Positions 1 to 31,827 of a DNA stretch of 31,827 nt are shown in pieces. The notes beneath the pieces are model-generated. The model saw only the letters and a program-made list of their open reading frames with translations. It searched no databases and was not told where the DNA came from. Position numbers and translations under genes: made by a program. The number at the start of each line of letters is the position of its first letter. Within the stretch, counting starts at the first letter, position 1. Source of the stretch: a virus; the IMG/VR virus record IMGVR_UViG_3300043617_000011, positions 1-31,827 of that record; one strand, given 5' to 3'.

Positions 1-1317
1 GGTCAGGATGATCAGCCCGTTACCGGCCGTCATCACCTTGTAAAGCTCGGTAGTCTTGCCGTCCTCGTCGAGGCTGAACCGGGCGTAGCTCTCCTCGACC
101 CAGATCTCCCGTCCGGCGTCGCGGCGGTCAGGGTAAGGGTAATCGTCCTCCTGGTGGCGCTCTACCCGCTCCAGATTGTACTCGCCGCTATCGTCCTGCG
201 GCACCAGGTCAAGGCACTCCTCGTCGTAACCCTGCTGGATCAAATCGGAGTAGGTCCACCTGCGGCGGTGGGAGATAAACGGGATGTCGCCGCGCTTGCT
301 GCGCTGCGAAAACAGGATCTCCTCGGGTGGTATGTTGACGATCGTAACTTTACCGTTCTCACGGGTGACCCGTAATGTGCAGTCGTAAAGCTCGACCGGA
401 GGCGGCGGCGCGGGCGGCTGCTGCATCGCGGCCATCAGAGACATCATCGCTGCTGGCGGCTGAGGCAGCGCTGCAGGAGCTGCAGGAGGCCCTGGCGGCC
501 CTGAAGGCGGCCCCAAGCCTTGCGGTGGCCCGGATGGCTGTGGCCCACCTGGGGGCGCTCCGGGAGGCGGCGGAGATGATATTTCCCCGGATGGAGGTGG
601 CCCGCCTTGAGGCGGTCCAGAAAAGTGCGGAGAAGGTACTGCGGGCATGGGAGGCGGCGGCACGTAAGGCCGGTCTAAATTGAACTCGTCCATGTCCTGG
701 AGGTACTTCGTCAGCTTGACGACCTCGACATCCTCGTCCTGGCCTAAGAGCGCGTCGTACTGCTCCTTTGTCAGTCCGGTGTAGCTCTCGGTCTCGGTGG
801 TTTTCTGGGTGTCCCAATAGTACTTGACCCAGCCGAGGCGCTCCAACAGGGCGTCCTTAAACCAATCGTGCAGGACCAAGAACCCTTGGTTCTCCCGCAT
901 AAAGACATGGTTCAGATACTCGGTGGCCTGCTTGGCCTGTTGTTCTGTACCCGGCCTCGGCGGCTCTACCGTGCAAATCTTGTCGGAGGCAGTGAATATC
1001 CGGATAAGGGCGGGAAGAACCCACTCTACCGCCTCCAATACAGTACGCATGACAACGGTCGATCGGGAGCCGTCCTCGACCTCGTTGCCAAAGGGCTGGC
1101 CCTCGTAATATCTGAGGGCCTGCAACCGATCGCTGCTGAGGGTGCCGCCGTCGCGGCCTAGCGCACTTTCAAGCTCCTGCCGGATCACGGACTTGACGTG
1201 ATCCTCGTCGAGGTCGTCGAGGTCGAGGCCCTGAACGATCTCCACCCGCCTCTCGCGCCCGCTGCGGCCCCTGGTGTCACCCAGAAAAGCCGAGCCTTGC
1301 AGGCCGTAATCACTCAT
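1..1317 (-). CDS. Phage portal protein, P22-like, 3' end cut by window edge
   Basis: The portal forms the dodecameric ring at the capsid vertex through which DNA is packaged and ejected. The first 439 codons are present and the frame is still open at base 1, so the C-terminus is missing. The region up to about residue 215 has the typical look of podovirus portals: acidic N-terminus, a YYEG segment near residue 70, ED-GSRS-V near 81-90, then VEWVLPALIRIF and a conserved GWVKYYWD near 162. Residues about 219-307 are an unusual Pro/Gly-rich insertion with many PP and GPP steps. After it the fold resumes (VELYDCTLRVTRENGKV, then IPPEEILFSQRSK and an IWVEESYARF segment). The ATG at 1317 lies 3 bases past the stop of the coiled-coil gene. 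The call rests on family resemblance and context beside the terminase block. Confidence 0.82.
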   Translation of the reverse strand, partial: MSDYGLQGSAFLGDTRGRSGRERRVEIVQGLDLDDLDEDHVKSVIRQELESALGRDGGTLSSDRLQALRYYEGQPFGNEVEDGSRSTVVMRTVLEAVEWVLPALIRIFTASDKICTVEPPRPGTEQQAKQATEYLNHVFMRENQGFLVLHDWFKDALLERLGWVKYYWDTQKTTETESYTGLTKEQYDALLGQDEDVEVVKLTKYLQDMDEFNLDRPYVPPPPMPAVPSPHFSGPPQGGPPPSGEISSPPPPGAPPGGPQPSGPPQGLGPPSGPPGPPAAPAALPQPPAAMMSLMAAMQQPPAPPPPVELYDCTLRVTRENGKVTIVNIPPEEILFSQRSKRGDIPFISHRRRWTYSDLIQQGYDEECLDLVPQDDSGEYNLERVERHQEDDYPYPDRRDAGREIWVEESYARFSLDEDGKTTELYKVMTAGNGLIILT

Positions 1318-1320
1318 CGA

Positions 1321-1500
1321 TTACGACCCCGGCGGGCGACCCGACCGACGCAATACCGCCCGCTCCGGAGCGTGGTCCGGCTGCTCACCATACAGCTCCT
1401 GCGCAAGCTCCCGCCCTTCCCGCATCTCCTTAACCTCGGCCTCCAGCTTCTCCACCCGCTCCACCAGTGCAGCCCAAGCCGCGGTGTCACTCTGTGCCAT
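1321..1500 (-). CDS. Small coiled-coil phage protein (59 aa)
   Basis: This 59-residue ORF starts with ATG at 1500, preceded by an AACAGGAGA ribosome site about 7 bases upstream, and stops 3 bases before the portal start. Residues about 10-35 form a heptad-rich helix (ALVERVEKLEAEVKEMREG), followed by a basic, proline-containing tail. Short coiled-coil peptides of this kind are frequent in phage virion operons, but no function is known to me. Tight spacing between the beta-helix gene and the portal argues it is translated. It could be an assembly helper for either neighbour; that is inference. Confidence 0.7.
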   Translation of the reverse strand: MAQSDTAAWAALVERVEKLEAEVKEMREGRELAQELYGEQPDHAPERAVLRRSGRPPGS

Positions 1501-1542
1501 CGACCCGTCTCCTGTTTGTCCTCGCCAACCGCTCGGGCTCGC

Positions 1543-3477
1543 TCACGGGCACGCTGCCTTTTTATACAAGGCACCCGCGCTGTCGACGCACACCGCCAAC
1601 CCGCCGCCGCCCGCCGACGTCGGTAGCGCGGTGAACGTCATCGGCCCCGAAAACAGGCTGCGCGCCGTGCTGTCGCTGTAAATCGCATAATTCGTCGAGG
1701 CCGCGCCGCCGTTGCCGTTTATCCAAAGCCCCTGGTTGATCGTGCCGGCACTGCTGCCGGTGCCCAGACCTGCCCTGAACCCGGTATTCACCACCTGGCC
1801 GCCGGCCCCGGCCGCCGCCGTCACAGGGCCTGCCAGAAACCCGAAATTGCTGTAAGAGCCGCTGGTTGCACCATTGCCGGTGCCGGACCCGCCGGCCGCA
1901 TACCCGATAATACTGCCGGGCCGCACCGCAGAGGTGTTTACCGGCGCAAAGTCATAGCCGTAAACCTGGCCCAGCGTGCCGGTAAAACCGGCCGCCAGGC
2001 TGGGCTGCGACAGAAACCCGCGAACCGCCCCCACCGGCACCGCCGATGTGCCCAACGTGGGCGACGACAAATACTCGTTAACCGTGCTCAGCGACGCCCC
2101 GCCGGGCTTGTAGACGGTGTTGGCCATCCGGGCGACATAGTCACTGGTCACATTGGAGATAATCGTCTCGTTGGGTGACGGCATGATCTTGGTACTGGCA
2201 TTGAGCACGTAATAGGTGCCAAGACTGCCGCCCTTGAAGTAGTTGTTTCTGACAATCGTGTTAACGTGTGGGGTGGCGGTGAACCGCTCGAAATAGCTAT
2301 AGAGCTGATTAGGGCCGCCAAGGTCCGTGTTGTTCTGGATCACATTATCGGTGGGCGGGATCAGGGTGTTTGGATAAGCCGGGCCGGCATTGTCCACCAC
2401 CTGATAAGCGCCCCAGGTCTGATTGCCCTGCGGCACCGCGGTGCCGGCGTTCTGACTGGTGTTGCCCTCGACCAAGTTGTAGCTGCCGTACAGCACAACG
2501 CAGGCGCCGCCGATGTTCTTGCACTGATTGTTGGAGAATACGCTGTACTCGCCGTCCAGCTCGATGCCGCCAGCCGGGGTGGCGTTGATGTCATACGTCG
2601 TCGCGCTGTCGTGCAGGATATTGCCGCTGAAGAAATGCCGGCGGGATATTACCTGGACCTGATACAGAGCGGTGCCCGAGGCCCAGCCGGAAATGTCGTT
2701 GTTGGTGACAAAGATATTCTCGCCGGAAGTCTGTATTCCGCCGTTCTGTATCTTGTTGTTGTGGATATGCACATTGTTAAACTGGGCCGTGCCGCCGCCC
2801 ATCAAGATGCCGCCGCTATTACCATGCAGCGGCTCCTGCACCGTCAGGTGGAACCGGCTGTTCTGGACCGTCCAGTTGTGACTATCGCAGCCATCCGCCT
2901 GGGCCAGGAGGCCGACCGAGCTGTCCGGGATATTGGTCATCGACATATTGTCGATTACAAAATCGTTCTGGCAACTGTATCGGAAAACCACGCTGAAGAC
3001 GGTTATGCCGGCGTCATTGTCAAGCACCCCGGCCAGATCGATCGATAGATTACGCCAGCCGCCACCGCTGCCGTTTGTCATGTTGAAAAGACCGTTGCCT
3101 GCCCCATTGGTCAGAAACGGCAAGGTGCAACCAGGCTTTACCTTCAAGAGCGTAGCATCCCGGCCGGCGCCGATTATTGTCGCGGCGCTGGCAAAGGTAT
3201 AAGTGCCGCAATTAAACAGGTAGGTGCCCGGTCCAAAATAGATGTTCGGGCTGCCGGTCTTTGCCGCCATCGCTGCGATACACGCGGCGTTGTCGGTTAC
3301 CCCGTCGCCTTTGCAACCGAGATCCTTCTGCGCGTCCAGCGTCGGCCAGGCGCCGAGGTTGGCGCGGGCCTCCGGCAACTTCGCGTTGCTGCTGTCCTGG
3401 TACATATCGGCGTGCGCCGGGAGGGCAACCGCCGCTTGGGCCAGCGGCATCAGGGCGACAAGCGCCAGCCACTTCAT
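1543..3477 (-). CDS. Secreted right-handed beta-helix protein (pectate-lyase-3-like), tailspike-like
   Basis: The 644-residue protein begins with a clear Sec signal peptide: Lys2, a hydrophobic core over residues about 3-18, and an AHA|D cleavage site near residue 23. The mature N-terminus has the DGVTDNAACIAAMAA motif typical of pectate-lyase-3/tailspike beta-helices, followed by many short N- and G-rich turns (NNKIQNGG, SNNQCKNIGG, VEGNTSQNAG). The last 150 residues are Gly/Ser/Ala-rich and end in a LAVCVDSAGALYKK segment like phage tail-fibre tips. About ten cysteines suit an oxidising compartment. The start at 3477 is chosen because its ATG overlaps the stop of the upstream gene (ATGA); an upstream in-frame start exists but would weaken the signal peptide. 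Such helices usually bind or cut surface polysaccharides. A leader peptide is odd for a virion spike. Confidence 0.8.
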   Translation of the reverse strand: MKWLALVALMPLAQAAVALPAHADMYQDSSNAKLPEARANLGAWPTLDAQKDLGCKGDGVTDNAACIAAMAAKTGSPNIYFGPGTYLFNCGTYTFASAATIIGAGRDATLLKVKPGCTLPFLTNGAGNGLFNMTNGSGGGWRNLSIDLAGVLDNDAGITVFSVVFRYSCQNDFVIDNMSMTNIPDSSVGLLAQADGCDSHNWTVQNSRFHLTVQEPLHGNSGGILMGGGTAQFNNVHIHNNKIQNGGIQTSGENIFVTNNDISGWASGTALYQVQVISRRHFFSGNILHDSATTYDINATPAGGIELDGEYSVFSNNQCKNIGGACVVLYGSYNLVEGNTSQNAGTAVPQGNQTWGAYQVVDNAGPAYPNTLIPPTDNVIQNNTDLGGPNQLYSYFERFTATPHVNTIVRNNYFKGGSLGTYYVLNASTKIMPSPNETIISNVTSDYVARMANTVYKPGGASLSTVNEYLSSPTLGTSAVPVGAVRGFLSQPSLAAGFTGTLGQVYGYDFAPVNTSAVRPGSIIGYAAGGSGTGNGATSGSYSNFGFLAGPVTAAAGAGGQVVNTGFRAGLGTGSSAGTINQGLWINGNGGAASTNYAIYSDSTARSLFSGPMTFTALPTSAGGGGLAVCVDSAGALYKKAACP

Positions 3478-4343
3478 GGCGTGCCCCAAAACGATTTCTG
3501 GTTCTGCTGCAGCGCCGTTCGCTCACCTGCCGTCAATGCGTAGTTATCCCACCATACCGCTTCGGTGTATGAGCACGACGGCGCCGCCCCATTGTACAAC
3601 TCGTAGATCGGCCCCAGCGTCGTCACCGCCGTTACCGGCCCCGTTGTTTCGGCACCGTCAATCCCAACCACCGATCCAGCGCCGGCAATAACCCCGACGC
3701 CCGAGTGCCACACCGCCGCACTCGCCGGCGCCGACAACGCCGCGCCGTTATACAGCACCAACGACGCACCATTGATGCCCAGCAACTGGCTCGCAGCCTG
3801 GATGCCGTAGCAAAGCCCGCCGGCCGCCGCCACCCTCAGCACTACGCTGAAACTCGCCGACACTGCCCCCGGTGTCGCGTCCGGCGCTTGCATAAACTGC
3901 CCGGTCGTCGAACTGGCGCAGGGCAGGCCGCCGATGCAGTTGAAGACAAACTGCGGCTGCGCCGCCGGGTTGGTCTGCGTCGCATGCCGGGAGTTGCCGG
4001 ACTGATCGTAACGCGTCTTGATAAAACACGTCGTCGCGGCGCAGTGCGCCGCCGCCGCCGCCACGTCGAGCAGCGCCCCCAGACCCGGGACGAAACCAAG
4101 GAAATTTATGTCCAGTTCGGCGTTGTCACTGGCCCGCCGGATGCGTATCGCCGGGCCGGCATACGTGCTGCGCAGCTTCCTGAAGCTGTACGCCGCCGCC
4201 GGGGCACTCGCGACACCGTCCAGCGGCAACACCGCCGAGGCGATCCGGTGCCCGCGATAGGGCGCATGCATCCGCGCATCGGCCGGGGTTGCTGCCGCGA
4301 CCGCCGCCGCCAGCACTGCCGCCGCGAGCACGCGCACGCTCAA
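3474..4343 (-). CDS. Secreted arabinofuranosidase-B/LamG-like protein
   Basis: The start is TTG at 4343, overlapping the upstream stop as TTGA; a GTG lies two codons inside. The first 23 residues are a signal peptide (AAAVLAAAVAAATPADA|R). The mature part carries the pattern AYSFRKLRSTYAGPAIRIRR, then SDNAELDINF, a TTCFIKTRYDQSGNSRHATQ block and AQPQFVFNC. This is the N-terminal pattern shared by alpha-L-arabinofuranosidase B catalytic domains (GH54) and by many phage tail proteins with a concanavalin-like fold. The remainder (about residues 150-289) resembles a LamG-type sandwich ending in YTEAVWWDNYALTAGERTALQQNQ. Cysteines are numerous, which fits periplasmic folding. Glycan binding is more certain than catalysis. 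It is third of four coupled genes; its stop overlaps the ATG of the beta-helix gene. Confidence 0.75.
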   Translation of the reverse strand: MSVRVLAAAVLAAAVAAATPADARMHAPYRGHRIASAVLPLDGVASAPAAAYSFRKLRSTYAGPAIRIRRASDNAELDINFLGFVPGLGALLDVAAAAAHCAATTCFIKTRYDQSGNSRHATQTNPAAQPQFVFNCIGGLPCASSTTGQFMQAPDATPGAVSASFSVVLRVAAAGGLCYGIQAASQLLGINGASLVLYNGAALSAPASAAVWHSGVGVIAGAGSVVGIDGAETTGPVTAVTTLGPIYELYNGAAPSCSYTEAVWWDNYALTAGERTALQQNQKSFWGTP

Positions 4344-4696
4344 ATCCCGCTGCCCGGCGTGATATACACCGTCGCCGCCGTGCCGGCGCTGATCCCCGCC
4401 ACATACTGCTGCTTACAACCGATCACCTCGACGGTGCCGGGCGCGATCGGCATGCCGGCGGCCACGGTGGCGACGATCGCGACATCGCCGCAGGCCAGGA
4501 AGACGGGGACCGTGCCGGCGTTGTAGACGCGCATGCTCGGGTTGTTGGCCGCCGTCTGCACCTGCACCCGCGCCGTCGCGCCGGTTACCGCCAGGCTCAC
4601 CGTCGCCGCGCCCGGGGCGAAGGCCGATACGTTCTGCGCCAGCGCGGGTACCGGCAGCAGCACCGCGGCTGCTGCCAGCAAGGCTGCTGCCTTCAT
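4340..4696 (-). CDS. Small secreted beta-rich phage protein
   Basis: The 118-residue product starts with a signal peptide (MKAAALLAAAAVLLPVPALA|Q). The mature 98 residues resemble a small beta-sandwich protein often seen in alphaproteobacterial phages: an F-PGAATVSLAVTG opening, a RVYNAGTVPVFLACG strand, MPIAPGTVEVIGC and a TVYITPGSGI ending. Those relatives usually lack a leader in my recollection. Two cysteines (in LACGD and VIGCK) could form a disulphide. The chosen ATG at 4696 overlaps the PEP-CTERM stop as ATGA; an in-frame start eight codons upstream would put charged residues before the leader. Its role is unknown; a surface or virion decoration protein is a guess. Confidence 0.72.
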   Translation of the reverse strand: MKAAALLAAAAVLLPVPALAQNVSAFAPGAATVSLAVTGATARVQVQTAANNPSMRVYNAGTVPVFLACGDVAIVATVAAGMPIAPGTVEVIGCKQQYVAGISAGTAATVYITPGSGI

Positions 4697-5364
4697 GGTG
4701 CGCTGAACCGGCGGCGCCACCCCAACGCCCCCGCCATCCCTAACAAGCTGCCGCCCAGCAACAGCAAACTAGCCGGCTCCGGCACCGCATTGGCCGCCGC
4801 GTTGCCCGCCACGCTGGCGGTAAAACTGGCGATCGTCTGGCCGGTGTCGCAGGCCGGACACGCGGTCACGCTTACCGGCGGGTCCACGTTGGTCAGGGAG
4901 AACCCAATAGCGCGCGGCAGATCAAGGGTCGCGATCGTGTCGGAGGCAAACACCGCCGCCTGTGCCGCAATCACGATCTGGGTGCCACCGATCACCGCAA
5001 TCGCCCCATCGGTAAAGGCGCCGCTCAGATAGTTGGTGTCGGCCGGGGCGCATGCCGCCGTCGAGCAGATCGAAAACGTGCCGCTGAAATGCTGCGTCAC
5101 GACAACCCCGCCCGTCACCGTAGCGCCGGTCGAATTGGCCGCGCTGAGGTCGAGAAAGGCACTGATCGGCGTTGGATCGGCGCTGGCGATCTGAGTAATG
5201 GTCACCGCGATATCGCTGCCGGCGATCGTGGTGCCACCGAGACCGCCGGTGCCGGTGATGGTATTCGCACCACTATTTTGACCAAACGTGATGATCGTGT
5301 CGGCCTTGGCCGGCGGGCTCGCAAGCAGAGCAACCGCTGCTGCGCCAGCTAACAGGTGCCTCAT
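4693..5364 (-). CDS. PEP-CTERM sorting-domain protein
   Basis: The 223-residue protein has both ends of an exosortase substrate. The N-terminus is a signal peptide (RHLLAGAAAVALLASPPAKA|D, cleavage near residue 21). The C-terminus carries VPEPASL at about 194-200, a hydrophobic helix over 198-216 and an RRR cluster at 217-219. The middle is Thr/Ala/Gly-rich beta material with two cysteine pairs (SICSTAAC and ACPAC) and no enzyme motif that I recognise. In bacteria PEP-CTERM proteins are processed by exosortase and linked to exopolysaccharide and biofilm surfaces. A strong GGAGG ribosome site lies about 7 bases before the ATG at 5364, so this is the lead gene of the coupled four-gene cassette. 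A bacterial origin for the gene is inferred. Confidence 0.85.
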   Translation of the reverse strand: MRHLLAGAAAVALLASPPAKADTIITFGQNSGANTITGTGGLGGTTIAGSDIAVTITQIASADPTPISAFLDLSAANSTGATVTGGVVVTQHFSGTFSICSTAACAPADTNYLSGAFTDGAIAVIGGTQIVIAAQAAVFASDTIATLDLPRAIGFSLTNVDPPVSVTACPACDTGQTIASFTASVAGNAAANAVPEPASLLLLGGSLLGMAGALGWRRRFSAP

Positions 5365-5388
5365 ATCAAACCTCCGTACGAGTCGTTG

Positions 5389-5412
5389 AGGCGGGCCGGT
5401 AATGGCCCGCCT
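5389..5412. other. Perfect 9-bp stem-loop between the proline-rich gene and the secreted cassette
   Basis: AGGCGGGCC at 5389-5397 is the exact reverse complement of GGCCCGCCT at 5404-5412, with a 6-base loop. It lies between the stop of the proline-rich gene and the ribosome site of the PEP-CTERM gene. No T-run follows on either strand, so it is not a standard intrinsic terminator. It may act in RNA stability, processing or attenuation. Confidence 0.55.
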
Positions 5413-5429
5413 CGCCTCGTCTGATCCGG

Positions 5430-6113
5430 TTACGTCTTGGGCTGCGCGGTCGGCGGCAGGGTGTTGTCGGGCCGCCCGCCTTGGCCCGGCAAGGTATTAT
5501 CCGGCCGCGGCGGGCGGCCAGGGCGGCCACCGGGCAGTTCGTTGTCGACGCCAGGCTGCCCTTCCGGCAGGCTGTGATCCGGGTAGGCCGGCGGTGGGGC
5601 GATCGGGTGCTCCGGGCGCAGGCTGGTATCCACCACCACCCAGCGATAACCAACCCCGGGGATCCAGACAAAAATCATGATCTCGCCATCGCCCAGTTCC
5701 GGCGGCAGCGGGGGGTAAACACTGGCCGGCGGCATCGGCAGCGAATTGTCGGGGCCGATCGGGTGATAAATCGGCAGCGACGGATACACCGGTTGCGGCG
5801 GCAGGCTGTTGTCGGGGTGCACCGGGCGCGGCGGCATCGGCCAGACGTGCGGCGGCCGCGGCAGACTGTTATCCGGCTTTACCGGGTAGGTCGGCGGGAT
5901 CGCGATCGGGTGCGTCGGCGTCCCCGGTATCGGCCAGATCGTCACCGGCGGCAACGGGATCCCATACCCCGGATCGACCGGGCCTTGAACCGGCGGCAGG
6001 CCCTGGTCGGGGCGGTTGCCGCCGCCCTCCGGGATACCGTAATCCGGGTCGACCGGGCCTTCCCCAGTGTGCCGGACATGGATCGGGCTGCGGCTGACTG
6101 CTACATAAGGCAT
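5430..6113 (-). CDS. Proline-rich repeat phage protein
   Basis: The 227-residue protein is built from short repeats of the type PDNSLP, PDNTLP, PDQGLP and PDYGIP spaced every 10-25 residues. They flank one ordered segment near residues 140-170 (GDGEIMIFVWIPGVGYRWVVVDTSL). No signal peptide is visible. Proteins with the same repeat and central core recur near tail genes of alphaproteobacterial phages, without a known function as far as I recall. The AAAGGGGA stretch 9-15 bases before the ATG could be the ribosome site. The gene follows a terminator, so it may open a separate transcript that continues into the secreted cassette. A virion-associated flexible linker or surface polymer is possible. 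Confidence 0.75.
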   Translation of the reverse strand: MPYVAVSRSPIHVRHTGEGPVDPDYGIPEGGGNRPDQGLPPVQGPVDPGYGIPLPPVTIWPIPGTPTHPIAIPPTYPVKPDNSLPRPPHVWPMPPRPVHPDNSLPPQPVYPSLPIYHPIGPDNSLPMPPASVYPPLPPELGDGEIMIFVWIPGVGYRWVVVDTSLRPEHPIAPPPAYPDHSLPEGQPGVDNELPGGRPGRPPRPDNTLPGQGGRPDNTLPPTAQPKT

Positions 6114-6133
6114 TGAGATTTGTCCCCTTTTGC

Positions 6134-6161
6134 AAAAGAAAAGGCGGCCGATATGGCCGCC
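6134..6161 (-). terminator. Intrinsic terminator, minus strand
   Basis: On the minus strand GGCGGCC pairs with GGCCGCC (6143-6149 with 6155-6161) around a 5-base loop and runs into TTTTCTTTT. It lies downstream of the terminase-block gene ending at 6188 and just upstream of the proline-rich gene. It should separate packaging transcription from the secreted-protein transcript, or allow partial readthrough. Confidence 0.75.
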
Positions 6162-6187
6162 CCCAGTCGTCGGAAATTCGGCTGCTG

Positions 6188-6358
6188 TCAGCCCGGCTCG
6201 CAGATCAAAATTAGCTGAGCGACGCCTTGTGCATCCGGCTCCAACTGAAACGTCATCTCCAGCGGCTGATGAGGCTGTAACGGCTGGCCCGTGCCCATGT
6301 TGGAGCGCAACAGGACGGGGACAGCCAAGGCGTTGGTGTAAGTCAGTTTGACGATCAC
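6188..6358 (-). CDS. Small phage protein (56 aa)
   Basis: A GTG at 6358 overlaps the stop of the upstream FlbD-like gene (GTGA), which fixes the start. The product opens with IVKLTYTNALAVPVLLRSNMGTG and ends in a VAQLILICEPG strand. The pattern suggests a single small beta domain with no transmembrane segment or signal peptide. The family is not recognised. It is the last gene before the terminator at 6134-6161, and its coupling to the upstream gene suggests stoichiometric production. Confidence 0.6.
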   Translation of the reverse strand: MIVKLTYTNALAVPVLLRSNMGTGQPLQPHQPLEMTFQLEPDAQGVAQLILICEPG

Positions 6359-6594
6359 GGCACCGCCTCCTCTATGAGCTTTCGCACCAGGTCACACGGC
6401 TCGATCACGCTGACGAATTTGCCGTCGGAGAGACCGACAACGCAGTGCACGTCTTTGGTCAGCAATTTGTTGGGTTGGCCAATCGACGACATGGTTGCGT
6501 GCAAGGCGGTGACATGCGCCGGGTTGACCGCAACCTCGCCGCCGCCGACCCGGTGCAACAGCACCATATGCAGCGCCAGGGCGAGGGCCTTCAT
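6355..6594 (-). CDS. FlbD-like small phage protein
   Basis: The 79-residue product has a hydrophobic N-terminus (ALALALHMVLLHR) followed by EVAVNPAHVTALHA and a LSDGKFVSVIEPCDLVRKLIEEA ending. The last part matches the look of FlbD-type domains (residues needed in one position, then a T/S-DGK strand, V-E and a terminal helix). In flagellate bacteria FlbD is a small motility protein; in phages such domains occur with unknown roles. The N-terminal run is too polar at its end to be a safe signal peptide. Its stop overlaps the GTG of the next gene. Confidence 0.6.
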   Translation of the reverse strand: MKALALALHMVLLHRVGGGEVAVNPAHVTALHATMSSIGQPNKLLTKDVHCVVGLSDGKFVSVIEPCDLVRKLIEEAVP

Positions 6595-6599
6595 TCACC

Positions 6600-6809
6600 T
6601 TACTTTCGCTGCTCCATGCACCGGTCCAGCATCTTGCTGACGATCTCGGTGCGCTTTTCCATCTGGTTGGACAGGAACCACAATGTCCCGCCGAGAAAAG
6701 CCGCATTCAATACGCACAGCATCAAAAACGCCGGCGGCAGCGCGCTGATCAGGCCGCGACTGATGTCAGCAACGGCGCCCGCGGCCCCGCCGCGCGGCTC
6801 TTCGCTCAC
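6600..6809 (-). CDS. Small single-span membrane protein, possible lysis protein
   Basis: The 69-residue product starts at a GTG that overlaps the terminase stop (GTGA). Residues about 22-46 form one transmembrane segment (ALPPAFLMLCVLNAAFLGGTLWFL). The following helix (NQMEKRTEIVSKMLDRCMEQRK) is charged and would lie on the opposite side. Size and layout would suit a holin, a spanin subunit or another small membrane protein. Nothing in the sequence decides among them, and no endolysin gene sits directly beside it. Confidence 0.65.
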   Translation of the reverse strand: MSEEPRGGAAGAVADISRGLISALPPAFLMLCVLNAAFLGGTLWFLSNQMEKRTEIVSKMLDRCMEQRK

Positions 6810-8101
6810 ACGAGACCCAGCTGGCGGTATTTCAATTTCTGTGGCCGGCCCTGCGGGGTCTCGTACGCCACCGCTAAGAGCCCAAATGCGTCCGCGCTAT
6901 GACTGCTCCAATCATGCTCGGGGCCTAGGCCGACATCTCTGATGTCTTCACTGCGGCGCTCGTGATACCACCCCAAGGCGTCACGGCCGGCCTCGGTCGT
7001 CTCGGCGTTAAACCAGATACTCGGGAAGAGCCTTCGGGCCGCCTCAATTCGCATCCTGGCTGCGCCTCTTCCCTGGTTAGGGATCACCTCTACCGGAAAG
7101 CCCGCCTGGCGGATCGCGCTCTCAAAAGAAACGTCGTAGACCCGGTCGTGACTGGCACCATCGTGCGGAAGGTATATATGGGCCTTCCCCCAGCCTCGGT
7201 CTCGTAACCATTGAAGGTGTACCGCCAATGGCTCTCCGATAGCCTCATAATAGTCCAGCACTCGTACTTCCCGGGAGACGAACTGCGCGATCCAGCAGGA
7301 ATAAGCATCGCTCTTGGCCCCCGTGCCGCCAATATCGACAAACGCCTTGATCGGCAGCAGCGGATCCCGGGAAACCTTCCCAATCCGGCCCTCCCGCTGC
7401 GCCTCCGAGAGAAGGGCAGCAAAGTAGGCACCGACATGCGCCGTCGCGTAGTCGCCCTCCCAAATGTGCGGGTACTGCTCCGGCCGCTTCTGCTCGTCCT
7501 CTCGCCGGATCTGATCCAGCGTGCTGGGGAACCACGGATTGTCGCGCCAGTTTACCTCGACAATCTTGCTATTCTCCGGCGGGTTCTCGCGAAAGCGCTG
7601 GTTCGTCGGGCTGGCCCGCCGCTCCGGGTTCCAGGTCACCCAGATTTCCGCATTCTCCTCGCGCACCGTCGGGATAGCCTTTTGCCAGGCCTGCTCCGAT
7701 ATGTGCTCGGCCTCGTCAACCCAAAGCAGTCGGATGCGCGACGTCGATTTCACGCTCTCGATGTTTCTTCGCAGGCCGACAAAGACGAAGTCGATCCTGC
7801 CGTCCCTGGTTCGTATGTACTTTTCGCCAATATCATAGCTGTCGGCCAGCCAGGGTTCGCTCTCGATCGCCGCCTTAACCTCCGCCATGCTGCTTTCATC
7901 CAGGGAGTTCTGGAACTCCCGGCCGCAAACAATTACCCCGCTCTCCCGTGCTTGGGCACATCTGAGCCCGTGTACCGCCGCCATCTTTGCGGCGGAGCGC
8001 GACTTTCCGCTGCCCCGGCCGCCGTAGGCGCCGCGGTAGAGGGCCTCGCCGCTAAACACCTCCACCAATTTCCTGGGCAGCGCGATCTGTCCCGCCGGCA
8101 T
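6806..8101 (-). CDS. terL: Terminase large subunit (ATPase-nuclease)
   Basis: TerL pumps DNA into the procapsid through the portal and cuts the concatemer. Walker A GGRGSGKS is at residues 27-34 and Walker B LLWVDEAE at 125-132. A coupling WVTWNPE segment is near 154-160, followed by DNPWFP near 187. The C-terminal RNase-H-like nuclease supplies Asp256 in AFVDIGG, an LPHDGASH segment near 313, and a late HSADAFGLL near 410. The 431-residue length is normal for Sf6/PBSX-type terminases. The ATG at 8101 is used because it overlaps the stop of the upstream gene (TGATG); a TTG one codon earlier is also possible. TerS is encoded about 1 kb upstream on the same strand. Confidence 0.93.
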   Translation of the reverse strand: MPAGQIALPRKLVEVFSGEALYRGAYGGRGSGKSRSAAKMAAVHGLRCAQARESGVIVCGREFQNSLDESSMAEVKAAIESEPWLADSYDIGEKYIRTRDGRIDFVFVGLRRNIESVKSTSRIRLLWVDEAEHISEQAWQKAIPTVREENAEIWVTWNPERRASPTNQRFRENPPENSKIVEVNWRDNPWFPSTLDQIRREDEQKRPEQYPHIWEGDYATAHVGAYFAALLSEAQREGRIGKVSRDPLLPIKAFVDIGGTGAKSDAYSCWIAQFVSREVRVLDYYEAIGEPLAVHLQWLRDRGWGKAHIYLPHDGASHDRVYDVSFESAIRQAGFPVEVIPNQGRGAARMRIEAARRLFPSIWFNAETTEAGRDALGWYHERRSEDIRDVGLGPEHDWSSHSADAFGLLAVAYETPQGRPQKLKYRQLGLV

Positions 8102-8289
8102 CAAGCGCGCCCGTCGATATGCGTTGCCGCGTCAAACAACACGCGCGCAACCTCCGAGTTGTCGCCCGCAGCTTCGAGGTTGCCGAATGCAGTCAAGATG
8201 TCGGCAATCAGTCGCATGCGTTCCCGATACGTCTTGCCGGCACAGAAATTGAGGATCGCGTTGGTGAACCGTTCATCGAACTCGCTCAT
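8101..8289 (-). CDS. Hypothetical protein (62 aa) coupled to TerL
   Basis: The product is a short, mostly helical soluble protein (FDERFTNAILNFC, then ERMRLIADILTAFGN, then EVARVLFDAATHI). I do not recognise the family. Its stop overlaps the TerL start, which supports translation and a link with packaging. There is no signal peptide, membrane segment or DNA-binding motif that I can point to. Confidence 0.6.
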   Translation of the reverse strand: MSEFDERFTNAILNFCAGKTYRERMRLIADILTAFGNLEAAGDNSEVARVLFDAATHIDGRA

Positions 8290-8307
8290 CCTTCGCCCGC
8301 TTTTGCG

Positions 8308-8826
8308 TCACAGCTTCCCGTCCCCCAGCTCAAAGCTCAGCCATTGATCCCGCGGGCCACCCATATCGATCACCCGTCCCGGCAGAGGCCGCGGCTGCGA
8401 GCGCACCTGGCGCACCCACGCCGCCCAATACTCCCGCGACACCACCGCCGCCCGCTTGGCAGCCACCACCCTCGCCCGGCGGCCAGCCGCGTCCCGCTGA
8501 CGACGGACCTCGGCTTCTCTCTCTTCAGCAACACGCAGCGCTTCCACCCGCCGACGCTGCGCTTCCGCCCTGGCCGGCTCCCCCGACCGCAAAACCGCAG
8601 CCGCCACCGCGTCCCGGGTGGCCGCCGCATCCCACGCCAATACCGCCGCCCTCGCGTCCTCCGCCTCGGCCCGCGCCCGCTTCAACCGCCGCCGCGCATC
8701 CTCCACCCGGTACAATGCCTGCCACTCATCGGCGTAATCCGCCGCCGCATGCAACTGCCACGGCCCCCATGGCCGACACCGCTGCCGTTGGACAAAACCC
8801 CGGACAAGATAATCCTTCGTCCACAC
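8308..8826 (-). CDS. Arg/Ala-rich helical protein between TerS and TerL
   Basis: The 172-residue product has a short aromatic N-terminus (DYLVRGFVQRQRCRPWGPWQLH). A long charged helix rich in Arg, Ala and Glu covers about residues 38-135, then a REYWAAWVRQVRSQPRPLP segment and an acidic tail. A coiled coil is likely. The GTG at 8826 lacks a good ribosome site, so the true start may lie slightly downstream. High GC content produces long open frames on both strands here, but the ordered ends and position among packaging genes favour this frame. Function unknown. Confidence 0.55.
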   Translation of the reverse strand: MWTKDYLVRGFVQRQRCRPWGPWQLHAAADYADEWQALYRVEDARRRLKRARAEAEDARAAVLAWDAAATRDAVAAAVLRSGEPARAEAQRRRVEALRVAEEREAEVRRQRDAAGRRARVVAAKRAAVVSREYWAAWVRQVRSQPRPLPGRVIDMGGPRDQWLSFELGDGKL

Positions 8827-9149
8827 CGTGCGCTAACTCGGCCTCTAACGCGTAGGTTGAATGAAACTTTTTCCGATAGCTAAAAAAATAAATCGCCCGG
8901 AGCTACACACACGTCGGTGCGTGGTGGGGCCACCGCCACGGCGATGGGAACCCAATTTCCTGACGGGTGCCCCCGGGGGTGGCCCGGGGGTGTGGGGGAG
9001 AGGTTGGGGCTATCCAACCAGCCTGACCCGCACGCCCTCGCGCGCGTATATAGACAGACAGCACCCGCACTCAGACGACACCTACCGCTATAGGTGCGGT
9101 AGATATCAGCGCAAACCCCCAGCGTTTCTGCCACTTTGTCTGACGCGCA
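8827..9149. other. Gene-free stretch with inverted repeat between TerS and the helical protein
   Basis: I see no convincing gene in these 323 bases; an 84-codon minus-strand frame has no ribosome site and a composition unlike the neighbours. CTACCGC at 9082-9088 and GCGGTAG at 9096-9102 form a perfect 7-bp inverted repeat with a 7-base spacer. An A-rich stretch at 8878-8891 could hold a minus-strand promoter for the genes running to TerL. No terminator with a T-run was found. Confidence 0.45.
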
Positions 9150-9707
9150 TCAAGCCGGGCTACCACTAGGCTTCCGAATACGCTGTTTTCGGGGCTTCGA
9201 CGGGGTCACGTCGACGATCGGCCGCGGGTCAACCGGCACCAACTCGATGCGAGTGACCAACGGCCGATCAGCATCACCAACCAGCTCCGCCGTCACCTTG
9301 TCACCAAACTGTTTGGGCAGCATCTTAGAGAGCATCCACTTACGGCTTTCAGCACGCAGCCGAGCGTGCTGCACCATCGCGTTGTCAGGTGCGCCATCGA
9401 ACATGATCGGCTCGTCGCTGATAAGGATTACCTGATCAGCCAATGTCTCGTAACCAAGTAATCGCGCGCGTGCGTATCTGTCCGCAAACGTCAGCGCGCC
9501 ACCTTCACCGTCACCAGGCGGCGGCCTGTCCAACGCCCACATCTTGACAGTGCTTTGCGGCGGCATGTGCGCGTCCTGACAGATCGTTGCCAGGCTCTCG
9601 CCCTCCGCCAGGCGCTCGATAATCTCGTCTGCGATCTCAGGGCGATAGGTCCACTGCCGGCCCCTCGCCCTCGTCATCGCCACCTGCGCCAACCCGTCAG
9701 AAGCCAT
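9150..9707 (-). CDS. terS: Terminase small subunit, Sf6-like
   Basis: TerS recognises phage DNA and presents it to TerL. The 185-residue product shows the Sf6-type layout: a helical DNA-binding part near residues 22-60 (EIADEIIERLAEGESLATIC, then MPPQSTVKMWALD), a central helix with FADRYARARLLGYETLADQ, and the C-terminal signature ARLRAESRKWMLSKMLPKQFGDK near 118-140. A basic, proline-containing tail follows. Its ATG overlaps the upstream stop (TGATG), so it is translationally coupled to the preceding small gene. Separation from TerL by a gene-free stretch and two small genes is slightly unusual. Confidence 0.88.
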   Translation of the reverse strand: MASDGLAQVAMTRARGRQWTYRPEIADEIIERLAEGESLATICQDAHMPPQSTVKMWALDRPPPGDGEGGALTFADRYARARLLGYETLADQVILISDEPIMFDGAPDNAMVQHARLRAESRKWMLSKMLPKQFGDKVTAELVGDADRPLVTRIELVPVDPRPIVDVTPSKPRKQRIRKPSGSPA

Positions 9708-9943
9708 CAGCGATCAGATATTTCTGCACTGAGCGCATCTTTTCCCTCGCCATCCACCTCACCTTGTGTCACTGCGTGTGGTGACGGTTGGTAGTTCCAC
9801 ATCTCAGTGTCGGTGTCGGCATGCCGCGCACTGTCACTATGCACCCACACAGTCGGCTCCTCCTCGTCCCGCACCGGCCGGCACCAGCACATCACACTAG
9901 CAATGTGCTCCTGCGGCATGGCCGCTGGCTCCTCCTGCGGCAT
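9707..9943 (-). CDS. Hypothetical acidic protein (up to 78 aa)
   Basis: The frame opens two bases after the stop of the upstream gene and ends overlapping the TerS start. Two starts compete: ATG 9943 and ATG 9919. The second is preceded by a GGAGGAG at a good distance, and the two starts share the same first 12 bases, a small duplication. The product has a VMCWCRPVRDEEEPTVWVH segment and an acidic C-terminus. No family is recognised. The open frame extends further upstream, but that part would overlap the neighbouring gene and is unlikely. Confidence 0.55.
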   Translation of the reverse strand: MPQEEPAAMPQEHIASVMCWCRPVRDEEEPTVWVHSDSARHADTDTEMWNYQPSPHAVTQGEVDGEGKDALSAEISDR

Positions 9944-9945
9944 GC

Positions 9946-10374
9946 CTAAACCTCGATCAATTCTGAGGAATTGCCGCTCGCCGCCAGAGGGCCTCTTTCC
10001 CCGGCCGCTATACCCCCACCCGGGCCACCCGTTCCCTGCATCTGGCGAGCGTCCCGCATAGCTCTCTGAGCATCCTGATCCGGCATTGGGCTCCACCGCA
10101 CCTTGTGCACGGGCTGGGTCGCGCTCTCAGCCATCGTAAACCTGGCCATGACGTGGATCGAAGGGAGCCGCATCTCACCCCCAAGCCCCTGGCTCGTCAA
10201 ATGCATCGGCTGATCCGGCACGCCAGCCGCGACCAGAACCCTGGCCAACGCATACGAGGCACCGCTGCGCGAGCTTGCGGCGTAGCCCACGCCGTCGACC
10301 GTGCACTCGGCGACCCACGGGCAACCACGGTTCGTCCTGTGTTGCTCGTCGGGCCGCTGCTTCGCCTGGATCAC
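9946..10374 (-). CDS. Hypothetical protein (142 aa)
   Basis: The product starts at GTG 10374, nine bases after the stop of the DUF6362-type gene. It has an N-terminal domain of about 90 residues (WVAECTVDGVGYAASSRSGASYALARVLVAAGV and a later IHVMARFTMAES) and a Gly/Pro/Arg-rich disordered tail. The VDGVGYAASSRSGASYALARVL segment looks like a compact alpha-beta unit with a strand followed by a helix. I do not recognise the family. It is co-oriented and closely packed with TerS genes. Confidence 0.6.
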   Translation of the reverse strand: MIQAKQRPDEQHRTNRGCPWVAECTVDGVGYAASSRSGASYALARVLVAAGVPDQPMHLTSQGLGGEMRLPSIHVMARFTMAESATQPVHKVRWSPMPDQDAQRAMRDARQMQGTGGPGGGIAAGERGPLAASGNSSELIEV

Positions 10375-10383
10375 CGCAGCGCC

Positions 10384-10905
10384 CTAGCGGACCGCGTAGC
10401 CTTCCGCGTCAACCCGCATGCGTCCTGGTGTCCCGTTGAGGTAGGCAATGATCCGGTGCTCGCCGTCGTGCATGATCCGCCGGAGCTGCGATGCCTGCCT
10501 GCCGCGGCCATTACGTTCGAGTTCATCCAGCGCCTCCAGTTTTCGCCACGAGAACGGATGCGGCTGCGACCTGGCCCACATCACCAGCCGCTGATCCCGG
10601 GTCAGCAGGAACAACCATCCCAGGACCTCTTCGCATCGGGTGATTTCGGCGGGAGTTGGCGGAATGCGGGGGGCTCTGGCCGGGAGCCAACCGTAGGCGA
10701 GCCAATCGTAGACCACATCGGGCCAGACAACTCGGTAGTCGTCAGGGCGGGAGTTACGGGGCATCGGCAGACGCTGGATCGTATATGCCGCCTCCCGCAA
10801 CCGATCGCGAACGGTCTCCTGGTCCCATAGCCCGCACTTCTGCGAGCCTGCCCCTGTCGGGTATCCCGGAATGTTGCATGCGTCAAGGCTATTTTGCACC
10901 CACAC
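10384..10905 (-). CDS. DUF6362-like phage protein
   Basis: The 173-residue product contains the pattern of DUF6362: VRDRLREAAYTIQRLP near residue 32, a WP followed by a helix, an RIPPTPAEITRCEEVLGWLFLL block near 80-100, then a VMWARSQPHPFSWRKLEALDELERNGR block with a predicted HTH-like arrangement. Members are common beside terminase genes in alphaproteobacterial phages. A DNA-binding or packaging-site role is plausible but unproven. GTG 10905 and GTG 10899 are both possible starts and neither has a strong ribosome site. Confidence 0.65.
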   Translation of the reverse strand: MWVQNSLDACNIPGYPTGAGSQKCGLWDQETVRDRLREAAYTIQRLPMPRNSRPDDYRVVWPDVVYDWLAYGWLPARAPRIPPTPAEITRCEEVLGWLFLLTRDQRLVMWARSQPHPFSWRKLEALDELERNGRGRQASQLRRIMHDGEHRIIAYLNGTPGRMRVDAEGYAVR

Positions 10906-10948
10906 CCCCGCGCCGGCCCAACACCACCCTACACCAACTCCTCGGCCG

Positions 10949-11242
10949 CTATCTATCCATCAACTCGTTTTCCGCGTCCCACAAAGCCTGTAGTCGAGTT
11001 TCCGCCTGTCGTTTTCGCGAAGCCTCTTCGGCCAGCACCATCTCAGTCATCCGTAAGAGGTCGCCTGCGCTGGGGACGATACCGCGCCCGTGCTGCCGCC
11101 ACCATGCGGTGCACAGGTAGAGCGTATCCGCGACTACAATCAGCGTGGACTTTACGTCCTCCCCACAAACCACCGCCTCATCAGAGCGAAGCGTGTCCAG
11201 GCCGTTCAGCAACCGATCGAACTCACCCACTGATCCCGACAT
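10949..11242 (-). CDS. Hypothetical helical protein (97 aa)
   Basis: ATG 11242 is preceded by an AGAGGAACACAGG ribosome site. The product is mainly helical, with a STLIVVADTLYLCTAWWRQHG segment in the middle and a charged C-terminal helix (AEEASRKRQAETRLQALWDAENEL). No family is recognised. It is the first gene after the phased CTAG repeats at 11265-11304 and may open the transcript leading to the terminase genes. Confidence 0.6.
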   Translation of the reverse strand: MSGSVGEFDRLLNGLDTLRSDEAVVCGEDVKSTLIVVADTLYLCTAWWRQHGRGIVPSAGDLLRMTEMVLAEEASRKRQAETRLQALWDAENELMDR

Positions 11243-11264
11243 CCTGTGTTCCTCTGTGCCTTTT

Positions 11265-11304
11265 GACTAGAGCTGACTAGAGCTGACTAGAACCGACTAG
11301 AAAT
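11265..11304. promoter_or_regulatory. Four 10-bp direct repeats, GACTAG-NNNN, candidate operator
   Basis: Four consecutive 10-base units begin GACTAG: two are GACTAGAGCT, then GACTAGAACC and GACTAGAAAT. The CTAG cores start at 11267, 11277, 11287 and 11297, exactly one per helical turn. They lie 23-62 bases upstream of the minus-strand gene starting at 11242. The same phased core recurs at 14695-14720, which suggests a shared DNA-binding protein. Confidence 0.6.
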
Positions 11305-11411
11305 CGTGAGGATAGTGATACGCGTACACGGCTATATATTTTTTCTCTCTCTCTTTTCTAAACATATGGAGTTCCCCCACGCGCGCGCGTAGTATCACGA
11401 TCGGCTCGGTC

Positions 11412-13805
11412 TCAGCGGTACTGCCCCAGACGGTTCATCGCCTGTTTGACCCGTTCAGCCCGAACAGTCTCAGATGCCCTGCGCGCGGCAAACTGGTCCT
11501 GCAGACCGGGGCGCACCTGCCAGGCATAGTTGCTCGGGTAATGCGTCTCCGGTTGCAGCCAGCCGCCGATGGTCAGCAGGAACACCGCATCCTGGACTTC
11601 CTTCAGCGAGCGCAGCGACCGGCACGCGGCAATGTCGCGGCGCAACTGCCCTGCGGTAACCCGGGGCATCGGATGGCGCAGCAGGAAACTCCCGATCGCT
11701 TGCGCGGTATGATCGGCCGATCCTGGCAGCCCGGCATAGAACACCTCGGCATGCCCCAGCAGAAACCGCGCGTATCTTCCGGCCCTGGCTACGGTGGCCT
11801 CGGGGATCACCTGATCCTGCCCGCCGTCGATCAGGTGTAGGATCAGCGCTGTACGGGCGTGCACTCCGTGCAGTTTTCGGATAAACCCGCGTAATCCAAC
11901 GCCAATGTCCGGCCGCAGCAGGAGATCCTCGCCGGCACTCTCGGTCTCTCGGATGTGCCCCTCGCCTGCCGGATCTGTGCGATAGCTCTCGAACGCTCCG
12001 ATCGCCAAGAGCTGGTCGATGATGGCGAGGATTGCGCCGATCTCCGGTGTGCCCGCCGCTCGCCGGCCCTGAGACGACACTGGCTGTTGCAAGACGATAC
12101 CCAGCCGTGACAGCAGCCCGTCTTCGTCCAGCCCGGTAAAACTTGCCAGTTTTTGCGGTTGGATACCGCCTAGCATGGCTAACGCGCAATTATCGATCGT
12201 CGTGGTTCGCGTCATCCGCCCGATCGTCATCGGGCCGCCTTCGTATGTCTCCAGGAAAAACGCCCGTTCGGCAGCCCCGTGACCGCCGCCGGAATACCGC
12301 CCGAAATCGAACAGCCCGGCCAATTCGTCCCGCAGGTACAGCAACCCGCGCGGATTGGCGGCCATCCACTCCTGTAATTTCTCGATCGTGGTGTCCTCTG
12401 CCAGGAGCGCCCGCACGGTGGGTGCGTGCTGTTGCTGTCTGTCGGCTTTTGGCAAGGCCTGCCACAGGGCTGCGTCACGGCCATACTGTTTCATCCGCTC
12501 CAGGTTTTGCCGCCGCAGTGACGCCAGCGGGTGCCGCAACAAGGCTGTTTTGCGTAGCCCGGTCTCGGCCACCAGCATGGTCCACAGCACCGGGCGCACG
12601 TCCCACAGCGTATTGGCGTAAGGGGTGAGCAAGATCCGCTTGTCGGCCGCCCCGGAGGCTGCGGTAAGCATCACCGCCCCCAGCGCCCCTAAATCCACAC
12701 CATCGCGCGCCGCCAGGTCGCCCATGCTGTCTTCCAGCCGGGCCGGGCCGACACTTCCCGGCCACGCCGGCGGCGCCAGCCTGGTCCACAGATCGATCGC
12801 CTCACCGGATAAAGGGCGTGGGTGTACCCGCGCCAGCCTTGCCGGGTCTACCGCGTCAAATTCCAGGCTCGCCAGGCATAGAAGGCCGCCGCTGTCCTCG
12901 CGGATCACCCCGTCCGCCCAGGCTCGGACATCCGCCATCCCGCGATCTTCGCAGTGTCCGTGATGGCATTTGTACCGCTGCGCTACCGGGACGTAGGCGG
13001 CTGCCGTGCGCGGGTCGATATGCTCTCCGGCCCACGGGCACTCGACCTCGAACCCCCAGCCGAACGTCATCGCCCGCCCGGCGCTCTGCACCATGCCACG
13101 CTCGCGGAACACTCGCAGGATCGGGTCTGCCTCGATTGCGGCCGGGTCGGGCATTACGTTGCCCACGCCGAGCCGTAGCTCAACCGGGACCACCTCGCCG
13201 ACCCGTCTCTCGATCTCGATCCAGTCGGTATGCCGTACCCGACTGTCGGGCTGCCAATGCACCAAGCGCACCCGGAACCCAGCCTGCCCGAGAGCGGCCT
13301 TGAGGTTCGAGCCGCAAGGCAAGCGCACCAGGGTGGTCGGCTTGACCAGATTATCCCCTTTGCGGCCCAGGGCCTCGTAGAGCGCCCGCAGGAGGCCGCT
13401 AACCCACGCCCGGTCGGTGAGGGGGTCGATAAACCACCCCGCCTGATAATTGCCCGGCGAGGTCTCCAGGATGTAGCTCGGCGGGCAGCTCATCACCGCC
13501 TCGGCCCGCACCGGGTCGACCTTGACCCCCCAATCGTCGAGCACTACCGCGTAGAGCGCGGCAAAGTCATTCCCGCTCCGGCCGCCGCCGGGTTGCGGCA
13601 GGCTTACATCCCAATAGTTGTTTAATTCCGGCGACATCACCCGCAACACACTGGCTGCTGGGTAGGTGCGCCAATCGGGGTTACCACCAGGATCGCCGTG
13701 GAAATAGGCCACCAGGGCCTCACCCCAGCGCTCACCAAATACAGCCCGCAGGAATTGCTCGTTGGTAATCGGGGTGAGAGGCACAACTCGGCTGCTGGCG
13801 GGCAT
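11412..13805 (-). CDS. Primase-helicase: AEP-like primase N-terminus with DUF3987 C-terminus
   Basis: The 797-residue protein would prime and unwind phage DNA. The first third resembles RepB/AEP-type primases: LYAVVLDDWGVKVDP near residue 80-95, LETSPGNYQAGWFIDP near 115 and VKPTTLVRLPCGSNLK near 155. A Cys/His cluster (YKCHHGHCEDRG) follows near 285. The C-terminal half has DUF3987 features: a degenerate P-loop VAETGLRKTALL, LLYLRDELAGLFDFGRYSGG, FFLETYEGGPMTIGR and ALAMLGGIQPQKLASF followed by DGLLSR. The second P-loop glycine is arginine here. ATG 13805 follows GGGAG at about 12 bases; the open frame extends 35 codons upstream without gene-like sequence. Residue numbers are approximate. 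Confidence 0.8.
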   Translation of the reverse strand: MPASSRVVPLTPITNEQFLRAVFGERWGEALVAYFHGDPGGNPDWRTYPAASVLRVMSPELNNYWDVSLPQPGGGRSGNDFAALYAVVLDDWGVKVDPVRAEAVMSCPPSYILETSPGNYQAGWFIDPLTDRAWVSGLLRALYEALGRKGDNLVKPTTLVRLPCGSNLKAALGQAGFRVRLVHWQPDSRVRHTDWIEIERRVGEVVPVELRLGVGNVMPDPAAIEADPILRVFRERGMVQSAGRAMTFGWGFEVECPWAGEHIDPRTAAAYVPVAQRYKCHHGHCEDRGMADVRAWADGVIREDSGGLLCLASLEFDAVDPARLARVHPRPLSGEAIDLWTRLAPPAWPGSVGPARLEDSMGDLAARDGVDLGALGAVMLTAASGAADKRILLTPYANTLWDVRPVLWTMLVAETGLRKTALLRHPLASLRRQNLERMKQYGRDAALWQALPKADRQQQHAPTVRALLAEDTTIEKLQEWMAANPRGLLYLRDELAGLFDFGRYSGGGHGAAERAFFLETYEGGPMTIGRMTRTTTIDNCALAMLGGIQPQKLASFTGLDEDGLLSRLGIVLQQPVSSQGRRAAGTPEIGAILAIIDQLLAIGAFESYRTDPAGEGHIRETESAGEDLLLRPDIGVGLRGFIRKLHGVHARTALILHLIDGGQDQVIPEATVARAGRYARFLLGHAEVFYAGLPGSADHTAQAIGSFLLRHPMPRVTAGQLRRDIAACRSLRSLKEVQDAVFLLTIGGWLQPETHYPSNYAWQVRPGLQDQFAARRASETVRAERVKQAMNRLGQYR

Positions 13806-13913
13806 GGGGGTCCGCTCCCTCGCGCAGTAATGTGTGGGGGTGTGTCGTGTCGTGTAGGGCGCGTTTAGCCGCGCGCCATAACACTGCGCTTTTGATTGGT
13901 GGCGGATCAACGG

Positions 13914-13943
13914 GAAAAAGGCGCCCGCCCCCGCGGCGGGCGC
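13914..13943 (-). terminator. Intrinsic terminator of the XRE-type regulator gene
   Basis: On the minus strand GCGCCCGCC pairs perfectly with GGCGGGCGC (13935-13943 with 13921-13929) around a 5-base loop and is followed by CTTTTT. It lies directly after the stop of the regulator gene at 13953. It should isolate the regulator transcript from the primase-helicase gene downstream. Confidence 0.88.
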
Positions 13944-13952
13944 TCTTGCTCT

Positions 13953-14579
13953 TTACTTTACAACAGTTCCTAACTGCGGCGGCGTGGCCGCGGTCGAGGT
14001 CGAGGCCACAGCCGTTAGGGCATTGATCCGCTGTGCGATATCGATCGCCAACTCCATCGGCACGACCTGGTCCATCTGTAGTCGGGCGTGCTGCGTCCCC
14101 GGCAGCATATTGATGCTCAACAGAGGCTGACGTGCCGTTGCAGTCTGTGCTGTCGCCGCGGGCTTACGTGCCACGCCGCGCGGCTGACGCTCTCGCGGCC
14201 TTGGCGGCACCAGCTCTTCGACCGGAATGCCGATCCCGTCGGCGAGCTTCTTCATGCTCTCCGGGTTGGGGTACGCCAGCCCCTTCATGTAGGCGCCCAC
14301 CCGATCACGGTTCTTCGCCGCCATGGTCCCGCGACGGGTTTTCTCGGTCCCCCAGATCTGGCGCGCGAGCTGTGACGCTGACAAGCCAGACTGCGTCATG
14401 GCGGCGCACAACCGTTCGCTAAAAAGTTTTTGTGCCGCCTTCTTCTTGGCGCGATGTCTCGCTCGTTTTGCATTCCCGGCCCCCGATAACATTCGTTGTG
14501 CCGGGCTATCTTGCGCAGAGGCATTGCCTCGCTCAAGCAGTTTCTCACCACCTGACACGGCGGTACCGGTGTCGCTCAT
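13953..14579 (-). CDS. XRE-type HTH regulator, repressor-like
   Basis: The 208-residue product has a basic N-terminal region (about 35-50), then an HTH domain over about residues 51-127: LFSERLCAAMTQSGLSASQLARQIWG, a loop, then NRDRVGAYMKGLAYPNPESMKKLADGIGIPVEELVP. The C-terminal third is Ala/Thr-rich, with a segment (MELAIDIAQRINAL) that may dimerise. No LexA-type peptidase motif is visible, so RecA-triggered self-cleavage is unlikely. The gene is divergent from the carph-isopro regulator, has its own terminator, and faces a palindrome-rich control region. A repressor of the plus-strand early genes is the natural inference. Confidence 0.75.
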   Translation of the reverse strand: MSDTGTAVSGGEKLLERGNASAQDSPAQRMLSGAGNAKRARHRAKKKAAQKLFSERLCAAMTQSGLSASQLARQIWGTEKTRRGTMAAKNRDRVGAYMKGLAYPNPESMKKLADGIGIPVEELVPPRPRERQPRGVARKPAATAQTATARQPLLSINMLPGTQHARLQMDQVVPMELAIDIAQRINALTAVASTSTAATPPQLGTVVK

Positions 14580-14622
14580 TGGGGTAGCCCTTTCCTCTAG
14601 ACAGCGTCACCCACGGACCTAC

Positions 14623-14638
14623 CCACAGGTACCTGTGG
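14623..14638. promoter_or_regulatory. Perfect 16-bp palindrome CCACAGGTACCTGTGG, candidate operator
   Basis: The site is its own reverse complement and lies 44 bases upstream of the XRE start. A near copy of its left part occurs before the SNF2 gene: TACCCACAGG-TACCT at 14620-14634 against TACCCACAGGATACCT at 16009-16024. It is a good candidate binding site for either regulator. Confidence 0.6.
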
Positions 14639-14694
14639 ACACATGTTGTATGCCACGATTTTAGGCATGACACAACAACCTGTGTAGAGGATCA

Positions 14695-14720
14695 CTAGAA
14701 TTAGCTAGTCATCTCTAGTC
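14695..14720. promoter_or_regulatory. Three 10-bp phased CTAG motifs
   Basis: CTAG cores start at 14695, 14705 and 14715. Read on the minus strand, two of the units are GACTAGAGAT and GACTAGCTAA, closely matching the GACTAGAGCT units at 11265-11304. Their place in the divergent region suggests operators for the XRE or carph-isopro protein. Confidence 0.55.
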
Positions 14721-15013
14721 TCCCCATATTAATTGGGACCGCGACCGCCTGTGCCCTGTCCACGTTAGGCGACACATCTTGTGTCAAGCAGGAAGCATCC
14801 CCTGCCCTACCCACAACGGCTGGTGTCGGGTATTCGCCCTACACCACCCCCGCGTTTTACGCAGCCCCCTTACCCGGGCCGCGAAATACGGATCTGTGTC
14901 GGCCAATGTTGTGTTAGTTTTTCGTAGCCGCGAAGCGTGCAGCGCCACGCCGCGCAAGAGGGGCTGTGAGCCCCCAGATATAAGAAAACCACCTCGAACG
15001 GGAGGAAACCTCG

Positions 15014-15298
15014 ATGTTAAACTTCGACACGGCCGGCCTCTTTCGCGTGTTTGGCGGCCCGGCGGGCCTGCTGAAGGAGATAGACCGTTGGCAGCCCGGG
15101 CTCCCACTTAATTACGGTCAGGTCGCCATGTGGTCGGGGCGTCGCGTTCCGACAAAGTGGATGCCCACAATCATACACATCCTCGAAAAAACCGGGCACT
15201 CGTGCAGTGAGTTTTTGATCGATGACGACGAGCTAGGTCTGATGCCGCCCCCGCCCCCGAGCAAGGGCAAAGGTACGAATGCGCGTCCTCGGGGTTGA
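15014..15298 (+). CDS. Small Cro-like regulator with carph-isopro-type HTH
   Basis: The 94-residue product has an HTH of the carph-isopro kind: LFRVFGGPAGLLKEIDRW, then YGQVAMWSGRRVPTKWMPTIIHILEKTG over about residues 9-62. The family is common as Cro- or CII-like regulators in proteobacterial phages. A proline run and a basic tail follow. GGGAGG lies about 8 bases before the ATG. It is the first plus-strand early gene, divergent from the XRE regulator, and its end overlaps the resolvase gene by 20 bases. Confidence 0.72.
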   Translation: MLNFDTAGLFRVFGGPAGLLKEIDRWQPGLPLNYGQVAMWSGRRVPTKWMPTIIHILEKTGHSCSEFLIDDDELGLMPPPPPSKGKGTNARPRG

Positions 15299-15752
15299 CC
15301 CCGGCGCCAGTGGTGCGCTCGCGATGCTCGACACCGATCTCGGCGCCCTGGTGGTGTGCGACATGCCATCGATCCTGATCAAGGTCGGCACCCATCACCG
15401 CCGCCAGATCTCCGAGTTTTGGCTGGCGGACATCGTCAGGGTTTACGAGCCCGACGCGGCCTGGATCGAGCGTGTTCACGCCCTGCCAAAGCAAGGCGTG
15501 ACCTCGTCCTTTTCGTTTGGCCTGTCCTACGGGCTGGCGCGCGGCGTGTTAGCCGCGTCAGCAGTGCCGGTGACCCTGGTCACGCCCAACGAGTGGAAAC
15601 GTTCCTTCCGCCTTGGCCCGGACAAGGCGGAAGCCCGGGTGATCGCCTCGCGCCTGTTCCCCGCCAATGCCGCCTGTTTTACCCGTGCTAAGGACGATGG
15701 CCGGGCCGAGGCGGCATTGTTGGCGCTGTTCGGGGCGCAACAGAACCCTTAG
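15279..15752 (+). CDS. RuvC-like Holliday junction resolvase
   Basis: The 157-residue protein has the RNase-H-fold acidic set of RuvC-type resolvases: Asp7 in LGVDPGASGAL, Glu64 in WIERV, and the C-terminal DDGRAEAALLAL with Asp139/140 and Glu144. Phage resolvases clear branched DNA before packaging. The HALPKQGVTSSFSFGLSYGLARGVL segment is the typical dimer and DNA-contact region. The start overlaps the upstream gene, so translation is likely coupled. A role in late DNA maturation is expected even though the gene lies in the early block. Confidence 0.85.
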   Translation: MRVLGVDPGASGALAMLDTDLGALVVCDMPSILIKVGTHHRRQISEFWLADIVRVYEPDAAWIERVHALPKQGVTSSFSFGLSYGLARGVLAASAVPVTLVTPNEWKRSFRLGPDKAEARVIASRLFPANAACFTRAKDDGRAEAALLALFGAQQNP

Positions 15753-15761
15753 AACTAACAA

Positions 15762-15787
15762 CGCCGGCAGGATTGGGCCTGCCGGCG
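15762..15787. other. Perfect 10-bp stem-loop before a 26-codon gene
   Basis: CGCCGGCAGG at 15762-15771 pairs with CCTGCCGGCG at 15778-15787 around a 6-base loop. No T-run follows. It sits between the resolvase stop and a strong AAAGGAGAG ribosome site. It may be a processing or stabilising hairpin for the downstream message, or a weak attenuator. Confidence 0.55.
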
Positions 15788-15806
15788 CTGCCGAAAGGAG
15801 AGTGTG

Positions 15807-15887
15807 ATGGGTAGAAGCCATCTGCTGCTCCGGGTACGTATTGTGGTGATCTGGCGTATTCGCGTCAAGATTATCCGCAAGACGTAA
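15807..15887 (+). CDS. Basic hydrophobic micropeptide (26 aa)
   Basis: ATG 15807 follows AAAGGAGAG with good spacing and opens a 26-codon frame ending in TAA. The product is rich in Arg, Lys, Val and Ile (RIVVIWRIRVKIIRK in the C-terminal half) with no acidic residue. The gene is framed by a perfect stem-loop and a strong terminator, as a compact unit would be. No family is recognised. A membrane-active or nucleic-acid-binding peptide is conceivable. Chance translation of a leader is the main alternative. Confidence 0.5.
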   Translation: MGRSHLLLRVRIVVIWRIRVKIIRKT

Positions 15888-15894
15888 CCGGAGA

Positions 15895-15927
15895 GGGCCG
15901 GCCCGCGAGGGCTGGCCCGTTCCTTTT
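15895..15927 (+). terminator. Intrinsic terminator with GCGA tetraloop
   Basis: GGGCCGGCCC at 15895-15904 pairs with GGGCTGGCCC at 15909-15918 (one G-U pair) around a GCGA tetraloop, followed by GTTCCTTTT. It ends the regulator, resolvase and micropeptide transcript and separates it from the SNF2 gene. Confidence 0.82.
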
Positions 15928-15957
15928 AGGCATGTAGTGTCGCGTGCGTTTTCTCGC

Positions 15958-16024
15958 TTGACACGCCCCGAGACACCCGCACACATTAGCCCCCGTTAAC
16001 CAAGACTATACCCACAGGATACCT
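15958..16024 (+). promoter_or_regulatory. Possible promoter and operator of the replication block
   Basis: A consensus -35 TTGACA lies at 15958-15963, just after a terminator and 87 bases before the SNF2 start. The -10 region (around 15981-15987) is poor. TACCCACAGGATACCT at 16009-16024 nearly repeats a sequence overlapping the palindrome at 14623-14638, so this promoter could share a regulator with the divergent region. Confidence 0.35.
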
Positions 16025-16049
16025 ACATCTTGTTGGGTGCGGGGGTTTT

Positions 16050-17474
16050 ATGTCCGCAGCCGCTCTCTCACTGCTCCGGGATTATCAGGCGCAAGGCATC
16101 GCCTGGCTGTGTACGCAACTACAAGACCACAGAGCCGTGCTGCTGGCCGACGAGATGGGCCTTGGCAAGACCCTGCAGGCCTTGCTCGCCGCCGCGCAGC
16201 GCGACGCCAGGCGTGTGCTGATCGTCTGCCCGGCCGGGGCGCGGCGTGTCTGGCTGAACGAGATTAAACGCTGGCTGCCGAGCTGGGCCGACCGAATTGT
16301 CCTGGTCGAGCCGGGCTACAAACTCACCACCGTCAAGACCTGCCTCGATCGGCAAACCTTCGTCCTGATCGTCGGCTATGATGAGTTCTCCGACCGCACC
16401 AGCCAACTGGCCCACCATTTGCGCGCTCGGCGGTTTGACCTGCTGATATGCGACGAAGCGCATTACCTGAAGAACCAGAGTAACCGTACCCAGGCGCTCT
16501 ACGGGCACCGCGGCTCTGGGAGGGGGGTCCAGTCTGCCGCGGCAAAGGTGATCCTCCTAAGCGGGACACCAACCCCCAATCACGCCGGCGAACTGTGGCA
16601 GCACTATCGGACTTTCTGGCCCGAGGCGGTGAAGAACAATGCCGGCCGGTCCTTGAGCCAGATCGAGTTTGAAGACCGCTTCACCCGCTATCGGGATACG
16701 CCTTTCGGGCGCCAGGTGACCGGCTCAAAAAACCAGACGATCTTGCGGCATGCGCTGCGAGACAAGATCCTGCGCCGTCGCAAAGACGAGGTGTTGGCCG
16801 AGCTGCCGCCGCTCGTCCTGCAGGATATCCCGCTAGCCGGGCCGGGCCAGCCAGCCAGTTGGCTGAGCGGGCTCAAACCCGAAACCCGAGCGCTGGCGGC
16901 GAAGCTCCATTACGCCGCCGAGCACGCCTCCGACAACGAATTGCTGAAGACATTACGCAACCCCGATACCGCGGCCGCTACCGTGCGCCGCGAGTTGGGG
17001 TTGATGAAGGTCCCTGCGACCATCCGGTGGGTAGAGGAGCGTCTCGCCTCGGCCGACAAGCTCCTGCTCTTCGCCTGGCACCACGAGGTGATCGACCATC
17101 TGGCTCGGGGGCTCGCCGAGTTCGCCCCGGTGATGGTCACTGGCAGGTCGACGCCCAATGCCCGCGCCTTGGCCGTCCAGGACTTTCAATCCAACCCCGG
17201 AACCCGGGTATTCATCGGCCAAATCCTGGCGGCTGGGACCGCGATCACCCTGACCGCGGCCTCCGAGGTCGCGATTGTCGAACCGAGCTGGGTCCCCGGC
17301 GAAAACCTCCAGGCGATCGCCCGGGCACACCGGTTGGGCCAACGCGACATGGTCCTGGGCAGCTTCCTCTACCTGCCTGGCACGCTCGACGAGCGGATCA
17401 TGCGGGTGTTCCGCCGCAAAGCGGCCGAGATCAGCGAACTCCAAGGAGATACTGAAGATGCAAGCGCAGCTTAA
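16050..17474 (+). CDS. SNF2-family DNA-dependent ATPase/helicase
   Basis: The 474-residue protein has all main SF2/SNF2 motifs: RDYQAQGIAWL (Q-like) at residue 10, DEMGLGKT (motif I) at 34-41, CDEAHYLKN (motif II) at 134-142, LLSGTPTPN (motif III) at 169-177, a LLFAWHHEVIDHLARGL helicase-C opening near 340, and QAIARAHRLGQ (motif VI) near 422-432. Its compact size, lacking accessory domains, is usual for phage SNF2 proteins. They are thought to remodel or translocate on DNA during replication or recombination. The gene opens the replication operon after a terminator; its end overlaps the next gene. Confidence 0.9.
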   Translation: MSAAALSLLRDYQAQGIAWLCTQLQDHRAVLLADEMGLGKTLQALLAAAQRDARRVLIVCPAGARRVWLNEIKRWLPSWADRIVLVEPGYKLTTVKTCLDRQTFVLIVGYDEFSDRTSQLAHHLRARRFDLLICDEAHYLKNQSNRTQALYGHRGSGRGVQSAAAKVILLSGTPTPNHAGELWQHYRTFWPEAVKNNAGRSLSQIEFEDRFTRYRDTPFGRQVTGSKNQTILRHALRDKILRRRKDEVLAELPPLVLQDIPLAGPGQPASWLSGLKPETRALAAKLHYAAEHASDNELLKTLRNPDTAAATVRRELGLMKVPATIRWVEERLASADKLLLFAWHHEVIDHLARGLAEFAPVMVTGRSTPNARALAVQDFQSNPGTRVFIGQILAAGTAITLTAASEVAIVEPSWVPGENLQAIARAHRLGQRDMVLGSFLYLPGTLDERIMRVFRRKAAEISELQGDTEDASAA

Positions 17475-17961
17475 CGTTACGTTCGATCTGGACACCGCCG
17501 CGGGGCGTGCGGAGTTCCAGCGGATGCTTCATCTGACGGCACAGCCGGACGAGCGGCAGGACATGCCAGCGGCGTCAGACCTGCCGGCAGGCCCTGCCGA
17601 GCCGGGTCAGGCTGCGGCGACGCTCACCGGCCGCCAGGCGGCGGCGGCTAAGGCTCGTGCCGCCAAGGCTGCCAAGGCTGCAGCGCCCATTGAGAATGGC
17701 GAGGACCTCAGCGGCCCAGCTAACGGGCACGACGAGGCGGAAGATATCGGCCTCACCGATCCCGGTATGTCGCCGGCCGAGGCTAAGGAGGCCGCTCTTG
17801 GCCTGGTGCGCGAGATCTACGCCGCCGGCAAGGTGGCGGAGGTGAAAGCGCTGCAGAAAGCCTGGGCGATCGCAAAGTTCTACGACGTGCCCGACGCGAA
17901 GGGGCACGAGTTCTATCAGCAGGTGATGAAGCTGGCGCACGAGACCGGTCTGCGAAAGTAG
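17458..17961 (+). CDS. Hypothetical protein with disordered N-terminal half (167 aa)
   Basis: ATG 17458 follows CCAAGGAGATACT and overlaps the SNF2 stop by 17 bases. Residues 1-30 form a short ordered start (VTFDLDTAAGRAEFQRMLHL). Residues about 35-105 are Ala/Pro/Glu-rich and probably unstructured, with an AAAKARAAKAAKAA stretch. The C-terminal 60 residues are helical (EAALGLVREIYAAGKVAEVKAL, then HEFYQQVMKLAHETGL). The family is not recognised. Its place between the SNF2 helicase and the DUF2800 nuclease suggests a replication or recombination partner. Confidence 0.65.
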   Translation: MQAQLNVTFDLDTAAGRAEFQRMLHLTAQPDERQDMPAASDLPAGPAEPGQAAATLTGRQAAAAKARAAKAAKAAAPIENGEDLSGPANGHDEAEDIGLTDPGMSPAEAKEAALGLVREIYAAGKVAEVKALQKAWAIAKFYDVPDAKGHEFYQQVMKLAHETGLRK

Positions 17962-18000
17962 TCCGGTGACCGCGTCAGCACGTCATGCGAGCGAGCGAGC

Positions 18001-19176
18001 ATGACCGAGCACTCGCTCTTGGGGGCGTCGAGCGCCCATCGCTGGTTGAACTGCCCGGGGTCTTTCAGGCTGTCGCAGACCGCGCCGCACCGGCCGTCCT
18101 CGGTTTACGCCGCAACAGGCACCCTGGCGCACGAGTTGATCGAAACCGGCGTGCGGGACGGGAGCTTTCGCTGCGACGAGAGCCGCCGCGATCATGTTCT
18201 GCTGCGCGACGATCACCTGATCAAGATCGACCGGGACCTGATCGACGGCGTCAACCTGATGCTGGGCTATCTTCACCCGCTCAGGGTCAGGTCGACCTGG
18301 TCGGGTGTCGAGTTTCGCGTCGACCTGGCCGAGTATTTCCCGATGCCCCCTTCTGTGCCGGTGTTCGGCACGGTCGACGCCGCGGCCCTCGTGGGCAAAA
18401 CCCTTGAGGTCATCGACTACAAAAACGGCTCTGGCATCACGGTCGACGCGGCCCTGAACTCGCAACTGCTTTTCTATGCTGCCGGGGTTTTGCCGTATCT
18501 GCGGCAGGATTTTGGCAAGATGCCGCCGCTCCGGCATATCAAGCTCACCATCGTGCAGCCGCACGCCCCAGGGGTCGCCCCGATCCGCTCCTGGGAAATC
18601 GATGTGGTCGATCTCTTGATGTGGGTGGACGAGGTGCTCGTCCCCGGAGTGGAGGCCTGCGCCCAGCCGGACGCGCCGCTCAACCCCGGCTCCTGGTGTC
18701 GGTTCTGCCCGGTCTCGCACGCTTGTCCCAAGCTCATGGCCGACGCTCTTGAGATGGCGAAAGCCGAGTTCGACGACGACCGGGTGCCTGACGATGTCAG
18801 CGAACTGGCTCGCGCGCTCGACACTGCCGAGCGGGCCGAGTTGTGGGTCTCTCGCATTCGCGAGTTCGCGATCGACCAACTGCAACACCAGATCCGCATC
18901 CCTGGCTGGGGTCTGGTCCCGACCCGCCCGACCAGAAAATGGCTCGCCCCCGACGCTGATATCGTCCGCCGGTTGGTCGACCTCGGTGTCGATATCGAAG
19001 AGGTCTGGGAAGAACGGGTGCGCTCGCCGGCGCAGATAGAAAAACTGCTCCACCGCAGCCGCAAGGGCCGGGCGATCTGGGACAAGGCCCAGGCACTGGT
19101 CGAAGCCCGGTCGTCGGGGGTCAAGCTAGGGCGCGACGCCCACGCCGACGCCCGAGAGGATTTCCTCGATGAATAG
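18001..19176 (+). CDS. DUF2800 family Cas4/AddB-like PD-(D/E)XK nuclease
   Basis: The 391-residue protein carries the motifs of the RecB-like nuclease superfamily: HRWLNCPGS at 13-21, GTLAHEL at 40-46, GTVDAA with Asp126, LEVIDYKNGSG with Asp139 and Lys141, and NSQLLFYA with Gln155. Cys18 together with Cys233, Cys236 and Cys242 (WCRFC and HACP) makes a Cas4-like iron-sulphur cluster plausible. Phage members are paired with DUF2815 and probably process DNA ends for recombination. The start lacks a strong ribosome site but no better in-frame start exists. The stop region overlaps the next small gene. Confidence 0.85.
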   Translation: MTEHSLLGASSAHRWLNCPGSFRLSQTAPHRPSSVYAATGTLAHELIETGVRDGSFRCDESRRDHVLLRDDHLIKIDRDLIDGVNLMLGYLHPLRVRSTWSGVEFRVDLAEYFPMPPSVPVFGTVDAAALVGKTLEVIDYKNGSGITVDAALNSQLLFYAAGVLPYLRQDFGKMPPLRHIKLTIVQPHAPGVAPIRSWEIDVVDLLMWVDEVLVPGVEACAQPDAPLNPGSWCRFCPVSHACPKLMADALEMAKAEFDDDRVPDDVSELARALDTAERAELWVSRIREFAIDQLQHQIRIPGWGLVPTRPTRKWLAPDADIVRRLVDLGVDIEEVWEERVRSPAQIEKLLHRSRKGRAIWDKAQALVEARSSGVKLGRDAHADAREDFLDE

Positions 19177-19357
19177 CCCGGACGGTGTCGCTCTCGCCGA
19201 GGACCGTTTTCGGCTGGCGCGTCCGGCCATCGAAAGCCGGCCCTGCCTGAAACCTTTGCGCCCGGTGGTCTGGGTCACGACCGAGACACTGAGCCGAGAC
19301 CCGGCCAAACGCTGGCAGGACATGGGCTACGGCGTCTTCTGTCTGGTGGGTGAGTGA
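19169..19357 (+). CDS. Hypothetical protein (62 aa) between DUF2800 and DUF2815
   Basis: The ATG overlaps the nuclease stop (ATGAATAG). The product has a VALAEDRFRLARPAIESRPC segment and a PVVWVTTETLSRDPAKRWQDMGYGVFCLV ending that looks like a strand-helix-strand unit. I do not know the family. Coupling to the nuclease, and the DUF2815 gene 23 bases downstream, suggest a small partner of the recombination pair. Confidence 0.6.
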   Translation: MNSPDGVALAEDRFRLARPAIESRPCLKPLRPVVWVTTETLSRDPAKRWQDMGYGVFCLVGE

Positions 19358-19380
19358 TTTAACCAAGGAGACCTAGCCAC

Positions 19381-19956
19381 ATGGCTGCCAGTGTTCGTAC
19401 CCCGATCGGGGTCTTGAGTTTCCCCAATCTGTTTTCGCCCCGTCCACGCGCCCCCGGCGGCGAGCCCGTCTACCAGTGCTCGATCCTGTTCAACGAGGCC
19501 GCGCAAAAGGACCCGGCTTACCAGGGGCTGCGCAAAGCCGTAGCCGAAGAGATCGACGACAAGTGCGGCACCGGTAAGTCTCAGGACCGCCAGTTCATGG
19601 CAGGGCTGCGCTCGCCGTTCCGGCCGACCGCGGAGAAAGCCTATCAAGGCTACGATATCCCCGGCGGCATCTTTATCTCGCCCTGGACAAAGTCCAAGCC
19701 GGGTCTGGTTGACGCGGTGCGCAACGAAATCCTGGTCGCGGAAGACATTTGGGCCGGCCAGTTGGTGCGGGCGACGGTCAGTCCGTTCTATTACAACACC
19801 AGCGGCAACCGCGGCGTGTCGTTTGCCTTGAACAACCTTCAGGTCTGCAGGACGGACGGTCCTCGGCTCGATGGCCGGCGCGCGGCGTCGCAAGATTTCG
19901 ACGACTATACCGGCGCCGGCGCAGCAGTGATGGAAGACAGTGAACTCCCTTTCTGA
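19381..19956 (+). CDS. DUF2815 single-strand DNA-binding protein
   Basis: The 191-residue product fits DUF2815, a T7-gp2.5-like OB-fold family. Visible features are PIGVLSFPNLFSPRPRAPGGEPVYQCSILF near the start, then FRPTAEKAYQGYDIPGGIFIS, VDAVRNEIL, DIWAGQLVRATVSPFYYN and GVSFALNNLQ. The acidic tail ends MEDSELPF, like the C-terminal tip of bacterial SSB that recruits partner proteins. AAGGAG lies about 11 bases before the ATG. It would coat single strands during phage replication and recombination together with the adjacent nuclease and SNF2 protein. Confidence 0.88.
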   Translation: MAASVRTPIGVLSFPNLFSPRPRAPGGEPVYQCSILFNEAAQKDPAYQGLRKAVAEEIDDKCGTGKSQDRQFMAGLRSPFRPTAEKAYQGYDIPGGIFISPWTKSKPGLVDAVRNEILVAEDIWAGQLVRATVSPFYYNTSGNRGVSFALNNLQVCRTDGPRLDGRRAASQDFDDYTGAGAAVMEDSELPF

Positions 19957-20020
19957 TGGGTGGTTCTGGGCGGCCCTGCTGGGGCTGCTCTTCGTAATCG
20001 GAGGCAGCATTGTCTTCTAG
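19940..20020 (+). CDS. Possible membrane micropeptide (26 aa)
   Basis: GTG 19940 follows GGAAG and opens a 26-codon frame overlapping the DUF2815 stop. The product is one hydrophobic span with a Trp pair (GWFWAALLGLLFVIGGSIVF). The ribosome site of the next gene (GGAGG) lies inside it, so translation would be coupled. Chance is possible, but a clean transmembrane segment in such a short frame is suggestive. Confidence 0.4.
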   Translation: MNSLSDGWFWAALLGLLFVIGGSIVF

Positions 20021-20342
20021 CCGCTCCGAGGTCGGCCCGAACGCAGGGGCCACCAGTACGAAGACGCTAGCACTGCGGGACCGGCCGTCGCTAACCAAAG
20101 TGCAGTTGCATCGAGTGAGAACCATGCGGCGGGCGGGGACACCTATGCCGGCAATCGCGGCGGCGCTTGGCGTACCGATCCTCAGCGTGGTTCACGGAGT
20201 TGAAGGCATGAAAAGCAGGCACGAGAACCCGCCGCGGGCTTGTCTCAATGTCAGCCTTGCTGCCCGCGATTGGTTTCAGTCGAGGCAGTTCCCGGGCGAA
20301 GCGATGTGGCAAACGGTTAACCGCGTGCTCGGAATTTCGTAG
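20010..20342 (+). CDS. Putative HTH protein (110 aa)
   Basis: The start is TTG 20010, about 5 bases after a GGAGG site. The central part (LTKVQLHRVRTMRRAGTPMPAIAAALGVPILSVVHGV) reads as a helix-turn-helix of the recombinase/sigma type. A C-terminal segment (VSLAARDWFQSRQFPGEAMWQTVNRVL) is helical. I know no named family for it. It probably regulates or assists the replication operon in which it lies. Confidence 0.6.
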   Translation: MSSSRSEVGPNAGATSTKTLALRDRPSLTKVQLHRVRTMRRAGTPMPAIAAALGVPILSVVHGVEGMKSRHENPPRACLNVSLAARDWFQSRQFPGEAMWQTVNRVLGIS

Positions 20343-20354
20343 AGGGAAGGAACC

Positions 20355-20810
20355 ATGACTAACGCTCTAAACGCTGAAAAACTTCGCTGCTCCGCGTGCG
20401 GTCTGGTCGCGGCGTGCGACTGCGGTGCTGAATACGTCTCTGCCAGTGCTTATGCCCGTATAGCGCTGACACGTAACCCTGAGAAATCGAACCGGGCATT
20501 GGCTGCTGAAGCCGGGGTCGATAAAAATACAGTTCGAAAAATACGCTTAGGTGGTGATTTTTCACCACCTGACGCTAGTGCTGAAAAGGTTGTCGGGATC
20601 GACGGCAAGTCATATCCCGCGCAGCGCAGGAAAAAGACGCCATCGATGGACCTACCCTTTAAAGATCAGCCCGAAGTGCAGCGGTTTATGAAGGCGCTGT
20701 TAAAGCTCTCGTGGGAGCAGAAGCTATATCTCTGGGATCATGTTCTGCCGAAATACCATCCTCGTGGAATACAGGAGACCGGTCATGGCAAGCAGACGCG
20801 TATTTCCTAA
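20355..20810 (+). CDS. Zinc-ribbon and HTH protein
   Basis: The 151-residue product starts after GGAAGGAACC. Residues 12-25 hold CSACG and CDCG, a likely zinc site. Residues about 44-65 form an HTH (NRALAAEAGVDKNTVRKIR), followed by GDFSPP and the VVGIDGKSYPAQRRKK motif that recurs in phage proteins of this type. A C-terminal helical part (VQRFMKALLKLSWEQKLYLWDHVL) follows. This and the next gene look less GC-rich than neighbours, suggesting separate acquisition. A perfect 9-bp inverted repeat lies inside the gene. DNA binding is likely; the target is unknown. Confidence 0.7.
   Translation: MTNALNAEKLRCSACGLVAACDCGAEYVSASAYARIALTRNPEKSNRALAAEAGVDKNTVRKIRLGGDFSPPDASAEKVVGIDGKSYPAQRRKKTPSMDLPFKDQPEVQRFMKALLKLSWEQKLYLWDHVLPKYHPRGIQETGHGKQTRIS
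20549..20570. repeat. Intragenic 9-bp inverted repeat with TTTT loop
   Basis: AGGTGGTGA at 20549-20557 is the exact reverse complement of TCACCACCT at 20562-20570, separated by four T residues. It lies in the coding sequence just after the HTH, where it encodes the GGDFSPP part. It could be an autoregulatory operator, an RNA hairpin or a codon-driven coincidence. Confidence 0.55.
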
Positions 20811-21219
20811 ACGGATCAAATACGAAATAACGCAAGATGATATCGATTTGTCGACACCGACTTGCGAGAATTGTCCACACGCTCGGGCTCTTAAACGCCA
20901 CACCGGTAGCAAGCGGGTTCGTGTTTACGGCGGTCGTGTCTCGATCATCGGTAGTGACACTTATCGTTACTACTATAGCACACCGAGCTATGTTCACGAG
21001 TTTGAAGTAGCGCGGGATCAGGTCGGGCGTGACGCCTGTAATCCCGGTTTTGCTGTGATCAACTATATTGAACGCACCAAGATTATGGCGTCAGTGCGAC
21101 AAGACCAGATCAACAAGAACCGCCAGGTGCGCGCAGCGCGGCAACTTGCTACAGGCGATACCGTACTTCCATACCGTACCAGAACAGGAACCGCGACAGG
21201 GTTAAGATCGGTGGCCTAG
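20785..21219 (+). CDS. Hypothetical Cys/Tyr-containing protein (144 aa)
   Basis: ATG 20785 follows CAGGAGACC and overlaps the end of the zinc-ribbon gene. The product has a CENCPHARALKRH segment near residue 27 that could bind metal, a Tyr-rich part (DTYRYYYSTPSYVHEFEV), a further Cys at DACNPG, and a basic C-terminus. No family is recognised. It lies immediately upstream of the DNA polymerase and shares its orientation. Confidence 0.6.
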   Translation: MASRRVFPKRIKYEITQDDIDLSTPTCENCPHARALKRHTGSKRVRVYGGRVSIIGSDTYRYYYSTPSYVHEFEVARDQVGRDACNPGFAVINYIERTKIMASVRQDQINKNRQVRAARQLATGDTVLPYRTRTGTATGLRSVA

Positions 21220-21225
21220 TAGATA

Positions 21226-23133
21226 ATGCGCCTGGTTCTCGACCTTGAAACTACCTCTACCGCCGACCTGCGCAAAACGGGTGCGCACGCCTACGCCGAG
21301 CACCCTGACACCAAAATCACCGTGCTGTGCTACGCGATCGACAACGCCCCGGTCGAGACCTGGCTTTCAGGCCCTCCACCGGGCCGGTTCATCGACGCAA
21401 TTCATGCCGACGCTGTCGTCGTGGCGCACAACTATTTGTTTGAGCACAATCTTTACCACCAGACCCTGGTGCCCCGAGGCTGGCCCGTAATCCCGCTGGC
21501 GCAGTGGTCCTGCACGATGGCCCGCTCCCTGGTGGCCGGCTATCCCGCCTCCCTGGATCTCGTCGGCCGAGCGATCGGTCTGACCCAGCGGAAGGACCAT
21601 GGCGCCCGGGATTTGATGCTCCGGTTCGCCCGGCCGCGCAGCCAGGGGCCGCTCGTCTGGTGGCACGAGAGCGACCCGGTGCGCTTTCAGGCGCTCCAGG
21701 ACTACTGCAAGCAAGACGTGCTCGCCGAGCGCGAACTGGACCGCAAGCTCCCCGAACTGAGCCCGCGCGAGCGCCAGGTGTTCGAACTGGATCACGCCAT
21801 CAATCAGCGCGGCCTCGGCGTCGACCACCATCTGGTCTACGAACTGGCGGTGCTGGCAGATACCGCCCGGGGCGACCTCACCAGAGAGATCGTGCGACTG
21901 ACGGGCGGCCGGGTGCGTAGCCTGGGTCAGGTGGCGCAGTTACGGGACTGGCTAAAATCTCAGGGCGTCGAGATGCCGGATCTGCGCCGCGCGACGGTGC
22001 AGGCGCAGCTCGCCGATCAAACCCTCGTAGGATCGCCTAGGATCGCGCTACAGGCCAGGTTAGACGCCAGCCGGTCATCTACCGCCAAACTGACGGCAAT
22101 CGCGTCTGCGCGCTCCTGTGACGGCCGGGTGAGAGGTACGTTCCAATACTATGGGGCGGCCAGAACCGGCAGGTGGGCCGGGCGCCGGCTGCAGCCGCAA
22201 AATCTTTTCCGCGGGTCGATCCGGGATGTACCGGCCGCGTTGCGGGTGATCCGCGCCGGGGCTGCGCCCGAGGATCTGGAATTGCTGTTCGAGGATAGCG
22301 CCCTCGGGGTGATCGCGAGCTGCCTGCGGTCGACGATCACGGCGGGGTCGTCACAGCGCCTGGCGATCGCCGATTTCAGCCAGATCGAGGCGCGCGTCTT
22401 GGCCTGGCTCGCCGGGCAACAGGACGCGCTCGACGTGTTTCGAGCGGGTAAGGATATCTACGTATCCACCGCCGCCAAGATTGGTTCCAGCAATCGCACC
22501 CTCGGCAAGCTTCTAACGCTTAGCTGCGGCTTCGGCATGGGCCACCTGAAGTTTCAGGCAACAGCCCTGACCTACGGCGTGGTTTTGAGCGAGACCGAGG
22601 CCGAGGCCGCGGTCAGGGCTTGGCGCGAGGTAAACCATCACATCGTGACCTTGTGGTGGGAAAGCCATCGCGCCCTGCTACGGGTCCTGCGCGCTGGCCC
22701 GGGCGCGCAGGAGCAGGTCAGCCAAATCACCTTCATCCACCGTCCAAGGGCGCTCCTGGCGCGGCTGCCGAGCGGCAGGCACTTGGTCTACCGCCATCCC
22801 CGGATCGAATTGAACGAGCACGGCTATGACGAGGTCACCTACATGGGCTCGCTTGGCGGCAACTGGACCCGGTTGCGGGCGTGGGCTGGCCGGACCGTCG
22901 AAAACGTGACGCAGGCAGTCGCCCGGGACGTGATGGTCGAGGCGATGCTGCGCCTCGTGGATCTCCCCCTGATTGCCACGATCCATGACGAGTTGATCAC
23001 CGAAGTGCCGGAGAGTGAAGCGGACGGAACCCTGGCTCGCATGCTGGCAGCGATGCGGCAGACGCCAGCATGGGCGCCCGGATTGCCGATCGATGCTGCC
23101 GGATTTGTTGTCAGCCGATACCAGAAGGGCTGA
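21226..23133 (+). CDS. Family A DNA polymerase with 3'-5' exonuclease
   Basis: The 635-residue enzyme would be the phage replicase. Exonuclease motifs are DLET at 6-9, VAHNYLFEHN at 66-75 and YCKQD at 160-164. Polymerase motif A is IADFSQIEARVLAWL at 381-395 (Asp383), motif B runs from Arg424 and Lys428 to CGFGMG at 434-439, and motif C is TIHDELI at 585-591. All catalytic acids are present. The position matching E. coli Phe762 is Leu432, and that matching Tyr766 is Phe436. The ATG is six bases past the upstream gene. The stop lies seven bases from the convergent O-like gene. Confidence 0.93.
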   Translation: MRLVLDLETTSTADLRKTGAHAYAEHPDTKITVLCYAIDNAPVETWLSGPPPGRFIDAIHADAVVVAHNYLFEHNLYHQTLVPRGWPVIPLAQWSCTMARSLVAGYPASLDLVGRAIGLTQRKDHGARDLMLRFARPRSQGPLVWWHESDPVRFQALQDYCKQDVLAERELDRKLPELSPRERQVFELDHAINQRGLGVDHHLVYELAVLADTARGDLTREIVRLTGGRVRSLGQVAQLRDWLKSQGVEMPDLRRATVQAQLADQTLVGSPRIALQARLDASRSSTAKLTAIASARSCDGRVRGTFQYYGAARTGRWAGRRLQPQNLFRGSIRDVPAALRVIRAGAAPEDLELLFEDSALGVIASCLRSTITAGSSQRLAIADFSQIEARVLAWLAGQQDALDVFRAGKDIYVSTAAKIGSSNRTLGKLLTLSCGFGMGHLKFQATALTYGVVLSETEAEAAVRAWREVNHHIVTLWWESHRALLRVLRAGPGAQEQVSQITFIHRPRALLARLPSGRHLVYRHPRIELNEHGYDEVTYMGSLGGNWTRLRAWAGRTVENVTQAVARDVMVEAMLRLVDLPLIATIHDELITEVPESEADGTLARMLAAMRQTPAWAPGLPIDAAGFVVSRYQKG

Positions 23134-23139
23134 GGGCAT

Positions 23140-23928
23140 CTAGAACCGCCGCAACGGGTGCAACTGCTCCCTCGTCGGTAAGCCGGTCCCCGTCCCCGCC
23201 GCGCCCTCCCTTCTCGCATGCAGACTTTCTTCCTGGCGTCCGCTGTGGGCGGACGCAACGCGCGCGTCTAGCGCGCTCCGCTTTGCCTTTTCCGCCAGGC
23301 ACCAAGCGAGAAGATCTGGCGGGAGGGCGCAGCCTGGCTGGTCCGGTCGAGGCCCCCAAGTTCCGTTCGGCAGCCAGAAGTCGTCACGCACCCAGTTCTC
23401 GGCGCGCCGCTGATCTTGGTCGTCCGGTGCGAGGGCTTGGCGCATAGCTCGACGAGAACGCCGCGCCGTAAGGGGGGTAAGGGGGGTTATATCTTCTTCT
23501 AAGTATACTTCGGTACCCACCGTGGGTACGGCAGGCCTCACGGTAGGTACACTCCCTGTATCCACAGCAGGTACACCTTCCTTGGCAATCTTGGCGCCGG
23601 TGCCCGTACCCACGGTGGGTACAGCCGCTGTACCCACCGTGGGTACAGCGGCCGGCCTCCCGCGGACCGGCAAGAACCGCTTGTCGACCGTGTAGGTGTA
23701 GCCGCCGCCCTTGCGTGGAACGCGAATGACGTAGCCGAGCGCAAGGATCTCCTCGACGTTGCGCTGTACCCAGGAGAGCGGCTGGTCGCACTCGACAGCA
23801 AGCTGGCGCAGCGAGGGCCAGCAAAGTCCGTCAAAGCCGGCAAAGCTGACGAAGATCTGCATGAGCCACTTGTGCCGCAGCTCTAGCGGGCGAAGGGTAG
23901 CGATCGGTATGGCGGTAAATTTGAGCAT
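23140..23928 (-). CDS. Lambda-O-like HTH replication initiator with iteron-encoded repeats
   Basis: The 262-residue product has a winged-helix region over about 20-85 (LRHKWLMQIFVSFAGFDGLCWPSLRQLAVECDQ, then WVQRNVEEILALGYVIRVPRKGGGYTYTV), like the N-terminus of phage O-type and plasmid replication proteins. Residues 95-139 hold VPTVGT-type hexapeptides at 95, 103, 119, 127 and 134. The next stretch is acidic, then a basic SRRAMRQAL part and an ordered DFWLPNGTWGPRPDQPG segment. ATG 23928 follows GGGGACAGA; an upstream frame extension lacks protein character. The repeats are encoded by palindromic DNA and an AT-rich stretch follows, so the gene probably contains the origin. Confidence 0.7.
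   Translation of the reverse strand: MLKFTAIPIATLRPLELRHKWLMQIFVSFAGFDGLCWPSLRQLAVECDQPLSWVQRNVEEILALGYVIRVPRKGGGYTYTVDKRFLPVRGRPAAVPTVGTAAVPTVGTGTGAKIAKEGVPAVDTGSVPTVRPAVPTVGTEVYLEEDITPLTPLTARRSRRAMRQALAPDDQDQRRAENWVRDDFWLPNGTWGPRPDQPGCALPPDLLAWCLAEKAKRSALDARVASAHSGRQEESLHARREGAAGTGTGLPTREQLHPLRRF
23486..23646. other. Candidate replication origin: 17-bp palindromic iterons plus AT-rich segment
   Basis: Perfect palindromes of the form GTACCCAC-N-GTGGGTAC lie at 23513-23529, 23606-23622 and 23630-23646. Degenerate copies lie at 23534-23550 and 23558-23574. Starts are spaced 21, 24, 48 and 24 bases apart, a near-regular 24-base period. An AT-rich stretch at 23486-23512 (with TTATATCTTCTTCTAAGTATACTT) lies directly beside the first. 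Iterons in the initiator gene beside an AT-rich duplex-opening region is the lambda-type origin plan. Confidence 0.65.
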
Positions 23929-24262
23929 GCTCTGTCCCCTGGTTGGGCACTCGGCCCGACCCTGGGAGAGGCGGCTCTGAAGGCGCACGTCGCCACGGCA
24001 AGAAAGTGCTTGCAAAGCGACGGGCTGTAGGGGATGATCTGGCTGTCACGTAGATCTTCCCCAAGATGCTTTCAGAGCCCGTCTTCCAGGACGGGCTTTG
24101 TGCTGTGTGGCTTGGCTAGCGGTATCCCCCGAACATCTCGGCGGCGATACTGCGGCATTTGATCGCGCTATACAACATCTAGTTGATGGGAAAACCCAGT
24201 CCGCCAGGGGTGGCGTCCGTTTTTGGCCTCTCCTCGGGAATGCGGCCCCGGCGATCGAGCCG
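23929..24262. other. Intergenic stretch with a perfect stem-loop
   Basis: No supported gene lies in these 334 bases, which separate two minus-strand genes. AGCCCGTC at 24076-24083 pairs with GACGGGCT at 24090-24097 around a 6-base loop. It is followed by TTTG on the plus strand and only CTGAAA on the minus strand, so its direction as a terminator is unclear. The leader of the O-like gene lies here, but I cannot place its promoter. Confidence 0.45.
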
Positions 24263-24631
24263 CTAGTTTGGCCGACTCACCTCGGTAAGCGGCCCCATCC
24301 TGGCATTCATTGCCTGGAGGAAGCTGTCCGCCATAATGTCGATTGTAGGTTCGTCGGCGGCAACCATGACGCACATGTCATCGCCAATATCTCGATTGAC
24401 GATCATTGCGACAAAAACCCAGAGCGGTGTGCCCGTCACATTTACCCGGAAGACATCGGTTGCGCTGCTGGCGCCTGACTTCGGGTCGCGTCGCAAATTT
24501 GCTTTGAGCAGGGGGTAGGCGGCATTTGCCCATTTGGCCACTCCGGGCCTAAGCGCGAGACGAGCGCCTTCTTGGTCGTGGATGGCAGCGTGAAAGGCCC
24601 ATTTCACGGCTAATTTGAGTTGTGCCGCCAT
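24263..24631 (-). CDS. Hypothetical protein (122 aa)
   Basis: The product has a helical first half (LKLAVKWAFHAAIHDQEGARLAL, then WANAAYPLLKANLRRD) and a beta-rich second half (FRVNVTGTPLWVFVAMIVNRDIGDDMCVMVAADEP), ending in a helix. The codon and residue pattern looks like a real protein, and opposing frames do not. The ribosome site is weak. No family is recognised. It lies alone on the minus strand, upstream of the O-like gene and separated from it by a stem-loop. Confidence 0.55.
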   Translation of the reverse strand: MAAQLKLAVKWAFHAAIHDQEGARLALRPGVAKWANAAYPLLKANLRRDPKSGASSATDVFRVNVTGTPLWVFVAMIVNRDIGDDMCVMVAADEPTIDIMADSFLQAMNARMGPLTEVSRPN

Positions 24632-24781
24632 AGCTCAGCCATCCATTTGGGCGTTAACCATCATTCTGTATTGACGCGCGCGCGAGGCCGCATCAAATCA
24701 ACGCCCGCGCCGCACGATACGCCAGCCGCCGGCAAGCAGGATGTTCACCGTGATCCAGGCACCGGTCGAGAGGTCGCGGCG

Positions 24782-24904
24782 ATGGCAGACCGCCAGGCCA
24801 TCATCGTTGACACTCTGGGCGCCCTCGACCTCGTGCATGGTGCTGAGATCAACGAGGATGTGGTCGCTGTCTACTGCGGGTATCGGGACACTCCCAGGAA
24901 ATGA
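24782..24904 (+). CDS. Possible small protein (40 aa) leading the membrane-gene cluster
   Basis: ATG 24782 follows GAGAGG at about 8 bases and the stop overlaps the next ATG (ATGA). The product (ADRQAIIVDTLGALDLVHG, then NEDVVAVYCGYRDTPRK) looks like a compact strand-helix-strand unit. A longer frame extends upstream to 24620. An opposing frame over the same bases also has protein-like content, so this call is provisional. Confidence 0.35.
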   Translation: MADRQAIIVDTLGALDLVHGAEINEDVVAVYCGYRDTPRK

Positions 24905-25098
24905 ATGGGCCTGATCAAGACGAAGAGCGAGCCCTGAGGATCGAGCTGATGAAAACCCAGATCGATAAAAATCGGCTGGACCTGGATCGAGTACGTCAGG
25001 AGATGCGCTGGGAACCCTGGAAAGCCTTGGCCGGGATAGCGGTAGCGACAGCGGCAATGGCGGGGCTCATGCTCGCCGTCGCACGCTTGATGCAATGA
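24901..25098 (+). CDS. Small membrane protein with coiled-coil N-terminus (65 aa)
   Basis: The N-terminal half is a charged helix (EERALRIELMKTQIDKNRLD, then VRQEMRWEPWKAL) and the C-terminal half one transmembrane segment (AGIAVATAAMAGLMLAVARLM). Proteins of this layout, with the MRWEPWK element, recur as gene pairs in alphaproteobacterial phages. The start is fixed by overlap with the upstream stop, and its own stop overlaps the next ATG. A holin, spanin or inhibitor role is possible; the sequence does not decide. Confidence 0.7.
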   Translation: MNGPDQDEERALRIELMKTQIDKNRLDLDRVRQEMRWEPWKALAGIAVATAAMAGLMLAVARLMQ

Positions 25099-25304
25099 CC
25101 CCGATAACGCTCGACGACCTACATAACGACCTCGTAGCCCTCCGGCATGAGCTGAAACTGACAGAGGCGAGGCTGGAGGCAAAAATAGACAGCAAGCCTT
25201 CCTTGATGGCAATGTTTACCGGCATCGTGATCGTGGTCTTCGGTATGTTTGGCGTCGTCGCATCGACCATAGCAACGCTACATACCATCGGGATTATTAA
25301 GTAA
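25095..25304 (+). CDS. Small coiled-coil membrane protein (69 aa)
   Basis: The ATG overlaps the previous stop (ATGA). Residues about 5-33 form an amphipathic helix (DDLHNDLVALRHELKLTEARLEAKIDS), followed by one transmembrane span (MAMFTGIVIVVFGMFGVVASTIATL). The helix-then-span plan parallels the preceding gene, suggesting a pair that interacts through coiled coils. Such pairs are often annotated as holin-like or unknown. Lysis involvement is an inference from size and layout. Confidence 0.7.
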   Translation: MTPITLDDLHNDLVALRHELKLTEARLEAKIDSKPSLMAMFTGIVIVVFGMFGVVASTIATLHTIGIIK

Positions 25305-25448
25305 ATGGCGTACTTACTTACGCTTCTTGTACTACTGCCGGCCTTGCTGTTGTTGCTGAGGATGGCGTGGGAGTTACGATTGTTCCGCTGGGCCGTGCCT
25401 GCGACGATGCTTTATACGATTATTCATATCGTTGTTTCTGCTTCTTAG
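25305..25448 (+). CDS. Hydrophobic two-span membrane protein (47 aa)
   Basis: The ATG directly follows the TAA of the preceding gene. The product has a first span (YLLTLLVLLPALLLLL), a short linker (RMAWELRLFRW) and a second span (ATMLYTIIHIVVSAS). This resembles a small class II holin, with no proof. Codons are less GC-rich than the neighbours. The stop overlaps that of the convergent 493-residue virion gene by 3-4 bases, leaving no room for a terminator. Confidence 0.6.
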   Translation: MAYLLTLLVLLPALLLLLRMAWELRLFRWAVPATMLYTIIHIVVSAS

Positions 25449-26926
25449 ATATACCCCGGCGGCAAGCGCCTGCCGGGCGTCCACGCGGGATCGTCTGAGG
25501 TAACCACCCCGTTTTGCGGCGGCGCCAGGAGACCGGGCATCACCGAACGCAACACTGCACTGTCGCGCGCGGACAATTCCCCGCCATAGCCGGGGGCGGA
25601 TGTCGCCGGGTCTTGCATGCCCAGCCGTCGCTGGTGCATCGGCGAATTGGCCCGAATGGCTTCATCAGCCGCGAGAGCGCGCCTGCGTGCTAAAAGATTT
25701 TCCGTCATCTTGGCACCGGCCCCCGACGCAGGGGCAAGAACGGAACCGACCAGCGTTGATGTTAGCGGATCGTTGCCGCTGACGAGGCTGGTCAGATACC
25801 CGAGAATACCGCCCCCGGCCGAGGTCGATTGTGCGCCAAGTCCGCCGCCGCCACCGAGAAAATTGGAACCCCAGCGTAAGGTGTTTTGCGGCAGGGTGCC
25901 GCTGCCGATGCGGTGCAGCATGTCGAGTTCGGCGTCGGAGTACCCAAGGACGTTTTGTTCGTTTCCGTAGAAAGCCTTAGCGCGTTGCCTCAGCCGGTTG
26001 TCCAGGTTCATCCCGGAATTGGACGCTGCAGCGTCTTGCTGTGCCCTCTCCAGGATACCGCTGGTGTGGCGATCAAGCTCTCCGGTGATAGCGTTAGCGC
26101 GTTGCCCGGCGCCCCAGTTGCCGCGGGCTTGCTCTAGAATATTTGCAATCTCGGGGGTGCTGATCGTGCCGCCGGTTAACGCCGCGGGATCCGCCAGCAA
26201 CTGATCGATCCGCTTGATCGCTTGGGCTGCAACGGCACGGTTCTGCTTATCCGGCCCCATGACCGCATCCATCAAGGTTTCGCGGTGCGCCAGGAGGGTG
26301 TTAGTATCGACGTTGGTACCGGGCGGGGGCGCCATGTTGGCGACGGTGCCGCGGGCTTCCGAGGCGACATCCCCAACTCTTCCCTGCCGCGCGTATTGCG
26401 CTGCAAGGTCGTTGGTCATCTGACTCACCGCGCTACCTTGCGCCTCCGCCCCGGTCCCGCGGACTAGATCGAATTGGGTGTCGCCGGTTTGCTGGAGCTG
26501 CTTTGCGGTCGGCGGCCTCAGCATCGAAGCACGCCCGGCGATACTGGCGGGGGAGGTTGGGCTGAGGAGCCAGGCTGCTTCCTGTGCACGTTTTGCCAAT
26601 CCCGGATCGGTGCGCCCGGTGGCGGGATCAAACACCGGCTGTTTGCCGGTCCATACGTCTCCGCCCGCGGTAAAGGTGCTCTTGGCTGCATCCCAGATTG
26701 CTGCCGGCAGCCCGGCGCCCGGATCAAAGTAAGTCTCACCTGCTGCGTTTTTTGAAAAAGGCAAAACCGACCCCGAATAGACCGGCTGCTTGCCCACCCC
26801 GTGGATAAGGGCGCGGTTGTCCACGATGGCGTTTTGCTCGGCAGGCGACATCTCCCAGAAATTACCCGGCACCGGTACTTCGCGGCCATTGATAATCGCG
26901 GTAGTGGTTGGCCCCATGTCGGCCAT
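25445..26926 (-). CDS. Putative internal virion/ejection protein (493 aa)
   Basis: A GATAGGAGATAGCT ribosome site precedes ATG 26926. The N-terminus has an INGREVPVPGNFWEMSPAEQNAIVDNR segment, followed by Gly/Ala-rich and helical parts (NTLLAHRETLMDAVMG, RAVAAQAIKRIDQLLAD) and a Gly-rich hydrophobic stretch (NFLGGGGGLGAQ, GGGILGYLTSLVSG, TLVGSVLAPASGAGAK) near 365-410 that could enter a membrane. Large, low-complexity proteins after a transglycosylase gene are typical of podovirus internal core or ejection proteins. No specific family is recognised. It is the last gene of the right-hand minus-strand block. Confidence 0.55.
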   Translation of the reverse strand: MADMGPTTTAIINGREVPVPGNFWEMSPAEQNAIVDNRALIHGVGKQPVYSGSVLPFSKNAAGETYFDPGAGLPAAIWDAAKSTFTAGGDVWTGKQPVFDPATGRTDPGLAKRAQEAAWLLSPTSPASIAGRASMLRPPTAKQLQQTGDTQFDLVRGTGAEAQGSAVSQMTNDLAAQYARQGRVGDVASEARGTVANMAPPPGTNVDTNTLLAHRETLMDAVMGPDKQNRAVAAQAIKRIDQLLADPAALTGGTISTPEIANILEQARGNWGAGQRANAITGELDRHTSGILERAQQDAAASNSGMNLDNRLRQRAKAFYGNEQNVLGYSDAELDMLHRIGSGTLPQNTLRWGSNFLGGGGGLGAQSTSAGGGILGYLTSLVSGNDPLTSTLVGSVLAPASGAGAKMTENLLARRRALAADEAIRANSPMHQRRLGMQDPATSAPGYGGELSARDSAVLRSVMPGLLAPPQNGVVTSDDPAWTPGRRLPPGYI

Positions 26927-26935
26927 AGCTATCTC

Positions 26936-29833
26936 CTATCGTCCGGGTGGGCGGGAGAACTTGTTGCCACCCGGGGTCTGCCCCTGTTGCCGGGTATAGG
27001 TCTGTGGCTCGTCAACGGTTTGTCTGATGCCGGCCGTAACGCTCGGGTCGATGTTGCGGGCATTAGCGTTGTGCTCGCGGATCTTGTCGAGGCCGTAGCG
27101 GTTGAGTATCTCCAGCCCCTGCCGGATGGTTTCGGCGTCGAGCGTGTTATCGATCGACATTTTATTGGCGAAGGCCAGGTCTTTATCGGAGGCCGATCCC
27201 GGCTGCGCCCTGACCGCTTCTGCCGCATCGTGCATGCGCTGTAGAGTAAAGAGCTGGGTGTTCTGGATACGCTCTTTATCGTCCTTACCGCCAATGCCGA
27301 AGACCCGCGATAGGTTCAGTGCGAGGTTGGCGTCCCAGCCGGTATAAATGCCGCTGTCGAGTAATCGCAGGCTTTCGTTGTTTATCTTGATCTGCTGCGC
27401 CGCCGCCTGCGCCGCATCACGCTGCTTGCCAAAAGCTGCAGCCGCGTTTGTGCCGATGGCTTTTTCTGTTTCGGTAACGATCGGCGCGCCGACGATATCG
27501 CCGGGGCGTGGCGGCCTGTCCGATGCGGCACCCGGGCCGCCTTGCGCCTCCAACCGTTTATTGTAATCGTAAACCGACATTTTTTGTGTAGTGCGTCGGC
27601 CGTCCGGGCCGATAACCGTCGCTTCAGTCAGAGTGTTTTTTGCCCTCGCCTCCTCCTGCTGCGCGGCGATCTCGCCCGGCGACAGAAACGGCTTACTAGC
27701 CAGCGACCCCGCCTGCGGAGCACCCGGCGCCTGCGGAGCACCCGGCGCCTGCGGAGCACCTGCCGCCGCACCTGGAGCGCCTGCCGCCGCCGGGCCGAAC
27801 TTGCCGGGGATGCCCAGTTCCGGCACCGCCAAACCGTTGGCCGCCCTAACCCTTTGTTCGCGCGTTCCCTGTATGGTCACCTTGCCGCCCTTGCCGTCAT
27901 CCACCAGGATCTCGGCCGGGTCCAACCTCGCGGCGCCGAGCATTTCGGCCTCTTTATTCGCGCGATCGAGGGCCGCCTGGTACTGCTTGCCGGCCATATC
28001 GTAAGGGAAGGTGCCGGCGGCTTTGGCCGCTGCTTCCGGCCCGACAAACGGCAGACCAGCGCCGCGTGTCGCAGTCTCGATCATCCCCTTATATGCCGGA
28101 CTGCCCTGTAATACCGATAAGAGGGAGCCGTACGGATTGCCCATGCCGAGCGCCTCGGCGGCGGCGTTGCGCTGCGCCAGCATTATTAAGAGCTGGTTCA
28201 TCGCCTGCGGGTCGACCCCCGGTACGGTCGGAACCGGCGGCATGCCGGGCACGCCTCCAGACGCACCGCCGCCGGGGCTGTACTGCGCCCGCCTGAGCAT
28301 GCTGGCCGGCAGGCCGCGACCGGATGGGATAACCGTATCGAGGTTGGTGGCTGGGGCACCGGGGCCGCCGCCGGGTAGAAAGTCCCCTGGAGCTTGCCCG
28401 AGCGGCACTTTCGGCAGCTCGTTAGTCATTTGGATCGGCGGCGTGTCGGGCCGTCGCAGTGTCGGGAATGGCGCGTTCTGCAAAAGCCAGTCGTCCCCAG
28501 CCGCGGCCGTGCCGTTGTAGCTGGCGGGCGTCGCGCGCGGGCCGCCGGGGCCGCTCGGCAGCACGATATCGGGGCCGCCGCTGCTCCCTCCGCCGCCGCT
28601 GCCGCCCCCGGTCAGTTGCGCCAATGCCGAGAGGCTATCGCTGCCGCCCTCGTCGGCGGTATCGCCGGGGCTTTTGAACATCTGCATCAGCGCCTGCAGT
28701 GCCTGCAGTTGGCCACCGCCGTCCCCGCCATCGGACGGCAGAACGATATCAGCGGGGCGCTCGCCGCGGGAGGATGCGCCGGCATAGCCGATGGCTTTCG
28801 CCAATGCGGGGTTGAAGGCGGCCCAAGGCTGCGCGCCGCGCTCGCTATAGAGCTGCTCCGCCACCGCCCGCTGCACGTCCTTGGGTGCCGCCATAGCGGT
28901 CGGGTATTTTCCCAGATCTACCCCGGCTTTGGGGGCGGTGTCGCGCCAAGTGGAATTGGTGATCTGGTAGTAGCCCTGCGCGCTGGAGACGTCGGGCGAG
29001 ACGATGCCCTGGTGGATATTTCGCCCGCCGCTCTCGTAGCGCTCAACCGTATCCAGGATATCCCCACCCGCCGCTCCAGGGCTGCTGCTGGCGGCGGCCA
29101 GGGTAGGGGGGCGCATCCCGTTTGGTGCGCCTCCGTAGCTGGCAAGCGACAGAAAGCCCGCGTTAGGGTCACCGAGGCTGGATCGCCGCGGGATCACCTG
29201 GTCCGGCGGCCCACCGCCACCGGCGCGTTGACTCGCCACAAAATCCTCGATGGTGCCTTGACCCCCTTGTGAACGGCTCTGTATCCACAGAGCCCGCTCG
29301 GCCGGTGTTGGCGGGCCGGACAAGGGCGGCGCCGCGCCGGTGGCGCCGGGGGTATCTCGAGGGATCCCCCACAGTCTGGCAAGATCATTATCATCAGGGG
29401 CGGGGGTGGCACTAGGGGCCGGCGGCGGCGTGGTGGGGCCAGCGGTGGAAGGGCCGGGCGGCATTGTCGGGGCGGCGCCTCCGTTAATCCGCGCCATCAG
29501 TGCAGCCTGTTCGGCTAGAGCAGCAGGACTAAATAGCTGATCGCGGAGTTTGGCCTTGGACTGTAGCTCCCTGATCTGCCCCGCCGTCATCAAGCCCTTT
29601 AGCGCCTCGTCTTCATGGCCCGCGAGAGCACCGGCGGCCCGGCCTAACGCCGAACCGATACCGCCGGTTGGCATGAGCGATGGCTTGGCAGCCTCGGCAA
29701 AAGCCCCGGCCATGCGCAGAAGGCCCTGGCCCATCTGCTGGCTGCGCAATGCGGCGCGCTGTTTGTCGTTCAGCAGATCCCCGTACAAGGCATACGGATC
29801 GCCGCCGCCGAGAAGGCCCTCGAGAAATGCCAT
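26936..29833 (-). CDS. Large internal virion protein with lytic transglycosylase-like domain
   Basis: The 965-residue protein is likely ejected with the DNA to open peptidoglycan. Residues about 258-352 are a lysozyme-fold domain: TVERYESGGRNI with catalytic-type Glu267, SSAQGYYQITNSTWRDTAPKAG, KDVQRAVAEQLYSERG and WAAFNPALAKAIGYAG. The rest is Gly/Pro-rich linker, including a QAPGAP tandem repeat near residue 695. The C-terminal helical domain (GKQRDAAQAAAQQIKINNESLRLL, TGWDANLALNLSRVFGIGG, FTLQRMHDAAEAVRA) recurs in phage virion proteins. An oversized protein with a mid-chain muramidase resembles T7 gp16 in role. No signal peptide is present. Confidence 0.75.
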   Translation of the reverse strand: MAFLEGLLGGGDPYALYGDLLNDKQRAALRSQQMGQGLLRMAGAFAEAAKPSLMPTGGIGSALGRAAGALAGHEDEALKGLMTAGQIRELQSKAKLRDQLFSPAALAEQAALMARINGGAAPTMPPGPSTAGPTTPPPAPSATPAPDDNDLARLWGIPRDTPGATGAAPPLSGPPTPAERALWIQSRSQGGQGTIEDFVASQRAGGGGPPDQVIPRRSSLGDPNAGFLSLASYGGAPNGMRPPTLAAASSSPGAAGGDILDTVERYESGGRNIHQGIVSPDVSSAQGYYQITNSTWRDTAPKAGVDLGKYPTAMAAPKDVQRAVAEQLYSERGAQPWAAFNPALAKAIGYAGASSRGERPADIVLPSDGGDGGGQLQALQALMQMFKSPGDTADEGGSDSLSALAQLTGGGSGGGGSSGGPDIVLPSGPGGPRATPASYNGTAAAGDDWLLQNAPFPTLRRPDTPPIQMTNELPKVPLGQAPGDFLPGGGPGAPATNLDTVIPSGRGLPASMLRRAQYSPGGGASGGVPGMPPVPTVPGVDPQAMNQLLIMLAQRNAAAEALGMGNPYGSLLSVLQGSPAYKGMIETATRGAGLPFVGPEAAAKAAGTFPYDMAGKQYQAALDRANKEAEMLGAARLDPAEILVDDGKGGKVTIQGTREQRVRAANGLAVPELGIPGKFGPAAAGAPGAAAGAPQAPGAPQAPGAPQAGSLASKPFLSPGEIAAQQEEARAKNTLTEATVIGPDGRRTTQKMSVYDYNKRLEAQGGPGAASDRPPRPGDIVGAPIVTETEKAIGTNAAAAFGKQRDAAQAAAQQIKINNESLRLLDSGIYTGWDANLALNLSRVFGIGGKDDKERIQNTQLFTLQRMHDAAEAVRAQPGSASDKDLAFANKMSIDNTLDAETIRQGLEILNRYGLDKIREHNANARNIDPSVTAGIRQTVDEPQTYTRQQGQTPGGNKFSRPPGR
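27711..27764. repeat. Three tandem 18-bp repeats in the large virion gene
   Basis: Two identical copies of GCCTGCGGAGCACCCGGC are followed by a third differing near its end. On the minus strand they encode GAPQAP units in a linker. Copy number could vary by replication slippage without breaking the frame. Confidence 0.7.
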
Positions 29834-29849
29834 CGCCCCGCCCTCCCCG

Positions 29850-29987
29850 TTACTCTTGCTCGGCTGGCTCTTTGGCCGGCGGCAACCCTGCGGGGCGCGT
29901 CTGCGCCCCTGGGAGCTGCGCCTCCAGTTCCTCGATGTATTGCAGCGCGAGGTAGAGCTGCTCGCGTAGGTTGGCGTAATCGCTCAT
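29850..29987 (-). CDS. MSDY-type coiled-coil peptide, copy 1 (45 aa)
   Basis: ATG 29987 follows GTGAGGGCGCG and lies 7 bases after the stop of the upstream gene. The product starts MSDYANLREQLYLALQYI and continues EELEAQLPGAQ, then a Pro-rich tail. It is clearly related to the peptide encoded at 30889-31029 (same MSDY start, same YIEELEAQLP helix end). A short helical assembly or chaperone peptide is plausible. A 92-codon frame extends upstream but overlaps the neighbouring gene. Confidence 0.65.
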   Translation of the reverse strand: MSDYANLREQLYLALQYIEELEAQLPGAQTRPAGLPPAKEPAEQE

Positions 29988-29994
29988 CGCGCCC

Positions 29995-30717
29995 TCACTT
30001 CTTTGCCGGCTTGGTTTCGGGCTTCTTGTCCGCGTCCGGTGCTGGCATCCCCGGCATGTCAGGCAGGGACCGGCTCTCCGCCTCGTGTGCCTGCGCCTGT
30101 TGCCGGTGCGTCTCGGCAGCGCGGGCATGCCCCGGCTGGTTGGCCGGGTTGCGATCGGCCTCCTGCTGGTGGATCTGCGCCGCTTGGCTATGCGCCTGCG
30201 CCGTCAGGTGATGGCTTTCGCGGTGGTCCGGGGTCTGGCCGATCGGCTGCCCCGGGATGGGTGGCGTCTGACCCTGCACCGGCGCCGGGACATATCCCGG
30301 GGTGGAGGCAGGGGAGAGGCCGGACTGACCGCGAGCGCCGCCGCCGCCGCGGAAATCGCCTTGCCGCATCTGCACCAGGGTTTGCTTTGCGGTCTCGGTC
30401 TTTTTGCGGCTGTTGTCCTCAACCTTCTTGCGGATCGCCTCCGATTGCGCTTCCGAGGGTTTGATACCCTCCATCTCCGCCTCGTGGATCACCCGCTCCT
30501 CCGGCGGCGTCTGGCTGTCGAGCAGGGCCTGCTGCGCCTCGTGCCACTCGGCCTGCGTGCGCGCCATCCCCAGCGCCGGCTCCGGCTTGGGGTCGGGGTT
30601 GCGCTTCTGAAACCGCTCCAACCCCATCGGCCGGCCGCCGGGGCGGTCCTGCTGCGGGCCTTCCGGGCCTTCCGGTACGTCCGGCATGTCCTGAGTTTGG
30701 GTTTGCTGTGCGTTCAT
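29995..30717 (-). CDS. Hydrophilic Gln/His/Pro-rich protein (240 aa)
   Basis: The ATG overlaps the DUF2934-type stop (ATGA) after GAGGAG. The product is almost entirely polar: a Gln/Pro/Gly N-terminus, a charged helix (EERVIHEAEMEGIKPSEAQSEAIRKKVED), a Gly-rich stretch, and a repetitive helical part (HHLTAQAHSQAAQIHQQEADRN, then HARAAETHRQQAQAHEAES). It ends in a Lys-rich tail. No membrane segment or enzyme motif is seen. A scaffold-like or internal virion role would suit its composition, but it is unrecognised. Confidence 0.6.
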   Translation of the reverse strand: MNAQQTQTQDMPDVPEGPEGPQQDRPGGRPMGLERFQKRNPDPKPEPALGMARTQAEWHEAQQALLDSQTPPEERVIHEAEMEGIKPSEAQSEAIRKKVEDNSRKKTETAKQTLVQMRQGDFRGGGGARGQSGLSPASTPGYVPAPVQGQTPPIPGQPIGQTPDHRESHHLTAQAHSQAAQIHQQEADRNPANQPGHARAAETHRQQAQAHEAESRSLPDMPGMPAPDADKKPETKPAKK

Positions 30718-30896
30718 CGCCTATTCTCCTCTCGGGGGGCTCGCGGCCCTCGGTTGGTGTCGGCGGCGTCAATCTCCGCCTCGGCCTGATGCCAAAATTC
30801 ATTGTCCCGCCCGTTCGGTGTCCCGGCAGCGAGCCACAACTGATGGGCTCGCTGCCGGATCCGCTCCTCGCGGTGCGTCGTGTCGCCATTACTCAC
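30714..30896 (-). CDS. DUF2934-like protein (60 aa)
   Basis: The product matches the DUF2934 pattern: HREERIRQRAHQLWLAAGTPNGRDNEFWHQAEAEID over about residues 8-43, followed by a basic tail. DUF2934 proteins are small, common in Alphaproteobacteria and of unknown function. The start is a GTG that overlaps the upstream stop by a few bases; the stop overlaps the next ATG. It may be a captured host gene retained in the virion operon. Confidence 0.75.
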   Translation of the reverse strand: MSNGDTTHREERIRQRAHQLWLAAGTPNGRDNEFWHQAEAEIDAADTNRGPRAPREENRR

Positions 30897-31029
30897 TGCT
30901 AACGCCTCCTTCGTCCGAGGCTTCTGTCTCGGACTGTGTCTCTTGCCTCGGAGGCAGTTGCGCCTCTAGCTCCTCGATGTATTCCAGCGCCAGCCGGTGC
31001 GCCTCCCAAAGGGTGCCGTAATCACTCAT
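30889..31029 (-). CDS. MSDY-type coiled-coil peptide, copy 2 (46 aa)
   Basis: ATG 31029 follows a strong GGAGGAGGGG site and overlaps the tail-fibre stop (ATGA). The product starts MSDYGTLWEAHRLALEYI and continues EELEAQLPPRQ, then an acidic tail. It is a diverged paralogue of the gene at 29850-29987, and the two bracket the DUF2934 and hydrophilic genes. Coupling to the fibre gene suggests a fibre-assembly helper. Confidence 0.68.
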   Translation of the reverse strand: MSDYGTLWEAHRLALEYIEELEAQLPPRQETQSETEASDEGGVSSE

Positions 31030-31827
31030 CGCCCCTCCTCCAGTACCGCGACGCGGGCGGCCAGCTCCTTGCACGCATTGATCAGCAGATACACGGCATG
31101 GGTCGGCGTCAGGGTCTGCACTGAGACACCGTCAAACTCTGTCTCCCCGACCATTTCCGGCACCACGCCGGCCACCTCGGAGGCCATCAGCCCGTAGCTG
31201 CGCCCCGGCCACGGCGTCTCGTCGGTGTAATCAAAGCTGCGTGGGGTCAGGCTCAAGAGCGCCCCCAACCCGGCGTAGTAAGGCTCTACGTTCCGCTTCA
31301 GCCGGTCATCCGAGATCACCGCCCATGAGCCACTCTGGTTGTACGTGCCGATTGAGTCAAAACGCGCGTAGTTTGAGAACCCGCCGCGCGACTGAAACAA
31401 ATGCACATTGTTTTGGTATGAGTTATTACCGTTGGTGTACAACGTAATGTTGGAGCCGCCGGGGTCCGACAGTTGCGTGTAGGTAGCGCCCGCATCCATA
31501 AACCCGAACGGTGCGCCGCGTAGGTTGTATGCTGCCGCGTTAACGGCGTTGTTGCTGCTGATGCTGTTGGCGGTCAGCAGGTTGGCGCTGCAGGTACCGC
31601 TGACGGCAACGGTAGAGGCATTGAGCGTGCCGAAAACGTCGCCCCCGTTGGTGGTCACATGGTTGGCGGTTAAGGTGTTGGTAATATCAGCGATGCTGGC
31701 GGTAAGGGTGCCGCCGGCGCTAATGTTGTTATTGCTGACAATCGCCCCGGCGGTAAGCGTATTGGTAACAGTGGCAACGCCGGCGGCAAGGGTGCCAGCA
31801 ACGCTCATCCCGCCGTTGCTGTTTACC
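31026..31827 (-). CDS. Tail fibre/spike with S74 intramolecular chaperone, 5' part outside window
   Basis: The frame is still open at the right edge, so the N-terminus is missing. The visible part begins with Thr/Ala/Asn-rich repeats (TLTAGAIVSNNNIS, then TLTASIADITNTLTAN), then a distal domain (FGFMDAGATYTQLSDPGGSN, NVHLFQSRGG). The end is a peptidase-S74 chaperone: SDDRLKRNVEPYYAGLGALLSL with the Ser-Asp-Lys cleavage region, RSYGLMASEVAGVVPEMV, and a terminal helix (THAVYLLINACKELAARVAVLEE). S74 domains trimerise the fibre and then cut themselves off. The missing part should hold the virion-attachment domain. Confidence 0.88.
   Translation of the reverse strand, partial: VNSNGGMSVAGTLAAGVATVTNTLTAGAIVSNNNISAGGTLTASIADITNTLTANHVTTNGGDVFGTLNASTVAVSGTCSANLLTANSISSNNAVNAAAYNLRGAPFGFMDAGATYTQLSDPGGSNITLYTNGNNSYQNNVHLFQSRGGFSNYARFDSIGTYNQSGSWAVISDDRLKRNVEPYYAGLGALLSLTPRSFDYTDETPWPGRSYGLMASEVAGVVPEMVGETEFDGVSVQTLTPTHAVYLLINACKELAARVAVLEEGR

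Follow-up and report, generated by a model that had tools for sequence, protein, structure and literature searches.

The window, meaning the whole stretch of DNA analysed, is a linear, incomplete IMG/VR virus record of 31,827 bases. Its late genes lie on the minus strand, in the order terminase small subunit (PF20901, positions 9150-9707), terminase large subunit (TerL; 6806-8104, assigned by sequence, position and relatives), small genes, a Pro-rich repeat protein, the four genes g1 to g4, and portal. The Pro-rich protein (5430-6113) carries PDNSLP-like repeats, is leaderless and is kept in close relatives. The portal protein is of SU10 type (1-1317; PF23899, E 1e-82) and is cut by the contig end; its nearest cultured counterparts are portals of the SU10/LUZ24-like and Pelagibacter-phage types, about 41% identical at best. 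The C-terminus of a tail fibre with a Peptidase_S74 chaperone, its start cut off, is also encoded on the minus strand (31026-31826), and its relative in L026 is leaderless (relatives are cited by L numbers).

Gene g1 (4693-5364, minus strand) encodes a predicted exported PEP-CTERM protein of 223 aa, with the leader MRHLLAGAAAVALLASPPAKA cleaved before D and the C-terminal sequence VPEPASLLLLGGSLLGMAGALGWRRR. It is followed on the same strand by g2 (4340-4696), for a small, apparently all-beta protein of 118 aa from its ATG (leader MKAAALLAAAAVLLPVPALA, cleaved before Q); by g3 (3474-4343), for a GH54/LamG-like jelly-roll protein of 289 aa with a TTG start (leader MSVRVLAAAVLAAAVAAATPADA, cleaved before R); and by g4 (1543-3477), for a spike-like protein of 644 aa from its ATG with a pectate-lyase-type beta-helix match (leader MKWLALVALMPLAQAAVALPAHA, mature N-terminus DMYQDSSNAKLPEARANLG). 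Each stop codon overlaps the next start by 4 nt: ATGA for g1/g2 (4693-4696), TTGA for g2/g3 (4340-4343) and ATGA for g3/g4 (3474-3477), all on the minus strand. The preliminary description, which had read the junctions as ATGA, ATGA/TTGA and ATGA, had the frames and coordinates right (5364-1543). A GGAGG ribosome site precedes g1 (5371-5375, minus strand), and between the Pro-rich gene and g1 there is a G+C-rich hairpin on the same strand (5388-5413; 64-nt fold z-score -4.5). A terminator-like hairpin with a T-rich tail upstream of the Pro-rich gene (6140-6164, minus strand) might separate the TerL unit from the g1-g4 unit. Neither promoter-like nor terminator-like matches exceed their frequency in shuffles.

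Leaders and cysteine pairing in the window and its relatives

Leaders were scored with a rule of our own rather than with SignalP, requiring a positive n-region, ten uncharged hydrophobic residues and small residues at -3/-1 (A-x-A type). At the annotated starts, 4/31 window genes pass, exactly the neighbours g1-g4, and the probability of four flagged genes among 31 being contiguous is 0.0009. The background is 8/6568 internal segments (0.12%). When the first 40 residues are shuffled, the rule is passed at rates of 21% for g2, 12% for g3, 4% for g1 and 0.6% for g4. Thus the single-genome test is weak for g2 and g3, and, as composition explains part of their passing, conservation in relatives is the stronger evidence for leaders.

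A g2 profile search of IMG/VR found 63 distinct homologs, with a leader in 50 (44 by rule, 6 by eye) and none in 13. Mean pairwise identity in g2 is 0.35 over the leader versus 0.63 over the mature part, with the n-h-c pattern persisting; the corresponding values for g3 are 41% and 45%. The g4-type proteins were collected with the mature motif DM[YF][QP]D[AG][SKG]N alone, so the set is independent of any leader. It holds 55 distinct DMYQD-type proteins, 53 of which pass the rule, the other two having obvious leaders, and the proposed cleavage site lies directly before the D of DMYQD. The Sec leader that had been proposed for each of the four products is therefore upheld, both by the rule, which flags g1-g4 alone among 31, and by the homologous phages: loss of the leaders there, which had been held to speak against it, was looked for, and leaders were kept in about 50 g2 homologs and 55 g4-type proteins.

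The order g2-g3-g4, here called the cassette, recurs with -4 or -1 junctions in IMG/VR relatives with a leadered g2. After g4 there often follow a second DMYQD protein, a leadered QQVPNPMS-type protein and a Tat-like protein (NRRALLAGAAAASLIRP); an optional Tat-type member matches Glyco_tran_WbsX. Beyond the cassette lie TerL, portal or siphovirus-type tail genes, and it is seen in podo- and siphovirus-like contigs, beside different portal and tail gene types. Piecewise reading of six 39-48 kb contigs shows leadered genes concentrated in the cassette. The contigs are metagenomic and gene calls in relatives are mechanical. S74 fibres are encoded in 9/13 cassette contigs, window included, and are leaderless where checked. 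Integrases are found in 7/16 cassette contigs, and no integrase domain was seen in the incomplete window.

Searches of sequenced bacteria and cultured phages were negative. Against 84,980 genomes, the leadered-g2 profile gave only a distant leaderless match, in a Lysobacteraceae MAG, and no leadered g2. Among 399 Pseudomonadota genomes there is no match to g1, and TerL matches (best 60%) have no cassette in the flanks read. The cultured-phage collection holds no relative of g1, of g4 or of a second PEP-CTERM family described below, and the latter was not found on plasmids either. No report of phage PEP-CTERM proteins or of leadered spike sets was found in the open-access literature.

Cysteines had been described as abundant in all four products. 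This does not hold, as their content (1.6-2.1%) is within the range of other window genes. What sets them apart is pairing. Mature cysteine counts are even in all four (4 in g1, 2 in g2, 6 in g3 and 10 in g4). Two mature cysteines are present in 50/50 leadered g2 proteins, versus 0/13 leaderless homologs with that pair. They usually lie in ...CGD... and ...E(V/I)(I/L)GC; the second is shifted a few residues on in L062, L067 and L069, and both are elsewhere in L102. In g4-type proteins the count of mature cysteines ranges from 4 to 16 and is even in 53/54 complete proteins. For g3 it is even in 41/42, and in the one odd case a cysteine of the leader was counted. The controls, leaderless genes from the same contigs that have two or more cysteines, are even in 155/255 cases (Fisher p of 2e-9 for g4 and 2e-7 for g3, values that ignore relatedness and are thus overstated). 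Four cysteines of g3 never vary (C101, C106, C136 and C142), and L066 has lost C178 together with C257. In place of the cassette's HCAATTCF, the leaderless g3 relatives of Gordonia and Aphanizomenon phages have F(A/V)GSG..F, and a Synechococcus phage relative is likewise without the CxxxxC pair. L014 is an exception, with both cysteines of the g3 pair and no leader found. A preference for even cysteine numbers is known in exported proteins of Gram-negative bacteria (PMC7678975). As read from these alignments, the tracking of the leader by cysteine pairing is independent evidence for working leaders.

Domain and fold matches of the four products

The C-terminus of g1 scores above the cut-offs of both PEP-CTERM models (PF07589, 24.4 versus 20.7 bits; TIGR02595, 22 versus 16). 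Like PEP-CTERM/exosortase substrates, g1 combines an N-terminal signal peptide (by rule) with a C-terminal PEP motif, hydrophobic stretch and Arg/basic cluster, but it differs from them in being phage-encoded, with no exosortase found beside the gene; none was found in any of the 16 phage records searched. Homologs in L002, L009-L011, L022, L023, L028, L030 and L029 keep the leader and PEP-CTERM tail where untruncated, including the L029 relative (~48% identical), in which the cysteines differ. Cassette phages or their close kin also encode PEP-CTERM proteins of two other families, which makes three unrelated families in total, and 5/15 contigs not selected for PEP-CTERM carry such proteins above the Pfam cut-off. 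Bacterial PEP-CTERM proteins are associated with an outer membrane and with exopolysaccharide genes (PMC1569441), and this association is the best hint about the host.

The g2 model is all-beta with low confidence (pLDDT 60), and no more than a hint can be drawn from its matches to uncharacterised phage proteins; a sequence search of the PDB gave no credible match. Leaderless g2 relatives are uncharacterised phage proteins, and in L031 the gene of one directly precedes that of a "chaperone of endosialidase" fibre.

For g3, the ArabFuran-catal domain scores 46.8 bits against a cut-off of 25. The structure model (pLDDT 87.6) has GH54 arabinofuranosidase B (6sxt/1wd3) as all of its top five PDB matches (Foldseek E 3e-11), with partial similarity to the fold (TM 0.63-0.66; 0.63 by query). 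Thus g3 resembles GH54 alpha-L-arabinofuranosidase B (PF09206; PDB 1wd3, 6sxt) in the fold, the N-terminal third and the FCxxxTC pair, but differs from it in the short sequence match, of only 75-80 residues within that third, and in a module that is often tandemly repeated (two or three copies in several relatives). The alignments stop near residue 125, so the catalytic nucleophile and acid/base positions fall outside the comparison. Judged from the model, g3 has a GH54-like fold and is not classed as an enzyme. Matches of the model to botulinum and sialidase lectin domains reflect generic jelly-roll similarity. Among g3 members, 21/28 match phrog_10356 (virion structural protein), and the annotation of leaderless relatives is minor tail protein or virion structural protein. 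These homologs, from Gordonia, Aphanizomenon and Synechococcus phages, are, where checked, leaderless and without the CxxxxC pair, unlike cassette g3.

The g4 protein matches Pect-lyase_RHGA_epim (38.7 versus a cut-off of 27 bits). The first 20 mature residues of g4-type proteins have a mean identity of 62% and the remainder is hypervariable, 732/903 pairs being without a BLAST match beyond residue 60. Relatives match tail-spike PHROGs, as L024 g4 does, or a pectin-lyase PHROG, and at least two proteins sharing the DMYQD-type N-terminus can occur in one phage. Of the traits of a tail spike, the constant N-terminal dock and variable body are present; the leaderless start of classical spikes is not, as leaders are found in 53/55 proteins by rule and in 2 by eye. 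The product types given in the preliminary description are right for the PEP-CTERM protein, the GH54/LamG-like protein and the beta-helix, whereas its "small beta protein" depends on the low-confidence model of g2.

Export and the site of action

As leaders are conserved and cysteines paired, the products very probably pass through the inner membrane and become disulfide-bonded, and we place high confidence in export of the g1-g4 products from the cytoplasm. If the leaders were non-functional, reflecting the hydrophobic starts of alanine-rich proteins encoded by a G+C-rich genome, the products would stay inside. The pass rates of shuffled g2 and g3 N-termini (12-21%) favour this, but internal segments pass the rule at a rate of 0.12%, no window gene outside g1-g4 passes it, leaders persist across divergence, and cysteine pairing tracks them. 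Failure of the leaders is therefore very improbable, and leaders as a plain artefact are rejected on cysteine pairing and conservation.

The sequences show a separate Sec-type leader on each of the four products, which in some relatives is Tat-like. The products also look spike-derived, judging by the conserved 20-residue mature N-terminus with its hypervariable continuation, the GH54-like fold of g3 and the tail-spike PHROGs. On balance we favour g1-g4 as part of a conserved, modular phage cassette of spike-derived proteins made for export. By a similarly modest preference, these would act on the host surface rather than join virions. The proteins would be moved across the inner membrane, shed their leaders and become disulfide-bonded in the periplasm, and their site of action would lie beyond the cytoplasm. 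There g2 (small beta), g3 (GH54-like jelly roll, glycan-binding or glycan-cutting) and g4 (a variable beta-helix "blade" on a constant N-terminal dock) may bind or cut the host surface or extracellular polysaccharide, and g1 would be passed to a host exosortase via its PEP-CTERM tail. The likely pay-off would be that receptors and matrix glycans are hidden or stripped, which would spare progeny from re-adsorption and keep rivals out.

Alternatively, g2-g4 may be virion spikes, with g2 as base, g3 as lectin and g4 as blade, which mature in the periplasm, where disulfides and trimers would form, and dock onto particles only at lysis. The dock and variable body of g4, the sharing of one N-terminus by two or more proteins of a single phage, the tail-spike PHROGs of L024 g4, the virion annotation of g3 relatives (with the phrog_10356 matches) and the location between TerL and portal all favour virion spikes and count against surface action. 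Heads and tails of tailed phages, however, assemble in the cytoplasm, so docking would have to be delayed until lysis. Leaderless S74 fibres coexist with the cassette, which thus belongs to phages with fibres apart from it, and the same dock stands beside different portal and tail gene types. All three points count for surface action, as do the Glyco_tran_WbsX-like Tat-type protein and the PEP-CTERM proteins that travel with the cassette. We regard virion spikes as the less likely reading, though a serious one. Slightly more doubtful still is the specific form in which Sec/Tat-exported, periplasm-oxidised receptor-binding spikes are added to a tailed virion outside the cytoplasm at lysis. Lysogenic conversion, with exported adhesins or enzymes from a prophage benefiting the host cell, is improbable. 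It would suit the integrases in cassette contigs and the typical occurrence of PEP-CTERM proteins in exopolysaccharide-producing bacteria (PMC1569441), but in the loci read the cassette lies amid same-strand packaging and structural genes and not beside an integrase or repressor, the incomplete window shows no integrase domain, and sequenced bacteria yielded no leadered g2. Of the exported set put forward in the preliminary description, export is thus strongly supported by leader conservation and cysteine pairing; a surface-active set and periplasm-matured spikes are left undecided by sequence.

The cassette is carried by a group of uncultured soil phages. It would amount either to a novel route for completing a virion or to a set of phage tools for reworking the infected-cell surface. 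If exported spikes do join particles, part of a tailed virion would be put together on a second assembly line outside the cytoplasm; with a surface toolkit, PEP-CTERM proteins would be directed to a sorting system of the host. A warning follows for soil viromes, where GH or pectate-lyase matches may lead to such genes being labelled "auxiliary" carbohydrate enzymes.

By the usual view, the spikes and fibres of phage tails are produced and attached within the cell, and classical tail spikes are not known to carry leaders. Phage DGR target proteins are likewise without signal peptides (PMC6199706). The g4-type proteins resemble the beta-helix tail spikes of podoviruses and siphoviruses (PF12708; PHROG 2234, 7458) in their short constant N-terminus, variable beta-helix-like body and late structural neighbourhood, but differ in having a leader in every protein found and an even number of cysteines in nearly all. 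Exported phage proteins are known, among them the T4 RI antiholin, P1 Sim, Cor/Llp-type exclusion proteins and SAR endolysins. Like the cassette products these use host export; however, they are single and mostly small, whereas the cassette is a multi-gene, spike-like set.

Genes and a hairpin around g1 and the cassette

A Pro-rich protein of PDNSLP-like repeats is encoded at window positions 5430-6113 (minus strand) and is kept in close relatives. In the related phage loci L009 and L010, the main copy of its gene immediately precedes g2 (small beta protein), and an N-terminal remnant precedes g1 (PEP-CTERM protein). Between the Pro-rich gene and g1 in the window lies a strong hairpin (5388-5413, minus strand, 64-nt fold z-score -4.5), which is not accompanied by a T-run. 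In L009 (4546-4995), g1 is separated from the Pro-rich/g2 genes by a T4-type lysozyme-like gene and a small holin-like gene, an arrangement that connects it with lysis functions in that relative. Small proteins of 76-106 aa with predicted signal peptides are encoded near the cassette (the leadered set that is g1-g4 in the window) in the related contigs G400 (32423-32653), G403 (3679-3999) and G407 (10440-10682). Past the leader they are Q- and P-rich, and they might be lysis (spanin-like) proteins.

Unrelated PEP-CTERM proteins and contig ends

Two PEP-CTERM families unrelated to g1 are also phage-encoded, at L168 (contig G404), L169 (G407), L170 (G411), L171 (G400) and L172 (G402). Their genes are distant from the cassette, and a leader is present wherever the sequence includes the N-terminus. 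A PEP-CTERM gene apparently spans both ends of the 43.7-kb phage contig G404 (3-635 and 43539-43716, minus strand), and therefore this contig may be circular and complete. The window ends inside the portal (1-1317) and tail fibre (31026-31826) genes, both on the minus strand, and no major capsid gene was recognised in it; thus, the phage gene inventory is necessarily partial.

Inserts in the terminase large subunit

In two relatives, the terminase large subunit (TerL) is interrupted by an in-frame insert, of approximately 345 aa in L006 (ORF 9413-12214) and 242 aa in L030 (ORF 2009-4060). The insertion site is identical, after residue 400 in window TerL numbering. The L006 insert begins with CLTADTEIITRDG, and both inserts appear intein-like.
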